This document shows, piece after piece, positions 1-64,000 of a stretch of 64,000 bases of DNA (position 1 is the stretch's first letter; each line of letters begins with the position of its first letter). Location: assembly GCA_903837605.1 (NCBI GenBank), contig CAILVF010000087.1, positions 124,001 through 188,000 of the forward strand. The letters run 5' to 3'. The translations under genes and the position numbers were made by a program. The notes beneath the pieces were generated by a model. It ran no database searches, was not told where the DNA came from, and was given only the letters and a program-made list of their open reading frames with translations. This DNA is from an uncultured Bacteroidales bacterium. GTDB lineage: Bacteria > Bacteroidota > Bacteroidia > Bacteroidales > FEN-979.

Positions 1-167
1 GTACTTGAATGCGCAAATTTAATAAGATTTTCATTACCCAATATATTCAGGGGGAAAATTTTCCATAAACCTTTGCCTGTTTTTTCTTAATCCGCTCTTT
101 TCGAACCCTGAAAATCTAATATGCCGGTTTGGCGATTTACATTATGAATTATTTGTACCTTCGGCAT

Positions 168-971
168 ATGATACGCCAGATAACAAGCCTTCAAAATCCA
201 TTTATAAAAACCGTTCTTTTACTCAGGGAGAAATCCAGGGAAAGAAAAACCCAGGAACTTTTTATAATTGAAGGTCTGCGTGAGTTCAACCTGGCCGTTT
301 CGGGAGGTTTTCTGATCCAGTCTGTCGCATTTTGCCCCGACCTGCTATCTCCTGAAGAGGTAATAAAATTGTCGGGATACTCCTTCAGTTCCAATCTTTT
401 TGAAGTATCCAGGCAGGTATATAATCGCATTGCCTTCCGGCAGGATGCTGAAGGGATCATTGCCCTGTCGAGGCCCCGCCTATATGGATTGAACGATCTG
501 CGCCTCCCTCCCAACCCGCTTATCCTGATACTGGAGTCTGTTGAAAAGCCGGGCAACCTGGGTGCTGTGCTGCGCACTGCCGACGCGGCAAATATTGACG
601 CCGTGATAATTTGCGATCCTCTTACCGACGTGTATAACCCGAATACTGTACGTTCGAGCATAGGCTGCATTTTCACAGTACCTTTATCGGTTAGCACAAC
701 CCAGGATACGATAGCCTGGTTGAGCTCCAGGGGTATAAGTTCGTATGCCACTTCCCTGGGAGCTGAGTTGTTTTATCACACCCTGGATTTCAGGGGTCCA
801 ACAGCATTTGTAATGGGGACAGAATCTACCGGCCTTAGCGAATTGTGGCTTTCAAAAGCCGATCATACGATAAAGATTCCGATGGGCGGAAAAATTGATT
901 CCATGAATGTCTCCGTTTCCGCAGCCATTGTTATTTTTGAAGCAAGGCGGCAGCGGGATTTCAGCTCCTGA
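168..971 (+). CDS. TrmH/SpoU-family RNA 2'-O-methyltransferase
   Basis: A 267-residue SPOUT-class methyltransferase that would transfer a methyl group from SAM to a ribose 2'-OH in rRNA or tRNA. The N-terminal part (about 1-100) looks like the SpoU substrate-binding domain and opens with ITSLQNP, typical of the family. The C-terminal knotted domain carries ESVEKPGNLGAVLRTAD, VMGTESTGLS and IPMGGKIDSMNVSVSAA, the three SpoU motifs. The frame stays open upstream to a TTG at 129, but the ATG at 168 gives the usual family N-terminus and was chosen. The exact target nucleotide cannot be assigned. The gene converges on the pseudouridine synthase downstream with only 5 bases between stops. Confidence 0.93.
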   Translation: MIRQITSLQNPFIKTVLLLREKSRERKTQELFIIEGLREFNLAVSGGFLIQSVAFCPDLLSPEEVIKLSGYSFSSNLFEVSRQVYNRIAFRQDAEGIIALSRPRLYGLNDLRLPPNPLILILESVEKPGNLGAVLRTADAANIDAVIICDPLTDVYNPNTVRSSIGCIFTVPLSVSTTQDTIAWLSSRGISSYATSLGAELFYHTLDFRGPTAFVMGTESTGLSELWLSKADHTIKIPMGGKIDSMNVSVSAAIVIFEARRQRDFSS

Positions 972-976
972 TGCGG

Positions 977-1864
977 TTATTTGTATTTTTCATGTTCCGG
1001 TTTTAAAACCAGGAACCCCCTTGGAAGGTCACTGTGAAATTCAAGCCATTCGTCTGTTTTTGGGTGCCGTATCTTCAAAAAACAACCATGAAGCCTTATC
1101 CTGCGTTCCCACTTTGCATCTGCACCATATTTCCTGTCACCTGTAACCGGATGCCCCATATCTGAAAGCTGAACCCGTATCTGGTTTTTCCTCCCTGTAA
1201 CAAGGTGTAGTTCTACCAGGGTATGTTTTTCCAGTGTCTTCAATACTTCCCAGCTGGTTTCGGCATATTTTGCCCCTTCCCGCTCCCTGCCTGAATGAAC
1301 TTTGAATTCAGGGCCATCCGATAACCAGCTCCTGGCAACACCGCTTGCAGTTTCAAGGATCCCTTCCACCAGGGCCCGGTATTTTTTTGTAAAATCATGC
1401 CAGTTCTCTTTCAGTTTATCCTGGGCTTCTTCAGTTTTTGCAAACAACAGCAAGCCCGAAACCTCCCTGTCAAGCCGGTGAACCACAAATAATTCCGACC
1501 TGCTTTTAGAAGCCGCACTGAGATACTCCTTCAGCTCCTTGTATGCAGAAGAACCGCTGAGCCCTTTCTCACCATATGTGAGCATCCCGGCGGGCTTGTC
1601 GATAACAATCAGCTGGGGATCCTCATAAATGATCCTGAAAGGAGCATGGGCCCTTACCACAACACTATGTCTCCTGTATGTGACCTCGTCATCCTTGTGA
1701 AGCACGGCAGCAGGATTTTTGACAGTTTTACCGTTCACCCCTATGCTGCCATGTGAGATCATTTTCTTAATGCTTGTTTTCGATGACTGCGGATATTGCG
1801 CTGCCAGGAAATCAAGCAAAGTTGATTCAGTTTTTACATTGTATTTTTCGGCCTGGCTTAACAT
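977..1864 (-). CDS. RluA-family pseudouridine synthase
   Basis: A 295-residue enzyme that isomerises uridine to pseudouridine in structured RNA. Residues 1-65 form an S4 RNA-binding domain (SKTSIKKMISHGSIGVNG), and the catalytic domain follows. HRLDREVSGLLLFAKT contains the invariant catalytic Asp of the RluA/RluC/RluD group, and GRKNQIRVQLSDMGHPVTGD is the conserved late motif. The frame is open upstream to 1954, but the first 30 codons overlap the end of the neighbouring hydrolase gene, so the internal ATG at 1864 is preferred. It lies 10 bases after the upstream gene on the same strand and is probably cotranscribed with it. The site modified cannot be told. Confidence 0.92.
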   Translation of the reverse strand: MLSQAEKYNVKTESTLLDFLAAQYPQSSKTSIKKMISHGSIGVNGKTVKNPAAVLHKDDEVTYRRHSVVVRAHAPFRIIYEDPQLIVIDKPAGMLTYGEKGLSGSSAYKELKEYLSAASKSRSELFVVHRLDREVSGLLLFAKTEEAQDKLKENWHDFTKKYRALVEGILETASGVARSWLSDGPEFKVHSGREREGAKYAETSWEVLKTLEKHTLVELHLVTGRKNQIRVQLSDMGHPVTGDRKYGADAKWERRIRLHGCFLKIRHPKTDEWLEFHSDLPRGFLVLKPEHEKYK

Positions 1865-1874
1865 GATTATAAAA

Positions 1875-2963
1875 TTAAAATGAAGAGTTTCCTTTCTGAT
1901 TGCCGGTCTGCAGCCTGAACTTCGCAAAAACCGGATTATGGTCGGAGTTCGCAAATCCCCTGTCCGCAGTGAAACAAGTTAACACCTCTACATTAGGAGA
2001 AATTACAAAGAAATCAATTATTGTAGTGCCCGTCTTCCCTTTCTGATAAGGGGCATCGAGGTTGCGGTTAGTTGGTAATAATGGGTCATAAACAGCCTTC
2101 CAGCCCGGCATGAAATTATCGTCCAGTGAATATTGAATTGAAAATGTTTTATCTCCTGAATTTATTTTTTTCTGATTGAATTCCTTAGGGTTCATATTCC
2201 AGTCGCCTCCAATGATAATATAGTTTCCCTTCTGGTACTCCCTTTGAAGGTAAGTTTGAAGGATGTCAAGTTCTTTCCTGCGCAATTCCCCGGTTTCATC
2301 GTAGGCCGAATTGTGGAGGTTTACCAATATCAGCTGTTTGCCCCCGCAAACTGTAAATGCAGAGCAAATGAAACACCGTTTAAGCCATAACAATCGTTTA
2401 GGCCAGCAAAAATAGGCATCGTATGCATGGCGCTCACTGTTTTCGGGAGGGTATCTCGAGAATGTACAAAGGCCTGCATTTACTTTTCCTATCGGTTCCG
2501 AAAAAGGAACAGGGATAAATTTAACCACGTAATTCAGGGCAAAAGCGCTGCAATATTCAGGCAATGCTGCTTCTATGCCGCTTTGCTGATCCTGGCGGTA
2601 GGTCCTTTTACAATCCCTGTCGATTTCCTGTATATACATGAAGTCCAGCGTGTCGCTCGATTTCAGCTCCCTGGAAATACCCTGAAAATATTTTTCCATT
2701 TCAGCTTTGCCTGAACGCACTGTTCCCCCTCCATCGAAAAAATAGTCCATCCCGCTGCCCAGTCCGGCATAGCCTACATTCCAGGTAAGAAATGAAAATT
2801 CGGTTTTATCAGCCGGGAGAGGTCTTCCTTTACCTTTTGCTGTTACAGGTTCAATCAGGGCCGGGTTATATTCAGTAAATTGAAGGAAAAACAATAAACC
2901 AATCAGTGCAAGAGACGGTAAACCTACCACAATCCCTGTAGAGTAAATCAATATCCTTTTCAT
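1875..2963 (-). CDS. Endonuclease/exonuclease/phosphatase (EEP) family protein, membrane-anchored
   Basis: A 362-residue protein with one N-terminal hydrophobic segment (about residues 4-27), acting as a signal anchor, followed by an EEP-fold catalytic domain. Visible family motifs are FLTWNVGY near the start of the domain, QEIDRD with the metal-binding Glu, IIGGDWNMNP with catalytic Asp and Asn, and the terminal SDHNPVFAKF with the Asp-His pair. The fold covers nucleases, sphingomyelinases and inositol phosphatases. Export or membrane anchoring makes a phosphodiesterase or lipid-headgroup role as likely as a nuclease role, so no substrate is proposed. It is the first gene of a likely two-gene unit with the pseudouridine synthase and is divergent from the GH3 gene. 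Confidence 0.85.
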   Translation of the reverse strand: MKRILIYSTGIVVGLPSLALIGLLFFLQFTEYNPALIEPVTAKGKGRPLPADKTEFSFLTWNVGYAGLGSGMDYFFDGGGTVRSGKAEMEKYFQGISRELKSSDTLDFMYIQEIDRDCKRTYRQDQQSGIEAALPEYCSAFALNYVVKFIPVPFSEPIGKVNAGLCTFSRYPPENSERHAYDAYFCWPKRLLWLKRCFICSAFTVCGGKQLILVNLHNSAYDETGELRRKELDILQTYLQREYQKGNYIIIGGDWNMNPKEFNQKKINSGDKTFSIQYSLDDNFMPGWKAVYDPLLPTNRNLDAPYQKGKTGTTIIDFFVISPNVEVLTCFTADRGFANSDHNPVFAKFRLQTGNQKGNSSF

Positions 2964-3067
2964 TTGCTGCTAATTATCCTGATTATATCTGATAATCTGA
3001 GGGTTAATCAGAACCGAAATTAAGTAACTTTTTTGTATTTTTACATGGTTCAAATAATATTTCAGGG

Positions 3068-4600
3068 ATGCCGCTGCTGGGATCAATAATTAAAAAAGCT
3101 TACGAGTTACGCCGATTCCCGATTGACATTAAAAATATTGATCCTGTAGGTGAGCAAAAAAAAGTCCTGAAAAGACTGCTGGCCAAAGCCCAGGAAACCG
3201 CATTCGGCGAGCATTACAGGTTCCAGGACATCCTTGCATCTTCAGATATCCCGCGCAGATTTCGGGAGAGCATTCCGGTTCATGATTATAATTCCATGTT
3301 CCGTTCCTGGTGGTACAGGAGCCTTAACGGTGAATCCTATGTTACATGGCCGGGCCGGGTTAAATATTTCGCACTGACTTCAGGCACCGCTGATGCCTCC
3401 TCAAAACAGATTCCGGTTACCAGCGATATGCTTTGGGCCATTCGTAAAGCCAGTATACGGCTTCTGGTAAGCACGACAAAATATGACTTCCCTGATGAAT
3501 TTTATGAAAAGGGGATACTGATGATTGGCGGGAGTACCCACCTGCAGTATAACGGGACTTATTACCAGGGTGATGTCTCGGGTATTACTGCTAAAAACAT
3601 TCCATTCTGGTTCCAGCATTTCTACAAGCCCGGAAACAGTATCTCAAGGGAGACTGAATGGCAGGTAAAACTAAATGAGATCGTACGTAACGCCTCCAGC
3701 TGGGATATTGGCATTGTGGCAGGTGTTCCGGCCTGGATACAGATCATTCTTGAACGGATAATTTCGGAATACAAACTAAGGAACATTCATGAAATCTGGC
3801 CGAATTTCGGAGCTTATGTCCATAGCGGAGTTTCGTTTGAACCTTACGTGAACAGCTTCCTGCCCCTTCTTGGAAAGCCGATAGTATATAACGAATCCTA
3901 TCTTGCCTCGGAAGGCTATATTGCATACCAATTTCCCGAAAGCAAAAATGCGATGGGAATGATAACCGATAATGGGATATACTATGAATTCATTCCTTAC
4001 ACTTCCGGAAATTTCGACGAAGACGGGAACCTTAAAGATAATCCGGAATCACTGAGTCTTGAGGAAGTTACCGAAGGCCGTGATTATGCCCTCCTGCTTT
4101 CAAGTTGTGCCGGTGCCTGGAGGTACCTTATCGGTGATACGATCAAGTTTACGAATACCAAAACCTGCGAGATTCAACTCACTGGGAGGACGAAGAATTT
4201 TCTGAGTTTATGCGGGGAACATCTTTCTCAGGATAATATGAACAGGGCTGTTAAGATGCTTCAGGATGAAATGAATATCAAAATCAACGAGTTTACGGTA
4301 TGCGGCATCCGTCACGGAACTCTCTTCGGCCATAAATGGTACCTGGGAACCGATAGTTCAACCGATCCTGTCACTATTGCAAACAAACTGGATGATTGCC
4401 TGAAGGTCCTCAACGACGATTATCGTGTTGAAAGGCTTGAAGCTATAAAAGAGATTCAAGCAGAAATTGTACCTTTGCAGGCTTTTTATGACTGGATGAA
4501 AATTCAGGGAAAAGAAGGAGGGGCTCATAAATTTCCCCGCGTACTGAAAAACCAGCAACTTAAATCCTGGGAAGAACATCTTAGAAATTATGGTTGTTAA
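3068..4600 (+). CDS. GH3-family acyl-acid amido synthetase-like protein
   Basis: A 510-residue member of the GH3 family of adenylate-forming enzymes, named for plant proteins that join amino acids to jasmonate or auxin. The three nucleotide-binding motifs are visible: FALTSGTADASSKQIPVT (P-loop-like motif 1), YNESYLASEGYI (motif 2) and YLIGDTIKFT (motif 3, the YRxGD site of plant enzymes). Length fits the family. The bacterial substrate is unknown; an acyl adenylate and an amine acceptor are expected from the fold. The LysE-type exporter gene overlaps its last 11 bases, so the two are very likely translated together. The exporter might release the product, which is inference. Confidence 0.88.
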   Translation: MPLLGSIIKKAYELRRFPIDIKNIDPVGEQKKVLKRLLAKAQETAFGEHYRFQDILASSDIPRRFRESIPVHDYNSMFRSWWYRSLNGESYVTWPGRVKYFALTSGTADASSKQIPVTSDMLWAIRKASIRLLVSTTKYDFPDEFYEKGILMIGGSTHLQYNGTYYQGDVSGITAKNIPFWFQHFYKPGNSISRETEWQVKLNEIVRNASSWDIGIVAGVPAWIQIILERIISEYKLRNIHEIWPNFGAYVHSGVSFEPYVNSFLPLLGKPIVYNESYLASEGYIAYQFPESKNAMGMITDNGIYYEFIPYTSGNFDEDGNLKDNPESLSLEEVTEGRDYALLLSSCAGAWRYLIGDTIKFTNTKTCEIQLTGRTKNFLSLCGEHLSQDNMNRAVKMLQDEMNIKINEFTVCGIRHGTLFGHKWYLGTDSSTDPVTIANKLDDCLKVLNDDYRVERLEAIKEIQAEIVPLQAFYDWMKIQGKEGGAHKFPRVLKNQQLKSWEEHLRNYGC

Positions 4601-5273
4601 CAGCCTTGCAATATTCCACCCTCTTTTCGAGGGTATGATCCTTGGGATTACAGTCGCCATAACGCTTGGTCCTGCTCTTTTTGCACTTCTGCAAACAAGC
4701 GTTAAGCATGGCGTTAAAACCGGCATTTTTCTCGCACTTGGAATTTTTGCCAGCGACCTGGCCCTGGTAATTGGTTTTTATTTCGGTGCTTCCCAGATTG
4801 TCAATGACAAATTTTATCATCTTATCCTTGGAGTTATCGGGGGTGCCATAATGACGATTTTCGGCATATATACCTTCCTGAAGAAGATCCCGATGACCGA
4901 GCAGGTTGAGGCTATTAATGAAATAAAGGTCAAGAAACCAGGCCTTCTTCCATATTTTTTCAAAGGATTTGTGATCAACCTCGCCAATCCTTTTCTCTGG
5001 GTATTCTGGATCACTTCCATGCTGGCCATTAATGCAACATACGGGGGCGACCAAAGAGCTGTTGCGCTTTTCTTTACCGGGACTTTGTTTATGGTCCTCA
5101 CAACCGACATACTGAAATGCGTCCTTGCCAACAGGATTAAAATCCTTGGAAACCCCCAGGTGAAATTATGGCTGAACAGGATTGTAGGTTTGCTCTTTAT
5201 GATCATAGGTTCATTCATCATTGCAGGGTCCCTGTTCGAATATTACCGTGGAATTCAAATACATATGCCTTAA
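4590..5273 (+). CDS. LysE-family transporter
   Basis: A 227-residue inner-membrane protein with about six hydrophobic segments, matching the LysE/RhtB exporter fold. GITVAITLGPALFALLQTSV is the characteristic first segment, and NLANPFLWVFWI the conserved mid-protein motif of the superfamily. Such proteins export amino acids or related small molecules by a proton-coupled mechanism. The chosen ATG overlaps the GH3 gene by 11 bases; an internal ATG 15 codons on would also keep the first membrane segment. Substrate is not predictable, but coupling to a GH3 ligase suggests an amino-acid conjugate or amino acid. Confidence 0.88.
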   Translation: MVVNSLAIFHPLFEGMILGITVAITLGPALFALLQTSVKHGVKTGIFLALGIFASDLALVIGFYFGASQIVNDKFYHLILGVIGGAIMTIFGIYTFLKKIPMTEQVEAINEIKVKKPGLLPYFFKGFVINLANPFLWVFWITSMLAINATYGGDQRAVALFFTGTLFMVLTTDILKCVLANRIKILGNPQVKLWLNRIVGLLFMIIGSFIIAGSLFEYYRGIQIHMP

Positions 5274-5313
5274 TTCTCTACTTAACGTCTAATCCATTAC
5301 TATCAATTACAAC

Positions 5314-7488
5314 ATGAAAAAAATGATCTTTGCGGCACTTGGTTTACTGATGTGGACATTGCCTGTTATTGCCGACAACCCACCCGATGAGGGAATGTGG
5401 TTACCGCTACTTCTTGACCGCCTCAATTATGTTGATATGCAAAAAATGGGGCTTCACCTCACTGCCGAGGAACTTTATAATATCAACCACTCGAGCCTGA
5501 AAGACGCAATTGTAGGCCTTTCAGCAAACGGGGGCGGACAGGGCTTTTTCTGCACTGCTGAAGTTGTTTCAGCCCAGGGGCTGATCTTTACAAATCACCA
5601 TTGCGGCTTTAATGCAGTTCAAAGCCATAGCACAACCGAACATGATTATCTCACGAATGGGTTCTGGGCCATGAATAAAAGCGAGGAACTCCCAAATGAA
5701 AGGATGTGCGCTTCTTTCCTTGTTCGGGTTGAAAATATTACCGACTCAATTATCCCTTTTCTCCCGGATACTTTAAAAGAGGTTGACAGGCAGGCTAAGA
5801 TTCGCAATATCAGCAACAAAATAAAGAAGAAAGCAGAAGAAGACGGGAAATTTGATGCAGCCGTGCAATCTTTCTTTTCAGGAAATGAATACTACCTTTT
5901 TGTTTATAAAACATACCGGGATGTAAGGCTTGTTGGCGCCCCCCCCTCGTCAATCGGAAAGTTTGGCGGGGATACCGATAACTGGATGTGGCCAAGGCAT
6001 ACAGGCGATTTTACAATCTTCCGCATTTATGGCGACTCAACGGGAAACCCTTCTAAATACTCAAAAAACAATATTCCCGTTAAGGCATCATACCATTTGC
6101 CGATAAGTCTTAAAGGCATTAAGAAAAACGATTTCGCAATGATATGGGGTTATCCTGCAAGGACCTCGCGATATCTTACTTCCTACGGAATTGAATTCAA
6201 CCTCGCTGTTCAATACCCTGCACTGATCGCTATCTATGGCAAGAACCTGGAAGTGATGAAAGCAAGAATGGATGTCGACAAGGCCGTGAACATCGCTTAT
6301 GCCGGGAATTACGCTCAAGCTGCCAATACCTGGAAAAATTACATCGGCCAGTCTAAAATGCTGAAGCGCAACCATGTCGAAGACAAAAAGAAAGAAATTG
6401 AAACTGCCTTCGTTGCCTGGTACAGCAAGGACCCTGCCCGGCAAAAGAAATACGGGCATGTTCTGGACGACCTGAAACAAGGGTACGCTGCCCTGATAAA
6501 AGCAGCCGTTCCCATGTATTACTCAAGCATGGGAGCATCCGCCCTCGATATCCTGCAGATCGCAGGCAAAGCTTCTGCAATAGAAGAGGCTTATGTGAAG
6601 AAAGATAAAGCTGCGCTTGCCAAAGCTGTGGAAGCATATAAGTCGACTGTTCCATCACTTTTTAAAGGAAAAGACCAGATCATTGAAAAAAATAAACTTT
6701 CGGAGATCCTGACCTTATATTTCCAGAATGTACAGGCTTCCGAACAGCCTGCGATCTTCAGTGAAATTTCAAAGGAATACGGCAACGATTTAAAGGCTTA
6801 TGCCGAAATGGTCTATTCCACCTCTATTTTTGCCTCAGCCGATAAACTGAATAAATTCCTGGATAAACCAAACCGGAAAACCCTGGAAAAAGACCCTGCA
6901 TGGAAACTGTCCAGGTCGGTAAGTGAAACGTCGGCCAGGTTTTCCAATGCAATGAATGCATTGAGAAATGCAGTTGCAGCGGGAAACCGGGTGTTTATTG
7001 CCGGGATACGGGAAATGGATCCTGATAAAAAATTCTATTCCGATGCCAATTCAACCATGCGTATGAGTTATGGGAAAGTTCTTGACTACTTCCCGGCCGA
7101 TGCCGTACACTATGATTATGTAACCACACTGGCAGGAGTTATGCAAAAGGAAGATCCCGATAACGAAGAATTCATCGTAGAGAAGAAACTGAAGGACCTC
7201 TACCTGCAGAAAGATTATGGCAGGTATGGTCAGAACGGCGACATGATCGTTTGCTTTCTTACCACTAACGATATAACCGGAGGTAATTCGGGAAGCCCGG
7301 TAATCAATGCCGACGGGCAGCTGATCGGGCTTGCCTTCGACGGGAACTGGGAGGCAATGAGCGGAGATATCATGTTTGAACCCGATCTGCAAAGAACCAT
7401 CAATGTGGATATACGCTATGTGCTTTTCATTATCGATAAATTTGCGGGTGCAACAAACCTTATCAATGAACTGACCCTGATCCAATAA
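5314..7488 (+). CDS. S46-family dipeptidyl-peptidase, DPP7-like
   Basis: A 724-residue exported serine peptidase with a signal peptide (residues 1-20, ending VIADN). The S46 family removes dipeptides from the N-terminus of peptides in the periplasm and feeds amino-acid-fermenting Bacteroidota. The catalytic residues can be read: His in TNHHCGF (95-96), Asp232 in PRHTGDF, and Ser659 in GGNSGSPV. The specificity residue 18 positions after the serine is Gly677 in AFDGNWE. DPP7 enzymes have Gly there and DPP11 enzymes have Arg, so a preference for hydrophobic P1 rather than Asp/Glu is predicted. The gene stands alone and ends at a strong terminator. Confidence 0.95.
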   Translation: MKKMIFAALGLLMWTLPVIADNPPDEGMWLPLLLDRLNYVDMQKMGLHLTAEELYNINHSSLKDAIVGLSANGGGQGFFCTAEVVSAQGLIFTNHHCGFNAVQSHSTTEHDYLTNGFWAMNKSEELPNERMCASFLVRVENITDSIIPFLPDTLKEVDRQAKIRNISNKIKKKAEEDGKFDAAVQSFFSGNEYYLFVYKTYRDVRLVGAPPSSIGKFGGDTDNWMWPRHTGDFTIFRIYGDSTGNPSKYSKNNIPVKASYHLPISLKGIKKNDFAMIWGYPARTSRYLTSYGIEFNLAVQYPALIAIYGKNLEVMKARMDVDKAVNIAYAGNYAQAANTWKNYIGQSKMLKRNHVEDKKKEIETAFVAWYSKDPARQKKYGHVLDDLKQGYAALIKAAVPMYYSSMGASALDILQIAGKASAIEEAYVKKDKAALAKAVEAYKSTVPSLFKGKDQIIEKNKLSEILTLYFQNVQASEQPAIFSEISKEYGNDLKAYAEMVYSTSIFASADKLNKFLDKPNRKTLEKDPAWKLSRSVSETSARFSNAMNALRNAVAAGNRVFIAGIREMDPDKKFYSDANSTMRMSYGKVLDYFPADAVHYDYVTTLAGVMQKEDPDNEEFIVEKKLKDLYLQKDYGRYGQNGDMIVCFLTTNDITGGNSGSPVINADGQLIGLAFDGNWEAMSGDIMFEPDLQRTINVDIRYVLFIIDKFAGATNLINELTLIQ

Positions 7489-7518
7489 ATCATCGTTTTC
7501 ATTTGATGTTTTAAAGAT

Positions 7519-7557
7519 CCCCGGTACGGAGTTTCCCTCAATACCGGGGTTTTTTTC
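7519..7557 (+). terminator. Rho-independent terminator after the S46 peptidase gene
   Basis: Perfect 8-bp arms CCCCGGTA and TACCGGGG with a 15-base loop are followed directly by a run of T. It lies 30 bases past the peptidase stop codon. Confidence 0.9.
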
Positions 7558-7694
7558 TTAGTTTGATCCTGAATTTTCAGCGATGGATTAAGCGGCTTTA
7601 TCGACAGAATCAACCTCATTGCAGATTAGGTCTGAAATTATAATCCCATAGCGAAATATTTTCCTATATTAGCGCTGATTTTCAATTGTATCGG

Positions 7695-8708
7695 ATGAAA
7701 CTTAAATACAAAATACTAATCCATGTGGTCTTCTGGTTATACATTTTTAACCAGGCCGTTTTCCCTTATTTTTTAAATAAGGAAGTCCCTTACCTGGTCA
7801 AAGACCTGATCATCCACATGCTGACCGGGATGGTCTCCTTTTACGGGTTTTATTTTTCATATAAATATCTGTTCCGGTTTGAAAAGAAAGTGTACAGTGT
7901 ATTAGTCGGCCTGGCCCTGGCTGCGTTGCTCCTGGTATGCAGAATTGGAATGGAGTATCCATATTGGAAGTACATCATCGGCTACGATATGACTAAAATG
8001 CCTTTGAATAAGGAGTGGATCTTCAACGATATCAGGCTGGTCATGATATTTTTCATATACAGCGTACTCATCCGCCTGGCAATAAACTGGTATGAGAATC
8101 AGAAACTCCAGGCCGATTTTATCAACCAGAAACAGATCAGCGAGCTCGCCTTGCTCAGATCACAGGTCAACCCGCATTTCTTTTTCAACACCCTGAATAA
8201 TATTTATTCCCTTGTTTACCAGAAATCGGATGATGCGCCGGAGGCTTTAATGAAGCTATCTTCCATTATGAGATATATGCTTTATGATGCCACCACCGAC
8301 AAAGTGCTTCTTGAAAAAGAAATTGAGTACCTGAAGAGCTTCATTGAACTTGAGAAACTCAGGTTGCGGAATAAAGATTATGTTACTCTTCAAATCAATG
8401 GAACAGCAGAAGGGATTACAATTGCCCCTATGCTGCTGATCCCTTTTGTTGAGAATGCATTCAAACATGCCAGCCGTACTGTTCCCTCACCGGGAATCAT
8501 GATCAGCATAGATATCCTTCCCATGGAAATTACATTTGAGGTGAAAAATTTCATACGTAAAAATCAGCAGGCGCCAAAAGACCAGCAGGGAGGTATCGGG
8601 CTAATTAATATCCGCCGCAGACTGGAATTGCTCTATCCTCAGAAATACAGCCTTGACATAACAACAACTGAAGATTCATTTGTTGTCAAATTAATAATAA
8701 GAAACTGA
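7695..8708 (+). CDS. LytS/YehU-type sensor histidine kinase
   Basis: A 337-residue membrane histidine kinase. About four hydrophobic segments fill residues 5-130. The His_kinase domain (PF06580 type) follows with RSQVNPHFFFNTLNNIYSL, whose His is the phosphorylation site, and an ATPase domain with PFVENAFKHA (N-box) and GGIGLINIRRRLELLY (G-box). It has no large extracytoplasmic sensor domain. A TTG three codons upstream is possible, but the ATG at 7695 is preferred. The stop overlaps the start of the LytTR regulator gene (TGATG), so the pair is translationally coupled and should act as one signalling unit. The signal is unknown. Confidence 0.93.
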   Translation: MKLKYKILIHVVFWLYIFNQAVFPYFLNKEVPYLVKDLIIHMLTGMVSFYGFYFSYKYLFRFEKKVYSVLVGLALAALLLVCRIGMEYPYWKYIIGYDMTKMPLNKEWIFNDIRLVMIFFIYSVLIRLAINWYENQKLQADFINQKQISELALLRSQVNPHFFFNTLNNIYSLVYQKSDDAPEALMKLSSIMRYMLYDATTDKVLLEKEIEYLKSFIELEKLRLRNKDYVTLQINGTAEGITIAPMLLIPFVENAFKHASRTVPSPGIMISIDILPMEITFEVKNFIRKNQQAPKDQQGGIGLINIRRRLELLYPQKYSLDITTTEDSFVVKLIIRN

Positions 8709-9439
8709 TGCAGATCGATTGTATTGCCATAGATGATGAGCCCCTGGCATTAGACATCATAAGGGATTATTGTTCAAAAGTATCTTTTCTAAATCTCTTG
8801 AAAACCTTCGATAATGCAGTGGATTCGATTGAATTTATCCGCTCAGGGAAGGTTAGCCTGATATTCCTCGATATCCAGATGGAAGAACTTTCGGGAATTC
8901 AACTTCTAAATTCCCTTCAGAATCCGCCTTTTGTGATTTTCACTACAGCCTATGAAAATTATGCCATCCAGGGATTTGAACTGGATGTGGTTGATTACAT
9001 GCTGAAACCTATCTCCTTCGCCAGGTTTTTAAAAGGAGTGAATAAGGTTTATGAGCGTATGCAATTGGAAAACAACGTGCGCGAAAAAACAGCCCTGGCA
9101 GATAATAAAGGCCCTGCGCAATCATATTTCTTTGTAAAAACCGAAACACGCATGGAAAGGATAGAATGTCCTGATGTTTTATATGTGGAAGGCATGGGTG
9201 ACTATTGGAGAATCGTGACAAAAACAAGAAGGATCATGACCCTCATGAATTCCAAAAAACTGGAAGAAGTTCTGCACGAGCCTTTGTTCTGCAGGGTCCA
9301 TAAGTCTTTTTTCGTGGCCCTCGACAAGATAGAATCAATCGAAAGAAACCGGATCAAGATCTTTGATAAATATATTCCCGTGAGCGAAACGTTCCGTAAA
9401 AATTTCTTTGACCTCATCGAAAAGAATAAGCTGGCCTGA
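8708..9439 (+). CDS. LytTR-family response regulator
   Basis: A 243-residue DNA-binding response regulator. The receiver domain (1-120) has the acidic pair IDDEPLAL, the phosphoacceptor Asp in LIFLDIQME, the Thr switch in FTTAYENYA and the Lys in MLKPIS. The C-terminal LytTR domain (about 140-240) has YVEGMGDYWRIVT and FCRVHKSFFVALDKIE, typical of this non-helix-turn-helix DNA-binding fold. Start and upstream stop overlap, coupling it to the LytS-type kinase. No LytTR target site was recognised nearby. Confidence 0.94.
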   Translation: MQIDCIAIDDEPLALDIIRDYCSKVSFLNLLKTFDNAVDSIEFIRSGKVSLIFLDIQMEELSGIQLLNSLQNPPFVIFTTAYENYAIQGFELDVVDYMLKPISFARFLKGVNKVYERMQLENNVREKTALADNKGPAQSYFFVKTETRMERIECPDVLYVEGMGDYWRIVTKTRRIMTLMNSKKLEEVLHEPLFCRVHKSFFVALDKIESIERNRIKIFDKYIPVSETFRKNFFDLIEKNKLA

Positions 9440-9440
9440 G

Positions 9441-11225
9441 TTATTTCCGGAATCTTTCAAGAAGAGACTGGTCGTGGAACTCCTTTGCCAATCCTTCAAT
9501 CGTATTGAACGGCACTTCAAAAAGATCGAGTATCATCAAGGCGTCAAGACAATTGTTAAACAGCGGGTCGACGTTGAATCCAAGAACTTCGGCATTTACA
9601 CTGAGATATTTTTTTAAAAGAATGGGGGTTTTATACTTCCGGTCAAAATCATTGATAAAAGAATCAAGCCTTGCCACATCTTTTTCGGTATATCTGAGAA
9701 AGAGATCTTTTTCAATGATCCTTCCGGGCTTTTCAATAAACGGGTTCCTGGCTCTTATGTATTCTGCAAATTCAGAATTAAAGTAGTTGGCCTTCAGAAA
9801 TTCCACACAGAGTGTTTTTGAAAAAGCCCCGAACTCATTACTTATACTTACAGGCCCAAGCAGGTAACGGTAGTTGGGATTTTTCAACAGAAGGTATAGT
9901 ATCCCCTTCCATAATAAAAACAGGGAAAGAGGTTTTTTCTGGTATTCCTTAATGATGAAAGAACGGCCGAGTTCGAGTGAAACATTGAGTATTGGCGCGA
10001 ATTTCCGGTTTATCCTGAAAAGGCTTGTGATATAAAAGCCCTTCATCCCGTAATTTGTAAGTATATGGTTTCCCTTGCCAACACGGTACCCTCCTACGAG
10101 CTGTTTCTCACTTTGATCCCAGATAAAAAGTTGTTCAAAATACGGATCATACTGGTCTACGTCCATGCTTTTATTGGTTCCTTCCCCAACTTCCCGATAT
10201 GTTTTTTCCCTTCTTCTGCCAAGTTCCTTCAGGATATTAGGGATTTTCGCCGACGGGACGCAAAAGACCAGATTTTCTTTTATCCTGAACAGCAGATGTT
10301 CGACACCGATCTGCTCGATTTCTTTCATGATAAGTTCATCCGGAACCTGGTCAATCAAAGGTTCGGGTGAATGGATAATGATCTGGTAATTATTTTTGTT
10401 CCTCGGTTCTTCGGTCAATCCCAATACATAGGTTTTCATACGAAGGAACCTGCCGTAATCTGCAATATCTTTAAATTCCTTTTGTTCATCAACGGTGACA
10501 GGGGTCCCTATTCTTATACCGATTTCCTTATCTTCCTTATTGAATATTTCAGAAGGAAGTTTGACCGTTCTGAGGACCGGATGGATAAAACCAAGAATAT
10601 TGAACAGAATGCTGTTGTGACCTGTAAAATAAACAGGAACAACAGTGACTCCAGCTTTTTTAATGAACTTCAGCATGGAATGCTGCCATTCCCTGTCGGT
10701 TATTGAATGGTGTTTGAGCTTATAGCTGCTGACTTCCCCGGCCGGGAAGAACCCCATCGGGCGGCCGCTCGAAAGGTGTGTGATCGCATCCTTCAGTCCC
10801 CCGAAACTGGATTTAACATCTTTGTGAGTTTCAAAAGGGTTCGCCCCTATGAAATATTTCTGCAATGGAGCGATCTGCGTAAGTAAAAAATTCACCAGGA
10901 CCTTATAATCAGGTCTCTGTTTTGTAATCAGGGAGATCAGGATCAACCCGTCAATCCCTCCATACGCGTGGTTTGATATGGTAATAAAACTGCCTTCTGC
11001 CGGAATGTTATGAAGGTCACCTTCAGGTACTTTATATGTTATCCTTATGTCTTCGAGAATTTTATCGGTAAACAGCTGGGGGGGGAGATGAATATTGCTG
11101 CTGTATGTTTTATTAACCAGATCCAGTTTTAGAATGCTGAACAGGATTTTGGCGAGTCTTTCCCCTCCGAAAATCTGCAGGGTTTTGCTGGCTTTAACAA
11201 GGTCTTTTGAAGATACAAGTTCCAT
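9441..11225 (-). CDS. OlsF/GlsF-like bifunctional acyltransferase (PlsC domain plus GNAT N-acyltransferase)
   Basis: A 594-residue fusion. Residues about 80-270 form a lysophospholipid-type O-acyltransferase with SNHAYGGIDG in place of the NHxxxxD motif and GFFPAGEVS in place of FPEGTRS. Residues about 300-590 resemble an acyl-transferring GNAT domain (GGYRVGKGNHIL, LELGRSFI). Fusions of this order, OlsF in Serratia and Flavobacterium, make ornithine lipid from ornithine by N- then O-acylation. Related Bacteroides enzymes GlsB and GlsA make glycine lipid. The product is therefore a zwitterionic aminolipid, but glycine versus ornithine cannot be settled from motifs. It begins one base after the rnr stop and is surely in the same operon. 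Confidence 0.8.
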   Translation of the reverse strand: MELVSSKDLVKASKTLQIFGGERLAKILFSILKLDLVNKTYSSNIHLPPQLFTDKILEDIRITYKVPEGDLHNIPAEGSFITISNHAYGGIDGLILISLITKQRPDYKVLVNFLLTQIAPLQKYFIGANPFETHKDVKSSFGGLKDAITHLSSGRPMGFFPAGEVSSYKLKHHSITDREWQHSMLKFIKKAGVTVVPVYFTGHNSILFNILGFIHPVLRTVKLPSEIFNKEDKEIGIRIGTPVTVDEQKEFKDIADYGRFLRMKTYVLGLTEEPRNKNNYQIIIHSPEPLIDQVPDELIMKEIEQIGVEHLLFRIKENLVFCVPSAKIPNILKELGRRREKTYREVGEGTNKSMDVDQYDPYFEQLFIWDQSEKQLVGGYRVGKGNHILTNYGMKGFYITSLFRINRKFAPILNVSLELGRSFIIKEYQKKPLSLFLLWKGILYLLLKNPNYRYLLGPVSISNEFGAFSKTLCVEFLKANYFNSEFAEYIRARNPFIEKPGRIIEKDLFLRYTEKDVARLDSFINDFDRKYKTPILLKKYLSVNAEVLGFNVDPLFNNCLDALMILDLFEVPFNTIEGLAKEFHDQSLLERFRK

Positions 11226-11226
11226 G

Positions 11227-13383
11227 TCAAAGGATGATGTAGTCCATTTGTTTCTTTGACAGGTCTATCTTTTTCACCCTGATCCTTACCGGATCGCCAA
11301 GTTTGTATACATTACCGTGCCTCTGCCCGATCACCCGGAAGTTCTCCTCGTCAAGGTAATAAAAATCATCATCCAGGTCCCTCAGTTTGACCATCCCTTC
11401 ACATTTGGTTCCAATGATCTCGGCAAAGATCCCCCATTTGCTGACTCCTGAAATCAAAGCGTCAAATTCCTGCCCGATTTTATCAAGCATATATTCGGCC
11501 TGTTTATATTTCACAGAAGCCCTCTCGGCATCGGCTGCCCGTTTTTCCATATCCGATGCATGTTCGCACTGAAGTTCATATTCTGCTGCTGGGGCTGAGG
11601 GTTTATTGTCAAGGTAGTCCTGGAAAAGCCTGTGAACGATCAGGTCGGGATAACGCCGTATCGGGGAAGTAAAATGAGTATAATAAGGAAATGCCAGTCC
11701 GTAATGCCCTATGTTTTTTGTTGTATAAAATGCCTTCGCCATTGTCCTGATGGCAACACTTTCAACCATATTTTCAGCACCAGTGCCCTTGATATCATGA
11801 AACAGCTGATTAAAGGAATGTGCCATTGATTTTTTTGTAGATAGTTTAAGTGAAAAACCGAGCCTTTCAACAAGCTGCGTAAATATCTCCAGTTTCTCCG
11901 GATTTGGCTTGTCATGGACACGGTAAACAAAAGTTTTCGGCTGAACATTTGGTTTTTGCCTGCCCACCCATTCCGCAACTTTCCTGTTGGCAAGCAGCAT
12001 GAAGTCTTCGATCAGCTTGTTTGCGTCTTTCATTTCCCTGATGTAAATACTCAGCGGGCGCCCTTTGTCGTCAAGCCTGAACCTGACTTCCTGGGTCTCA
12101 AAATTAAAGGAGCCCTTTTTAAAGCGTTCTTCCCTGAGTTTTACTGCGAGCCCGTTAAGAGTCCCGATCTCACCGGCATATTCGCCTTTCCCTGATTCAA
12201 TGATGGCCTGAACTTCTTCATATGCAAATCTCCGGCATGAATGGATCACCGTTTTGCCAAACCATTCATTGAATATCTTTCCATTTTCATCAAACTCGAA
12301 AACCGCTGAAAAGCAGAACCTGTCCTTGTTTGGTTGAAGCGAACAAAGCTGGTTCGATAAGCGTTCCGGCAGCATGGGAATGGTTCTGTGGACCATGTAA
12401 ACCGAAGTTCCTCTTTCAAAAGCTTCCTTGTCGATCTCAGATCCCTTCCGAACATAATAAGAGACATCTGCTATATGAACTCCCACCTCCAAATGACCGT
12501 TCGCCAATTTATTCAGCGAAACGGCATCGTCAAAATCTTTTGCATCCTCGGGATCAATCGTTATTGTAAATACTTTTCTGAAATCCCTTCTTTTGCCTAT
12601 CTCCTCCTTCGGAAGTTCTTCAGGAATCTTTTCAGCTTCAGCTTCTGTTTTTGAGGAAAATGAAAGTGGGAAATCGTATTCGGCCAGGATAGCCTGCATT
12701 TCCACGTGATTGTCGCCGGGTTTACCAAGGATCTGTATTACTTTGCCAAATGGATTCTGTGCATGTTCAGGCCAATCGGTGATCACCGCTACTACTTTCT
12801 CCCCGTTTTTTGCCCCTTTAAGGTCGGGCTTCTGGATAAGGATTTCAACCGGTACAGATGGGTTATCGGGTATGAGAAAGGCAAAATTTTTACTGGCTTC
12901 TATAATCCCGACAAATTGCCGTTTATGCCGTTTGACGATCTCGGTGACCTGCCCGTCTCTTTTATGCCCTTTCCGCATGGGAAACAGGCTGACTTTAACT
13001 GTGTCGCCATGAAGTGCATGATGAGTGTTTTCGGCTGCAACAAAAACATCCTCGGAGCCGTCTTCAGGTATGATATAAGCCTTCCCCGTCTGCTTCATAT
13101 CAACCCTTCCGGTGACTTCCCGGCTCATCCCTTTTTGAAATCTTTCGCTTTCAGTATTGATCTGGTATTTCCCGCGCTTGGATTCCACAAGTTCTTTCCC
13201 CATAAACAACCTTTCAACAACAAGCCTTACCATATCCTTGCTTGCTCGGTCATTCAGGTCAAGCCGGGCCGACACCTGCTTGTAATTAAAACTGCTGAAG
13301 GGATTCTGCTGAAAAACTTCCATCACCTGTTTGATGATGTTGCTGCTGTTGGCTGTACTTCCCCTGGATGGTTTCTTCCCCAT
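11227..13383 (-). CDS. rnr: Ribonuclease R
   Basis: A 718-residue 3'-5' exoribonuclease that degrades structured RNA and takes part in rRNA and tmRNA-linked turnover. An N-terminal winged-helix region (about 10-70) and cold-shock domains are followed by the RNB catalytic domain with TIDPEDAKDFDDAVSL, whose Asp residues bind Mg, and HFTSPIRRYPDLIVHRLF, the family signature. A C-terminal S1 domain runs from about residue 630 (ISGVSKWGIFAEI). Length is normal for the family. The next gene on the strand, the OlsF-like acyltransferase, starts one base after the stop. Confidence 0.97.
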   Translation of the reverse strand: MGKKPSRGSTANSSNIIKQVMEVFQQNPFSSFNYKQVSARLDLNDRASKDMVRLVVERLFMGKELVESKRGKYQINTESERFQKGMSREVTGRVDMKQTGKAYIIPEDGSEDVFVAAENTHHALHGDTVKVSLFPMRKGHKRDGQVTEIVKRHKRQFVGIIEASKNFAFLIPDNPSVPVEILIQKPDLKGAKNGEKVVAVITDWPEHAQNPFGKVIQILGKPGDNHVEMQAILAEYDFPLSFSSKTEAEAEKIPEELPKEEIGKRRDFRKVFTITIDPEDAKDFDDAVSLNKLANGHLEVGVHIADVSYYVRKGSEIDKEAFERGTSVYMVHRTIPMLPERLSNQLCSLQPNKDRFCFSAVFEFDENGKIFNEWFGKTVIHSCRRFAYEEVQAIIESGKGEYAGEIGTLNGLAVKLREERFKKGSFNFETQEVRFRLDDKGRPLSIYIREMKDANKLIEDFMLLANRKVAEWVGRQKPNVQPKTFVYRVHDKPNPEKLEIFTQLVERLGFSLKLSTKKSMAHSFNQLFHDIKGTGAENMVESVAIRTMAKAFYTTKNIGHYGLAFPYYTHFTSPIRRYPDLIVHRLFQDYLDNKPSAPAAEYELQCEHASDMEKRAADAERASVKYKQAEYMLDKIGQEFDALISGVSKWGIFAEIIGTKCEGMVKLRDLDDDFYYLDEENFRVIGQRHGNVYKLGDPVRIRVKKIDLSKKQMDYIIL

Positions 13384-13406
13384 ACTTCTGAAATTAATAA
13401 TATGAA

Positions 13407-15134
13407 CTACCTTAAAAATTCCGGATGCGGAATAGCTTCAATCAATGAGGTTGTGTACGTGCTGTGAGGGTTGGTAAAGATCCTGTCAGCATCACCTGTC
13501 TCTATGATTTTGCCACTGTTCATAACAATGATCCGGTCCGACATATACCTTACAACTGAAAGGTCATGCGATATAAAGATATACGTTAACCCGAGTTCCT
13601 TTTTCAGGTCGTTGAGCAGGTTGAGCACCTGGGCCTGCACTGAAACATCCAAAGCAGATACCGACTCATCACAGATAAGGAGTTGTGGCTGCACCGCCAG
13701 GGCCCTGGCAATACAGATGCGCTGTCGCTGACCTCCCGAGAATTCATGCGGATACCTGTTTACATGTTCAGGAAGAAGACCAACCTTCTCAAGCAATTCC
13801 CTGACTTTCGCTTTCCGCAATTTGTCATTGTCGTGGAGGCGGTGTACTTTCATCGGTTCCAGTATGGCTGCACCTGCCGTAAGCCTTGGGTTCAGCGAAG
13901 AATAGGGATCCTGAAATATGATCTGCAGATGCTTGCGCAATGATTTCAGCCTGTCTCTGGTGATCTGGGTTATTTCCTCGTTCCGGAAAAGGATCTTTCC
14001 GGAATCTGGCGGCACCAGCTCAAGAACAACTCTGGCCAGAGTTGTTTTTCCGCTTCCCGATTCCCCGACAATTCCAAGGGTTTCTCCCTGAAAAACATCA
14101 AAGCTGACCTTGTCAACCGCCCTTGTTCCCGGAAACTGTTTTACGAGATCCCTTACTTTGAGAACAGGCTCTGTTTTATACAATTGAACCAGTCGTTCCG
14201 ACCTCTCTTCTGCACTTATAACTTCAATAAAAGTTTTCCCGCCGCCTTCAATAAAATCAGATACCGTGGGCAGTCTTCTCAACCTGGCATTAAGCGGCGG
14301 CCTGCAGGCGAGTAGGCCTTGAGTGTAAGGGTGCCCGGGATTATCAAAAATCTGCGATACACTTCCCTGTTCAACGATTTTCCCTTTGTACATCACCATC
14401 ACCCTGTCGGCAAAACCCGAAACCAGGCCCAGGTCATGGGTAATAAACAAAATCCCCATTTTTCGGGTTCTCTGAATTTTTTTTAACAGTTGCAGGATTT
14501 TCTTCTGGACCGTAACATCCAGTGCCGTGGTTGGTTCATCAGCAATAAGCAATGAAGGATTACAGGCTACAGCCATCGCGATCATAATCCTTTGTTTTTG
14601 TCCTCCCGATAACTGGTGGGGATAAGACCTGAAAATGCGATCAGGCTGTGGCAGCTTTACTTCCCTGAACAGTTCGAGGGTTGTCATTACGGCCTTCGTT
14701 TTGGTAATATCAAAATGCGACCTGATAACTTCGCAAACCTGGTCCCCGCAGGTAAAAACCGGGTTCAGGGAGGTCATAGGCTCCTGGAAAACAATTGCAA
14801 TCTCCTTGCCCCTGATTCCTGTCATTTCGTTTTCAGATGCTTTTTGGAGGTTGATTTCACGATTGTCTTTTGTGAAAAAAATCATCCTTTCGGCCTCGAC
14901 TTTGCCGGGGGGATCCGGAATAAGCTTCATTACCGATAATGCCGTGACCGATTTTCCGGATCCGGATTCTCCAACAATTGCCAGTGTTTCAGAGGGCCCC
15001 ATTTCAAAGGAAATGCCATCAACTGCAACAGTAATCTCCTTCCCCTGGCTAAAACTGATTTTTAGGTCTTTTATTTCCAGGATCCCAGTCGGTCTTTTTC
15101 CATCCATAATTTTTTGGTTAAAAGAGAAAACCAT
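13407..15134 (-). CDS. Double-ATPase ABC transporter protein of the peptide/nickel (Dpp/Opp) type
   Basis: A 575-residue cytoplasmic ATPase with two complete ABC modules, as if DppD and DppF were fused (YejF/GsiA-like). Module 1 has Walker [14 protein letters not shown], signature LSGGQKQR and Walker [13 protein letters not shown]. Module 2 has [20 protein letters not shown] and [12 protein letters not shown], with Ser in place of the usual Pro after the catalytic Glu. The oligopeptide C-terminal extension lies between modules ([13 protein letters not shown]). An ATG nine codons on, at 15107, would also start the protein just before the first beta strand. No permease or binding-protein gene is adjacent, so its membrane partners must be elsewhere. 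Confidence 0.92.
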
Positions 15135-15186
15135 ATCAAACCTACGTCAATTTTTGAAAAATCCGGCCAGATGTTAATAAAGTTTT

Positions 15187-15909
15187 ATGTATCACTTTTT
15201 ACCGGCTGCAGGATTAAGCAATATGTGGGGAGATGATTTTATCGGGCTTGTATATCCAAGGATCTGCTGCGGTTGCGGCAATTCCCTCTGGAAACACGAA
15301 CATGTGTTATGCGATACGTGTAATTATCACCTCCCCCGCACAAATTTCCATCTTCAAAACGACAACCCGGTAAACCGGATCTTCTGGGGCCGGGTCAATA
15401 TCCTTTCGGCCACCTCATATTTGCTGTTTAATAAAGGCAGTAAGGTTCAGGGCCTGATACATGCATTGAAATACAAGGGCCGAAAGGATATCGGGATTTT
15501 CCTGGGTGAGGAATTCGGGAAAACACTCAGGGAATGCCTTCCCTATTCTTCCTCCAAAATTATTATCCCGGTGCCGCTTCACAGAAAAAAATACCTGAAA
15601 AGAGGATATAATCAGAGCGAGCAGTTTGCCATTGGACTTTCTTCTTCCATGGGTATTCCCTATACAATCTTATTCCTTTTGCGTAAAAATGAAACTGAGA
15701 CACAGACTCATAAATCACGCTTTTTACGCTGGAAAAACGTGAATGACATTTTCTATTTAAAAGACCCCGATAAACTTGCAGGTTCAAAAATCCTTTTGGT
15801 AGATGACGTGGTAACCACAGGTGCAACACTTGAAGCATGTATTTCTAAACTTTCAGTCATCCCCTCGGTGAGTATTTCCGTTGCAACGATCGCTTATGCC
15901 AGGCCATAA
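15187..15909 (+). CDS. ComF-family phosphoribosyltransferase-like protein
   Basis: A 240-residue protein with an N-terminal double zinc-binding motif (CCGCGNSLWKHEHVLCDTC) and a C-terminal phosphoribosyltransferase fold with the PRPP-binding loop KILLVDDVVTTGATLEAC. This is the ComF/GntX architecture, linked to DNA uptake in competent bacteria, although its biochemical role is not established. The middle contains PVPLHRKKYLKRGYNQSEQF, the conserved ComF segment. The ATG at 15223 gives the short N-terminus common in relatives and is an alternative start. It is convergent with the lamin-tail gene. Confidence 0.9.
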   Translation: MYHFLPAAGLSNMWGDDFIGLVYPRICCGCGNSLWKHEHVLCDTCNYHLPRTNFHLQNDNPVNRIFWGRVNILSATSYLLFNKGSKVQGLIHALKYKGRKDIGIFLGEEFGKTLRECLPYSSSKIIIPVPLHRKKYLKRGYNQSEQFAIGLSSSMGIPYTILFLLRKNETETQTHKSRFLRWKNVNDIFYLKDPDKLAGSKILLVDDVVTTGATLEACISKLSVIPSVSISVATIAYARP

Positions 15910-15915
15910 ACGTTG

Positions 15916-17712
15916 CTAAAGTTTCCGGGCAACAATGACGGCCTTTTTTACTTTTGAATGTTTGCCGGAAATACTTAAACTTTCGGCAAAAACAATATAA
16001 TACCCCATGCTTACAGTCAGGTTATTACTGCCCGTACCATCCCACAGAAACAGGGAGTTTTCAGAAACCGTTGATGACCCGGCTATGATTTTTATAAGGG
16101 TCCCTTTAATGTCAAAGATCCTCAGGGAAAGCAAGGTCCCCGCCTCAACATTATTAACCTTTATAAACAAAAGATCGTCCTTCCCGTCATCATCAGGGGA
16201 AAAGATGGAATTACTTAACTGCAGGTCAAAACCGTTATGGGGATCAACGACATAATGTGAATTATCATAAGCAGGACTGGCGAAACCTGATGTCTCGGAA
16301 GCAGACTGCCAGTTGGCCCTGCAGTCTGAAGGTACCCGCGGATCCAATCGTTCCAGTGAAACTCCGAGGGTATTGGAAAGAAAGGACAAATGCATGCTTT
16401 CACTGTACGACATTGCGTCAATCACCATGGAGTCCTCTGCGGATGTAAGAATAATATATCCGCTGTCGCAATTCAGTGAAGGAAAATGTTCCAGGCAGGC
16501 AACTTTGTCCGGATACGGAACATAATACCTCGAACACAACTTCGCTGAATCAGCGGAAATAACATAGAAATCCTTTGGGGCCAGCAATCGTTCCCCGGTG
16601 CATAGCCGTTCAGGCTGAACTGACGTACTCCCGCTTCCGGAATTACTTACCAGCAATTTATTTAAACTAATAATCTTCGCTGAACAGTTATAAAATTCAA
16701 TGAATTTTGAACCTGAAGCATCAGGATGGAACAATACTTCATTGATCACCATGTCACCGGGCCGGCAGGGGCCGGGAATATAATAACAGATTAAAACCGA
16801 TGTATCCGTCAGGAAATTGTTCGAAAAGTCCGAGATATTCTGTATCCTTAGACTGTCACAAAAAAATTGATTTTCTCCCGGGTTTATTTTGATAAATAAT
16901 ATTGCTGGTTCCTCCTTTAAAATGTATGATTTAATGAGTTTTCCTGGATTGTTTTTAAGCGAATATTTTATATCACTTTGCATGCGGGAAGAATCAATAT
17001 ATTCGTTGAATTTTATCCTGATCGTCAAACTGTCGGAAAAACCGCATGAAATTATCTTCGGAGGAAGAGTATCAAGAAGAATTCTTCCGGCATAAAAATC
17101 ATCGAAATAAATTTTCGTCGAATTACTGGAAGTATACCTGCAAAATACTCCCATCCATGCGGAGGGAACCGCTCTTGTGTCGGTGAAATTTCCATATCTG
17201 ATGAATTGCCCGCCACCTGTGCTGTCGGCAAAAAGGTCCCAGGTTCCGCCTGAGTCCCTGCGGACTTTGATCCTGAAAACATTCATGGATTTATTGGTCC
17301 TGAGAAAGGGAAAGCTGAACAGCAAACTATGCATGTTCCCATTTTGCCTGTAAAGCAAGATGCTGTCGCCCGATCCTCCTATCTGCAAATACACGGCATT
17401 GATGAATCCTTTCAGATCAGGCGAATCGGAACCGAGATATACCCTTGCATAATTATTCAGTGAGGTGTTGAAGGAAATTTTGACCCAGAAAGACCATTCC
17501 GTTTCCGGAAAAGAAAAGCCCATGGTTGAAAGGCAGGAAGTATCGGATCCGGCTGAATTAAGCCTTAGCTGATACTCTGAATTTATTGTAAAAGCTGAAG
17601 TATCCCCGGTCCAGGATGGATCCGAAGTGAAATTTCCATCAGTAAAATCATCGTTTACCTGGGCCCTTATGGCAAAAGGCAGGAAAATAAGGAAGCACAA
17701 AATGAATTTCAT
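15916..17712 (-). CDS. Secreted lamin-tail-domain protein with a gliding/T9SS-type C-terminus
   Basis: A 598-residue exported protein. The ATG at 17712 starts a clear signal peptide (MKFILCFLIFLPFAIRAQ); an upstream in-frame ATG at 17751 would bury it. Residues about 20-190 look like a beta-sandwich (concanavalin-like) domain. A lamin-tail domain follows around 310-440 (GDMVINEVLFHPDASGSKFI). The C-terminus from about 500 begins with SIFSPDDDGKDDLLFI, resembling the CHU_C/type-B sorting region used by the type IX secretion system, and ends in VKKAVIVARKL. It is probably delivered to the cell surface. No enzyme motif is visible. Confidence 0.82.
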   Translation of the reverse strand: MKFILCFLIFLPFAIRAQVNDDFTDGNFTSDPSWTGDTSAFTINSEYQLRLNSAGSDTSCLSTMGFSFPETEWSFWVKISFNTSLNNYARVYLGSDSPDLKGFINAVYLQIGGSGDSILLYRQNGNMHSLLFSFPFLRTNKSMNVFRIKVRRDSGGTWDLFADSTGGGQFIRYGNFTDTRAVPSAWMGVFCRYTSSNSTKIYFDDFYAGRILLDTLPPKIISCGFSDSLTIRIKFNEYIDSSRMQSDIKYSLKNNPGKLIKSYILKEEPAILFIKINPGENQFFCDSLRIQNISDFSNNFLTDTSVLICYYIPGPCRPGDMVINEVLFHPDASGSKFIEFYNCSAKIISLNKLLVSNSGSGSTSVQPERLCTGERLLAPKDFYVISADSAKLCSRYYVPYPDKVACLEHFPSLNCDSGYIILTSAEDSMVIDAMSYSESMHLSFLSNTLGVSLERLDPRVPSDCRANWQSASETSGFASPAYDNSHYVVDPHNGFDLQLSNSIFSPDDDGKDDLLFIKVNNVEAGTLLSLRIFDIKGTLIKIIAGSSTVSENSLFLWDGTGSNNLTVSMGYYIVFAESLSISGKHSKVKKAVIVARKL

Positions 17713-17801
17713 GGTCAGTCGTTTAAATAATAACAGCAATCTATCTGCCATTAATCCGTCAAAAACCTGAAAGTGATATGCCCGGGCAGAAATTGTTGTG
17801 T

Positions 17802-17809
17802 TATCTTTG
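17802..17809 (+). promoter_or_regulatory. Putative -7 element for asd
   Basis: TATCTTTG fits the Bacteroidota consensus TAnnTTTG and lies 16 bases before the asd ATG. No matching -33 TTG is seen at the right distance, so this is weak. Confidence 0.35.
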
Positions 17810-17825
17810 TTACAATTTTATCGAT

Positions 17826-18821
17826 ATGGAACTTGCAGTAGTAGGTGCAACCGGGCTGGTCGGAAGGGAGATCATCAGGGTGCTCGAAGAAAGAAATATC
17901 CGTCCGGGGAAATTTTATCCCGTAGCTTCTTCAAAATCAATAGGCTCATTCATTGAATTCGGTGGTAATCCTTATAAGGTCATCGGTCATGATGAAGTCA
18001 TCGCCCTCAAACCCGGGATTGCTATTTTCAGTGCCGGGGCAGGTGCTTCAAAAGAATGGGCGCCAAAGTATGCCGCAGCCGGAATCACTGTGATCGATAA
18101 TTCTTCGGCCTGGAGAATGGATCCTGATATTCCTCTTATTGTTCCTGAAATAAACGCAGGCATCCTGAGAAAATCACATAAGATCATTGCCAATCCAAAC
18201 TGTTCGACAATCCAGCTGGTCATGGTTTTGGCTCCCCTTCACCGGAAATACCGGATTAAAAGGATCGTTGCAGCCACCTATCAGTCGGTAACCGGTACAG
18301 GTATACGCGCAGTACGGCAGATGGAAAATGAACGCCAGGGGATCAAAGGCCCCATGGCCTATCCTCACCCGATTGATCTTAATCTGTTTCCCCATGGGGG
18401 CAACTTCCTGCCAAACGGCTATACAACAGAAGAGGAAAAGCTTGTCAAGGAAACACAAAAGATCCTGAACGATCATTCGATCAGGATCACAGCTACAATA
18501 GCAAGAGTGCCGGTTATCGGAGGTCATTCAGAAGCCGTTAATATTGAATTTGAAACCGATTTTGTACTTGAGGATGTTTTCCACTTGCTGGAAAACACCC
18601 CAGGTGTGATCGTCCAGGACAATCCTTCTCAAAACCTTTATCCCATGCCCTTGTACTCAAAAGGTAAAGATGATGTATTTGTTGGCAGGATAAGACGGGA
18701 TGAAAGCCAGCCAAATTCCCTGAACTTATGGGTGGTGGCTGATAATCTGCGGAAGGGAGCGGCAACAAATGCAGTACAGATCGCAGAGTATATTTCAGAA
18801 ACCCCGAATCTTCCCTGTTGA
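17826..18821 (+). CDS. asd: Aspartate-semialdehyde dehydrogenase
   Basis: A 331-residue enzyme reducing aspartyl phosphate to aspartate semialdehyde with NADPH, the branch point to lysine/diaminopimelate, threonine and methionine. The N-terminal Rossmann motif is VVGATGLVGREI. The active-site cysteine is Cys126 in IANPNCSTIQLVM, and the substrate-binding VPVIGGHSEAVNIEF is present. The ATG at 17826 begins exactly at the Rossmann strand; the longer frame from 17778 adds 16 residues with no family counterpart. It is a single gene, divergent from the secreted lamin-tail protein. Confidence 0.96.
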   Translation: MELAVVGATGLVGREIIRVLEERNIRPGKFYPVASSKSIGSFIEFGGNPYKVIGHDEVIALKPGIAIFSAGAGASKEWAPKYAAAGITVIDNSSAWRMDPDIPLIVPEINAGILRKSHKIIANPNCSTIQLVMVLAPLHRKYRIKRIVAATYQSVTGTGIRAVRQMENERQGIKGPMAYPHPIDLNLFPHGGNFLPNGYTTEEEKLVKETQKILNDHSIRITATIARVPVIGGHSEAVNIEFETDFVLEDVFHLLENTPGVIVQDNPSQNLYPMPLYSKGKDDVFVGRIRRDESQPNSLNLWVVADNLRKGAATNAVQIAEYISETPNLPC

Positions 18822-18860
18822 TTTTCCTCAATAATTCAATTGATAAAAAGTAAGTGAATT

Positions 18861-18892
18861 TTTGCTTTTTGTCAATTCTTTTCCTACTTTTG
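18861..18892 (+). promoter_or_regulatory. Bacteroidota-type promoter of the FNR-like regulator gene
   Basis: TTTG (18861-18864), a 20-base spacer, then TACTTTTG (18885-18892) match the -33/-7 consensus TTTG-N19-21-TAnnTTTG. Transcription would begin near 18897, giving a leader of about 110 bases before the regulator ATG. Confidence 0.65.
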
Positions 18893-18895
18893 TCA

Positions 18896-18921
18896 AATCA
18901 ACATAATGCATCACGTTGATT
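18896..18921. promoter_or_regulatory. Inverted repeat at the predicted start point of the regulator gene
   Basis: Arms AATCAAC and GTTGATT (7 bp, perfect) are separated by 12 bases. The repeat covers the predicted transcription start, a position typical of a repressor or autoregulatory site. Its spacing is not the 14-bp FNR/CRP form. Confidence 0.4.
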
Positions 18922-19006
18922 TTTAATGAACTGACCGATTTTTACTTTTCATTATCAAAGCTTATAATGTAAAATCCGGGGCTCAGTTCGACTTTACGGA
19001 GAAAGA

Positions 19007-19702
19007 ATGAACGGTAAACCTGTGTTTTTTTCAAACTGTGCGGACTGCAACTGCAAATCCTCAATTTTTAAAAGCCTGACCGCTGACGAACTTGAACTTA
19101 TTAATAAAGGCAGATTCCATGTTGCTTACAAAGCAGGTGAAATCATGTTCAAGCAGGGTACTCCTTCATCCCATTTTATTTGTGTTACTTCTGGCCTGGC
19201 CAAGATCTATATCGAAGGCTATGGGAAAAACCTCATCCTCTCCCTGGTCAAACCTGTGGATTATATATTTGGTCCGGGGGTTTATATAGATAACAAACAT
19301 TATTATTCTGCATCTGCTGTTGAAGATTCAACCGCCTGCCTGGTCGATACCGCCATCTTTAAGAAGCTTGTCAGAGCAAATGCAGATTTTGCCGAAGACT
19401 TTATAAAACGCCTTTCAAACCAGACATTGTTTAATTTTGAACAGGTGATCAGCCTCACTCAAAAACAAATGCACGGGCGAATTGCTGATGCCTTATTTTA
19501 CCTTTCCGAAAAAATATACTGCTCAAACCCTTTCAACATGACAATTTCCCGCCAGGACCTTGCTGATATTTCAGGGATGTCAAAGGAAAGTGCTATCAGG
19601 ATACTTAAAGAATTCAAGGAAGAAGGCATTCTTTCGGTAGATGGAAACCTGTTTGATATACTAAATATCAAGCAACTAAAACAGATCAGCGAGACCGGCT
19701 GA
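19007..19702 (+). CDS. CRP/FNR-family regulator with FNR-like cysteine pattern
   Basis: A 231-residue transcription factor. A cyclic-nucleotide-binding-like beta roll (about 20-140) is followed by a winged helix-turn-helix near the C-terminus (TISRQDLADISGMSKESAIR). Cysteines at 11, 14 and 16, plus Cys111 in STACLVD, resemble the layout of the [4Fe-4S] ligands of E. coli FNR (20, 23, 29 and 122), with nearly the same distance to the last one. An oxygen- or NO-sensing cluster is therefore plausible but inferred. It sits directly upstream of the haem-protein cluster, and an FNR-type palindrome begins 39 bases past its stop. Confidence 0.88.
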   Translation: MNGKPVFFSNCADCNCKSSIFKSLTADELELINKGRFHVAYKAGEIMFKQGTPSSHFICVTSGLAKIYIEGYGKNLILSLVKPVDYIFGPGVYIDNKHYYSASAVEDSTACLVDTAIFKKLVRANADFAEDFIKRLSNQTLFNFEQVISLTQKQMHGRIADALFYLSEKIYCSNPFNMTISRQDLADISGMSKESAIRILKEFKEEGILSVDGNLFDILNIKQLKQISETG

Positions 19703-19740
19703 GAAAAATACCAGGGTTCAGATGATATCGACCTATATAA

Positions 19741-19760
19741 TCATTGACATATATCAATGA
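19741..19760. promoter_or_regulatory. FNR/CRP-type palindromic operator
   Basis: TCATTGA-N6-TCAATGA is a perfect palindrome with 7-bp arms. Its core, TTGAC-ATAT-ATCAA (19744-19757), has the 14-bp FNR spacing and differs from TTGAT-N4-ATCAA at one base. It lies between the FNR-like regulator gene and the hexahaem cytochrome gene, about 97 bases before that gene's predicted transcription start. Confidence 0.65.
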
Positions 19761-19833
19761 AGTATTGAGGCATATCATTTCGTTAAGAAACAAATCTCAC
19801 CCACCTGTTAAGTTTATCACAGATTAAGTTCGA

Positions 19834-19860
19834 TATTTTTGTCGTGCAAGATTATTGCAC
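19834..19860 (+). promoter_or_regulatory. Putative -7 element and adjoining inverted repeat upstream of the cytochrome gene
   Basis: TATTTTTG (19834-19841) fits TAnnTTTG, but no good -33 TTG lies 19-21 bases upstream, as expected for an activator-dependent promoter. Immediately after it, GTGCAA-GATTA-TTGCAC (19844-19860) forms a perfect 6-bp inverted repeat over the likely start point. Confidence 0.4.
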
Positions 19861-19911
19861 CATTTTCTGCTAACATAAATGCATTTATTAATTAACAAAA
19901 ACTGAAAGAAT

Positions 19912-20994
19912 ATGAAAAAATTACTCATGTTAGTTCTATCGGGAATCATGGTTATGGCGGTTTCCGGTCTTATTTTCATCGGTTGTACCAAAGAAGGTCC
20001 CCAGGGTCCTGCTGGTGCCAACGGAACAAATGGCAAGGATGCCAACGCAACCTGCACCCTTTGCCATAATTTCGGGGATACCGTCATTGTAAAAATATTC
20101 CAGTATGACGCTTCAAAGCATGCTTCCGCAAGCACAATCGTCGAAGCTGCACGTTCTGGTTGCTCAGGTTGTCATAGTCATGAAGGATTCCTTGAAAAGC
20201 TTCAGACAGGTTCCAGTGTAACTCAGGCATATAATGATGCTGCTCCTATCAATTGCCGCACCTGTCATACCATTCACAGCACTTATACCCCGGCCGACTG
20301 GGCGCTGAGAAATGTAGAGCCTGTTCATCCTTATATTGACTCAACTTCTTCCATCGACCTTACAATTACTATTCCCGGTGGTACCGACGGCACATCAAAC
20401 CTTTGCGGTAAATGCCACCAGGCAAGATTGAATTCCCCATGGATCACCAATCCTAAGGGCACCGACTCATTAGCAGTAACCAGCACCCGCTGGGGACCGC
20501 ATCATGGACCACAATTCCTTATGCTTGCAGGGAAAGGCGCTTTTGAAATGGGAGCTTCCGCTTTTGGAAGTTCAAATCACAGGACCAATGCCACCTGCCG
20601 TAACTGCCATATGGGACCTGCCCAGGGCGAAGCCGTTGGCGGTCATACCCTCAAAATGACCAGTACCGAAACCGGTGACAACGTTGCAGCTTGCAAGCCT
20701 TGCCATTCTTCAATCGGAACAACTTTTGACGTTAACGGTAGACAAACCGAAATTGAAGGTCTTTACCAGACCCTTAAGGTTAAACTGGCCCAGAAGAAAG
20801 TTCTTGACACCATCACTGGCATCCTCAAAGGACCCATCAGTGCATCCAAACCCAAGAAATTCACCCAGATCCAGCTTTCAGTATACTGGAATTGGTGCAT
20901 GGTCGATGCTGACCGCAGTATGGGAGTTCACAATTATGTTTATACAAGGGATATGCTGAATGCAGGCATTGCCTATATGAACTCATTACCGTAG
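19912..20994 (+). CDS. Hexahaem c-type cytochrome lipoprotein with collagen-like linker
   Basis: A 360-residue exported lipoprotein. Hydrophobic residues 4-24 end in LIFIGC, with Cys25 the likely lipidated residue. A short collagen-like GPQGPAGANGTNG run (29-41) follows, then six CXXCH haem sites with cysteines at 48, 84, 115, 165, 229 and 261. The last 90 residues have no haem motif. Multihaem lipoproteins of this kind carry electrons across or at the outer membrane. No catalytic family was recognised. A strong terminator follows, so it may be transcribed separately from the rest of the cluster. Confidence 0.88.
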   Translation: MKKLLMLVLSGIMVMAVSGLIFIGCTKEGPQGPAGANGTNGKDANATCTLCHNFGDTVIVKIFQYDASKHASASTIVEAARSGCSGCHSHEGFLEKLQTGSSVTQAYNDAAPINCRTCHTIHSTYTPADWALRNVEPVHPYIDSTSSIDLTITIPGGTDGTSNLCGKCHQARLNSPWITNPKGTDSLAVTSTRWGPHHGPQFLMLAGKGAFEMGASAFGSSNHRTNATCRNCHMGPAQGEAVGGHTLKMTSTETGDNVAACKPCHSSIGTTFDVNGRQTEIEGLYQTLKVKLAQKKVLDTITGILKGPISASKPKKFTQIQLSVYWNWCMVDADRSMGVHNYVYTRDMLNAGIAYMNSLP

Positions 20995-21011
20995 TCCTTT
21001 TATGCTGTATC

Positions 21012-21050
21012 AAAAAAGGCTTCAGGAAAAGCAATCCTGAAGCCTTTTTT
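21012..21050 (+). terminator. Rho-independent terminator after the hexahaem cytochrome gene
   Basis: Perfect 10-bp arms GGCTTCAGGA and TCCTGAAGCC (21018-21027 and 21035-21044) with a 7-base loop, six A before and six T after. It could act in both directions. Confidence 0.92.
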
Positions 21051-21102
21051 CATAAAATTTAAAAATTTCCAAATTCATTTTATTAACCACAAACATTGAA
21101 AA

Positions 21103-21462
21103 ATGAAAAAGTTAATTAACCTGTTATCTGTAGTTCTGGTACTTTATACTTTGGTGGCCTGCGAATACGCCAAAATATATCCGGACATGCCTTCCCCAAG
21201 TACCCCGGTCCTTTACGCAACTCAAATTCAGCCGATTTTTAACAGTGGTTGTACATGCCATAGAGCAGGAGGTCCAGTGCCTGACCTCGTTGCCGGAAGT
21301 TCCTACGAGAGCCTGATGAGCAATAACCTTGTTGTTGCCGGGAATGCCGCTTCAAGCATATTGTATCAAAAAGTTTCCAGCGGAACCATGTCATCCTATT
21401 GCGATGCAACTCAAGCCGGGCTTATTAAAAATTGGATCAACCAGGGTGCGTTAAACAATTAA
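21103..21462 (+). CDS. Small cytochrome-c-like lipoprotein with a CXCH motif
   Basis: A 119-residue lipoprotein (Cys20 in TLVACEY). The sequence after the anchor looks like a small class I cytochrome c: YATQIQPIFNSGC at the start, a helix-rich middle, and SSGTM with a possible distal Met96. The haem site reads Cys50-Thr-Cys52-His53, one residue short of the canonical CXXCH, and the codons TGT ACA TGC CAT are unambiguous in the sequence given. Either this is an unusual haem attachment site or haem binding has been lost. The DUF5777 barrel gene starts nine bases after the stop, so the two are probably cotranscribed. Confidence 0.75.
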   Translation: MKKLINLLSVVLVLYTLVACEYAKIYPDMPSPSTPVLYATQIQPIFNSGCTCHRAGGPVPDLVAGSSYESLMSNNLVVAGNAASSILYQKVSSGTMSSYCDATQAGLIKNWINQGALNN

Positions 21463-21470
21463 GTATAAAC

Positions 21471-22430
21471 ATGAATAAAACATTTACTATGACAATTAAA
21501 AAGGTTTTCCTCAGCATATTGTTATTTTTCTCGGGTCTTGTTGTGGCTTTTTCACAGGAAGCAGCGGATTCTGCTTCAGCTAAGCCAGCTAAAAAACCCC
21601 TTGAAAAAAGTCCGTTTGAAAGCGGGATTTTCATGGATTACCAAACCGTTAACGTTACCCCCGCCAAAACCCTTGAATTCATTCTGCAACACCGTTTTGG
21701 AAACATTCAGAGCGGGATAAAGGACATTTATGGTTTATGGGGTTCATCAAATATCCGGCTTGGTCTTAATTTCACTCCCATTAAAAATCTTATGATAGGT
21801 ATCGGGACAACTAAAAATTATATGGTCCAGGACCTCCAGGTGAAATACACGTTTTTGCATCAGCGCAAAGGTGGCTGCCCGCTCACCATAGCATACTATG
21901 GAGATCTCGGCCTTGATACCAAAACAAGCAATGCCGGTTACGGTATGGATTACAAATTTTCTGACCGGTTTTCCTGGTACCATGAATTCATGTTTGCCCG
22001 CCGGTTCTGTAAAATGTTCTCAATGCAGATCGGACTGTCTTACTCACATTTTAACAAAGTCGATACAACGGTTACAAATGGCGTAGCTCCAACAAACGAT
22101 GTTGCTTCCTTTTCATTACTTGGCCGACTGAAAGTCAGCCCTCAATCATCTGTCATCCTGTCATTCGAACAACCCATCGTTGTCAACTACGACCCGGCTT
22201 TTGTAGTGAAATCTCCCAATCATTGGCTTTCGATCAAAAGCGGAGTTGCCCCTTACCAAAACGTTAGCCTTGGATGGGAAATCTCCACAAGCACCCATAC
22301 TTTCCAGATCTTCATGTCTTGTGCCAATGGCATTGTGCCACAATATGTCACCGCCAAGAATAACACGGGCAGCTTCTGGAACGGGTATATCCTTTTTGGC
22401 TTTAACCTCACACGTTTGTGGAGCTTCTAA
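21471..22430 (+). CDS. DUF5777-family outer-membrane beta-barrel protein
   Basis: A 319-residue protein with a signal peptide (about residues 1-30, ending AFSQ) and then a chain of amphipathic beta strands ending in Phe (FGFNLTRLWSF), as expected of an outer-membrane barrel. The opening FESGIFMDYQTVNVTPAKTL and HRFGNIQSGIKDIYGLWGSS are typical of DUF5777 proteins, which often sit beside cytochrome genes in Bacteroidota. The ATG at 21471 was chosen over an upstream frame that overlaps the previous gene. Function is unknown; a porin or a sheath for electron carriers is inferred from context only. Confidence 0.75.
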   Translation: MNKTFTMTIKKVFLSILLFFSGLVVAFSQEAADSASAKPAKKPLEKSPFESGIFMDYQTVNVTPAKTLEFILQHRFGNIQSGIKDIYGLWGSSNIRLGLNFTPIKNLMIGIGTTKNYMVQDLQVKYTFLHQRKGGCPLTIAYYGDLGLDTKTSNAGYGMDYKFSDRFSWYHEFMFARRFCKMFSMQIGLSYSHFNKVDTTVTNGVAPTNDVASFSLLGRLKVSPQSSVILSFEQPIVVNYDPAFVVKSPNHWLSIKSGVAPYQNVSLGWEISTSTHTFQIFMSCANGIVPQYVTAKNNTGSFWNGYILFGFNLTRLWSF

Positions 22431-22467
22431 CCTTAATCTGAAACCTTATTAATAAACAAATACAATT

Positions 22468-22887
22468 ATGAAAACAACACAGAAAATTATTACAATCGTG
22501 ATCACTATGGTGATTGCTGTTTTCTTCATCGCAGGTAATACCAATGCTCAGGCTAAAAAACCCTGGGATATTCCTGCTGCTGCAAAATCTGCAAAAAGTA
22601 CTGTAAACCTTAAGGATGCAGGTACAATTAGTAATGGAAAAGACCTTTGGGCAAAACATTGCAAATCATGCCATGGCAGCAAAGGCCTCGGTGACGGGCC
22701 CAAGGCTGCTTCACTGAAAACCAATCCCGGAGACTTCACAGCTGCTGCTTTCCAGGGCCAGACCGATGGAGATTTGTTTTTCGAAACAAGCAAAGGTCGC
22801 GATGAAATGCCTGCTTATGAAAAGAAAATTCCCGAAGCCAATGACCGTTGGGCTTTGGTTGCTTTCATGCGTACCCTGAAAAAATAA
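22468..22887 (+). CDS. Periplasmic monohaem cytochrome c
   Basis: A 139-residue exported cytochrome with a signal peptide ending NTNAQA. One haem site, CKSCH (Cys65, Cys68, His69), and Met114 in DEMPAYEKKI give His/Met-type coordination. The mature protein is about 110 residues, normal for a soluble class I cytochrome c. It likely shuttles electrons between the membrane complex encoded downstream and the outer-membrane partners upstream. A stable hairpin follows the gene. Confidence 0.9.
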   Translation: MKTTQKIITIVITMVIAVFFIAGNTNAQAKKPWDIPAAAKSAKSTVNLKDAGTISNGKDLWAKHCKSCHGSKGLGDGPKAASLKTNPGDFTAAAFQGQTDGDLFFETSKGRDEMPAYEKKIPEANDRWALVAFMRTLKK

Positions 22888-22911
22888 TCAGTTCGATGTA
22901 ATTACATAATA

Positions 22912-22950
22912 TAATGGGTGTTTGCTGTAATCATCAGTAAACACCCATTA
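22912..22950 (+). terminator. Long hairpin between two cytochrome genes
   Basis: A 16-bp stem with one G-U pair (22912-22927 with 22935-22950) and a 7-base loop is followed by only a weak run of T. It may be a partial terminator or an mRNA-stabilising element that sets different levels for the small cytochrome and the downstream membrane complex. Confidence 0.6.
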
Positions 22951-22994
22951 ATTTTAACCGCTGAATTTTCACCATTTTTTAACTGTTCCCTGCT

Positions 22995-24020
22995 ATGATA
23001 TACAGAGCAAATATCCGTCCTGCATGGGTTGTACTTGTTCTTTTACTTTGCTTTGCCATTGCATTTGCCCTTGCGAAACATTCCGATTCGCCGGCCGATG
23101 CAAAACAAACAACCAAACATGAAGTTCAGGAAAAAATTGATATGACAAAGTTCAAAAACTCTGAGACGAATGAACAATGTCTGAAGTGTCATGGCCAGTC
23201 GAAATACACTTACGAAAATGCCGAGTCTAAAAAAATGGTTAATAAAAGAATGTACTCGGAGCTAATTATCAAACGGGATGAATTTTACGTTTCTAATCAC
23301 AAGGGTTTCAAATGTACTGATTGCCATTCTGAAGAATACGGCACCTTCCCTCATTCGGGAAACCTGCGTATGGAATCAAAGGCCAACTGCCTCGATTGCC
23401 ATGGCGGAGATGAAAAATATGCCAAATTTCAATTCGAAAAAATCGATTCGAATTTCATGGCCAGCGTTCATTCCCAAAAACACAGCACTGATTTTACCTG
23501 CTGGATGTGCCATAATCCACATACCTATAAGATCAATGCAAGGACGAATGAAAACCTGAAAGAAACAATTACTTATGATAACCTGATCTGCCTTAGTTGC
23601 CACAGTGATATCACCAAATATGAATTGCTTACAAACAAAGAGAAACCGAATATTCTGGTCAAACACGAATGGCTCCCCAACCAGGCATCGCATTTTACCA
23701 ATGTACGTTGTATTGAGTGCCATGCCCAGAATAAAGACACACTCATTGTTGCCCATCAGATAGTACCAAAAAACCTGGCTGTAAAAAAATGTGAATCATG
23801 CCATGCAAAAAATTCAATCCTTTATGCTTCCCTCTTTAAATACCAGATACAGGAAAACATTAAAACAAAGGGATGGTTTAAAGGTTTGTTCCTGAGCGAA
23901 ACTTCAACAATCGGCCCCGACCAGAACAATACGCTCAATATCATCAGCCTTGCGCTTTTTACGCTTACCTTACTTGTAATCCTGATTCATGCTGTTATAC
24001 GCATCCAAAAATCTCACTGA
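22995..24020 (+). CDS. Heptahaem membrane-anchored cytochrome c
   Basis: A 341-residue protein with hydrophobic segments at both ends (about 9-27 and 315-334) and a periplasmic domain between. Seven CXXCH sites are visible, with first cysteines at 62, 107, 132, 169, 199, 239 and 266. Several other His residues, such as His159 in ASVHSQKH, could be distal ligands. The C-terminal segment would hold it next to the cytochrome b encoded three bases downstream. In Hmc/Tmc/Nrf-type complexes such a subunit receives electrons from a quinol-oxidising membrane module. The order in this cluster supports the same role. Confidence 0.9.
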   Translation: MIYRANIRPAWVVLVLLLCFAIAFALAKHSDSPADAKQTTKHEVQEKIDMTKFKNSETNEQCLKCHGQSKYTYENAESKKMVNKRMYSELIIKRDEFYVSNHKGFKCTDCHSEEYGTFPHSGNLRMESKANCLDCHGGDEKYAKFQFEKIDSNFMASVHSQKHSTDFTCWMCHNPHTYKINARTNENLKETITYDNLICLSCHSDITKYELLTNKEKPNILVKHEWLPNQASHFTNVRCIECHAQNKDTLIVAHQIVPKNLAVKKCESCHAKNSILYASLFKYQIQENIKTKGWFKGLFLSETSTIGPDQNNTLNIISLALFTLTLLVILIHAVIRIQKSH

Positions 24021-24022
24021 CC

Positions 24023-24637
24023 ATGGAAAATCATAATGAACCATTATACCTGTACCCGGTCTGGATCAGATTGTGGCATATCCTGAATGCCCTGTTTTGC
24101 CTCACATTGATCATAACCGGCCTGAGCATCCAGTTCTCAAATCCGACCATAATGGTCAAATTCAGGGCCGCCGTGGCTATTCATAATGTAGCGGGAGTTC
24201 TTTTGTCATTTAATTATATTCTCTTTTTTGTCGGCAACCTGTTTACGAAAAACGGTTCCTATTATGTGTTTGAGGTCAATGGCTTCTTTTCCCGTCTGAA
24301 AACCCAGTTTCACCACTACACTATCGGCGTTTTCAAGAAGGAAGCGGCTCCTTTCCCGGTTACTTTAGAGTCGAAATTCAATCCCCTTCAGCAGTTTTCT
24401 TATGTGGCCGTTATGTACGTAATACTTCCCTTGGTTATTCTCTCAGGCTTAGGATTATTATATCCCGAAATTACCGTGAACAGCCTTATAGGGATCAGCG
24501 GACTGGATTATACAGACCTGTTGCATCTTTTCTGCGGATTCATGGTGACTATCTTCATGTGTATTCATATTTATTTCTGCACTTTCGGTAAAACAGCTAT
24601 AAGTAATTTTAAAAGCATTATTAACGGATATCATTGA
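24023..24637 (+). CDS. Cytochrome b561/HydC-like membrane subunit
   Basis: A 204-residue membrane protein with four main hydrophobic segments. YPVWIRLWHILNALFC is the standard opening of the prokaryotic b561 and Ni/Fe-hydrogenase cytochrome b family. Histidines in LWHIL, AIHNV, LLHLF and CIHIY are placed inside the membrane segments to bind two b haems. It would pass electrons between the quinone pool and the neighbouring c-type haems. The start lies two bases after the heptahaem gene stop, which argues for translational coupling. Confidence 0.85.
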   Translation: MENHNEPLYLYPVWIRLWHILNALFCLTLIITGLSIQFSNPTIMVKFRAAVAIHNVAGVLLSFNYILFFVGNLFTKNGSYYVFEVNGFFSRLKTQFHHYTIGVFKKEAAPFPVTLESKFNPLQQFSYVAVMYVILPLVILSGLGLLYPEITVNSLIGISGLDYTDLLHLFCGFMVTIFMCIHIYFCTFGKTAISNFKSIINGYH

Positions 24638-24660
24638 ACCCTTTATAATATTCATTGATC

Positions 24661-25614
24661 GTGGAAGAAGAACTGAACAACAAAAAGAATTCCAGGCGGC
24701 AGTTCCTGAAAAAGGGCTTACTGGCCGGGGCAGCAGCAGCGGCAGGCGGAGGCATGCTGAAAGCATATTCCGAAACACCAGGCAGCGGAGAAAAGGTAAA
24801 AGTCATGACAACCAATGGCGAGATCATGGAAGTTGATAAGGCTATGCTGAAACTTCCGCGGGTTTCCGTGGAAGAATCTCACCTTGGGATTCCCGGAAAG
24901 AAATTCGTTATGGTGATAGACCTGGCAAAGTGTAAAAATGCGCGCAAATGCGTTCAGGCCTGCCAGAGAGCTCATCACCTTCCAAAAAGCCAGGAATTTA
25001 TGAAGGTTTACCTTTTACAGGATTCCGAAAAAACTTCCCCCTACTGGTTCCCCAAGCCCTGTTTCCATTGCGATAACCCCTTATGTGTTAGTGTTTGCCC
25101 CGTGGGAGCCACATTCAAGCGCAGAGATGGCATTGTGTTGATTGATAATAACCGCTGCATAGGGTGTAAATTCTGTATGACAGGATGCCCTTATTCGACG
25201 AGGGTATTTGCATGGAAACATTATCCCGAATTTGACGAGGATAAAGAACCTTACTCGCCCGAAGCCAGCAGCCCGGGAAAGGAAGGCACCGTTTCCAAAT
25301 GTGATTTCTGCCCTGATCTGATCCGTGTCGGTAAAGTCCCCTATTGCGTTTCGGCATGTCCGATGGGCGTTATTTATTTTGGTGATGTGGATGAGGATAC
25401 TGTTACCAATGGCACGGAAACCTTTCAGTTCAGTGAATTGATCCGCGACCGCGCGGGATACCGCTACCTGGAGGTTCTCGGAACAAGGCCCTGTGTATAT
25501 TATCTTCCTCCTGTCGACCGCCAGTTCCCAGTAGATCGTGGATTTAATGATCTCGACGAGAGTGTTAAAAACAGATATTTGAATACGCCTTACGCAAAAA
25601 AACATAAGCTGTAG
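24661..25614 (+). CDS. Tat-exported 4Fe-4S ferredoxin subunit (HybA/DmsB/NrfC type)
   Basis: A 317-residue iron-sulfur protein. A twin-arginine signal (SRRQFLKKGLLAGAA) directs the folded protein to the periplasmic face. Four cysteine groups follow: CKNARKCVQAC, CFHCDNPLCVSVCP, CIGCKFCMTGCP, and CDFCPDLIRVGKVPYCVSAC, enough for four [4Fe-4S] clusters. No ATG precedes the signal; GTG at 24661 or TTG at 24655 must be used, and GTG was chosen. Such subunits link an NrfD-type quinone-binding protein, encoded two bases downstream, to a redox partner. No molybdopterin subunit is present. Confidence 0.92.
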   Translation: MEEELNNKKNSRRQFLKKGLLAGAAAAAGGGMLKAYSETPGSGEKVKVMTTNGEIMEVDKAMLKLPRVSVEESHLGIPGKKFVMVIDLAKCKNARKCVQACQRAHHLPKSQEFMKVYLLQDSEKTSPYWFPKPCFHCDNPLCVSVCPVGATFKRRDGIVLIDNNRCIGCKFCMTGCPYSTRVFAWKHYPEFDEDKEPYSPEASSPGKEGTVSKCDFCPDLIRVGKVPYCVSACPMGVIYFGDVDEDTVTNGTETFQFSELIRDRAGYRYLEVLGTRPCVYYLPPVDRQFPVDRGFNDLDESVKNRYLNTPYAKKHKL

Positions 25615-25616
25615 CC

Positions 25617-26930
25617 ATGGAAAATAATGAAAAAACCATGCTGAAGGAGTTTGCTCCTCAGATTGAAAGAACAGGCATCCAGGGTTATGCATGGATAGTT
25701 TTCCTGCTTGCCGTAATAGGGTTAGGTCTTTATGCTTTCATCCAGCAGGTGACCAAAGGCCATGTTGTGACCGGGATGCGAGATAATGTTGTGTGGGGCA
25801 TTTACATTGTGAACTTCATTTTTTTTATGGGCGTCAGCTATGCCGGGGCCCTCATTTCGGGCACGTTGCACCTCTTCAAAACTGCATGGAGAAAGCCCAT
25901 TATACGAATGGCTGAATTTATTACTGTCATATCCCTTCTGATAGGTCCATGTTATATCCTTCTTTGTATCGGAAGGCTCGACAAACTTCATTATCTTATT
26001 CTTCACGGGAGGATCCAGTCTCCTATCACCTGGGACGTCATTGCGATCTCAACTGATATCTTCGGCTGTTTTATTTTTCTGTACCTGGCCATTTTAAGAG
26101 ACATTGCCAACATGAGGGATTTCGAAGAACTTCAGCTTCCCAAATGGAGAAAAAAACTTTATAAAATACTGTCCCTGGGATATACCGGTACCGAGGAACA
26201 AAAGAAAAGACTTGAGAGGGCAACAGATATTATGGCAACCATGGTCATCGCTATCGCGATTATTGTGTACTCTGTTTTGGCATGGATCTTCAGTGTGACT
26301 CTGCAGCCCGGCTGGCATAGTACGATTTTTGGCCCCTATTTCGTCATCGCGGCGGTTTACTCTGGTAGTGCCGTACTCATTCTTGCAATGTGGTTCTTTA
26401 GAAAAGTGTACCATCTCGAACAATATATTACAAAGAAGCACTTTGTGTCGGTAGGCCTGATAATGCTTGTTTTAGCGGCATTTTTCGGATATTTCACCTT
26501 CAGTGATTACCTTACTAAATGGTATGGCTCCGAGAAAAACGACGAACTCCTTATCCAGCTTCTTTTTAAAGAATTCTATTGGCCGTTTATTATCTCAAAC
26601 TATATCGGGGTATTGCTGCCATTAATTGTTGTAGGCATTGCAAAATTCCGCACGATTCCAAATATCACCCTAACTGCTGTAGTTGTTATTGTTGCACTCT
26701 GGTTAAACCGTTATCTCATCGTTATCCCAACTCTTCAGTCTCCTTACCTTCCGATTCAGGACAGCAGAATCGAATGGAGTATATATTCTTCAACCTGGGT
26801 TGAATGGAGCCTCACAGCTGCAGGAATAGCGCTTTTCTGCCTTCTCTTCACACTGGCCTCCAAATTCATCCCTATTGTCAGTGTCGGGGGCAATACACAG
26901 GAAGCCAAACCTGAAGACGTTTTAGTATAA
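25617..26930 (+). CDS. NrfD/PsrC/HybB-family membrane subunit
   Basis: A 437-residue integral membrane protein with about ten hydrophobic segments. The conserved stretch DNVVWGIYIVNFIFFMGVSY and the later LISGTLHLFKTAWR match the NrfD superfamily, closest in length to HybB and DsrP-type proteins. It binds quinone at the periplasmic side and exchanges electrons with the ferredoxin subunit encoded just upstream (two-base gap). NrfD proteins carry no haem themselves. The segment order and lack of a fused domain are normal. Confidence 0.92.
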   Translation: MENNEKTMLKEFAPQIERTGIQGYAWIVFLLAVIGLGLYAFIQQVTKGHVVTGMRDNVVWGIYIVNFIFFMGVSYAGALISGTLHLFKTAWRKPIIRMAEFITVISLLIGPCYILLCIGRLDKLHYLILHGRIQSPITWDVIAISTDIFGCFIFLYLAILRDIANMRDFEELQLPKWRKKLYKILSLGYTGTEEQKKRLERATDIMATMVIAIAIIVYSVLAWIFSVTLQPGWHSTIFGPYFVIAAVYSGSAVLILAMWFFRKVYHLEQYITKKHFVSVGLIMLVLAAFFGYFTFSDYLTKWYGSEKNDELLIQLLFKEFYWPFIISNYIGVLLPLIVVGIAKFRTIPNITLTAVVVIVALWLNRYLIVIPTLQSPYLPIQDSRIEWSIYSSTWVEWSLTAAGIALFCLLFTLASKFIPIVSVGGNTQEAKPEDVLV

Positions 26931-26950
26931 ATCCCTTTATCCAGGAAATC

Positions 26951-27847
26951 ATGAAAAGAAATTTATACAAAATTCTCATACTGGCAGTGATAACGATACT
27001 GTTCGTCCCCTCATTGATGCAGGCCCAGGCAAAAGGTGACAGCAGCGCTGTTCAGGAGGCCCGCCTGACGTTTTCATATTTATGTACTTCCAATGATTCA
27101 ATTTGCCTTACGGCAAATCTATTCGTCAAGAGAGAGAGCGACACATACGGGCTGATGGGTGCAAAGATCGATTTTTATTCCACCCAGGATAATACGCTCG
27201 TCCTCCTGGGAACTGCTGTTGCCGACCAGGATGGGAATGCATCGCTCAATGTCATAATCAATAAACTACATCCGGGAAAAGACGGCATGATCAGCTATAC
27301 TGCCAAATTTGGCGGTACTCCAAAATACAGTTCGGCATCAGCAACTTTCAGTGCTGAGCCGGCTAAGCTGCGTTTGACATTCAACGTACAGGATTCCATC
27401 CGTTACCTGAACGTCATCGGCACCCGCAAAGATGCCAAAGGACAGGAAGTTGCCCTGCCGAAAGAAACGGTCATCCTTTATGTTCCCCGACTGTTCAGTT
27501 TACTGAAAATAGGAGAAGTTGCACTTGATGAACAGGGAAAGGGAAGTTTGGAATTTCCTGCTGATATTGTGGGTGATACACTGGGCAATCTTAAAATCAT
27601 TGCAAAAATAGAGGAAAACGAAAAGTATGGATTTGTTCAGGGGACTTCAACCATTAACTGGGGCGTTCCAAAGCAGTATTACAAGGCGGAAGTGCCTTCC
27701 CGGGAACTTTGGACCCCTATTGCTCCTTTATGGATGATCATTACACTGATCATCATGCTTGCGGGGGTATGGGCCCATTATTTCTATGCTGTGTGGGAGC
27801 TTTTCATGATTAAAAAGGCGAGTAAAAAAGATCAGCCTCCAATCTAG
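26951..27847 (+). CDS. Periplasmic Ig-like protein with C-terminal membrane anchor
   Basis: A 298-residue protein not recognised as a named family. It has a signal peptide (1-26, ending LMQAQA), two beta-rich Ig-like repeats (about 35-140 and 145-240), and a C-terminal membrane helix (WMIITLIIMLAGVWAHYFYA) with a short basic tail. It contains no haem motif. It is the last gene of the apparent operon, 20 bases after the NrfD gene, so it is likely a structural or assembly subunit of the membrane complex. That role rests on position only. Confidence 0.7.
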   Translation: MKRNLYKILILAVITILFVPSLMQAQAKGDSSAVQEARLTFSYLCTSNDSICLTANLFVKRESDTYGLMGAKIDFYSTQDNTLVLLGTAVADQDGNASLNVIINKLHPGKDGMISYTAKFGGTPKYSSASATFSAEPAKLRLTFNVQDSIRYLNVIGTRKDAKGQEVALPKETVILYVPRLFSLLKIGEVALDEQGKGSLEFPADIVGDTLGNLKIIAKIEENEKYGFVQGTSTINWGVPKQYYKAEVPSRELWTPIAPLWMIITLIIMLAGVWAHYFYAVWELFMIKKASKKDQPPI

Positions 27848-27878
27848 TTTAAGCTCTTTTTCCGTAGCTTTGAACCCG

Positions 27879-28346
27879 ATGAATTCCGGGTACAAATTAT
27901 CATCTTCTTCAAAATCCCTGGCCGTCGGAAAGACAAATCCTGCCAGGCCATCCTTAAAGGAAAGCAGTATTCGTGGGGTTGTTGTTCACGGCAACCATCT
28001 TGGAAGTACCCTTGGTTTCCCCACCGCCAATATTATCCCCCCCGAAGATCATCCGCCGGTAATTCCAAATGGAGTTTACCTGGTAAGCGTTATGCTGAGG
28101 GAGAAAGAATTTTTCGGTTTATGTAATATTGGGTACCGCCCTACAATTGGCGGAACTCATATTGTAATCGAGGTCAATATTCTTGATTTTTCAGATGATA
28201 TTTACGGTGAGGAGATTTCGATCAGGGTCATAAAGGCTATCAGAAAGGAAAAAAAATTCAAGGACCTTGAACAGCTTGTTAACCAGATCAAACTTGATAA
28301 GTCGAAGGCCGTAAAGTTTCTCTCAGCGTTGAATAAGAATGAGTGA
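27879..28346 (+). CDS. Stand-alone riboflavin kinase domain protein
   Basis: A 155-residue protein equal to the C-terminal half of RibF. GSTLGFPTANI is the PTAN flavokinase motif that binds ATP-Mg; PNGVYLVSV, NIGYRPTIGG and VEVNILDFSDDIYGE follow in order as in RibF. The nucleotidyltransferase domain that makes FAD from FMN is absent, and the first 30 residues are low-complexity. It should convert riboflavin to FMN only. An upstream TTG at 27870 is possible; the ATG at 27879 was chosen. It overlaps the convergent GldH-like gene by 24 bases and follows the respiratory operon by 31 bases. Confidence 0.85.
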   Translation: MNSGYKLSSSSKSLAVGKTNPARPSLKESSIRGVVVHGNHLGSTLGFPTANIIPPEDHPPVIPNGVYLVSVMLREKEFFGLCNIGYRPTIGGTHIVIEVNILDFSDDIYGEEISIRVIKAIRKEKKFKDLEQLVNQIKLDKSKAVKFLSALNKNE

Positions 28347-28808
28347 AGCCCGGTAGATCCCTTCGGTCTCCATACGTGGATTAAGATTCTCTATCTCAAC
28401 TTTAAGTATTCCTTTCCGGGAACAATAGAGGTTTCTTTTAAGAACCAAACGTGTAAGGCAGGTATCACCGATTAATGTCCCTGTAAATGAACCATTTTTA
28501 TTCTTAACCTGCAACAGGTATTCTTTAATCCTTTCTTCCCCCGAAGGCGTGTTAAGGACCATATTCACGGGAAACTCATCATAAGCAAACGTTCTTGCCA
28601 ACCGAAGTTCAAGAACGACATCATAGGATTTTCCCGTTTCGTTTATTGGAAATTCATATTTCAGGATATAGTACCTCTGCCAGGATTGTCCCGGGAAGGA
28701 AATACGTTTTTCCATGGGTTTTTCGTGAATGCATCCTGTCACAAAAATAATTGCGGTCAACAACCAATATAAAATTGGATTTTTTTGTTCAGCCTGATAT
28801 TGCGTCAT
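28323..28808 (-). CDS. GldH-like lipoprotein
   Basis: A 161-residue lipoprotein: hydrophobic residues 12-25 end in FVTGC, with Cys26 the probable lipidated residue. The mature part, with ISFPGQSWQRYYILKYEFPI and YDVVLELR early and a beta-rich remainder, resembles GldH of the gliding motility group, a periplasmic lipoprotein. The match is by general pattern, so the name is tentative. Its start overlaps the end of the large histidine kinase gene by 20 bases, so the pair should be coupled. Its end overlaps the riboflavin kinase gene on the other strand. Confidence 0.55.
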   Translation of the reverse strand: MTQYQAEQKNPILYWLLTAIIFVTGCIHEKPMEKRISFPGQSWQRYYILKYEFPINETGKSYDVVLELRLARTFAYDEFPVNMVLNTPSGEERIKEYLLQVKNKNGSFTGTLIGDTCLTRLVLKRNLYCSRKGILKVEIENLNPRMETEGIYRASLILIQR

Positions 28809-31800
28809 ATTGAAGCGGGATGGTTACTGTAAAGACTGCTCCGTCTTTTCCTGGCACAAATTTAACATCTCCTCCCATACTCCTGATTATTCCCCTGACA
28901 ATTGCAAGGCCCAGACCGGCTCCGCCTGATTTAGTAGTAAAGTTGGGAAGGAAGATCTTTTCTGCAATCTCATCAGTAATTCCGTTTCCGTTATCTTCCA
29001 CGTCAACACTATACTGATTTTCATGCTTTTGAACTGAAATTTTAACAAGGCCGTTTTCCTTTGTACCAATGGCCTGAGTCGCATTATTCAGGAGATTTGT
29101 GAAAATCCTTACAAGCTGCTTTTTATCTCCATAGATGAAGGCTGATTCTTCGGAGGATTTAAGCAATATCTGAATATTTTCAAGGCCACTGTACATTGAT
29201 ATCACGGAGTTTATTATTTCTATCAGGTCAAGTTTTTCAGTAAACGGAAGCGGCATTTTGGCGAAATCTGAAAATTCGGTGGCAATAGCAGAAAGCGAAT
29301 CAATCTGCTCGGTCATTATCTTGGTAAACCGCTGGAGCCTTATACTAAAATCATCCGCATTGTCATTCCATACCTTGCTCAGATGCTGTACACTGAGTTT
29401 CATTGGTGTCAAAGGATTCTTTATCTCATGAGCAACCTGTCTTGCCATTTCCCTCCATGCACTTTCCCGTTCCGATTTTGCTAATTGATCGGCGCTGAAT
29501 GCAAGTTCATCAATCAATCGATTATACTCCTCCACCAGGCGCCCGATTTCATCATGATTGTTCCAATTAATCTTTTCATTACGTTTCCCAAGTTTAAAAT
29601 CCTCCATCCTGCTGACCAGTATACCAAGAGGAGCTGAAAGATAACGGGAGATGGCAACTGAGATAAAAGCGCTTATCAGGATGAATAAAATATAGAGATT
29701 CATAAAGGCTATAAGAAAATCATTTATTTCCTTTTTCAGATCTTCCTGCCGGGAGAAAAAAGGCAAATTAATGTATGCCAACAGCTCATTTCTATCATTA
29801 TATAATGGGAAGTAAGCAGAAGAATAATTATAAGCTCCAATTCTTTCATCCTGGAAGAAAGCCGACTGCCGGTTTTTTTTCAAATCGGCATAGGCCATTG
29901 GATTTATTCTTCGCGAGATAAGGCCTTCGTCAAAAATCTGCGGCCGGCTCGATAACATCATTTGTCCGGTTGAAGAATACATGTTAACATCTGTATAAAA
30001 CATGCCCGACAGCCGTTGAAGATCTTCTTCCATTAAAGCATTATCGATTTTTTCAAGCTTATCCTTATCCCCGTATTTGTCCTGCATTTCTGTCATAACC
30101 GACAAGGTCCGTTCGCTAAAGGAGTCCATGTTTTTAATGTTGTTCAGCCTTATCAGAAAGTAAAGCAGAAGTCCTCCCAGGATTAAAAAAGAAACAACAA
30201 TGATACCCACGTTTGCAATCTGAAATCTGTTTTTTAAGGTTATAAAAGAAAACTCATGAAACATATCGGGCTTGAAAACCAGATTTAATAACAGGGTCAG
30301 AAGGGAAAACAATATAAAGAGGTACGATACCGGAGATATCAGTCCAAGAAAGCCATCGTTCTTCTTGCTTAGCACCAGTATTCTTGATTTATCCATCCTG
30401 TACCTGTAATGATCCGTTTCGCCTGATGTAAAGAAAGTGCTGTATGCTGTAGAATTCACAAGGTCATTAAACCTCATGGGATAAGAAAATTTACCTGTTT
30501 TATAAACCAGCACCCCTCCCTGGTACATTGCATAGGAGTAATTACTGAGGTCAGGTATATTCATAATCCTCCTGTCGATAAGCAACTCAGGATAGCCCAG
30601 ATCCTTGACAGGGGTTTTCGCATTAAATTCAATATATATTTTTCCTGCAGGCAATTTACTTCCCTCGGTCGAATCTGACGGTTCGAGCATAGCCAGGTAC
30701 GTTTCAATTCCGGTACCATAATCAATAAAATACAAGTTGGGATTCGCTGTTCTTTCGCCTGCTTTTAAACAAACCTGGTGAAAATATTGTTCGCAATCAT
30801 AAACATATCCCCTCGGCTGTATCCTTAACATTTTACCGGGAGCACAAACAGTTATCTGAATCGTGAATCTGTTCCAGTAATCCCTGATATAATTCGCCTT
30901 GATATATTTTACCAGGGCTTCTTCCTTCGTGGCCTCATAACCTCTGACCATTGATCGGATTGATGAATCGTTCAGCAGCTTCCTCTCCAGTGAATTGTAA
31001 AGAAGTTCAGTTACAGGGTTCTTTTCCGTCGCCAGTTTAAGCGCTATAAGTTTTCGTTCTTCCCTTTCCCTGTTATAATTGGCATTGTTTAACACAGCCG
31101 CCACAAGGATTGCCATCCAAACCACAGGCAAAATGATATTTTTAAACGGGCTGCTCCCCGATTTTTCTATGAAAAAAAACAAAAGCACAAATAGAAAAAC
31201 TGCGAAAAGGATTGCCAGTATGATTGCCATGGTGATGTCCCACCAGAACAGGTTCAGCATAAGATCTCCCGCGGTGGCAATGGCAATAACAAGTATCCTT
31301 GCCCGCGAACTGCCGAAAGCAGTGAAAGACCCTGCTGTTTTTGAAAACAGGTAAAAACTTAATGCAAGGCAATATACAATGATCAGGCCTGTAAGACTCT
31401 GTGTCCCGATTTTCGAAATGTCCTTCAGGTCCATTGAAAAGGAAGAATTATTTACAAGATCAACCAGCCTTAAGCAAAGAACAATATATATTGCTAAAAT
31501 AAATGCAACCGCTCCTGTGGACTTAAACAAAATATTCCTAAACCGCAGCCCGGAAAATGATCTTTCGATGAACAACTTGCGAAATGCGACATAGGCGATC
31601 ATCACTACAATCATACTATTCAGCAAATAATCACCGGCAGACGGAAGAAGGGCTGAAGAAGAATAATACAGGGGTGAAAAGAAAGTTGTAGTATACAGGG
31701 CATGCGGAAAATTGAAAAAGCCCTGAAGAATCCGTATTAGTATAACATCTGCTGCAAAGAAGACAATAAAAAGAAATGGCCTTTCCTTCAGCCATCCTAC

Positions 31801-32508
31801 AAGCGAATATGCATGATATACGGCCAGGTAAAATGAAAAAAGGGACAAAAAGAAAAGTAAGCACAATAATAATATCCAATTATCATAAGAAGGTACAAAG
31901 CCTGAAAAATCAAGTGAAAACAAAGGCTTGCCGGCATGGGAAAATACCTCATTCCCTTTTTTTGCAGTAGTTATACCGAGACTGCCAGGAGCATTGAAAT
32001 CATTTTGAAATGAATTTTCAATGTATTCATTCTCGAAGGAGTACTCGTGTTTAACGAGGATCAGTCCAACTGTTTTTGCATTTCCGGTTTTAGAAATTAT
32101 TACATAATACCAGCCATTGGCTAATTTTTGCATGTTGTCTTCATTCCCCAACTGCGAACCCGACAATTCGTCAACGGAATTATCTGACCAATAAACCAAA
32201 TGATCATTTTCATAATATTGAATAGCGAACCCATCATTGAAAATATCTGGAATATGTTTTTCTGAATTTCGAAATTCCAAAGACTGCTCAAAGCCCTTAC
32301 TCTTATATGTAAATGTTTTTAATGCATCTTTTACCCGGAGTTCTTTTTTCAAAAGGACATGTTGCACTCTTGAAGTAATATTTTCCTGACTATTTCTTTT
32401 TCTGAGGTAAAATTCGGTTGAGATAAGGCTAATCAGGAAAATAAATGCAGAAAGGAAGGAAATAACCGTATAAATAATTGACTTTCTGTCAGATAAAATA
32501 GGCTTCAT
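28789..32508 (-). CDS. Very large NtrY-like sensor histidine kinase
   Basis: A 1239-residue membrane histidine kinase. It opens with one membrane helix and an extracytoplasmic region (about 35-200), followed by a block of several helices (210-480), a second extracytoplasmic region, more helices near 720-780, another periplasmic segment, and a helix leading to HAMP. The dimerisation motif REMARQVAHEIKNPLTPMKL holds the phosphorylated His. The ATPase domain has NLLNNATQAI, DNGNGI and GGAGLGLAIVRGI. The kinase core is NtrY-like, but the input part is far longer than usual. No response-regulator gene is adjacent. Confidence 0.9.
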   Translation of the reverse strand: MKPILSDRKSIIYTVISFLSAFIFLISLISTEFYLRKRNSQENITSRVQHVLLKKELRVKDALKTFTYKSKGFEQSLEFRNSEKHIPDIFNDGFAIQYYENDHLVYWSDNSVDELSGSQLGNEDNMQKLANGWYYVIISKTGNAKTVGLILVKHEYSFENEYIENSFQNDFNAPGSLGITTAKKGNEVFSHAGKPLFSLDFSGFVPSYDNWILLLCLLFFLSLFSFYLAVYHAYSLVGWLKERPFLFIVFFAADVILIRILQGFFNFPHALYTTTFFSPLYYSSSALLPSAGDYLLNSMIVVMIAYVAFRKLFIERSFSGLRFRNILFKSTGAVAFILAIYIVLCLRLVDLVNNSSFSMDLKDISKIGTQSLTGLIIVYCLALSFYLFSKTAGSFTAFGSSRARILVIAIATAGDLMLNLFWWDITMAIILAILFAVFLFVLLFFFIEKSGSSPFKNIILPVVWMAILVAAVLNNANYNREREERKLIALKLATEKNPVTELLYNSLERKLLNDSSIRSMVRGYEATKEEALVKYIKANYIRDYWNRFTIQITVCAPGKMLRIQPRGYVYDCEQYFHQVCLKAGERTANPNLYFIDYGTGIETYLAMLEPSDSTEGSKLPAGKIYIEFNAKTPVKDLGYPELLIDRRIMNIPDLSNYSYAMYQGGVLVYKTGKFSYPMRFNDLVNSTAYSTFFTSGETDHYRYRMDKSRILVLSKKNDGFLGLISPVSYLFILFSLLTLLLNLVFKPDMFHEFSFITLKNRFQIANVGIIVVSFLILGGLLLYFLIRLNNIKNMDSFSERTLSVMTEMQDKYGDKDKLEKIDNALMEEDLQRLSGMFYTDVNMYSSTGQMMLSSRPQIFDEGLISRRINPMAYADLKKNRQSAFFQDERIGAYNYSSAYFPLYNDRNELLAYINLPFFSRQEDLKKEINDFLIAFMNLYILFILISAFISVAISRYLSAPLGILVSRMEDFKLGKRNEKINWNNHDEIGRLVEEYNRLIDELAFSADQLAKSERESAWREMARQVAHEIKNPLTPMKLSVQHLSKVWNDNADDFSIRLQRFTKIMTEQIDSLSAIATEFSDFAKMPLPFTEKLDLIEIINSVISMYSGLENIQILLKSSEESAFIYGDKKQLVRIFTNLLNNATQAIGTKENGLVKISVQKHENQYSVDVEDNGNGITDEIAEKIFLPNFTTKSGGAGLGLAIVRGIIRSMGGDVKFVPGKDGAVFTVTIPLQYDAISG

Positions 32509-32588
32509 TAGGCTGTCTATAAAACGTTAATTTCCCCCGGAGGGGATATTGCCCCGGAAAGGATTATCGTTTGTCTGTGAGCTTAAAA

Positions 32589-33479
32589 TTAAGAAATTTC
32601 CGGGTATAGGATGTATATATGGCTGGAATATCCTGTTTCGGGATTTTTAGCTTTAACATTCGAAATTGCCCCGTTCACAAATGCCTTCATTAAATTACTT
32701 TTCCCGCTTCTGTATTTTTCACTAAGCAATGAGATATAAAATGAATCGAGGATCTGGGGAAGGGTTTTCACAATTTTCATCTGATGAAGGTCAGCGAAAT
32801 TTTGAAATGAGGCTTTATTAAAATGATAAAGATGTCGGGGCAGGTCATATGCTGCCCAAAATTTTTCATACTTCAATGCATCCCAGGAATTACAATTTGG
32901 CAATGCAATTATCAATACTCCTCCCGGAGCTAAAATTTTTTTAATGTCTTCTATGGCGACATTCAAATCATGAATATGCTCTAAAACATGCCATAATGTA
33001 ATGCAATCAAATTTCCAATTCCCCGGGTTAAAATCAGAAATCTTTTCCCTTACATCCAGACTATAATTTGCGGCAGCGGACTCCCTGGGCTTTTTATTTA
33101 ATTCAACGCCAAAGGCATTGAGCTTGTTATTCTTACAGTAATTAAGAAACTCTCCTGTGCCGCAACCAATATCAAGAATATTCTTTCCTTTTATAAACCT
33201 CTTTGCAATAGAGAATTTCTTCTTCAACATAACATTCCTGGCATAAGTATAAACCAGGGTGAGAATCTCCTTTTTGCTTGTATCGTGTGAAATGTATTCT
33301 GCTGAATCATAGTACCTGATGCTGTTTTGGATATCAGGCCGGGGATTGGTAAATTTAAGTCCGCAATTAGCACATTCAACAATTTCAAATTCTTCCTGTG
33401 ATAGAAAATAATCAAAACTTTTAAGGAATACTTTGAATGAAGTTGATTTGCATGACGGGCAATTATGTATTAATTCCAT
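32589..33479 (-). CDS. Class I SAM-dependent methyltransferase with N-terminal zinc-ribbon-like motif
   Basis: A 296-residue cytoplasmic protein. The N-terminus has two CxxC pairs (CPSCKS and CANCGLKF) that could bind zinc, a layout found in sugar and small-molecule C-methyltransferases. The Rossmann core has ILDIGCGTGEFLNYC for SAM binding and ITLWHVLEHIHDL downstream. The substrate cannot be named. It lies 80 bases upstream of the giant kinase gene and 26 bases after mnmG on the same strand, so cotranscription with mnmG is likely. A parS-like site fills that gap. Confidence 0.85.
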   Translation of the reverse strand: MELIHNCPSCKSTSFKVFLKSFDYFLSQEEFEIVECANCGLKFTNPRPDIQNSIRYYDSAEYISHDTSKKEILTLVYTYARNVMLKKKFSIAKRFIKGKNILDIGCGTGEFLNYCKNNKLNAFGVELNKKPRESAAANYSLDVREKISDFNPGNWKFDCITLWHVLEHIHDLNVAIEDIKKILAPGGVLIIALPNCNSWDALKYEKFWAAYDLPRHLYHFNKASFQNFADLHQMKIVKTLPQILDSFYISLLSEKYRSGKSNLMKAFVNGAISNVKAKNPETGYSSHIYILYPEIS

Positions 33480-33485
33480 AGTTAT

Positions 33486-33501
33486 GGTTCCACGTGAAAC
33501 A
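33486..33501. promoter_or_regulatory. parS-like ParB binding site
   Basis: GGTTCCACGTGAAACA agrees with the chromosomal parS consensus TGTTNCACGTGAAACA at every fixed base except the first. It lies between the methyltransferase gene and the end of mnmG. Confidence 0.7.
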
Positions 33502-33505
33502 ATTT

Positions 33506-35389
33506 CTATTTTCGTATATAAACAATGAGTACAGAAACATCTGATGGTGAAACGCCACTTATTCTTGAAGCCTGTCCGATGGTCTCTGGTTTAATTTTCG
33601 TCAATTTCTCCCTTGCTTCAAATGAAAGTGACAATATTGAGTTGTAATTAATTTTCCTGGGAATTATCAAATTATCAAATTTCCCAAGTTTTTCTGCAAC
33701 TTCTTTCTCTTTTTCAATATACGATTTGTATTTAATAAGCAATTCTGCTTCTTCTATTTCTTCATTACTCACAGATCCTATATTGTTGATCAAATTCCCG
33801 ATTTTTTCAACATCCCGGTAAAGATTCATCAGTTTAATCTGGGGTCTCTGTATTATAGTTTCAATTTTATTCTTTTGCCTGATTGCGGGCAATTCATGCT
33901 CTTTTAAATATGGGTTAATTTCATCTGGAGTAATCGATTCTTTCTTTAGTGCTTTTTCAATCTCTCTTATTTTTTCATACTTGCGTTTTACACGGATCAA
34001 CCTGGCTTCATCAGCCAATCCTATGTTAAAAGATCTTTCGGTTAACCTGTAATCAGCGTTATCCTGTCTTAATAATATCCTGTATTCGGCCCTTGATGTA
34101 AACATGCGATAAGGCTCCTCGGTGCCTTTTGTTATCAGGTCATCGATAAGCACTCCAATATAAGCTTCGGATCTCCTTAATATAAATGATGGCTTCTTCC
34201 TGCTATTTAAATGTGCGTTTATTCCTGCCATAAAGCCTTGTGCCGCAGCTTCCTCATATCCTGTTGTCCCATTGATTTGTCCTGCAAAAAACAGATTTTC
34301 GACTGCCTTTGTTTCAAGATTAAAATTCAATTGAGAAGGAGGAAAGTAATCATATTCTATAGCATACCCGGGTCTGAAAAATTTCGCATTCTCAAATCCT
34401 GAAACTTTCCTTAAGGCTTTGAATTGAATTTCCTCAGGCAATGAAGATGAGAACCCGTTAACATAAAACTCCACCGTATTCCATCCCTCAGGCTCTATAA
34501 ATAGCTGGTGCTGATCCTTGGAAGAAAATCTTTCGATTTTATCTTCAATTGACGGACAATATCGAGGTCCTCTTCCCTTTATTCTACCAGTAAAAAGAGG
34601 TGAACTGCCAAATCCTTCCTTCAAAATTTCGTGAACCTCAGGGTTTGTATAAGTCAAGTAACAGCTTCTTTGTTTAGCTAATTTTTTAGTATCTGTAAAT
34701 GAAAACTTACCAGGTATATCATCTCCCTTTTGTTCGGACATTTTTGAAAAGTCAAGCGTTCTTCCATCAACTCTTGCAGGAGTCCCTGTCTTCATTCTAC
34801 TTGACTTTATCCCAAGATCGTTCAGGTTTTCTGTAAGGTCTTTCACTGGTCTCTCCCCTATCCTACCCCCCGACAACTGTTTTGTTCCAATATGGATAAG
34901 ACCGTTTAAAAAAGTTCCGTTTGAGAGAATAACCGTTTTTGAAAAAAATTCCAAACCTAATTGAGTTTTTACTCCAATTGCCTTAGTTCCTTTAACAATT
35001 ACAGCTGTGACAGTGTCCTGCCAGAAATCCAGGTTTCTCAATCCTTCAAGGATCGTTCTCCACTCAATTGAAAACAATATCCTGTCATTTTGAGCTCTCG
35101 GGCTCCACATGGCCGGACCTTTTGACAAATTGAGCATCCTGAACTGTATCATGGTATTGTCACTCACAATTCCAGTATACCCACCCATTGCATCAATTTC
35201 CCGAACAATTTGTCCTTTTGCAACACCTCCTATTGAAGGATTGCATGACATCTGGGCCAAATTGGTCATGCTCATGGTAATTAGTAAAACCTTTGAGCCC
35301 ATATTTGCCGCAGCGGCGGCCGCCTCACAACCGGCATGTCCGCCTCCTACAACAATAACATCATATTTTATTATATTTCCGAACCCCAC
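33506..35389 (-). CDS. mnmG: tRNA uridine-34 carboxymethylaminomethyl synthesis enzyme MnmG
   Basis: A 627-residue FAD enzyme that, with the GTPase MnmE, modifies the wobble uridine of certain tRNAs. The N-terminal dinucleotide-binding motif VVGGGHAGCEAAAAAANMG is present. SCNPSIGGVAKGQ and GTPARVDGRTLDFS are signature stretches, and GQINGTTGYEEAAAQG is the second conserved block. The C-terminal helical domain extends to the end, and length is full for the family. Also called gidA, it is often near the chromosome origin, which fits the two parS-like sites just outside both ends of the gene. Confidence 0.97.
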   Translation of the reverse strand: MGFGNIIKYDVIVVGGGHAGCEAAAAAANMGSKVLLITMSMTNLAQMSCNPSIGGVAKGQIVREIDAMGGYTGIVSDNTMIQFRMLNLSKGPAMWSPRAQNDRILFSIEWRTILEGLRNLDFWQDTVTAVIVKGTKAIGVKTQLGLEFFSKTVILSNGTFLNGLIHIGTKQLSGGRIGERPVKDLTENLNDLGIKSSRMKTGTPARVDGRTLDFSKMSEQKGDDIPGKFSFTDTKKLAKQRSCYLTYTNPEVHEILKEGFGSSPLFTGRIKGRGPRYCPSIEDKIERFSSKDQHQLFIEPEGWNTVEFYVNGFSSSLPEEIQFKALRKVSGFENAKFFRPGYAIEYDYFPPSQLNFNLETKAVENLFFAGQINGTTGYEEAAAQGFMAGINAHLNSRKKPSFILRRSEAYIGVLIDDLITKGTEEPYRMFTSRAEYRILLRQDNADYRLTERSFNIGLADEARLIRVKRKYEKIREIEKALKKESITPDEINPYLKEHELPAIRQKNKIETIIQRPQIKLMNLYRDVEKIGNLINNIGSVSNEEIEEAELLIKYKSYIEKEKEVAEKLGKFDNLIIPRKINYNSILSLSFEAREKLTKIKPETIGQASRISGVSPSDVSVLIVYIRK

Positions 35390-35420
35390 TTTTCCTAATT
35401 CTAGAATAATATTTCAACCA

Positions 35421-35436
35421 TGTTCCACGTGAAACT
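35421..35436. promoter_or_regulatory. parS-like ParB binding site
   Basis: TGTTCCACGTGAAACT agrees with the parS consensus TGTTNCACGTGAAACA at every fixed base except the last. It lies 32 bases upstream of the mnmG start codon, where it could also affect transcription of mnmG. Confidence 0.7.
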
Positions 35437-35487
35437 CTCGTCGTGATGAGATGGTTAACTTTAGGTTAGCATTTAATTACATCTTCA

Positions 35488-35529
35488 GAAAATAAAACCG
35501 CGTTGAATAAAATATTGATCAACGCGGTT
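35488..35529 (-). terminator. Rho-independent terminator after ybeY
   Basis: Perfect 11-bp arms (AACCGCGTTGA and its complement, 35496-35506 and 35519-35529). On the minus strand a T-rich tract follows the hairpin. It ends the DUF4175-RsbW-like-ybeY transcript. Confidence 0.85.
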
Positions 35530-35547
35530 AAGAATAATGCTATAACC

Positions 35548-35979
35548 TTAATTCTCTGTGTATATCTTTAAATATTTGTTCTCAAGCCTTGTCATCCTAT
35601 TTTTCTCAATAACTGAAATGTCCTCATGTCCCATTAAATGCAATACTCCATGAATGAGAATCCTTTTCAATTCGTCCTCAAGGCTGACTTTATATTTCAA
35701 AGCATTCTCCCTGACCCTTTCAATGCTTATATAAACATCACCACTAATAACCTGCTCCTCATCCGAGAGGGGAAAAGTAATAATATCTGTATATGTATTT
35801 GTATTTAAATATTTTATATTATATTTCAATAAAGTAGAATCATCAGTAAAAATAAAGTTTATTTCACCTGTAATACAGCCATTTTCCTGAATAACTCTTT
35901 CAATCCACTTGCGTATCTTGAGTTTGTTACCGACAAGATATTTGCATCCCTGACTAAAAAACCGAATATTTTTATTCAT
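35548..35979 (-). CDS. ybeY: Endoribonuclease YbeY
   Basis: A 143-residue metal-dependent endoribonuclease needed for 16S rRNA 3' end maturation and ribosome quality control. The zinc site reads HGVLHLMGHED: two His ligands at the standard spacing, with Asp at the place of the third His of E. coli YbeY. As I recall, an acidic residue there is common in Bacteroidota. TDIITFPLSDEEQVISGDVYIS is the preceding conserved region (split here as TDIITFPLSDE and SGDVYIS). It overlaps the end of the RsbW-like gene by 8 bases and is the last gene of a three-gene unit. Confidence 0.93.
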   Translation of the reverse strand: MNKNIRFFSQGCKYLVGNKLKIRKWIERVIQENGCITGEINFIFTDDSTLLKYNIKYLNTNTYTDIITFPLSDEEQVISGDVYISIERVRENALKYKVSLEDELKRILIHGVLHLMGHEDISVIEKNRMTRLENKYLKIYTEN

Positions 35980-36460
35980 TGTCTTTCTTCACAATTGCCG
36001 ACTTCTTAATCCAGTATTCCTTAAGCTGATTGATTCTTAAAAGTGATTTCTCATAATTCATGCTCGATACATAGAATGTCAGTGTAATCGATTCTCCTTT
36101 GACGGAAATCGTTACTTCATCAGCAAGCGCTTTAATTATAAATATCTCTCTTCTGAGTTTATGCCTTCTTACCTCCTGCTCGAGGAAATGTTCATTTTCG
36201 CTTGAGAGGTCAGGACCATCAAATTTCAATTTAAAAGTAAATCCTTTTATAGTTTTTTGAAAAGTAACGATCAGGGTTGCTTCTTTCATCTCGCCGGAAA
36301 TCGAAATAAGAATATTAGCAGCCTCGGTTGAAGCCAGTAAAATATTTCCGAAATATTCATTGTTGATATTATGGAAATCACATATTTCCTCAATAAACCT
36401 TTCAATTTTATAAACTTCCTTTTTACCGCTGATGGTAATCTCCCTGTAATCGTTTTTCAT
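35972..36460 (-). CDS. RsbW-like (GHKL-fold) protein, probably degenerate
   Basis: A 162-residue protein resembling the anti-sigma-factor/serine kinase fold. The helix LLASTEAANILISISG is where the N-box (ExxxN) should lie, but Glu and Asn are one residue too close, and no clear DxGxG box is seen; only FDGPDLS remains. It may therefore bind a partner without using ATP. It starts one base after DUF4175 stops and overlaps ybeY by 8 bases, so the three are translated as a unit. Function is unknown. Confidence 0.6.
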   Translation of the reverse strand: MKNDYREITISGKKEVYKIERFIEEICDFHNINNEYFGNILLASTEAANILISISGEMKEATLIVTFQKTIKGFTFKLKFDGPDLSSENEHFLEQEVRRHKLRREIFIIKALADEVTISVKGESITLTFYVSSMNYEKSLLRINQLKEYWIKKSAIVKKDNE

Positions 36461-36461
36461 A

Positions 36462-39400
36462 TCAGTTCCCTATTTTTAAAAAATATTCAGATGCCTTTGT
36501 CTTATAATAATAGTTTACCGGCGCAGGGGCAAAATTAATTACTTCTTTTCCTCCGCTTTTACTTCTCTTATACTCATAATTTGCATTTGGGTTACTTATT
36601 GTCCGTGTTTTTGCCTCAGTAGCTTCTCTTTGTTCCTGCTTCTCTCTTTGTTGTTCAGCTTTCTCCGATTCAAGCATCCTGGTAACAATCTTTTCCTGCC
36701 TGTTAAAAGTTTCCTGCGAAATTCTTCTGTTTAAAATATCCTGCTCGTTTTTTTCCAGGTCTTCTATCACCGAATTTAATGCTTCATTGCCCCTATTTCC
36801 GTTCTCTTTTAAGCCGTTTTCATAATCCTGAAGCGCCCGCCTGATCGCTTCCTGCTGCGCAACCATCTGGCCAATCTCCTTATTCATGCCCTCTTCTTCA
36901 CTTCTAGATCCCTGCTTGCCCTTTTTCGCATTATTAAGACTTTGCTTCATTTTCTCCAGGCGGCTGCTCATTTCCTGCTGCATCTGCCTCATCGAACTCA
37001 TACTTGTCTTTCCCCCAGGCTTGCTAGGGTTTTTACATGCCTTTGTTCCAGCCTTCATTTTCATGTTGTCCAGCTGCGAATTCATCTGCTTTAATACCTC
37101 TTCCAGCAATAAAGATAAGTCATTTATGCCGGTCATTGCAAATTGCTGTCTTGTCATTGCATCGGGGACAAGCCTTTCACCCAGTGATGCCTCAGAAAAT
37201 GACAGGTTTTCCTTAACCATGCTTAATTCTTTTACGATTATGCTTTTAAGCATTACCTGTCGTCTTGAAATTTTATTCAAGGTGTCTTCAAGGTTTTTAA
37301 ATTTATCCCTTATTCCTTTTTGGTCTTCAATGAGTTGCAGGTATTTCGGATCATTTCTGTTTATTAACGAGGTTCTTATAATCAGCTCTTCCTGCTGGAA
37401 AGACAACTTGTTCAAATTCTGCAATAACAGTTTTAAGGCCCCGGCATCTTCTTCCTGGGATTCCTCTTCCGACTTCTCCTGCATCTGGTCAATTTTATCA
37501 GCAAGGTCCTTCATCTCCCGGGAGATCTTAGTCTGGCTTTTTGAAGCATCATTCATTTTGCCCGACTTCATCAATTGCTCATTTTCTTCAAGCTTATTCC
37601 TGATCTCCTGCCTTTCAGGTTCAGTACTCTTCAGGTCAGGAGCCGATTCCAGCTCACTGCCTTTCTTATCAAGCTCATCTATTTTCTTATTTATCGTGTC
37701 ATACTTCTTTTGAATCTCTTTCTGTGCATTTGCCAGTTCTTCATTGCTCTTTTTTTCATCCTTCGTTCTTTCCGAAAGCTTCTTTTGCTCTTCAGATAGA
37801 GCTTTAAGGTCATTTGAGGTCTGTTCAAGCTTTCTTTCGAATTCTATCTGTTTGAATAGTTGCAAATTACGATCCAGCTCTTTTTCCAGCTCATCATTCA
37901 TTTGCTTTATTTTGGGTAACAAACTATTCAATTTATCCTTGTCCATTTGATTAAGCAAATCCTTCATTTCCTTCATCGTCCTTTTCATTTCCTCGGTCAG
38001 CAGCTGATTTGCCAATTCATTAAGCTTCCTTTGCTTTTCAACGATGCGTTCACTTGTTTTCAGGTATTCATTTTCATTCCTGATGTTTTCTTCATTCTTC
38101 TTCTTAAAATCTGAGACCTGCTTCTGAATCCTTTCATTTGCTTTAATAACTTCTTCCAGTTTTCTTATTTCCTTCCACGTTACATCATTCTGGTCGACCA
38201 TTCTTTTGTTTATCTCCTCAAGAGATTTAGAAATATCCTTTGACTCCCTGATACTCTGATTCATTTCCCTTTTCAAATTCTCCTCATTCTTTTCAGTCGT
38301 CTCAGCCATTTGCTCCAATGAAGGAATTTCAAATGTCATGGGGGTTGTTTTTGCTGATTTCGGTCCCTTTATGCCATCATTATCCCAAATTTCGAAATAA
38401 TATGAGTATTTATCACCCGGTATAATTTCTATATCGGAAAGCTCCAGGGCATAATAATATACCTGAGAAGGATTGGTCTTTTCAATTTTTATGTTCTCCG
38501 TTTTCTTTAAACTGAAAACACTGTCTGACTGGCCTTTTCTCATAAGGTAAAACACCAGCTTAGTAAATCCGTAATCATCTTTTATGGTTCCTTGTAAAAA
38601 CAATTTACTGGTACTGGCCGTGTCGTTTGTTTCCTTAAGACTGATCTCGGGGAAGGCATCTTTTATCACGGTTATTGAATATTTCAAAGAATCTGATTTC
38701 CTTATATAGCTATTTTCCTGGAAGATGGAATAGACAGCAGATTCAAAAACCCGTTTTGAATACGAAAATACATTAGAGGCTTTTTTTTCAAGATTAACCT
38801 CTTCAGACGGCATTTTAAATTTTACTGCAGTAACATCCCGGGTATAAATATTCCAGGTAATTATGGTCCCTTCAGGAATAATAAAGTCCCCGATGTTATC
38901 CAGGGTTTCGGGAGGCTTTCCGGTGTATTCCGGGTAATCGCAATGTGCCTCGAAATTTAAAATAATCGGTTTTGGATAAACAGAGATTGTATACTCTTCT
39001 GTCTCCTTGTCATCGGCCACCATAGTGAACTTTGTGTCAGCCTGGAGGGATTTAAATATAAAAGTAAAGTAAATCAGGTTTTCTCGTTTCATTGTAAACG
39101 TTGAACCTCCTGTTTTTAGGAGAACTTCATCAGGAATCTCATCTCCCTTTACTTCGACTCTCAGGGTTAAGTCATCCTGCTGCATTGCTTTAAGTTCTTT
39201 ATTCAGGATAACCAGCCTGAACAGGGCAGGAGGGGCGAACTTCGAATTGTATTTTATAAGCCTGATCGTAGGATCTGAAACAATACCGGGAGATATCAGC
39301 AACAATAGAAATAATATGACTAAAGGAGGCAGGGCGTATTTCAGGTACCTGAGGTTTTTTCTAAGGTTTATAACAGCTGTGAAAGGAACCGGTTTTAACT

Positions 39401-39812
39401 TCATTATCCTTTGATCAATGCTGGCTAGGATCAGGTCGATGTTCCCGGGCAGTTCGCCTTTTTGGTCCATCAACTGAAGCGTGTTAAGCAGCTTATCCCT
39501 GATCTCACTGAAATGATCGCCAATCATTGAGGATGCCTGTTCCCGGGTTAATATTTTCCCTACCCTCAGAAATTTCAAAAGTGGTCGTAATACAAGCACT
39601 CCAAGTAAGATCACCGCCGTTGAAATGTAGAAGTAAACAAGGAAGATGCGGGCCAGGGAGGGGAAATAACTGAAATACTCAAGAAGTATCTCAATGAGGT
39701 ACAAGGCAACAAGCACAGCAAGGCTTATTAATGCCCCCCGGATGATCTTGTTTTTATAGAATTTCCTGGTAAACTCATTTAGTTTACCGATCAGGATATT
39801 GTCTTCCTCCAT
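36462..39812 (-). CDS. DUF4175-family membrane protein with long coiled coil
   Basis: A 1116-residue protein. Two or three hydrophobic segments (about 25-85 and 155-175) anchor it, and a beta-rich region (180-500) lies outside the membrane. A very long Lys/Glu/Gln-rich coiled coil runs from about 505 to 1070 with several Met-rich stretches (MKEMKDLLNQMDKDK, MRQMQQEMSSRLEKMKQ). This is the DUF4175 layout known only by name in Bacteroidota. No enzyme motif is visible; a structural envelope role is likely but unproven. It heads the operon with the RsbW-like and YbeY genes and is divergent from gltX. Confidence 0.85.
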   Translation of the reverse strand: MEEDNILIGKLNEFTRKFYKNKIIRGALISLAVLVALYLIEILLEYFSYFPSLARIFLVYFYISTAVILLGVLVLRPLLKFLRVGKILTREQASSMIGDHFSEIRDKLLNTLQLMDQKGELPGNIDLILASIDQRIMKLKPVPFTAVINLRKNLRYLKYALPPLVILFLLLLISPGIVSDPTIRLIKYNSKFAPPALFRLVILNKELKAMQQDDLTLRVEVKGDEIPDEVLLKTGGSTFTMKRENLIYFTFIFKSLQADTKFTMVADDKETEEYTISVYPKPIILNFEAHCDYPEYTGKPPETLDNIGDFIIPEGTIITWNIYTRDVTAVKFKMPSEEVNLEKKASNVFSYSKRVFESAVYSIFQENSYIRKSDSLKYSITVIKDAFPEISLKETNDTASTSKLFLQGTIKDDYGFTKLVFYLMRKGQSDSVFSLKKTENIKIEKTNPSQVYYYALELSDIEIIPGDKYSYYFEIWDNDGIKGPKSAKTTPMTFEIPSLEQMAETTEKNEENLKREMNQSIRESKDISKSLEEINKRMVDQNDVTWKEIRKLEEVIKANERIQKQVSDFKKKNEENIRNENEYLKTSERIVEKQRKLNELANQLLTEEMKRTMKEMKDLLNQMDKDKLNSLLPKIKQMNDELEKELDRNLQLFKQIEFERKLEQTSNDLKALSEEQKKLSERTKDEKKSNEELANAQKEIQKKYDTINKKIDELDKKGSELESAPDLKSTEPERQEIRNKLEENEQLMKSGKMNDASKSQTKISREMKDLADKIDQMQEKSEEESQEEDAGALKLLLQNLNKLSFQQEELIIRTSLINRNDPKYLQLIEDQKGIRDKFKNLEDTLNKISRRQVMLKSIIVKELSMVKENLSFSEASLGERLVPDAMTRQQFAMTGINDLSLLLEEVLKQMNSQLDNMKMKAGTKACKNPSKPGGKTSMSSMRQMQQEMSSRLEKMKQSLNNAKKGKQGSRSEEEGMNKEIGQMVAQQEAIRRALQDYENGLKENGNRGNEALNSVIEDLEKNEQDILNRRISQETFNRQEKIVTRMLESEKAEQQREKQEQREATEAKTRTISNPNANYEYKRSKSGGKEVINFAPAPVNYYYKTKASEYFLKIGN

Positions 39813-39914
39813 TAAGTTTTTTCAAGTCCCCTCTTTATTCCTTTATCCGGATTATCCACCGGCATATCAGGAATAACGATTAGCCCTGGGGATTTATGGT
39901 GCAAAGTTACGAAA

Positions 39915-39947
39915 TTGCGTACCTTACGGTATATAACCTTAACTTTG
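39915..39947 (+). promoter_or_regulatory. Putative gltX promoter
   Basis: TTG (39915-39917) and TAACTTTG (39940-39947) are separated by 22 bases, one more than usual. The predicted start would leave a leader of under 20 bases before the gltX ATG. Confidence 0.4.
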
Positions 39948-39970
39948 CTTTCCCAAAACCTAATTATAGA

Positions 39971-41494
39971 ATGGAAACATCAGGAATACGGGTTCGTTTT
40001 GCTCCGAGCCCCACAGGGCCGTTGCATCTTGGCGGGGTTCGGACAGCTTTGTACAATTATCTGTTTGCCCGTAAACTAAAAGGCAGTTTTATTCTCAGAA
40101 TTGAAGATACTGACCAGAACAGGTTTGTTCCCGGTGCCGAGGATTATATAATCAAATCCCTGCAATGGTGCGGACTGGAATTTGATGAGGGTGTTACCCA
40201 GGGCGGCCCTTTTGCTCCCTACCGCCAGTCGGAAAGATCAGGGATTTACAAAGACTATATTAACATTCTCCTTGAGAAGAACCATGCCTATCTTGCTTTT
40301 GACACCGCAGCTGATCTTGAAGATGCAAGGACTAAACTATCGCAGGGCCATGATCAGTTCCAATATGGGATAAAGACCAGGATGCAGATGAAAAACAGTC
40401 TTTCAATGACTGCGGATGAGGTTAAGTCGAGGATTGAAAGGGGAGACCGCTATGTGATCCGCATACTGATTCCCGAAAACCAAATGGTTGTTTTCCATGA
40501 CCTGATCAGGGGAGAGGTCAATGTGCATACCGATACCCTCGACGATAAAGTCCTTTTTAAATCAGACGGTCTGCCAACCTACCATCTTGCAAACGTTGTT
40601 GATGACTACTTGATGAAAATCTCACATGTGATCAGGGGAGAAGAATGGCTTCCATCGGCTCCCATGCATCTGTTGTTGTACAGGTTTTTCGGATGGGAAG
40701 ACAGTATGCCTCAGTTTGCCCATCTTCCGCTTATCCTGAAACCCGACGGCAACGGCAAACTAAGCAAGAGAGACGGCGACAGGCTGGGATTCCCTGTTTT
40801 TCCCATGGAATGGGAAGATCCTGCGACCCATGAAATATCGCATGGATACAGGGAAGACGGTTATCTTCCCCACGCATTCATCAATATGCTTGCCTTACTC
40901 GGCTGGAATCCCGGCACCGAGCAGGAAATCTTTTCCATTAAAGAACTTACAAAGGCATTTTCCCTTGACCGCATCAACAAATCGGGGGCAAAGTTCGATC
41001 CTCCGAAAGCAAAGTGGTTCAATCATAAATATGTTCAGTTAACGCCCGATTCTGAGTTATTTTCTTACCTGGAACCAACCTTGCAGGCAAAAGGTATTAC
41101 AGTCGATCCGGAATATGTTTTTCAGGTGATCGCACTAATCAAAGAAAGGGTTGAATTATTACCTGATCTCTGGAAAAATTCAGCCTTGTTTTTCATGGCT
41201 CCCGAATCTTATGACCAGCAGGTTAAACAAAAAATATGGCAGGAGGGGACGGCTGCTCTTCTTCAAGAGTTTGCATCAGCCGTGAACACCCTTGATATCT
41301 TCAATAAAGATACATTGCACAACCTTGTCCAGGAGTTTACAGCCAGTAAGAATGTTAAAATGGGACAGCTTATGAACCCTTTGCGTTTACTTGTAGTAGG
41401 CTCAAACCAGGGTCCGGGCATGATGGATATCGCCGTATTGTTAGGTAAAAAAGAATTGCTGGCGAGAATTTCCACAGGATTAAATAAAATATGA
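39971..41494 (+). CDS. gltX: Glutamate--tRNA ligase
   Basis: A 507-residue class I aminoacyl-tRNA synthetase charging tRNA-Glu. RFAPSPTGPLHLGGVRTAL holds the HIGH-type motif, and GKLSKRDGDRLGFP the KMSKS-type motif. The anticodon-binding helical domain fills the last 170 residues. The frame is open back to 39896, but the ATG at 39971 gives the conserved N-terminus a few residues before the first strand, and the predicted promoter lies between the two. The window also encodes GlnRS, so this enzyme is expected to be discriminating for tRNA-Glu. Confidence 0.97.
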   Translation: METSGIRVRFAPSPTGPLHLGGVRTALYNYLFARKLKGSFILRIEDTDQNRFVPGAEDYIIKSLQWCGLEFDEGVTQGGPFAPYRQSERSGIYKDYINILLEKNHAYLAFDTAADLEDARTKLSQGHDQFQYGIKTRMQMKNSLSMTADEVKSRIERGDRYVIRILIPENQMVVFHDLIRGEVNVHTDTLDDKVLFKSDGLPTYHLANVVDDYLMKISHVIRGEEWLPSAPMHLLLYRFFGWEDSMPQFAHLPLILKPDGNGKLSKRDGDRLGFPVFPMEWEDPATHEISHGYREDGYLPHAFINMLALLGWNPGTEQEIFSIKELTKAFSLDRINKSGAKFDPPKAKWFNHKYVQLTPDSELFSYLEPTLQAKGITVDPEYVFQVIALIKERVELLPDLWKNSALFFMAPESYDQQVKQKIWQEGTAALLQEFASAVNTLDIFNKDTLHNLVQEFTASKNVKMGQLMNPLRLLVVGSNQGPGMMDIAVLLGKKELLARISTGLNKI

Positions 41495-41497
41495 AAA

Positions 41498-41529
41498 TTG
41501 TCATATGTTAAATTAAATTAGTATTTTTG
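41498..41529 (+). promoter_or_regulatory. Bacteroidota-type promoter of the three-gene envelope cluster
   Basis: TTG (41498-41500), a 21-base spacer and TATTTTTG (41522-41529) match the -33/-7 consensus. It begins just after the gltX stop codon and gives a leader of about 50 bases. Confidence 0.6.
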
Positions 41530-41583
41530 ACCAATAAATGCATTTTAGTTCGTGATTGTCTGAATTTAATTAAACCCTAACAA

Positions 41584-41925
41584 ATGAAGAAGTTTTCGAT
41601 TGTTTTGTTAAGTGTTTTTATAATAATGGCAACAGCCTGTTCAAAAAAGAGCGATAGCTCAGGTTCAAATACACCCCTTGTTTTTTCGAACCTTAGCGCA
41701 TCTGATACAACCATGGTTGTCAATGGCCTGATTACTTTAAATGCAGCTGCCTCCGGCGATGGTTTAAGTTTTCACTGGACAGCATCTTATGGCAGCTTTG
41801 TCGGGAGCGGGTCATCAGTAAAATGGACCGTTTGCCATGCCGACAAATTCCTGATCACCTGCGAAGTCAAAGACCTGAACGGAAATTCTGCAAGCAGGCA
41901 ATGTACAATTCATGTCCATGATTAG
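41584..41925 (+). CDS. Small lipoprotein with PKD/Ig-like domain
   Basis: A 113-residue lipoprotein: hydrophobic residues 5-18 end in ATACSKK, with Cys19 the lipidated residue. The rest (about 30-113) resembles a single PKD or Ig-like beta sandwich (FHWTASYGSFVGSG, FLITCEVKDLNGNSA), with a Cys pair at CHADKFLITC and one near the end (RQCTIHV) that could form a disulfide. Function unknown. The barrel gene overlaps its last 14 bases, so the two are translated together. Confidence 0.75.
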   Translation: MKKFSIVLLSVFIIMATACSKKSDSSGSNTPLVFSNLSASDTTMVVNGLITLNAAASGDGLSFHWTASYGSFVGSGSSVKWTVCHADKFLITCEVKDLNGNSASRQCTIHVHD

Positions 41926-42922
41926 AGTAGCAGCCCTTTTCTTAGCAGTTTTACTCTTTTCATTTAAACTTTCATTCTCACAATGCTGTTCAACCGGAAG
42001 CCCTGTGGGGGCGACAGTTTATGTTGGCGTTCTGGCGAAAAACAACCTAAGGGTTGTTGCCTATTACAGGAACAGTTTCTCCAACAGATATTACCAGGGG
42101 AATACGCCTACAGAGGATAAAGTGCCTCTTAAATTTTCATACTACAATTTTTCAGGACTTGCCTTTGGCTACGGAATAACCAAACGACTGACCGTTGAAG
42201 TTGATTTTGGATACTTTTTTAATAAGACACAGGAATTTAAACCCATTATTGACGGTACCGACACCATACAGATCAAAGAAACCGGCTATGGTTTAACCGA
42301 CGGGGGTATTGGTTTTAAATACGGGATCTTCATCAAGCCTTCGCAGCAGATAGAATTGACTGCAGGAGCCGGATTCCGTTATCCTTTCACTACCAAACCC
42401 CAGGTCATTGACGGGGTCCAGCTTTCGAGGGATGTACAGCCATCGACCAATGCGTTTGCCGTCAATGCCATGCTTTTTTTCAATAAAGGCTGGCCCTCTG
42501 TGGGCATCAGGTTATTTACCTTAAACCGGTTTGAATATAATTTTGCCGATAAGCTTAAGTATCAGTATGGTAGTGTATTACTGAATTCCATATTCTTCTC
42601 AAAGAAGATCATTCCGTATTTTTTCGCAATTCTGCAGGTAAGAGGGGAGTGGAGAACCCATGACAATGATTTTAATGATGTCTATGAAAATGGCAGCAGT
42701 GTGCGTCCGAATTCAGGCAATTACCTTCTGATCCTTTCTCCCCAGCTGAGCTATTCCATCGCCGGTAAATGGAATTTGAGCGTTCTTTACGATATTCCTG
42801 TTTACAAGTATTACAACGGGAAGCAGCTTACCCCGAAATATTCATTTGCAGTGAGTGTATCACATGATTTTGACCTGAACCGGAAGAAACCTAAAGTCGA
42901 TATAGAAACCCTTCCCAAATGA
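41912..42922 (+). CDS. Outer-membrane beta-barrel protein with mature N-terminal Cys-Cys
   Basis: A 336-residue protein with a signal peptide (about 1-23). The mature part opens with QCCSTGSPVGATVYVGVLA and continues as alternating amphipathic strands rich in aromatic residues (FAYGYGITKRLTVEVDFGYF-like repeats), as in barrels of the transporter/porin type. The vicinal cysteines might bind a metal or form a disulfide. No named family is claimed. An ATG two codons later (41918) is an equal start. It overlaps the small lipoprotein gene upstream and the lipoprotein gene downstream by a few bases each. Confidence 0.7.
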   Translation: MSMIRVAALFLAVLLFSFKLSFSQCCSTGSPVGATVYVGVLAKNNLRVVAYYRNSFSNRYYQGNTPTEDKVPLKFSYYNFSGLAFGYGITKRLTVEVDFGYFFNKTQEFKPIIDGTDTIQIKETGYGLTDGGIGFKYGIFIKPSQQIELTAGAGFRYPFTTKPQVIDGVQLSRDVQPSTNAFAVNAMLFFNKGWPSVGIRLFTLNRFEYNFADKLKYQYGSVLLNSIFFSKKIIPYFFAILQVRGEWRTHDNDFNDVYENGSSVRPNSGNYLLILSPQLSYSIAGKWNLSVLYDIPVYKYYNGKQLTPKYSFAVSVSHDFDLNRKKPKVDIETLPK

Positions 42923-44160
42923 GGAAAAACCTGCTGTTCCTGATTATTCCCATGCTGGTCATTGCATGGTCCTGCAAGAAGAAAAGTGAAAGCCCTGCCA
43001 ATAAGCCTTTACTGATGACGGTTAACGTTACAGGGAGGTATTTTAACCCCCTTTTTGGAGGTGTTATTTTCATTTCCGACATGCAGGGCAAAGTCCTTGC
43101 CGATACGTTTTGCCTTGCCGATGGTGTGTACCATTTCTATGGCCAGTCCGGGGCTTCGGTCCCTTCATTCCTGGAAGTCAGCACGGTTCGTTCAGAGCCT
43201 GCCTGGCACAGCTTCAATATATCCATTGAAACCTATAATTATATAAGCCCCTCCGAATGGACCCTGCTTGGCAGCCGGGCCGATACGGTGGGAAACATAA
43301 ATCCGGTATTTAAGAACATCCCGGCCCATAATGATGCATTCCTGGTTTCTTCTTCAGGCTATTCAAACCTGACTTCCATACTTGGGAACATTCCTATTCA
43401 ATTATATAAAAGCCCTGATGATATTTATATCGGGATACCTACATCCGCAGGCCTGAGATATAAATGGTTTTATAATGCCGTGTCAAACGCCAAAGATACC
43501 TTTGATCTTTCCAATTCATTATTTGCCGAAAAGAAAACGATTGCTTTTCCTTCTCTGATTCAGTATTACGAATGCCGCTTGCAGGGGTTTACGGATGGAA
43601 ATTTCAACTCTCCGATACCCTGCATGGTGGATGAAATATTGGGAAACGGCATTGCAGTTAACAGTTTTGATGCTTACTACCCCCCTTCAAGATTCCAGGG
43701 TTTTCATACAGATATTATGGCCCTGGAGGATTATTCTTCGAACAAGAGCTGGTTTTATCATGTTGACGGACCAATTCCTACTGCCTTCAGGAAAATAGCG
43801 GCAAGCCTGGTTTCATATTCGGCAACAAATACAGGCATGCAGTTACTTGCGAGTGGTGACATGGATGCTGTTTCGGGGACCTGGCAATTCTCCAGCACAT
43901 ATAAAGGACATATCGAGTGGACTGTTTTCGGTCCGGATACAACAACAACTATGCGGTTGCCGCAAATTCCGCCTTCGCTCAGCAATATGTTTCCCTGGAT
44001 AAGCAGGGATTCGCTCAGATTTATGAATGCAGGCCTGATTGACCTGGCGGAATGCCAGGGCTACAGCCAGATGATAAGCAGGCTGTACGGCCCTGCAAAT
44101 CCTTCCAGTTTTATTCGGCAGGAAACCAGTATTTTAAAAGTTTCCGCTTCAGGTAAATAA
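42919..44160 (+). CDS. Lipoprotein of unknown function
   Basis: A 413-residue lipoprotein with hydrophobic residues 4-18 ending AWSCKKK (Cys19). The start overlaps the barrel gene stop (ATGA type). Residues 30-120 look like a carboxypeptidase-regulatory-like or Ig-like domain (GVIFISDMQGKVLADTFCLADG). The rest shows no motif I recognise. Composition (aromatic, Ser/Thr-rich) fits a surface or periplasmic beta protein. It completes a three-gene unit with the small lipoprotein and the barrel. Confidence 0.65.
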   Translation: MRKNLLFLIIPMLVIAWSCKKKSESPANKPLLMTVNVTGRYFNPLFGGVIFISDMQGKVLADTFCLADGVYHFYGQSGASVPSFLEVSTVRSEPAWHSFNISIETYNYISPSEWTLLGSRADTVGNINPVFKNIPAHNDAFLVSSSGYSNLTSILGNIPIQLYKSPDDIYIGIPTSAGLRYKWFYNAVSNAKDTFDLSNSLFAEKKTIAFPSLIQYYECRLQGFTDGNFNSPIPCMVDEILGNGIAVNSFDAYYPPSRFQGFHTDIMALEDYSSNKSWFYHVDGPIPTAFRKIAASLVSYSATNTGMQLLASGDMDAVSGTWQFSSTYKGHIEWTVFGPDTTTTMRLPQIPPSLSNMFPWISRDSLRFMNAGLIDLAECQGYSQMISRLYGPANPSSFIRQETSILKVSASGK

Positions 44161-44180
44161 GATCAGGGCGAATTTAAATG

Positions 44181-44217
44181 CAAAAGGGCCTGAAAATGAA
44201 ATATTTCAGACCCTTTG
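44181..44217 (-). terminator. Terminator after tRNA-Gln
   Basis: On the minus strand CAAAGGGTCTGAAA pairs with TTCAGGCCCTTTTG through one G-U pair, and a short T run is part of the second arm. It starts two bases past the tRNA. On the plus strand the stem has a C-A mismatch and no T run, so it acts mainly for the tRNA. Confidence 0.65.
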
Positions 44218-44218
44218 G

Positions 44219-44291
44219 TTGTCCGACTAGGAATCGAACCTAGACTCTTCTGCTCCAGAGGCAGACGTGTTGCCAGTTACACCATCGGACA
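44219..44291 (-). tRNA. tRNA-Gln (CTG anticodon)
   Basis: A 73-nt cloverleaf: acceptor arms TGTCCGA and TCGGACA, T arm with GGTTCGATTCC, and an anticodon stem TCTGC/GCAGA closing loop CTCTGGA, so the anticodon is CTG and reads CAG. U1-A72 is typical of glutamine tRNAs. CCA is not encoded. It lies 42 bases past the glnS stop on the same strand but has its own promoter. Confidence 0.95.
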
Positions 44292-44300
44292 ATGCGGCTG

Positions 44301-44332
44301 CAAAATTACTACTCTTGCAGCAAAAATTCAAA
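44301..44332 (-). promoter_or_regulatory. Promoter of tRNA-Gln
   Basis: Read on the minus strand, TTTG, a 20-base spacer and TAATTTTG form a full-consensus Bacteroidota promoter. The predicted start is only a few bases before the tRNA. It lies between the glnS stop codon and the tRNA. Confidence 0.65.
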
Positions 44333-44333
44333 T

Positions 44334-46031
44334 TTATTTGGTTTTTTCTTTAACTCTGCCGTCTCTTAAAGGCACTATGCAGTTAAACACAAGGTTTTCA
44401 GGAGACGAATCATAGTCAACATTATAGTATCCCAGGCGCTCAAACTGGTATTTTTGTAAGTGTGCCGAATTCCTGACCGAAGGCTCTAAATAGCCCGTCC
44501 TGATTTGAAGGGAATCGGGATTCAGATAATCCTTGTAAGTCTTCCCTTCTTCAGCATTATCGGGGTTTTCAACCATGAAAAGCCTGTCGTAAATCCTGAT
44601 TTCAGCTTTTACAGCATGCCGTACCGATACCCAGTGGAGGGTTCCTTTGACTTTTCTGTTGCTTTGCGGCATCCCGCTTTTTGTTTCAGGGTCATAAGTA
44701 CAATGAACTTCCAATATCTGTCCGGTTTCCGGGTCCTTTACAACCGACTCACATTTTATGATATACGCAGAGCGCAGCCTTACTTCCCTCCCGGGGGCAA
44801 GCCTGAAGAATTTACCAGGGGGATCTTCCATGAAATCTTCCTGTTCAATATACAATTCCTTTGAAAATAGCACCTTCCTGTTCCCGGCTGAAGGATCTTC
44901 GGGGTTATTCACTGCTTCCATCTGTTCTACCAGGTCTTCGGGATAGTTGTCCAGGACAATTTTTAAAGGGTTAAGAACACCCATGATCCTTGAAGCCTTT
45001 TTGTTCAGGTCCTCCCTGATGCAAAACTCAAGGAGGTTAATATCTATAACATTATCCCTTTTGGCAACACCGATGATATCGGCAAAATTCCTGATGGATT
45101 CGGGGGTATAGCCTCTTCTGCGCAAGCCGCATATCGTCGGCATCCGGGGATCATCCCATCCGCTCACATATTTGTCCTGGACAAGCTCCAGAAGCTTTCT
45201 TTTGCTCATCACGGTATAGCTCAGGTTCAGGCGGGCAAATTCTATCTGGCGGGGAGCATAGATGCCGATCTCCTGGATAAGCCAGTCATAAAAAGGCCTG
45301 TGGACCTCGAACTCCAGGGTGCATATGGAATGTGTTATCCTTTCAATGGAATCTGATTGACCGTGGGCGAAATCGTACATTGGATAAATGCACCATTTAT
45401 CGCCTGTACGGTGATGCGAAGTATGAATGATGCGGTATATGATGGGATCACGCATATGCATATTTGGTGATGCCATATCGATTTTGGCCCTCAGGACTCT
45501 GGCCCCGTCGGGAAATTCCCCGGCACGCATGCGCGCAAACAAATCGAGGTTTTCGTCAACTGACCTGTTCCTGAACGGACTTTCTTTTCCCGGCCGGGTA
45601 GGGGTGCCCCTGGTTTCGCTGATCTCCTCAGCGCTCATGTCACAAACAAAAGCTTTCCCTTTGCGGATCAGTATGAGTGCAAATTCATAAAGCTGTTCAA
45701 AATAGTCGGAGGCGAAAAATTCCCTGTCCTCCCAGTCAAAACCCAGCCACCTTACATCCTCCTTGATAGAATCTACATACTCTACGTCTTCTTTAACCGG
45801 ATTTGTATCGTCAAAACGAAGGTTGGTCTTCCCATTGTATTTTTTGCCCAGCCCGAAATTAAGGCAGATTGATTTGGCATGCCCTATATGCAGGTATCCG
45901 TTAGGCTCCGGCGGAAACCGGGTATGCACCCTGCTTTCATTCTTTCCTGACCTGAGGTCTTCTTCAATTATTTCCTCAATAAAATTCAGGGATCGGCCCG
46001 GGATTTCATCTTTCATTAAATTCTCTTCCAT
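44334..46031 (-). CDS. glnS: Glutamine--tRNA ligase
   Basis: A 565-residue class I synthetase charging tRNA-Gln directly. The HIGH-type motif is in [19 protein letters not shown] and the KMSKS-type motif in [15 protein letters not shown]. The C-terminal beta-barrel anticodon-binding domain is complete. A frame extension to 46076 exists; the ATG at 46031 (MEENLMKDE) was chosen, and the next Met five codons on is also possible. Having GlnRS means the cell need not rely on the Glu-tRNA-Gln amidotransferase route. The tRNA-Gln gene follows directly. Confidence 0.97.
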
Positions 46032-46073
46032 TATATTTTTCTTATTACTTCCTTCGCTTCGCAAAAGAGGCTG

Positions 46074-46081
46074 CAAAGCTA
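46074..46081 (-). promoter_or_regulatory. Putative -7 element for glnS
   Basis: On the minus strand TAGCTTTG fits TAnnTTTG and lies about 40 bases before the glnS ATG. No -33 TTG was found at the right distance. Confidence 0.35.
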
Positions 46082-46167
46082 CTGAAAATTAGGAAAATCG
46101 TAGAGAATTGCATGGATTTTAATAATTTCGCAGCCTGTCGGAGCATGTTATTAATCTGAATAATATT

Positions 46168-46527
46168 ATGGGTAAAATAACTTTGGATGGAATGGAGTTT
46201 TTCGCTTATCACGGTTGTTTTAAGGAAGAACAGCTGATAGGAACAAGGTTTATTGTCGACCTGAGTGTTGAAACCGATACAACGGCAGCAGAGCTAAGCG
46301 ATCATCTCTACGATACTGTAAATTATGTGACCCTGTACAATGCCGTGAAAACCGAAATGGAGCAAAAGTCCCATCTTCTTGAGCATGTATCAAGGCGTAT
46401 CATCAATTCTTTAAACACTATATTTCCAGGCATTACCTGTATTGAGCTTAAGGTTTCGAAATTGAACCCGCCGGTAGGAGGGAAGATGAAGGAGATCAGC
46501 TTCAGCACTTCCTGGAACCGAAAATGA
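46168..46527 (+). CDS. folB: Dihydroneopterin aldolase
   Basis: A 119-residue enzyme of folate synthesis that cleaves dihydroneopterin to hydroxymethyl-dihydropterin and glycolaldehyde. The start GKITLDGMEFFAYHGCFKEE holds the conserved Tyr and His of the family, and the VSKLNPPVGGKMKEISF block near the end carries the catalytic Lys in the KLNPP context. Length matches the family. It is a single gene, divergent from glnS and followed by the tRNA-Cys promoter. Confidence 0.93.
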   Translation: MGKITLDGMEFFAYHGCFKEEQLIGTRFIVDLSVETDTTAAELSDHLYDTVNYVTLYNAVKTEMEQKSHLLEHVSRRIINSLNTIFPGITCIELKVSKLNPPVGGKMKEISFSTSWNRK

Positions 46528-46567
46528 AACAGGCTGTACCTTGTACGATATATGAAATACACATTCA

Positions 46568-46598
46568 TTCGTAAATCGTACTTCGTAAATCGTAAATC
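46568..46598 (+). repeat. Tandem 13-base repeat overlapping the tRNA-Cys promoter
   Basis: TTCGTAAATCGTA occurs at 46568-46580 and again at 46582-46594, one base apart, with a truncated third copy. The second copy supplies the -33 bases of the tRNA-Cys promoter. Confidence 0.6.
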
Positions 46599-46611
46599 TT
46601 TTTTACCTTTG
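46582..46611 (+). promoter_or_regulatory. Promoter of tRNA-Cys
   Basis: TTC (46582-46584), a 19-base spacer and TACCTTTG (46604-46611) match the Bacteroidota consensus except for the third base of the -33 element. The tRNA starts 17 bases later. Confidence 0.55.
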
Positions 46612-46628
46612 CACTCCCTTATCAACAG

Positions 46629-46699
46629 GGTATCGTGGCCGAGTGGCTAGGCAGAGGTCTGCAAAACCTCGTACAGCGGTTCGACTCCGCTCGATACCT
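46629..46699 (+). tRNA. tRNA-Cys (GCA anticodon)
   Basis: A 71-nt cloverleaf: acceptor arms GGTATCG and CGATACC, anticodon stem GAGGT/ACCTC closing loop CTGCAAA (anticodon GCA), T arm with GGTTCGACTCC, and discriminator U73, an identity element of cysteine tRNAs. CCA is not encoded. Confidence 0.95.
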
Positions 46700-46710
46700 C
46701 AGGATAAAAA

Positions 46711-46742
46711 GGCTGTTCCTGAAAACGGAACAGCCTTTTTTT
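46711..46742 (+). terminator. Terminator after tRNA-Cys, also facing mreD
   Basis: Arms GGCTGTTCC and GGAACAGCC (9 bp, perfect) around a 7-base loop, then seven T; five A precede it. It can end both the tRNA transcript and the minus-strand mreD transcript, whose stop codon lies within it. Confidence 0.9.
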
Positions 46743-47259
46743 ATTTTTCTCTGGGATAAAGAAGATATTCGCTGATCATAACGAGCAGAAGGGTGAATGT
46801 ACCGCTCAAGATCATCCTGATAAAAGTCCTGAAAAATTCGGCAAAGCGGAAAGCTTCGAGGTAAAACAACACAAAATGATGGACCAGGATAAGACTGATG
46901 GCATAATAAAGGAACCATTTCAGTCCCTGGTTTTTCAGGGAGGGGTTGTTCCCTACCAGGGAATCGGGGCCGGATGAAATCCACCGGATGACAAACGGAC
47001 GGGCATAGGCCATGGCAAGGCAGGCCGAAATATTCAGGCCAGGCGTATTGCTGAAAATATCAACCCCTGCCCCCAGTAAAAATGCAAGTAACAGCAATAA
47101 TCCTCCCGGAATTTCAAACGGGAGAAGAAGAATGAAATAAATGTAGAAATAAGGATTGATAAATCCTCCAAGATAAATGTTATTCAGGATGAATACCTGG
47201 AGCAGGATAAGCAGGAAGAACCTCAAAATGTTATAAAATATCACTTTTGATGTTGTCAT
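46741..47259 (-). CDS. mreD: Rod-shape-determining protein MreD
   Basis: A 172-residue inner-membrane protein with about five hydrophobic segments, the third and least conserved part of the MreBCD elongation complex. Recognition is by position after mreC and by the segment pattern (FILNNIYLGGFINPYFYIYF, FLLGAGVDIFSNTPGLN), which fits Bacteroidota MreD. It starts ten bases after the mreC stop. The coding end runs into the terminator shared with tRNA-Cys, so no PBP2 or RodA gene follows as it does in many relatives. Confidence 0.85.
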   Translation of the reverse strand: MTTSKVIFYNILRFFLLILLQVFILNNIYLGGFINPYFYIYFILLLPFEIPGGLLLLLAFLLGAGVDIFSNTPGLNISACLAMAYARPFVIRWISSGPDSLVGNNPSLKNQGLKWFLYYAISLILVHHFVLFYLEAFRFAEFFRTFIRMILSGTFTLLLVMISEYLLYPREK

Positions 47260-47268
47260 TACCTGTGC

Positions 47269-48099
47269 TTATTCGCTTTTAAATGTTGCTTTAAGGTCTT
47301 CTTTTTCTTTCCTCATCAGGTCCAGGACAATTTCCACAAATCCAAGACTGTTGAAGTCGGTAGTAAACAGCAAGGTGGCGGAATTAAAATTCTCATCGTC
47401 GGCAACAGTGAAATCACTGATAGTCCCGATAAGAATCCCTTCTGGAAAAATATCTGAATTTCCGCTGGTAATAATTGTATCACCTTTTTTCATGTCAACA
47501 TGTTTCGGGATTTCTTTAACCGTCCCATACCTGTAATTTCCACCGGGCCATTCAACATTCACAAGCTGATTGTTTTTTTTGAATTTGCCCGATATTTTGC
47601 TGTCTTTGTTCAGCATCGACATGATCCAGCTGAAGTGTGGTGAAACGCTGACTACCTGTCCAACAATGCGGTTTCCGATGATGACACCCATATGGTTTTT
47701 TACTCCCTGCAGGCTGCCTTTACTGATCATCAGGAAATTATTTCTCATATTCGTTGTGTTGCTGATGACCCTTGCGCTTATATACCGGTATTGAAGCAGG
47801 TATACTGTATCGTTCCTGTAAAAGGAATAGGCATCGGATTTGTAATAGGCATCGGGCAGGCGGGAATGCAGTTTAGCCATTTCCTCGACCATGGTCTGGT
47901 TGGTCTTCCTCAGGGAAAAATATTCAGAAATATTTCTGTATGTGCTGTTTAACGCCCCTGTAAGGTTACTGGAAATATTATACACTGCTGCATTCTGGTA
48001 TTCGTTGAAATTAACAAGCAGGCTCAACGATACCGTTTCCAGCAGCAGAAATAACAATATGAAATAGTTTGTGCGGAGAAATACCAGTAAATTCCGCAT
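47269..48099 (-). CDS. mreC: Rod-shape-determining protein MreC
   Basis: A 276-residue protein with one N-terminal membrane helix (about 10-30), a short coiled coil (55-80), and the periplasmic beta-barrel domain that links MreB to the cell-wall synthases. Recognisable stretches are GSLQGVKNHMGVIIGNRIVG and GDTIITSGNSDIFPEGILIG, both standard in MreC. Length is normal. It starts nine bases after the mreB stop. Confidence 0.93.
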   Translation of the reverse strand: MRNLLVFLRTNYFILLFLLLETVSLSLLVNFNEYQNAAVYNISSNLTGALNSTYRNISEYFSLRKTNQTMVEEMAKLHSRLPDAYYKSDAYSFYRNDTVYLLQYRYISARVISNTTNMRNNFLMISKGSLQGVKNHMGVIIGNRIVGQVVSVSPHFSWIMSMLNKDSKISGKFKKNNQLVNVEWPGGNYRYGTVKEIPKHVDMKKGDTIITSGNSDIFPEGILIGTISDFTVADDENFNSATLLFTTDFNSLGFVEIVLDLMRKEKEDLKATFKSE

Positions 48100-48108
48100 A
48101 TAAACTGT

Positions 48109-49122
48109 TTACTTGATCAGGAAGGTGAATTTGTCGAAATTTTTCAATGCAATGCCTGTGCCCCTGGCTACAGCACGTAAAGGATCTTCGGCAACATGCA
48201 CCTTCAATTTGGTTTTCAGATGTATTCGTTTGTCGAGCCCCCTTAACAATGCACCTCCCCCGGTTAGATAGATCCCTGTTTCGAAAATATCAGAAGCCAG
48301 TTCCGGAGGGGTCATTTCCAAGGCGTTAAGAACCGCGGCTTCTATTTTTGCCACAGATTTATCCAGGGCATGGGCTATTTCGGCATGGTTCACGATTACT
48401 TCTTTTGGAATTCCTGAAAGTAGGTCGCGGCCGTGTACAGCATAATCAGGAGGAGGGTTATCGATATCGACCAGGGCAGCCCCGACTTCTATCTTTATCC
48501 TTTCAGCTGTACGCTCTCCTACATTGATATTATGCTGTTTTCTCATGTATTCCTCAATATCGGAATTGAATTCATCGCCGGCAATGCGGATTGATTTGCT
48601 GTTAACAATACCGCCAAGTGCAATAACGGCTATCTCGCTGGTTCCGCCACCGATGTCAATCACCATATTGCCAATTGGTTCAAGAACATCAATACCTATA
48701 CCGATTGCTGCAGCCATAGGTTCGTGGATAAGCCTTACTTCTTTAGCTCCGGCCTGTTCTGCTGAATCCTTGACAGCTCGTTCTTCAACTTCCGTAATGC
48801 CTGAAGGAATACAGATTACCATTTTCATCGCAGGGGGAAACCATGATTTCCCTATCTGTATCATTTTGATCATTTCCCTTATCATATGCTCTGCAGCCTG
48901 GAAATCGGCAATAACCCCGCCCCTCAACGGCCGGATAGTCTTGATATTCTCATGGGTCTTCCCATGCATCATCTGTGCTTTTTTCCCTACCGCAATGATC
49001 TTTCCCGAACTCCTTTCAATGGCGACAATGGAGGGCTCGTCAACTACAACCTTGTCGTTATAAATTATTACCGTATTGGCAGTACCAAGATCGATAGCAA
49101 TTTCCTTAGTAAATAATCCCAT
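48109..49122 (-). CDS. mreB: Rod-shape-determining protein MreB
   Basis: A 337-residue bacterial actin that positions cell-wall elongation. The ATP-binding phosphate motifs are IAIDLGTANTVI near the start and VIDIGGGTSEIAVIALGG in the middle; TGGGALLRGLD is the adenosine motif. Presence of MreBCD implies a rod-shaped cell. It begins six bases after the purH stop, so expression is linked to purine synthesis. Confidence 0.97.
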   Translation of the reverse strand: MGLFTKEIAIDLGTANTVIIYNDKVVVDEPSIVAIERSSGKIIAVGKKAQMMHGKTHENIKTIRPLRGGVIADFQAAEHMIREMIKMIQIGKSWFPPAMKMVICIPSGITEVEERAVKDSAEQAGAKEVRLIHEPMAAAIGIGIDVLEPIGNMVIDIGGGTSEIAVIALGGIVNSKSIRIAGDEFNSDIEEYMRKQHNINVGERTAERIKIEVGAALVDIDNPPPDYAVHGRDLLSGIPKEVIVNHAEIAHALDKSVAKIEAAVLNALEMTPPELASDIFETGIYLTGGGALLRGLDKRIHLKTKLKVHVAEDPLRAVARGTGIALKNFDKFTFLIK

Positions 49123-49128
49123 TTTGTT

Positions 49129-50655
49129 TTAATGTTTAAAGTGGCGTATGCCTGTAAATACCATGGCCATGTCGTGTTCATCGCAGAACTTCACCGAATC
49201 GGCATCCCGGATCGATCCCCCGGGCTGAATTACAGCAGAGATCCCTGCTTCATGAGCGATCTCAACCGAATCGGCAAACGGGAAAAATGCATCTGATGCC
49301 ATCACAGCCCCTTTCGTATCAAATCCAAAGGTTGCCGCTTTTAAAATTGCTTGTTTCATGGCATCAACGCGTGAAGTCTGCCCCATCCCGCAGCCTATAA
49401 GCTGCTTGTTTTTTGATATGACTATAGTGTTTGATTTCAGGTGTTTAACTATTTTATTTGCAAATAACAGTTCCGAGGTTTCTGCAACAGAAGGCCTCTT
49501 TTTTGTAACAAACTGGAAGTCGGTTTCTGTTTCCGCTTTAAGGTCTTTGTCCTGCTCGAGAACACCATTAAGGACCGACTTAAACTGTCTGGAACTGAAT
49601 GATAACGGATTCTGCCGCAAAATTATTCTATTTTTCTTTGATTTTAAGACTTCCAGGGCATTCTTTTCATATTCAGGCGCCAGGAGGATTTCAAAAAAAA
49701 GTTTGTTTAATTCAGCGGCTGTTTCCATATCTATTTTCCTGTTGGCGATCACAATTCCCCCGTAAGCCGAAAGACCATCACAGGCAAGTGCATCGAGATA
49801 GGCGTCTTTTATATTGTCCCTGCATGCCACCCCGCATGGGTTGGTGTGTTTTATAACGGCAACAGCGGGTTCCTGGAATTCCGCAATTAAGTTAATTGCA
49901 GCGTCAATATCAACCAGGTTGTTATATGAAAGCTCTTTCCCGTGAAGTTGCTCAAAGCTCTCCTGAAGTGAACCGTAAAATGAGCCTTTTTGGTGGGGAT
50001 TCTCTCCATATCTCATGGGAGTCGATAAAGTCCGGCTTTGTTTGAAGGAGGCAATTTTTTCTTTCCGGTTGAAATAATTGAAAATCTGTGTGTCATAATG
50101 CGAGGATAGATTAAATGCCTGCGCTGCCAGGTACCGCCTGTCATCAACATTTGAAAAACCGTTTTGTTCCTCGAGTAATTTCATAAGAGGCTTGTAATAG
50201 TCGGCCGAAGGGATAACAACCACGTGGCGATAATTTTTTGCAGCAGCCCTGATAAGAGAAATTCCGCCTATATCAATCTTTTCTATGATCTCTTCCTCGT
50301 TATCGGTGCCGGCAACGGTCTTTTCAAAAGGATACAGGTCCACAATCACCAGATCAACCGAAGGGATGTCATAATGCTCAACATCCTTCACATCCGAGAG
50401 GGAGTCCCTTCTCCATAGAATGCCTCCGAAAACCTTCGGATGAAGCGTTTTTACACGTCCGCCTAAAATAGAAGGGTATGAAGTCACCTCTTCAATGGAT
50501 GTAGCAGCAATCCCTTTGCCAATAAGGAAATCATATGTTCCCCCGGTAGAATAAATACGAACGTTATGGGCTTCCAGGATTTTAGCAATCTCTTCAATCC
50601 CATCCTTCGAATAGACTGAGATCAGTGCAGAAGTAATTTTAATTTGATCGATCAT
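49129..50655 (-). CDS. purH: Bifunctional AICAR transformylase/IMP cyclohydrolase
   Basis: A 508-residue enzyme for the last two steps of IMP synthesis. The N-terminal MGS-like cyclohydrolase domain begins ALISVYSKDGIEEIAKIL and includes STGGTYDFL. The transformylase domain carries KHTNPCGVA and SDAFFPFADSVEIA, with QPGGSIRD near the end. The ATG at 50655 gives the normal start; the frame extends to 50718 without family support. It heads the purH-mreB-mreC-mreD unit and is divergent from the MacB-like permease. Confidence 0.96.
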   Translation of the reverse strand: MIDQIKITSALISVYSKDGIEEIAKILEAHNVRIYSTGGTYDFLIGKGIAATSIEEVTSYPSILGGRVKTLHPKVFGGILWRRDSLSDVKDVEHYDIPSVDLVIVDLYPFEKTVAGTDNEEEIIEKIDIGGISLIRAAAKNYRHVVVIPSADYYKPLMKLLEEQNGFSNVDDRRYLAAQAFNLSSHYDTQIFNYFNRKEKIASFKQSRTLSTPMRYGENPHQKGSFYGSLQESFEQLHGKELSYNNLVDIDAAINLIAEFQEPAVAVIKHTNPCGVACRDNIKDAYLDALACDGLSAYGGIVIANRKIDMETAAELNKLFFEILLAPEYEKNALEVLKSKKNRIILRQNPLSFSSRQFKSVLNGVLEQDKDLKAETETDFQFVTKKRPSVAETSELLFANKIVKHLKSNTIVISKNKQLIGCGMGQTSRVDAMKQAILKAATFGFDTKGAVMASDAFFPFADSVEIAHEAGISAVIQPGGSIRDADSVKFCDEHDMAMVFTGIRHFKH

Positions 50656-50791
50656 AGGTATATCTGTAACTCCAAAAGGATTTTTTCGTCTAAAATCAAT
50701 AAATTCAATTTCCTGCAATGTTATGAAAAATAGCGGGATTTTGCAATAAATTAAGGCTTAGTTTTTAAGGATTTACGTATCTTTACAATCT

Positions 50792-52054
50792 GTGAAACAA
50801 TTTAAGTCATACCTTATTTTTCTCCGGCTCTTCAGGGAAAGTTACATTTTTGCGCTGCAGGCGATTATAGTTAATAAAGTCAGGACTATTTTATCCTTGC
50901 TTGGAATCACAATAGGTATTTTCTGCGTGATCTCGGTGTTTACGGTTTTCGATTCCATGGAATCAGCTATAAGGAAAAGTATTGCATCCCTGGGCAGCAA
51001 TGTTCTGTATGTACAAAAATGGCCATGGTCTATGGGCTCCGATTACCCCTGGTGGAAATACTACCAGAGACCCGAGGCTACGCTTGCTGATCTGCGTGAG
51101 ATAGAAAAACGCAGCAGTCTTGCCGAAAATTCTGCTTTCTTCTCCCAGGTCACCAAAACAGTTAAATACCGCAGCAACTATGTTGAAAACGTAGGGATAA
51201 TGGGTGTTTCCTCCGATTTTGACAAGGTCTGGAAATTCGAAATTGCCAGTGGAAGGTATTTCTCACCCAACGAGGCAGCCAGCGGCCGTCCCATTGCCCT
51301 GATAGGAGCAGATATTGCCAGCGGGCTGTTTCCCTACCAGGAACCCATTGGTCAGAAAATTAAAATCTTCGGCAGGAATATAGAGATCGTGGGAATAATG
51401 AAAAAGGAAGGTGAGGATTTCTTCGGAAACAGCAATGACAAGGTCGTTTACCTGCCTGTTAATTATTTTAAAACACTGGTCGACCTTAAAGAAACAGGCA
51501 CCACTATTGCTGTAAAAGCAAAACCCCTGGTGTCTAATGCTGAGATTAAAGATGAGCTCACGGGAATCATGCGCTCGATTAGAAAAATCAAGCCTTCGGC
51601 TGAAGACAATTTTGCAATCAACGAAACGGATATCATTGCCAAGGGCTTTGACAGTCTCTTCGCGGTAATTGCAATGGTGGGATGGATCATCGGAGGATTC
51701 TCGCTCCTGGTGGGAGGTTTCGGTATTGCGAACATTATGTTCGTTTCGGTCAAGGAACGAACAAGCATTATTGGTATACAGAAAGCACTGGGAGCGAAAA
51801 ACTATTTCATTCTGCTCCAATTTCTGTTCGAAGCGATTTTTCTTTCTGTAATTGGCGGTATCGTAGGCCTGCTTATCATCCTGATCATGACTGTGGTTGT
51901 TTCCAACACAACAAGTTTCCACCTGATCCTTACCCAGGGAAATATTTTCCTTGGAGTTGGCGTCTCTGCAATAATCGGACTGATTTCAGGAATAATACCT
52001 GCTTTTTCGGCCTCAAGGCTGGATCCCGTGGAGGCGATGAGAACAAATATGTGA
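50792..52054 (+). CDS. MacB/FtsX-type ABC transporter permease
   Basis: A 420-residue permease starting at GTG. One membrane helix (about 27-47) is followed by a periplasmic MacB-core domain (60-280) and three more helices (about 290-410). GGFGIANIMFVSVKERTSII and the C-terminal ASRLDPVEAMRTNM are standard for the family. Such proteins work with a separate ATPase to move lipoproteins, peptides or drugs out of the inner membrane by a mechanical mechanism. The ATPase gene is not adjacent. Confidence 0.9.
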   Translation: MKQFKSYLIFLRLFRESYIFALQAIIVNKVRTILSLLGITIGIFCVISVFTVFDSMESAIRKSIASLGSNVLYVQKWPWSMGSDYPWWKYYQRPEATLADLREIEKRSSLAENSAFFSQVTKTVKYRSNYVENVGIMGVSSDFDKVWKFEIASGRYFSPNEAASGRPIALIGADIASGLFPYQEPIGQKIKIFGRNIEIVGIMKKEGEDFFGNSNDKVVYLPVNYFKTLVDLKETGTTIAVKAKPLVSNAEIKDELTGIMRSIRKIKPSAEDNFAINETDIIAKGFDSLFAVIAMVGWIIGGFSLLVGGFGIANIMFVSVKERTSIIGIQKALGAKNYFILLQFLFEAIFLSVIGGIVGLLIILIMTVVVSNTTSFHLILTQGNIFLGVGVSAIIGLISGIIPAFSASRLDPVEAMRTNM

Positions 52055-52059
52055 TTTTA

Positions 52060-52563
52060 TCAGAAAGGCCAGAACTGGTTATCGTTCCAAATCTTCTCTT
52101 TCAGTTCATTATCAATATCATTCAGTATTTTTAAATGACCTTTTTCCCAATCGGCAAGCCATTGAAATAAGGATTTTTCATTGGGATCATTTGTTTTTAA
52201 GGCCTGGGCTGAATAAACTTCCACAGCCCTCTTTTCAAAATCAATGGCGGCAGAAATAGCAGCGGCTTCAAATCCCGCAGCGGAGATCTTTTGCTTCAAT
52301 TCCTCACTCAAAATGAGATTCGCAAACTCCTCATGCATGAGATCGCCAAGGTTAACATAAGCGAATTTATGCTCCTTCTCCACATGAAGAAACTGGTCGG
52401 TAAGAAACTTAACATGCTTTGTTTCCTCGTCAGCCATTACAAGAAAAATATGCTTGATTTCAGGGTCAGCAGTGTTCTCTGCAACTTTCGAATAAAACGC
52501 AAAACCTCTCTTTTCCATGAGGATTGCCATTTTCAGGATGTCAATAGTTTTATTGGTTTCCAT
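52060..52563 (-). CDS. Rubrerythrin-like ferritin-fold protein
   Basis: A 167-residue four-helix protein with the di-iron ligand pattern EKRGFAFY, ADEETKHVKFL, DFEKRAVEVYSAQA and WEKGHLKIL. There is no C-terminal rubredoxin domain, so it belongs with the short rubrerythrin-like group. Peroxide reduction in an anaerobe is the usual role of the fold, but without the rubredoxin domain it needs an external donor. It is convergent with the permease (five bases between stops) and starts eight bases after the epimerase stop. Confidence 0.85.
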   Translation of the reverse strand: METNKTIDILKMAILMEKRGFAFYSKVAENTADPEIKHIFLVMADEETKHVKFLTDQFLHVEKEHKFAYVNLGDLMHEEFANLILSEELKQKISAAGFEAAAISAAIDFEKRAVEVYSAQALKTNDPNEKSLFQWLADWEKGHLKILNDIDNELKEKIWNDNQFWPF

Positions 52564-52571
52564 GTTTCAAT

Positions 52572-52973
52572 TTATTTGCTGCACAATTCCATTAATACTC
52601 CTTTTGTTGACTTCGGATGAAGGAACCCTATGTTCAGGCCCTCTGCCCCCTTGCGCGATTGCTTATCGATAAGCTCTATACCCGCTTCCTTTGCCTCATT
52701 CAGCGAAGTATCTGCATTTTCTACTGCAAAGGCTATGTGATGAACCCCTTCGCCCTTCTTTTCCAAAAATTTCCCAATAGGACCTTCAGGATCAGTACTT
52801 TCAAGTAATTCTATCTTGGTCTGGCCTATCATGAAAAAAGCCGTCCTTACCCTCTGGTCTTTTACTTCCTCAACCAAATAACATTTGGTTCCCAGTATCT
52901 TCTCGTAAAACGAAATACCCTCATCAAGGCTTTTCACTGCAATCCCAATATGCTCTATATGAGTTGGTTTCAT
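52572..52973 (-). CDS. mce: Methylmalonyl-CoA epimerase
   Basis: A 133-residue glyoxalase-fold enzyme that interconverts the (R) and (S) forms of methylmalonyl-CoA. The metal ligands appear in HIEHIGIAV, KIELLE, GVHHIAFAV and VLMELCS, in the family order. Length is full. It belongs to the succinate-propionate route common in Bacteroidales, so propionate formation or use is likely. It is cotranscribed with the rubrerythrin-like gene from a promoter at 53017-53046. Confidence 0.95.
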   Translation of the reverse strand: MKPTHIEHIGIAVKSLDEGISFYEKILGTKCYLVEEVKDQRVRTAFFMIGQTKIELLESTDPEGPIGKFLEKKGEGVHHIAFAVENADTSLNEAKEAGIELIDKQSRKGAEGLNIGFLHPKSTKGVLMELCSK

Positions 52974-52992
52974 AATTGCGTATTAAATGTTT

Positions 52993-53008
52993 TGTTAATC
53001 AATTAACA
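52993..53008. promoter_or_regulatory. Palindrome at the mce transcription start
   Basis: TGTTAAT-CA-ATTAACA has perfect 7-bp arms. It lies directly past the predicted start point of the mce transcript, where a repressor could act. Confidence 0.4.
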
Positions 53009-53016
53009 CAATGCGG

Positions 53017-53046
53017 CAAAAATACAGTGATTTTTGGAATTCCCAA
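53017..53046 (-). promoter_or_regulatory. Promoter of mce
   Basis: On the minus strand TTG, a 19-base spacer and TATTTTTG form a full-consensus promoter. The leader would be about 37 bases. Confidence 0.6.
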
Positions 53047-53186
53047 TGGTCATTTTGTCAGTTGATGGCAGAATCTAATAGTAAATTGTGTCTAACGCGA
53101 ATTAATTTTCTTCTCTTGTTGAAACCTTTGTCAGCAGCAGTCCCGGAATGAATAACTATGCTTCCGTATGAAAAATATTTTTTTGG

Positions 53187-53221
53187 TTTGGTAAAATGGC
53201 ATAATAATTGTTTTAATTTTG
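53187..53221 (+). promoter_or_regulatory. Putative promoter of the TetR gene
   Basis: TTTG (53187-53190) and TAATTTTG (53214-53221) are 23 bases apart, slightly too far. The -7 element is good. Confidence 0.35.
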
Positions 53222-53269
53222 GACCGTTTTAGTCTAATAGTCGATTTTTATAAGAAACATACTGATATT

Positions 53270-53857
53270 ATGGTAAATAAAGATGAAATCCGGGAATCGG
53301 TTCTGAAAGTGGCCCAGGAAATATTCACCAGGTTTGGTTTTCATAAGACCACCATGGATGACATCGCCAGGGGCATGGGAAAGGGGAAAAGTTCCATTTA
53401 CTATTATTTCAACAGCAAAGAAGATATTTTCAGGGCCGTGGTCGAAAAAGAGCTGGGTGATCTCAGGAACAAAATCATTTCGTCGGTGTCGGAGGCAAAA
53501 GGTCCTAAAGAAAAACTTAAGGCCTATGTAATTGAAAGGATGCAGGGTCTGAGAAATCTTGTAAACCTGTTCAATGTTCTGAGGACTGAATTTATAACCC
53601 AGAGGGATTTTACAGACCAAATCCGGATGAAGACTGATGAAGAAGAGATCAATATCGTAAGAAGCATACTTGATGAAGGAGTTTTAGACAGGATCTTCCA
53701 TCTCGAAGACACATTCCTGACTGCCGTTGCTATTGTAACCGCCCTTAAGGGAATGGAAGTCCCTCTTGTTGTCTCCCAGGTTAACAAAGAGAGTCATCTG
53801 GAAATGACGTTAGACCGCCTCCTTGACGTATTGTTCTATGGAATACTTAAAAGATAA
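53270..53857 (+). CDS. TetR/AcrR-family regulator
   Basis: A 195-residue repressor. The N-terminal helix-turn-helix is clear (FTRFGFHKTTMDDIARGMGK, SSIYYYFNSKEDIF). The C-terminal ligand-binding region is not assignable. The ATG at 53270 begins the usual few residues before the first helix; the frame is open to 53219, which falls inside the predicted promoter. It is the first gene before a TolC-HlyD-permease set and most likely represses that operon in the absence of a toxic or lipophilic ligand. Confidence 0.9.
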   Translation: MVNKDEIRESVLKVAQEIFTRFGFHKTTMDDIARGMGKGKSSIYYYFNSKEDIFRAVVEKELGDLRNKIISSVSEAKGPKEKLKAYVIERMQGLRNLVNLFNVLRTEFITQRDFTDQIRMKTDEEEINIVRSILDEGVLDRIFHLEDTFLTAVAIVTALKGMEVPLVVSQVNKESHLEMTLDRLLDVLFYGILKR

Positions 53858-53883
53858 GTCCCCGAATACTAATTTTTCAAATC

Positions 53884-55380
53884 ATGAAATCCAAAATAAA
53901 TTGCTTGTTGTTTTTCCTGGCCCTGATAACAGGTCCGGTTACCACTCTTGTTGCTTCGGGACCGGTAGTTGCCAGGAAATTGTCTTTTGAGCAGGCCCTT
54001 GAGGTTACATACCAGAACAGCCATGTTCTAAAACAAGTTAACTATCTTCAGAAGCAGAAAGACCAGGAGCGCTTGGCTGCCAAAGGCTTATATTTCCCAA
54101 CAATAGGAATTACCGCATCGGCCATAATAATGTCGGATCCCATCACATTAGATCTTAACCCGGTAAAGGATGCCATCACACCATTATATAAAACACTCGG
54201 AAGTTATGGGAAATTCGGTGATGTGCCCGGGCTGCCCGATGATGTTGCTACCCAGGTCATCAGGCAGAAACTGAACGCCGGCCTTACTGAGATTCAGAAT
54301 CAGGACTGGAACCAGGTGATCCAGAAACAGCAATTTGCGGTGGTTGCGGCAAACCTGCAGTGGCCTGTATTCACAGGTGGTAAAATACTGATAGCCAACA
54401 GGTCTGCAGAGATACAGAAAAAAGACGTGAGTGATGTTTCCCGTCAGAAAGAAGGAGAGCTGATGAGCGAGCTTGCCGAAAGGTATTACGGGCTCTGCCT
54501 TGCTACGGCTGTTGTACAGGTGCGTACCGATGTGTTCAGCGGGCTGCAGCAGCACCTCCGGGATGCACAAAAACTAGAACAACAGGGAATGATCTCAAAT
54601 GCTGATCTTCTTCATGCAAAGGTTTTCAATGCCCAGGCAGGAAGAGAATTAAGCAAGGCCTTGCAGAATTCTGATATCGTATACCAGGCCCTGAGCAATA
54701 CCATGGCGATAGCTGACAGTTCTAAAATAGAACCATCGTCCGGCCTGTTTTATCTTGACTCCATTGAACCCGAGACGTATTTTGTAAACCTTTCACTGAG
54801 CAAGAATCCATTGCTGAGACAGATTGAAACAAAGAAACAGTTGTCGGTCCAGAAATACAGGGCTGAAAAAGCAGAATTTTTCCCTACAATAGCTTTACAG
54901 GGAACCTATGATATTGTAAATAAAGATCTATCGACTTATATCCCTGACTGGGAAGTTGGAATCGGCCTGAAGTGGACCATTTTTGACGGCGTTGCCCGCC
55001 TGGGGAAAGTCAAGGCGGCCTCCATGCAAACAAAACAGGTAGAAGAATTTGGAATTAAAGCCCGGGGCGATGTGGCAACCATGATCAATAAACTCTACCA
55101 CGAGCTGAACATGTACCGTGAACAGCTGACCGAGCTTGAAATGGCAAGGCAATATGCAGAAGAATATTTAAGGGCAAGGGAAAAGGAATTTCATGAAGAT
55201 ATGACGAATTCGTCCCAAGTGATCGATGCAAAGCTGGCGCTGGCCCAGGTCATGACAGAACGCCTTCAGGCAATGTACAATTATGACCTTACCCTGGCGA
55301 GACTGCTTGAGTATTCAGGTGTACCCGGGGATTTCCCTTCCTATTCGAAAAGAACCTGTACGAAATCAGAAAGCAATTAA
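53884..55380 (+). CDS. TolC-family outer-membrane efflux protein
   Basis: A 498-residue exported protein with a signal peptide (about 1-25). Two repeats of long helices and short strands fill the rest, as in TolC (LSFEQALEVTYQNSHVLKQ at the start of repeat 1; FVNLSLSKNPLLRQIETKKQ at repeat 2). It forms the outer-membrane channel for the HlyD adaptor and the two permeases encoded next. It lies 26 bases after the TetR gene. Confidence 0.93.
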   Translation: MKSKINCLLFFLALITGPVTTLVASGPVVARKLSFEQALEVTYQNSHVLKQVNYLQKQKDQERLAAKGLYFPTIGITASAIIMSDPITLDLNPVKDAITPLYKTLGSYGKFGDVPGLPDDVATQVIRQKLNAGLTEIQNQDWNQVIQKQQFAVVAANLQWPVFTGGKILIANRSAEIQKKDVSDVSRQKEGELMSELAERYYGLCLATAVVQVRTDVFSGLQQHLRDAQKLEQQGMISNADLLHAKVFNAQAGRELSKALQNSDIVYQALSNTMAIADSSKIEPSSGLFYLDSIEPETYFVNLSLSKNPLLRQIETKKQLSVQKYRAEKAEFFPTIALQGTYDIVNKDLSTYIPDWEVGIGLKWTIFDGVARLGKVKAASMQTKQVEEFGIKARGDVATMINKLYHELNMYREQLTELEMARQYAEEYLRAREKEFHEDMTNSSQVIDAKLALAQVMTERLQAMYNYDLTLARLLEYSGVPGDFPSYSKRTCTKSESN

Positions 55381-55409
55381 AGATTATTAAAAAGAAAAAC
55401 ACTGACGTC

Positions 55410-56414
55410 ATGAATAAAAAAGGCATAATACTAGCATCTGTCGGCACGGGGCTTCTACTTTTCCTTGTGATCTTTTCAATTATTGTTATAAATCATCCCA
55501 GGCCGCTTGAGGTCCAGGGCGAAATTGACGCAACACAGGTTAGGGTGGCCTCAAAGATTGTGGGCCGTCTCGACAGTCTCCCGGTTCATAAAGGAGATGC
55601 CGTAATAAAAGGTCAGCTGCTGTTTACATTAAAAAGCCCGGAAATAGGGGCAAAGCTCGACCAGGCCAACGCAGCATTGCTGGGGGCCCAGGCTCAGAAC
55701 GACAAAGCTAATACCGGTGCTGAAATTGAAGATATCGAAGCCGCAAAAAACATGTATATGAAAGCCCTGGCTGCTTCCGACCTTGCACAGAAAACCTATG
55801 ACAGGATCAATAACCTTTATAAAGACGGCGTGGTTCCTGCCCAGAAAAAAGATGAAGCGGAAACTCAGCTGAAAGCTGCTGTTGAAACGGCTAATGCCGC
55901 CAAAGAAACATGGAATAAAGCAAAAAAAGGTACCCGGATTGAAGACAAGGAAACGGCAAGGGCCATGGTGTCAAGGGCACAGGGGGCAATTGAAGAGGTC
56001 AGAAGTTATCTTAGCGAAACAAGCATTACATCGCCTGTCGACGGTGAAGTGTCGGATATCATCGCCGAATCAGGAGAACTGGTGTCGGCAGGTTACCCCG
56101 TACTTACCATAGTAAACCTCAGGGACTGCTGGGCAACTTTCAATTTGCGTGAAGACCTGCTTGCTTCAGTAAGGATGGGCAGCGTTTTCAGTGCAAGGGT
56201 CCCGGCACTGGGGAATAAGGAAATCAAACTGAAAGTTACTTACATACATCCCTTGGGGAATTTCGCTACCTGGAATGCAACAAAGACTTCCGGGGATTTT
56301 GACATGAAGACTTTTGAAGTCCATGCAAGGCCCGAACAGGCTGTTGACGGACTTCGCCCCGGCATGAGCGTTCTGGTCGACTGGAAAGCAGTGAAAGAGA
56401 ACTCAGGAAAATGA
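55410..56414 (+). CDS. HlyD/YbhG-type periplasmic adaptor
   Basis: A 334-residue adaptor with one N-terminal membrane helix (about 7-27). The lipoyl-like half motifs (ATQVRVASKIVGRLDSLPVH and later ITSPVDGEVSDIIAESGELV) flank a long coiled-coil hairpin (75-205). This order is standard for adaptors that join an inner-membrane pump to TolC. The stop overlaps the start of the first permease gene (ATGA). Confidence 0.93.
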   Translation: MNKKGIILASVGTGLLLFLVIFSIIVINHPRPLEVQGEIDATQVRVASKIVGRLDSLPVHKGDAVIKGQLLFTLKSPEIGAKLDQANAALLGAQAQNDKANTGAEIEDIEAAKNMYMKALAASDLAQKTYDRINNLYKDGVVPAQKKDEAETQLKAAVETANAAKETWNKAKKGTRIEDKETARAMVSRAQGAIEEVRSYLSETSITSPVDGEVSDIIAESGELVSAGYPVLTIVNLRDCWATFNLREDLLASVRMGSVFSARVPALGNKEIKLKVTYIHPLGNFATWNATKTSGDFDMKTFEVHARPEQAVDGLRPGMSVLVDWKAVKENSGK

Positions 56415-57592
56415 AAACCCTCGGGAATAACCGGTTTGCAAACGTTTTCGGAAGAGAGCTTAAAAGGATAATCTCCGATAAAATATACCTTTTCATCGGG
56501 CTCATTGCGCCTGTTGTGGGCTTTGGTATTATCATCTGGATCTTTTCAGCCGGTGTTCCAAGAAAGCTTCCTGTGGCAATCGTTGACATGGACCATACAG
56601 CGCTTTCACGTCAAATCATCAGGTCGGTGGATGCAACATCCATCGCCAACACTGACAGAAGTTATTCCGACCTTGATCAGGCTTCAAAAGCAATGGTTTC
56701 AGGCGAAGTTGAGGCCGTGATATGCATACCTCAATATACGGAACGAAATATTATTCGCGGACAGAGTGCTCCCGTTGCAGTTTACGTGAATAACGCATAT
56801 CTCATTAAAGCAGGTCTTCTTAAAAGCGGAATACAGAAAGCCCTTGCAACACTCTCGACAGGAATAAAGGTCAGGTCAATGATGATGGGCGGGGAAAATG
56901 AGAAACAAGCCTTATCTAAAGTTATGGCTGTACGACTAAGACCGGTACTACTATTTAATCCTTACACGAGCTATGAATACTACCTTACGTTGCTGCTTTT
57001 ACCGGTCTTGCTTACAGTCTTTGTCCTTTTTGGAACCATATATGCAATCGGCACGGAACTTCAATACGGTACCGGTCCCGAATGGTTTAATGCATCCGGA
57101 AATAAACTGATAATCGCTATTACCGGTAAATTTATGCCTCACACCTTAATCTTTTATGCGCAGGCCCTTGTCATGAACCTGCTTTTTTTCAGCGTATTGG
57201 GACTGCCCCTGAAGGGCCACCTGGGTTTAATCCTTACTTCGGAATTGCTTATGATACTGGCTTACCAGTGTATGGCCGTTCTCTTTGTTTCGGTAATGAA
57301 AAACATGAGGCTGGCATTATCCATTGCAAGTGCATATACCATGCTGGCAGTAACGTTTGCAGGACTTACGTTTCCATTGTTCGGAATGCCCGTAATTGCA
57401 CAGACTTTCAGCAGGGTATTTCCATTTTCATACTGGCTGGATCTGTTCGCAGGTCAGACCCTGAGAGGGGAGCCTGCTTCAATTGCCATTAAACAAATGT
57501 TATTTATCAGCATATTCATCGTCGCCGGGGCTTTGTTTACACCACGTCTCAGGTATATTCTAAGCAACCGTAAATACTGGGGAAAAATCTGA
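56411..57592 (+). CDS. ABC-2 type permease (YhhJ/YbhS/YbhR-like), first
   Basis: A 393-residue membrane protein. One N-terminal helix (about 25-47), a large extracytoplasmic domain (50-190) and about five C-terminal helices are the layout of ABC-2 permeases in YbhFSR-type drug exporters. RELKRIISDKIYLFIG opens it, and PVAIVDMDHTALSRQI (read as PVAIVDMDHTALSRQ) begins the outer domain. Translation is coupled to the adaptor gene by an ATGA overlap. It should pair with the next gene as a heterodimer. Confidence 0.88.
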   Translation: MKTLGNNRFANVFGRELKRIISDKIYLFIGLIAPVVGFGIIIWIFSAGVPRKLPVAIVDMDHTALSRQIIRSVDATSIANTDRSYSDLDQASKAMVSGEVEAVICIPQYTERNIIRGQSAPVAVYVNNAYLIKAGLLKSGIQKALATLSTGIKVRSMMMGGENEKQALSKVMAVRLRPVLLFNPYTSYEYYLTLLLLPVLLTVFVLFGTIYAIGTELQYGTGPEWFNASGNKLIIAITGKFMPHTLIFYAQALVMNLLFFSVLGLPLKGHLGLILTSELLMILAYQCMAVLFVSVMKNMRLALSIASAYTMLAVTFAGLTFPLFGMPVIAQTFSRVFPFSYWLDLFAGQTLRGEPASIAIKQMLFISIFIVAGALFTPRLRYILSNRKYWGKI

Positions 57593-57599
57593 AGGTATC

Positions 57600-58808
57600 A
57601 TGATTAAAACTATTCAGAACAGCCTTTCAAATGTTGGCGGGATCGTAATTTCCGAGATCCGGGAATCCTTTTTGGACGCAGGGACGGTATTGATCTTTAT
57701 CGTTGCCGTCATTCTGTACCCCATGCTTTATTCTCTCGGGTATATCAATCAAACCATAAGGGATATCCCGGTGGCTGTAATAGACCAGGACAATTCCTCC
57801 CTTAGCCGTCAATATACAAGGATGCTTGATGCTACTGAACAGCTTTCGGTGAGTTCCAGGCCTGTCAGTTTAAAAGAAGCCGAGCATTTGTTTTATCAGG
57901 GAACAATTCACGGGGTGGTGCTTATTCCTGCAAATTTCGAAAAGGAAATACTAAGCCGTCGGCAGGCCGATGTCACGGTTTATTGTGATGCCGGGAAATT
58001 CTTTGTCTACAAACAGGTATTTACCGCTTCCTCTTATGCCACAGGAACATTAAATGCCGGGGCGGAAATAAAATCCCTTCTTTCGCAGGGCCGTTCCTGG
58101 GATGATGCGTTCAACCGCTTTGAAGGACTTAATGCCCAATTCTTTGAACTATACAATCCATCATCAGGTTATTGTACTTTCATTGTGCCGGGTATATTGA
58201 TTATTGTCATCCAGCAATCCCTTCTTGTGGGCATAGGACTGCTGTTTGGAAAAAACAATGAGCGAAGGAAATTCACTGATCGGGGCAAGGCAATTTATCC
58301 ATGGTTACGTAATCTTGAGTCGGTCCTTGGAAAAGCCACTGCTTATGTAATTCTTTACCTTTCTACTACCCTGGTAACCCTGGTCTTGCTTTACCACTGG
58401 CTATCCTTCCCTGAAAAAGGTAATTTCTGGACTGTTTACCTTTTGCTGATACCGTTCCTGTATACAGTTTCTTTCCTTGGGATCGCAATTGGTTGCTGGT
58501 TTAAGAAAAGAGTACATGCACTGATGATTATAGTATTTGCTTCTCCTATGGTATTTTTCCTGACAGGTGTGGCATGGCCCATAGAATCACTGCCTGGATT
58601 ATTGAAATTACTGGCATATGCATTTCCCACTACTCCCATGATCCCGGCATTTATTAAACTTAGGCTGATAGGCGGAGGAATAAATTCTGTATTTCATGAA
58701 TGGGTGATTATCATAATTCAAATGTTTTTATATTTTATTCTTGCCCTTGCATCATACTGGTTTGCAATGAAATCAAATAATAAACCTGTTATGGCTGAAG
58801 CCATATAA
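57600..58808 (+). CDS. ABC-2 type permease, second
   Basis: A 402-residue relative of the preceding protein with the same layout: a helix at about 28-50, an outer domain opening PVAVIDQDNSSLSRQYTR, and five or six C-terminal helices. It starts seven bases after the first permease. No ATP-binding protein gene lies before or after, so the operon as seen lacks its motor. A hairpin with T run follows. Confidence 0.88.
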   Translation: MIKTIQNSLSNVGGIVISEIRESFLDAGTVLIFIVAVILYPMLYSLGYINQTIRDIPVAVIDQDNSSLSRQYTRMLDATEQLSVSSRPVSLKEAEHLFYQGTIHGVVLIPANFEKEILSRRQADVTVYCDAGKFFVYKQVFTASSYATGTLNAGAEIKSLLSQGRSWDDAFNRFEGLNAQFFELYNPSSGYCTFIVPGILIIVIQQSLLVGIGLLFGKNNERRKFTDRGKAIYPWLRNLESVLGKATAYVILYLSTTLVTLVLLYHWLSFPEKGNFWTVYLLLIPFLYTVSFLGIAIGCWFKKRVHALMIIVFASPMVFFLTGVAWPIESLPGLLKLLAYAFPTTPMIPAFIKLRLIGGGINSVFHEWVIIIIQMFLYFILALASYWFAMKSNNKPVMAEAI

Positions 58809-58813
58809 CGAAT

Positions 58814-58882
58814 TAAGGCACAGGATCGAATTGGTTTTTGGTTAATACAAACGTTCTTTTATACCTTGATCCTGTGTCTTTT
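58814..58882 (+). terminator. Long-loop terminator after the efflux operon
   Basis: AAGGCACAGGATC (58814-58826) pairs with GATCCTGTGTCTT (58867-58879) through one G-U pair, with a 40-base loop and T residues after. The long loop makes it less certain than the other terminators here. Confidence 0.55.
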
Positions 58883-58926
58883 TATCTTATCTCCACGTAT
58901 CTTTATCGCGGTTCTTTAATGTTAGC

Positions 58927-59349
58927 ATGAAAAAAATGGAGAGTGTCTTCCTGGAATGTAAGCTTAAAATCGGTCAAACCATTTATGTATTGCCTTCGGA
59001 AGTGCCTTTGTTGCTGGGCAAAGGTGCTGTTTTAGTAGATATCAGAAGCGAATTGGAAACCGGAATCAAGGCTTTTGGCGTGGAAAATGTGGTTTACCTT
59101 CCCTATTATGAACTTGATGAAAAATGGGAATCCCTGCCACTAAACAGACCTCTTATTTTTGCCGATGCTGTCGGCCTCCACAGCAAAGAAGCTGCAGAAA
59201 AAATGTCGGGGAAAGGTTATCATGAAACTGCAAGCCTTAGCGGGGGAATTGCAGATTGGGAAAAAGAAGGAATGCCGATGAAGGCAGGAAAATACCAACC
59301 CCTGAATGGCCCATGCGCATGCATGATAAGGCCGCATGAAAGAAAATAA
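58927..59349 (+). CDS. Rhodanese-like domain protein lacking the catalytic Cys
   Basis: A 140-residue protein with the rhodanese fold: VLVDIRSELETGIK and VYLPYYEL early, LIFADAVGLHSKEAAEKM at the active-site loop, and LSGGIADWEKEGMPM at the end. The position of the catalytic Cys holds Asp80, so sulfur transfer by the usual route is not possible. The added tail contains CACM (Cys130, Cys132) that could bind metal or carry sulfur instead. It is convergent with the cysteine dioxygenase gene, 35 bases away. Confidence 0.85.
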   Translation: MKKMESVFLECKLKIGQTIYVLPSEVPLLLGKGAVLVDIRSELETGIKAFGVENVVYLPYYELDEKWESLPLNRPLIFADAVGLHSKEAAEKMSGKGYHETASLSGGIADWEKEGMPMKAGKYQPLNGPCACMIRPHERK

Positions 59350-59384
59350 AACAGTCAGGAATTTTACTTCTTTTAACCGTAACT

Positions 59385-59840
59385 TTAAACGAAATAGTTG
59401 GGGCGGTAATCAGACGGGCTGTAAATATGTATTGAAGCTGCGCGTTTACCAGAATGGTTGATGATTTCATGTAAAATCACGTTACCTTCCTTGTAGGCAA
59501 TTCCGTCGGTCGGGAGTATACTGCTGCTGATGAATTCAGGTTTTAAGGATAATTTGTAAACGTTTTCGGTCACTTCGCTTTGCATTACCCTTACCAGGCA
59601 TCCGTTGACAGGATGGTCGTGAACAGGACAACCCTGGTTGACTTCCCAGCAAAGTACAAGCAACTCGAGCTGATCGTTCATTTTAACCAGGTTCCTTGCG
59701 TAATGATCGGCTTTATAAGTTTCATATTGTTTCCAATCGTCCCCGGAATAACCGGCTAAAACCGGGCCAAGGTCCTTTAATTTTTTACCGCTTCTTAAAG
59801 CCGAATCAAGAGCATTGAACAATTCATCCAGTGTTTTCAT
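59385..59840 (-). CDS. Cysteine dioxygenase
   Basis: A 151-residue cupin enzyme oxidising cysteine to cysteine sulfinate with O2. All key positions of the mammalian enzyme can be matched: the iron His residues in CPVHDHPVNGC and VILHEIINH, the substrate Arg in YARNLV, and both members of the Cys-Tyr crosslink pair (the Cys five after the second His of HDH, and Tyr in SIHIYSPSD). As I recall, many bacterial enzymes have Gly in place of that Cys. The ATG at 59840 was chosen; one seven codons upstream is possible. An O2-using enzyme suggests the host meets oxygen. Confidence 0.88.
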   Translation of the reverse strand: MKTLDELFNALDSALRSGKKLKDLGPVLAGYSGDDWKQYETYKADHYARNLVKMNDQLELLVLCWEVNQGCPVHDHPVNGCLVRVMQSEVTENVYKLSLKPEFISSSILPTDGIAYKEGNVILHEIINHSGKRAASIHIYSPSDYRPNYFV

Positions 59841-59995
59841 CCATTCTTTATTTCGTTGCAAAATTACTTGTATAGTCCTGACAATTATGTGTTATTTCAT
59901 TCTATTAAAAGTGAAATTTTGCAGACTTTCCCCTGATTTGCCTGTCAATAAAAAACCTTCGCTGCACAAGCTGATAGTGTTACGAAGGTTTTCGG

Positions 59996-60069
59996 TGGAG
60001 TATAGGGGAGTCGAACCCCTGACCTTTAGACTGCCAGTCTAACGCTCTAGCCAACTGAGCTAATACCCC
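59996..60069 (-). tRNA. tRNA-Ala (GGC anticodon)
   Basis: A 74-nt cloverleaf: acceptor arms GGGGTAT and ATACTCC with the G3-U70 pair that marks alanine tRNAs, D arm TAGCTCAGTTGGCTAGAGC, anticodon stem TTAGA/TCTAA closing loop CTGGCAG (anticodon GGC), and T arm GGGGTTCGACTCCCC. CCA is not fully encoded. Confidence 0.96.
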
Positions 60070-60079
60070 CTCGGGGCTG

Positions 60080-60087
60080 CAAAAGTA
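60080..60087 (-). promoter_or_regulatory. -7 element of tRNA-Ala
   Basis: On the minus strand TACTTTTG fits TAnnTTTG and is followed by GCAGCC, as at the tRNA-Gln gene. No TTG lies 19-21 bases upstream. Confidence 0.4.
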
Positions 60088-60130
60088 AAAAAATTTTTAC
60101 TTTGCAGCTATATTTGTTATACCACATTAC

Positions 60131-60691
60131 ATGAAACGTTTATTTGCCGCAGTAAAAACAGAGCCCGGGGAGAGCTTCATAAGATCTTATGGAGAGCTTA
60201 GAGCCAGGCTCGTTACAGAGCCTATTAAATGGGTTGAAGAGCATAATATCCACATCACTATTAAATTTTTCGGGGAAACGGAAGAAACTCTGATTCCTGC
60301 TATTTCGGAAACCCTTGGTAAGATTGCAAAAGATTGGCCTGTAATAACCTTCCAGCTTAAGGGGATTGGTCTTTTCGGCAGCAAGTATCAACCGAGGGTT
60401 GTTTGGGCCGGGGTTGATCCTCCGGTTTCTTTGGCCTCCCTGATGCAAAACACTCAAAAAGAGATGGAAGTGCACGGTTTTAAAATCGACCGCCAGAATA
60501 TTATACCCCATCTGACACTGGGCAGAATAAAATTTATCAAAGACAAGCAGTTGTTTCAGAAGGTGATGGATTCATACAGGGAACTTCACTCGGATCCGGT
60601 TAAAATAAAGGAATGTATCTTATATGAAAGCATTTTACTCAGGGATGGCCCCCGGTATATTACACTGAAAAAATTCCCTTTTGGAAAATAA
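60131..60691 (+). CDS. thpR: RNA 2',3'-cyclic phosphodiesterase (2H family)
   Basis: A 186-residue LigT/ThpR-type enzyme that opens 2',3'-cyclic phosphates on RNA ends. The two catalytic H-x-T motifs are HITIKFFGE (about residue 39) and HLTLGRIKF (about residue 129), at normal spacing. The protein starts MKRLFAAVKTE, typical of the family. A putative -7 element TATATTTG lies 15 bases upstream (60109-60116). It is divergent from tRNA-Ala and ends against a hairpin. Confidence 0.92.
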   Translation: MKRLFAAVKTEPGESFIRSYGELRARLVTEPIKWVEEHNIHITIKFFGETEETLIPAISETLGKIAKDWPVITFQLKGIGLFGSKYQPRVVWAGVDPPVSLASLMQNTQKEMEVHGFKIDRQNIIPHLTLGRIKFIKDKQLFQKVMDSYRELHSDPVKIKECILYESILLRDGPRYITLKKFPFGK

Positions 60692-60722
60692 AAATGGCCG
60701 GTCTTAAATTCAAACCGGCCAT
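60685..60722 (-). terminator. Terminator between thpR and the DUF6249 gene
   Basis: Arms ATGGCCGGT and ACCGGCCAT (60694-60702 and 60714-60722), perfect, 11-base loop. On the minus strand a T-rich tract (TTTTATTTT) follows, so it ends the DUF6249 transcript. Confidence 0.75.
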
Positions 60723-60755
60723 AAAAACCTGATGAGCAAAAATTTACAGATTGTA

Positions 60756-61088
60756 TTAGGTTTTGTCTGTTCCCTTAAATCGGTTTGCTATGATATAATA
60801 GATCATCAATGCAATACCTCCGAATAAACAGATCATGGAGAAGAAAGCAGCTTCTTCTTCCATGCTGGTGGAACTTGAGATAATTTTTCCTGCGATAATG
60901 CCCAGGCCTATTCCAATAAATATCATTCCCCATTTAAGGGATCCGAGAATATTGCCTTTCGCATCAAGATTTGAGGCATTTCCTCCGCTTTTGATCAGGC
61001 TCATCCGTTCTTTGTGCCTGAGCGAGATATACACAATGCCAAAAACCATGGCAAAGACTGTAATCGGTACAATAACTTCTGCGTTCAT
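60756..61088 (-). CDS. DUF6249-type small membrane protein
   Basis: A 110-residue inner-membrane protein with three hydrophobic segments (about 5-22, 52-70 and 82-100) and a charged loop LRHKERMSLIKSGGNA after the first, the layout I associate with DUF6249. Function unknown. In Bacteroidota such genes are often near ECF sigma factors, and one lies 1.6 kb away here on the other strand. It is transcribed alone and ends at a clear terminator. Confidence 0.75.
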   Translation of the reverse strand: MNAEVIVPITVFAMVFGIVYISLRHKERMSLIKSGGNASNLDAKGNILGSLKWGMIFIGIGLGIIAGKIISSSTSMEEEAAFFSMICLFGGIALMIYYIIANRFKGTDKT

Positions 61089-61163
61089 ATCCGTGTGTAT
61101 TTAGGGTTTTGTGTGTATTATGACCCTTTGACGCAGATGTTTTTATTAAGTTACAGCTGAAAA

Positions 61164-62522
61164 TCAGTGAACAATGAACTTTGAGGTAAAAGAAACTTTC
61201 TCGTTGAAAAGCCTGAGATACAAAATCCCTTTGGGTAAACTGCGTGCATCAATCGTGCAAGTATTGCCTGGGTCCATCAATACAATGCCGGAACGATAAA
61301 CTATTTCGCCTAATAAATTAAAAACCGCCAGTTCAAAATGGGTTTCATTTCCCTTGATATGAATGCAAAGTTTCTCTGAAACGGGATTTGGCGAGATCGA
61401 GATCCCACAAATATTTTTATAATCTTCATAACCGATGCAAGTCTTTGTAATAACCTGTTTAATAGAAGCCTGACCATTCCCGCAACTATTGATCCCGAAC
61501 GCCGTAACAGGTCCTGATACGGCATTTGTTCCAAATTCAACTGTGATCCTGTTTGTATGCTGCCCCGACGTGACGACAGCGCCCTGGGGTAAGGTCCATC
61601 CGTAGGAAGTTACATCAGGAATGGGGATAAGTGAGTAGATGTAATTCCCATGATCTAAACACACTGTATCAGGGCCAATAATTACACCTGCACCAGAAGG
61701 CAATGAATCCAGGCTTACCATTTTTGAAACCGGGGGCCCGGTTCCGCATGAATTATCTCCGGAAACACTTATACTTCCAGCCGACATGCCCCATTTAACA
61801 ACTACTGCAGGCGTACCGTCGCCGCTCAGAATAAAGGCGTCGGCAGGAACCACCCATGAATAATGAAGTGCATGAGGAACAGTGTCAACACTATAACTCC
61901 CTGTATCTGACTGACATATATAAGCAGGCCCGTCAATAGCCAGCGGAGCGGAAGGAATGGGGGTGATGGCAACCATAAGCACACCCGGGATACTGGTGCC
62001 GCAATTATTGCCAATTATTACAGAAACCGTACCGGAAGTATTTCCCCAAATAAGCTGAATTGCCGGAGTGTTCTGCCCCGATTGAATTACCGCCCCCGGA
62101 GGGACAGTCCATGAATAAGAAGTGGCTCCGATAAATTCATTTACAGAATAATTACAGCTTGAGCCGGAACAAGCCTCAGCCGGACCGTAAACAGCAGAAG
62201 GAGGAGGGGGGACTGTTTCCACATAAATCAGGAGGCTGTCGGTAGCTGTATTTGAAAGCTGGTCAGTGACCACCAGATGATACAGAGTATTGACAAGGGG
62301 CGTTGCCTGGGGATTCGGACTCTGGGGATTCGACAAACTGGAAGCAGGAGACCATAAGTAAGTGAACGGACCTTGTCCGCCATCAATGGTTACCGACAGC
62401 TGGGAATATTGTCCCTGGCAAATCGTATCCGGAACAGCATGAGCTTCTGCGATAAAACGGGTTTGCCCTGACAACTGAACCGACATTGCCAAAAGGAAAA
62501 ACAGAAGCGTTGAATATTTCAT
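61164..62522 (-). CDS. Secreted PKD/Ig-repeat protein with T9SS type A sorting domain
   Basis: A 452-residue exported protein with a signal peptide (about 1-19, ending LSGQ). One PKD-like repeat (25-105) precedes three near-identical repeats of about 85 residues; each has YSWTVPPGAVIQSGQ or a variant and ends with an NNCGTS-like turn. From about 370, ISISPNPVSEKLCIHIKG to the terminal SKFIVH is a type A C-terminal sorting domain of the type IX secretion system. No enzymatic part is seen, so adhesion or a structural role is likely. Confidence 0.85.
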   Translation of the reverse strand: MKYSTLLFFLLAMSVQLSGQTRFIAEAHAVPDTICQGQYSQLSVTIDGGQGPFTYLWSPASSLSNPQSPNPQATPLVNTLYHLVVTDQLSNTATDSLLIYVETVPPPPSAVYGPAEACSGSSCNYSVNEFIGATSYSWTVPPGAVIQSGQNTPAIQLIWGNTSGTVSVIIGNNCGTSIPGVLMVAITPIPSAPLAIDGPAYICQSDTGSYSVDTVPHALHYSWVVPADAFILSGDGTPAVVVKWGMSAGSISVSGDNSCGTGPPVSKMVSLDSLPSGAGVIIGPDTVCLDHGNYIYSLIPIPDVTSYGWTLPQGAVVTSGQHTNRITVEFGTNAVSGPVTAFGINSCGNGQASIKQVITKTCIGYEDYKNICGISISPNPVSEKLCIHIKGNETHFELAVFNLLGEIVYRSGIVLMDPGNTCTIDARSLPKGILYLRLFNEKVSFTSKFIVH

Positions 62523-62640
62523 ATTTATTTGAACTTATTCCAGGTGTTCGCCTTAATACAAAATTACAAAAAAAGGCTGGGCTCCAATAGGTTTTGCAAA
62601 TATCCCCGGCATCTTTTTATCACCCTATAATAAAGCATGT

Positions 62641-62648
62641 TATATTTG
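62641..62648 (+). promoter_or_regulatory. Putative -7 element for the ECF sigma gene
   Basis: TATATTTG fits TAnnTTTG and lies about 45 bases before the sigma factor ATG. No TTG is at the right distance upstream. Confidence 0.4.
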
Positions 62649-62693
62649 TAGAGGGTTTGTAACCTGAAACGAGCATTAACGTCTAAACTCCAC

Positions 62694-63260
62694 ATGAAAT
62701 ACCAGGACGACAATTTCTATATTGAGAGGGTATTGAATGGTGATTCTTCTTCATATGCTGCCCTGGTTTCTAAACACAAGAACCTGGTATTTTCGATCGC
62801 TCTTAAAGTATTGAATAACCGTGAGGATGCTGAAGAAATCGCCCAGGATGCGTTTGTAAAGGCTTATCACTCGTTAAAGTCATTTGAGAAAAAATCAAAA
62901 TTTTCGACCTGGCTTTACCGGATAGTTTACAATGCAGCCATCTCCAGAACAAGAAAAAGGGTGCTGGATACAACTCCGATGGATAATTATGTGATTAATA
63001 ATTATTCTGAAGAAGATATGCGGCCGGGGGTTGACGAGGTAGATCAAAATGAACAGCAGGTCTTGCTTGGAAAAGCAATGAAAAACCTGTCGGATGAGGA
63101 TAATCTGCTGATCACTTTATTCTACCACGGAAGTAATTCGATTGAAGAAATCAGCAGCATCACGGGCTTGTCTGCTTCAAATGTCAAAGTACGGCTGCAC
63201 CGGATCAGAAAAAAACTGTACGATGATATGAAAACAATGATGGAGCATCGATTGAATTGA
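62694..63260 (+). CDS. ECF-type RNA polymerase sigma factor
   Basis: A 188-residue sigma-70 family factor with only regions 2 and 4. Region 2 includes NNREDAEEIAQDAFVKAYHS and FSTWLYRIVYNAAIS; region 4 has the helix-turn-helix SIEEISSITGLSASNVKVRL. An acidic linker (about 100-120) joins them. It is followed after 18 bases by a small membrane protein likely to act as its anti-sigma factor. The regulon cannot be predicted. Confidence 0.94.
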   Translation: MKYQDDNFYIERVLNGDSSSYAALVSKHKNLVFSIALKVLNNREDAEEIAQDAFVKAYHSLKSFEKKSKFSTWLYRIVYNAAISRTRKRVLDTTPMDNYVINNYSEEDMRPGVDEVDQNEQQVLLGKAMKNLSDEDNLLITLFYHGSNSIEEISSITGLSASNVKVRLHRIRKKLYDDMKTMMEHRLN

Positions 63261-63278
63261 ATTTTTAATTACACGGAT

Positions 63279-63692
63279 ATGGAAACTGACGATTTGGTAA
63301 ATGATGATTTTCTGGCGGATCTTTTGAGAAAGATGCCATTGGAAACTCCTTCTGATGAGTTCATTAATAAAGTGATGGCCGGGATAGAACCACTGCCCGT
63401 CCTCGTTAACGAAAAAAAGCCCTACTTTTTGTGGGTCAAATCATCCATACCTTTTATTGGCCTGGGAATGTTTGTATTGCTGATCATTTTTTCTTCTGAT
63501 ATTCCGTACCTGAATCTCAATTATGGCAGGGATTATTTTTCATTGATTTTCATTAAAGCATTCCAGCCTTTTATCGTTTCAATGAAAGCACTGCTTTCGT
63601 CAAAATTCATCACTTATTCTTTGCTTATTGGGGTCTCGGCCGGATTTCTTTTCATTGTCGATAAATTATTCTCACGCAGGTTTGCTGCCTGA
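63279..63692 (+). CDS. Putative membrane anti-sigma factor
   Basis: A 137-residue protein with a short acidic cytoplasmic N-terminus (about 1-45, LADLLRKMPLETPSDEFINK) and two hydrophobic segments (about 50-70 and 108-128). It lacks the HxxxCxxC zinc site of ZAS-type anti-sigma factors. Position right after an ECF sigma gene supports an anti-sigma role, but no family match is claimed. Confidence 0.6.
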   Translation: METDDLVNDDFLADLLRKMPLETPSDEFINKVMAGIEPLPVLVNEKKPYFLWVKSSIPFIGLGMFVLLIIFSSDIPYLNLNYGRDYFSLIFIKAFQPFIVSMKALLSSKFITYSLLIGVSAGFLFIVDKLFSRRFAA

Positions 63693-63705
63693 ATTCATTT
63701 AACAG

Positions 63706-64000
63706 ATGATCCCTGGCCAGATACAACAAGCTTTATCTGCATTTTTTCATCAACAACAACATGTTGATTTTCAAATACTATCGTCAAGGCCACTTGGAGG
63801 CGGTTCAATCAATGAGGTCCACGTTCTAAAAACTACTCTTGGGCCGTTCTGCCTGAAGTATAATAACAATGCTTCCTTCCCAAAAATGTTTGAGACTGAA
63901 GCCAGGGGCCTTAAGCTTCTAACCGAGGCCAGGACAATAAGGGTTCCGAAGGTCATACTTCAAAGCGATCTTTCGGATTATTCATTTATTCTTTTGGAGT
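63706..64000 (+). CDS. Fructosamine-kinase-family protein, N-terminal part (cut by window end)
   Basis: An open frame of 98 codons from ATG 63706 to the window end without a stop. It reads LSSRPLGGGSINEVHVLKT, then GPFCLKYNNNASFPKMFETE, then ARGLKLLTEARTIRVPKVIL and FILLE, the order of the fructosamine kinase/ketosamine-3-kinase family: the glycine-rich ATP loop, the catalytic Lys and the hinge. Members phosphorylate sugar-amine adducts for protein deglycation. It begins 13 bases after the anti-sigma-like gene. Confidence 0.85.
   Translation, partial: MIPGQIQQALSAFFHQQQHVDFQILSSRPLGGGSINEVHVLKTTLGPFCLKYNNNASFPKMFETEARGLKLLTEARTIRVPKVILQSDLSDYSFILLE

Follow-up and report, generated by a model that had tools for sequence, protein, structure and literature searches.

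Introduction

Uncultured Bacteroidales of anoxic waters are usually described as fermenters. The DNA considered here, a stretch of 64,000 nucleotides from an uncultured Bacteroidales bacterium (the window), carries ten genes, g1 to g10, all on the + strand and separated by gaps of 2–209 bp if g4 is taken to start at the ATG at 21465, and they raise the question of how electrons might pass from quinol to the cell envelope and what would finally accept them. An earlier note on this DNA had counted 15 haem sites in the block, and these proved to be 14 CXXCH sites, six in g2, one in g5 and seven in g6, plus one altered site, CTCH (CX1CH), in g3. Pfam confirmed its assignments of a DUF5777 protein, a cytochrome b561, a CRP/FNR regulator, an NrfD protein and an Fe-S protein, and the ten genes encode neither a molybdopterin nor an HdrD-like subunit, as it had said. 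Our results support its general reading, in which electrons are transferred on the quinol side and the cytochromes lie outside the cytoplasm. We consider it rather probable that these genes form a modular respiratory cluster of Bacteroidales, one that oxidises menaquinol and feeds cytochromes facing the outer membrane.

Results

Gene order and distribution

The block is modular rather than a fixed set of ten genes. The earlier note had suggested looking for conservation of the ten-gene order, and among relatives found with g9, some of whose loci end at contig edges, the order g5–g10 is kept in 19 of 21, while the ten genes as a whole separate into modules: g6-g7 is absent from L022 and L023, g2 lies downstream and g1 is inverted in L017, and more than 1 kb separates g1 from g2 in L008, L011 and L014. 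The seven haem sites of g6 recur in 19/19 relatives having the gene and the CXXCH of g5 in 20/20 relatives, which, together with the recurring g5–g10 order, argues that the block is not a product of chance. Within g6-g7-g8 the gaps are 2 and 17 bp on the same strand; promoter-like patterns (19, with 19.4 expected) and terminator-like patterns (12, with 9.9 expected) showed no clear excess.

We distinguish module A (g8-g9-g10 with the monohaem g5), module B (g6-g7) and module C (g2-g3-g4). In 35 fetched Bacteroidales neighbourhoods, with gene presence counted by tblastn (including g9-g10 of L157 and g7 of L158), g6 and g7 were found together in all 35, g3 and g4 in 31, g2 in 26 (not found in nine) and g1 in 25. 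Module A was present in nine, leaving 26 in which g6-g7 stands without Fe-S and NrfD genes, and in 16 of the 35 both module A and an ImcH-like gene were absent. The earlier note had named a known catalytic subunit always encoded elsewhere as a finding that would speak against it; no constant catalytic neighbour was seen across the 35 neighbourhoods, and we thus rejected the assignment of a terminal reductase by position.

Such separability might mean that no common pathway links the envelope genes to the two inner-membrane modules and that they are merely adjacent, module A serving oxidases and g2–g7 forming a separate periplasmic system. The fetched stretches of C76, C81, L237, L240, L243, L244 and L245, where module A occurs without g2-g4 and g6-g7, favour this, as do the 26 neighbourhoods just mentioned. 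We nevertheless regard it as distinctly unlikely, considering the tight same-strand order of the modules when they are together, the conserved operator-like site before g2 (below), and the joint occurrence of strong g10 matches and g6 in 19 of 295 genomes (totals 27 and 65; p 2e-8).

Module B, a CbcL-like pair

Module B pairs a heptahaem cytochrome c with hydrophobic helices at its N- and C-terminus (g6, 22995–24020) with a cytochrome b561 (Ni_hydr_CYTB; g7, 24023–24637; PF01292, 74 bits) of four predicted helices, whose conserved His residues suggest two haems b. We call the pair CbcL-like, a likeness in architecture, judged by description, to CbcL, MtrH and MtoC of Geobacter and other bacteria. 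As a single sequence g6 has weak similarity to 8k9e_A (E 0.011), which is absent with a profile at E 0.01, and g6 is heptahaem against the pentahaem ActA. The gene was found in 65 of 295 Bacteroidales genomes sampled. Beside or near g6-g7, four relatives encode 19-haem proteins, the one in L151 having a Pfam b561 domain.

In 11 of the 35 neighbourhoods an ImcH-like protein of 497–508 aa is encoded near g6-g7, with one CX3CH and six CX2CH motifs in 11/11 and three helices in the four examined, which fits the description of ImcH in PMC6295460. These seven-haem neighbours of about 500 residues had been candidates for octahaem reductases, an assignment rejected once they proved ImcH-like. Of the 295 genomes, 65 have g6, 57 have an ImcH-like gene and 44 have both (Fisher p 8e-25, with no correction for relatedness). 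The present genome also encodes an ImcH-like protein, elsewhere (C33) and outside the block. PMC6295460 counts five CbcL-type homologues and one ImcH homologue in Bacteroidetes.

Module A, a small relative of alternative complex III

Module A is related to alternative complex III (ACIII) but smaller. It consists of a monohaem cytochrome c (g5, 22468–22887; Pfam) that may have an ActE-like role, a Tat-type Fe-S protein with four cluster motifs (g8, 24655–25614), an NrfD-family membrane protein of 10 predicted helices (g9, 25617–26930), and a protein with a marginal Ig-like periplasmic domain and a C-terminal membrane helix (g10, 26951–27847). Against the PDB, the top four matches of the g9 profile are ActC chains of ACIII (E 1.6e-66 to 1.5e-52), followed by ActF and by nothing further up to E 10; PsrC is not among them. 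Of the ActC quinol-site residues named in PMC5928083, His139 is replaced by Cys, Asp169 is kept and Asp253 is replaced by Ile in the corresponding g9 columns, so that one of three is kept. For g8 and g9, NCBIfam placed DsrO and DsrP at the top and also ranked QrcC and QrcD; none of these models reached its cut-off, and none was an Act model.

The earlier note had credited the Tat ferredoxin with four clusters. The four motifs are there, but motif 1 is without its second Cys in 17/17 aligned sequences, and one cluster is therefore probably [3Fe-4S] or missing. The CxxTxxC motif of ActB, which in ACIII marks the [3Fe-4S] cluster by the quinol site, is absent from g8, whose motif 3 is complete (CIGCKFC). 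The Mo-like B1 domain of ActB is absent as well, g8 having 319 aa of Fe-S protein only. No second, ActF-like NrfD protein was found in the genome, where each of the three PF03916 matches has its own g10, although ActF may score weakly with PF03916 and a distant copy may have escaped; all three are of the module A kind. Two paralogous loci carry fusions, NrfD::g10 in C76 and c::g10 in C81, which tie g5, g9 and g10 together. Nine distant genomes with module A also carry a canonical-type ActC, so called because of its length, its position in the tree and, for three rows, the quinol-site residues (the NrfD tree omits the 279-aa ORF ACT_G391 and two very long rows and has six rows added); for these nine, module A as a pure replacement of ACIII was rejected.

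These results bear on the parallel with Hmc, Tmc and Nrf modules drawn earlier, under which the block would be a single transmembrane complex with its catalytic subunit encoded elsewhere. The parts are indeed the same (multihaem c, cytochrome b, Fe-S, NrfD), and the best NCBIfam match of g8 is DsrO, at 167 bits against a cut-off of 200. However, an HdrD/DsrK-like subunit was not found among the ten genes, the modules separate across neighbourhoods, and g9 is ActC-like against solved structures, not Nrf- or Psr-like; the single set could not be upheld, and we give such a complex very little credence.

Direction of electron flow

Elsewhere in the same genome, the genes after a paralogous g8-g9 pair are a c::g10 fusion, SCO1 and those of a haem-copper oxidase (COX1-COX3-COX4-COX2). 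A haem-copper oxidase also occurs in nine of 20 other loci of weaker g10 matches, which were hand-picked and of which several end at contig edges and three are without an NrfD match; one locus adjoins cbb3 ccoNO. This adjacency of module A paralogues to oxidases requires the quinol-oxidising direction for them. A cytochrome b of the bc1 type was not found in this genome, which is 97% complete, and the only PF00384 protein it has, encoded next to a NuoF-like gene, is a fusion of FDH/GltD/NuoG-like type. In L221, module A adjoins narG/narH; a role as a NarI replacement there was rejected, since narI lies beyond narH.

The same machinery could in principle run the other way, the envelope cytochromes taking electrons from an external donor or a partner cell and modules A and B reducing menaquinone. 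NrfD/Fe-S pairs do run in both directions, Qrc reducing menaquinone and Act oxidising menaquinol according to PMC6303296, and CbcBA is predicted, in PMC10553843, to be reversed in a syntrophic sulfate reducer. The linkage of module A paralogues to oxidases, which need quinol oxidation, and the strong co-occurrence of g6 with ImcH-like genes, homologues of which are reported only from Fe(III)-reducing bacteria in PMC6295460, make electron uptake very unlikely in our judgement, and we continue with menaquinol oxidation as the preferred reading.

Envelope proteins of module C

Module C comprises a hexahaem c-type protein (g2, 19912–20994), a small c-type protein, probably a lipoprotein, with the altered haem site (g3, 21103–21462), and a predicted DUF5777 outer-membrane barrel (g4, 21465–22430; Pfam PF19089). 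In g2 a collagen-like G-X-Y stalk follows the Cys of a probable lipobox; a simple lipobox pattern matches 31 of 45 g2 sequences, a set from which matches with fewer than five haem motifs had been excluded before counting, and anchoring as a lipoprotein is probable. The matches of the g2 profile include octahaem and pentahaem nitrite reductases, with 8rv0 covering profile positions 83–361 (E 2.5e-13) and 1gu6, cytochrome c552, at E 1e-7; the best match is 6i5b, an ‘uncharacterized protein’ (E 2.9e-15). This places the core of g2 in the NrfA/octahaem superfamily, haems 2–6 aligning with haems 1–5 of NrfA (2j7a).

Because of this homology to NrfA and octahaem nitrite reductases, the earlier statement that the system lacks a recognisable terminal reductase is weakened, although the catalytic residues of NrfA, the Lys of CXXCK, a Tyr and a His, are absent. 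The related statement that there is no NrfA holds for the block, but the contig does carry an nrfHA pair, ~25 kb upstream and beyond the limits of the window, and g2 itself belongs to the superfamily. One might therefore suppose g2 to be the terminal reductase, with haem 2 as its active site and a small oxidant in the periplasm or outside the cell as its substrate; modules A and B would then be its quinol dehydrogenases, and there would be no conduit. Besides the profile matches, H197 and R172, invariant in 45/45 sequences, speak for this possibility, H197 lying between haems 4 and 5, in the segment that holds the catalytic His in NrfA. On the other hand, CXXCK is replaced by CXXCH, the profile alignment shows neither the QHPE stretch of NrfA nor the Tyr that follows its haem 3 motif, and six invariant extra His residues for six haems would permit full bis-His ligation. 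Furthermore, g2 is the least conserved multihaem protein (25–30% identity in nine relatives whose g6 has 66–72%) and was not found in nine neighbourhoods, and its AlphaFold2 model is unusable (mean pLDDT 53). On balance we think g2 rather unlikely to be the terminal reductase, and we favour its role in carrying electrons onward from modules A and B.

The gene g3 adjoins g4 in all examined loci having both, and its homologues in more distant loci have CXXCH or CX4CH. The AlphaFold2 model of g4 has 12 strands (mean pLDDT 79), with Foldseek matches to FapF, NanC and OmpG (E 1e-6 to 1e-7; TM-scores by query below 0.5), and a barrel of this predicted size is probably too narrow for a cytochrome conduit. 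A split-Cyc2 arrangement, with g3 as the plug of the DUF5777 barrel, was dropped in view of the 12-strand model and of the lack of CXXCH spacing in g3 of the window. DUF5777 occurs in 115 of 296 Bacteroidota genomes, too widely to be a marker of extracellular transfer; we found no mention of it in the literature searched, preprints and most subscription journals lying outside. Electrons may leave the periplasm, as the earlier note had suggested.

Regulator and operator-like sites

The first gene, g1 (19007–19702), encodes a CRP/FNR-family regulator with cNMP-binding and HTH_Crp_2 domains (Pfam, alignment), an N-terminal CxxCxC and, in the alignment, one more conserved Cys. An FNR/CRP-like palindrome, TTGACATATATCAA (19744–19757), stands 168 bp before g2, and a second copy with one mismatch, TTGAGGCATATCAT (19765–19778), starts 21 bp past the first. 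Among 20 loci, the exact TTGAN6TCAA lies at -163 to -172 of g2 in 16, where shuffling predicts it by chance in 0–3% per locus; the second palindrome follows 21 bp downstream in 15 of these 16 (the exception is L016), giving tandem FNR-like sites upstream of g2 in 15/20. We suspect that g1 probably turns the gene set on at low oxygen or in response to another redox cue.

Discussion

We propose that module A, which has neither the Mo-like domain nor ActF and no clear ActA, would act as a small quinol:cytochrome c oxidoreductase of ACIII-like type, and module B as a split CbcL-like quinol:multihaem-c oxidoreductase, with the heptahaem c in g6 and a dihaem b561 in g7. Both would pass electrons to periplasmic haems, and from there to module C at the outer membrane, with the stalked g2, the lipoprotein g3 and the barrel g4. 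The final acceptor might be an extracellular oxidant, a partner cell or a small molecule; in the last case g2 would reduce it. A wider reading, which we hold only tentatively, is that these loci represent an undescribed extracellular or cell-to-cell respiration of Bacteroidales, in which hexahaem proteins on collagen-like stalks are fed by two parallel menaquinol exits, one being the split CbcL-like bc pair and the other an ImcH-like cytochrome or a Mo-free mini-ACIII. The latter would then add another class to the quinol:cytochrome c oxidoreductases, one that Bacteroidota use with oxidases of the aa3 type and cbb3 oxidases as well as with envelope cytochromes. We found no description of the cluster or of the mini-ACIII in the literature searched, preprints and most subscription journals being outside it. 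A metabolic figure in PMC10504345 gives a Prolixibacteraceae (Bacteroidales) bin an NrfD, a 4Fe-4S protein and a multihaem cytochrome, a set possibly related to this block.

If the model is correct, uncultured Bacteroidales of anoxic waters would have a defined route in the membrane by which menaquinol electrons reach the cell envelope, and g6 would be a marker trackable in metagenomes. The ActC/Fe-S core of ACIII would work without the Mo-like scaffold and ActF, and the minimal quinol-oxidising unit of the family would become testable. The collagen-stalked g2 would be an unusual way to keep a haem wire or an enzyme off the membrane.

Lastly, we compare the block with known systems. As in the porin-cytochrome conduits (MtrAB, Pcc), a barrel and haem lipoproteins are encoded together; unlike in these, the barrel is a predicted 12-strand one, not a large cytochrome-holding one, no MtrA-like protein was recognised among the ten genes, and g3 is at most monohaem. 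Compared with its homologues NrfA and the octahaem nitrite reductases, g2 lacks the catalytic residues and has an extra N-terminal haem and the collagen-like stalk behind a probable lipobox. Module B shares with the CbcL family the combination of a multihaem c and a HydC/FdnI-type b cytochrome, but the two are separate ORFs 2 bp apart, with seven haems and four predicted b helices against the nine haems and six helices of CbcL in PMC9129911. Proteins like Geobacter ImcH are encoded near the cluster in relatives and elsewhere in this genome; none belongs to the block, and one of 35 neighbourhoods combines an ImcH-like gene with module A. Relative to ACIII (ActABCDEF of Rhodothermus marinus and Flavobacterium johnsoniae), module A lacks the Mo-like domain of ActB, the ten genes include no second NrfD and nothing ActD-like, its incomplete Cys motif is motif 1 rather than motif 3, two of three quinol-site charges are lost in g9, and module A has the Ig/TM subunit g10, with no convincing PDB match (best E 0.17); it shares with ACIII the ActC-type quinol subunit, a Tat Fe-S subunit with homology to the C-terminal part of ActB, a monohaem c partner and, in its paralogues, linkage to a haem-copper oxidase. 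By description, the block also resembles the NhcABCD nine-haem complex of Desulfovibrio, a transmembrane complex which, in PMC8076601, combines a multihaem c subunit with the NrfD-like NhcC.

Composition and conservation of the block

The ten genes of the block (g1 to g10, 19007-27847) all lie on the + strand and are separated by 2 to 209 bp. By Pfam, g1 is a CRP/FNR-like regulator, g2 and g6 (22995-24020) are multihaem cytochromes c, g4 is DUF5777, g5 a monohaem cytochrome c, g7 b561, g8 an Fe-S protein and g9 NrfD; g3 has no Pfam assignment, and g10 has an Ig-like match below the Pfam threshold. The set described in the earlier note is real and unusual, and motif counting gave the same haem sites (6, 1 altered, 1 and 7). 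Its four-cluster ferredoxin stands in part: g8 has four cluster motifs, one cysteine of the first being absent in 17 of 17 aligned sequences.

With g9 as query, 21 loci were found in Bacteroidota metagenome bins, several of them labelled LacPavin and some truncated by contig ends. Of the gene order whose conservation the earlier note put forward as a check, the stretch g5-g6-g7-g8-g9-g10 is kept in 19 of the 21, L022 and L023 being without g6-g7. In L017 g2 lies downstream of the others and the orientation of g1 is reversed. More than 1 kb separates g1 from g2 in L008, L011 and L014. Identity of g2 to that of the window falls to 25-30% in nine relatives whose g9 is 82-85% identical, and that of g3 and g4 likewise drops. 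The block consists of known kinds of parts in a new arrangement, and about one in five genomes sampled from the order has its core. In PMC10504345 the metabolic figure of a Prolixibacteraceae bin shows NrfD, 4Fe-4S and a multihaem cytochrome, which, as far as that figure goes, may be an earlier sighting of the set.

Of 20 loci, 16 have the palindrome TTGAN6TCAA 163-172 bp upstream of g2, and all but one of the 16 have a second copy, with one mismatch, that begins exactly 21 bp further. The loci without it are L017, L018 (with just 111 bp of sequence), L022 and L023. We infer that g1 acts at these sites. Elsewhere in the source genome, where contigs C76 and C81 carry paralogous modules, it lies 214 bp upstream of the Fe-S gene of C76, and none was found before that of C81.

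The block is flanked upstream by a semialdehyde dehydrogenase and downstream, starting 23 bp past g10, by an ORF with a riboflavin-kinase (Flavokinase) domain (27870-28346, 158 aa), which might connect the block with flavin cofactors or shuttles. A stretch homologous to this ORF follows g10 in most relatives from the g9 search with enough sequence. Beyond the window, about 25 kb upstream of the block, lies an nrfHA nitrite reductase pair (C87:116188-118346, equal to L044:12188-14346).

The envelope side: g2, g3 and g4

For g2, 45 sequences were compared after removal of matches with fewer than five haem motifs. Three features are each present in 44 of them: six haem motifs, five or more collagen-like G-X-Y triplets in a row close to the N-terminus, and a cysteine within the first 45 residues. 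A simple lipobox pattern fits 31. His 70, 122, 197, 223, 245 and 340, all additional to those of the haem motifs, and Arg172 are invariant. The AlphaFold2 model is poor. The strongest rival to a route through g2 is that g2 is itself the terminal reductase, and, with a best E of 2.9e-15, its profile indeed matches nitrite reductases of the octahaem and pentahaem kinds. In NrfA, however, CXXCK, a Tyr and the QHPE stretch have catalytic roles, and none of these is conserved in g2.

In g3 (21103-21462) the haem site of the window and of its four closest relatives (L004-L007) reads CTCH, that is CXCH for CXXCH, and is probably lost or unusual; CXXCH is found in most of the remaining copies, and CX4CH in L018 and L021. 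The DUF5777 model of g4 (mean pLDDT 79) has 12 strands, with FapF, NanC and OmpG among the best Foldseek matches at TM-scores by query below 0.5. Of 296 Bacteroidota genomes, 115 encode DUF5777, and at 26 of the 31 loci inspected, two of them from the source genome, there is an ORF carrying a haem-like motif no more than about 1.5 kb away (counted by eye), so the pairing is broader than the block. The second DUF5777 locus of the source genome (L057:8289-11359) has, as named by eye, two haem lipoprotein-like ORFs and YceI-like and OB-fold-like genes. The g3-g4 pair also accompanies module A (g8, g9, g10 and g5) in distant Bacteroidota, near an ethylbenzene-dehydrogenase-like protein in L046 and L047, YceI-like proteins in L048 and L050 (by eye) and a hexahaem protein in L047 and L053.

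The g6-g7 pair and ImcH-like proteins

The genes g6 and g7 encode a split c/b pair (module B). Besides its seven haems, g6 has nine further histidines that are invariant in 20 of 20 sequences, a number that would suffice to give each haem bis-His ligation, and the four conserved histidines of g7 are consistent with two haems b. The invariant His332 of g6, within a C-terminal predicted membrane helix, might be a haem or subunit contact. In the order, g6 is found in 65 of 295 sampled genomes. Among 35 of the 65 neighbourhoods, fetched with a preference for long contigs and scored by tblastn, g6 and g7 occur together in all, g3 with g4 in 31, g2 in 26, and g1 and g5 in 25 each; a complete module A is present in 9, an ImcH-like gene in 11, both in 1 and neither in 16. 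Beside or near g6-g7, L151, L156, L166 and L176 encode proteins 920-935 aa long, each with 19 haem motifs; Pfam, run on that of L151, confirmed a b561 domain there. In L170 a fragment with 18 motifs lies where the contig ends. Also near the cluster, and likewise where a contig ends, L164:3-2453 is an 817-aa ORF whose 16 haem motifs form two repeats.

The ImcH-like proteins are 497-508 aa long. All 11 carry six CX2CH motifs and a single CX3CH, and the four whose helices were examined have three each. Pfam and NCBIfam match them to NapC/NirT and NrfH-like models, and they fit ImcH in those features that we could compare with PMC6295460. Relatedness being ignored, g6 shares a genome with an ImcH-like gene in 44 cases (totals 65 and 57 of 295, p 8e-25) and with a strong g10 match, present in 27 genomes, in 19 (p 2e-8). 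On the same basis, weak g10 matches alone show no association with g6, which 13 of the 44 genomes of that kind have (p 0.24). The ImcH-like gene of the source genome stands apart from other cytochrome genes, on contig C33.

Paralogues of module A and oxidase linkage

The source genome has two further copies of module A. On C81 the order is Fe-S, NrfD, a cytochrome c::g10 fusion, SCO1, COX1, COX3, COX4-like and COX2; on C76 an FNR-like gene is followed by Fe-S, a 746-aa NrfD::g10 fusion and a monohaem c. Because of these fusions we regard g5, g9 and g10 as one unit. At L042:10517-12757 the 746-aa NrfD::g10 fusion has for neighbours an FNR-like gene and a membrane protein of 554 aa that matches DUF2339 below threshold, and L240, L244 and L245 carry similar modules near ImcH-like genes. 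Among 20 extra loci hand-picked from weaker g10 matches, several truncated by contig ends, COX1 occurs in 9, in all of which SCO lies between COX1 and the c::g10 gene; the NrfD search gave no match in 3 of the 20. In L207 a paralogue adjoins cbb3 ccoNO; in L221 one adjoins narG and narH, a cytochrome c with two haems lying in between and narI further on. The loci L221 and L233, from another genome, have narG, narH and narI together with such a two-haem cytochrome beside the paralogue of module A.

Oxidases of the COX type and of the cbb3 type are encoded in the source genome; a search of it gave no bc1 cytochrome b, and its sole PF00384 protein is an FDH/GltD/NuoG-like fusion adjoining a NuoF-like gene. 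In the phylum sample g10 is present in 10 of 395 genomes, and the other nine each also have a longer NrfD of the canonical ActC type (open frames of 461-497 aa), eight of which entered the NrfD tree, G391 being left out. There the window/C76 type and canonical-type ActC are neighbours (95/91), with the C81/distant type separate from them; the outgroup is distant and the rooting therefore unsure.

Proposed pathway and relation to alternative complex III

Since the paralogues are oxidase-linked and the ImcH association points the same way, we favour the quinol-oxidising direction. Most likely, menaquinol would be oxidised both at g9/g8 and at g7/g6, and electrons would pass via g6 and g5 to g2 and from there perhaps outward; the probable stalked lipoprotein and the barrel hint at such export to the surface.

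A known system close to module A is alternative complex III (ACIII). Among structures, the g9 profile matches its ActC (E 1.6e-66 to 1.5e-52) and then, weakly, ActF, with no other match up to E 10. Ten helices are predicted for g9 by hydropathy; its top NCBIfam models, both far under cut-off, are DsrP and QrcD, which PMC6303296, in the part available to us, places with ActC in a ten-helix group. The block differs from ACIII in having neither the Mo-like ActB domain nor ActF. Motif 3 of ActB is the [3Fe-4S] motif, whereas motif 3 of g8 is complete, and of the three charged quinol-site residues of ActC named in the accessible part of PMC5928083, g9 keeps Asp169 alone. On these sequence comparisons, module A is therefore ACIII-like, not ACIII.
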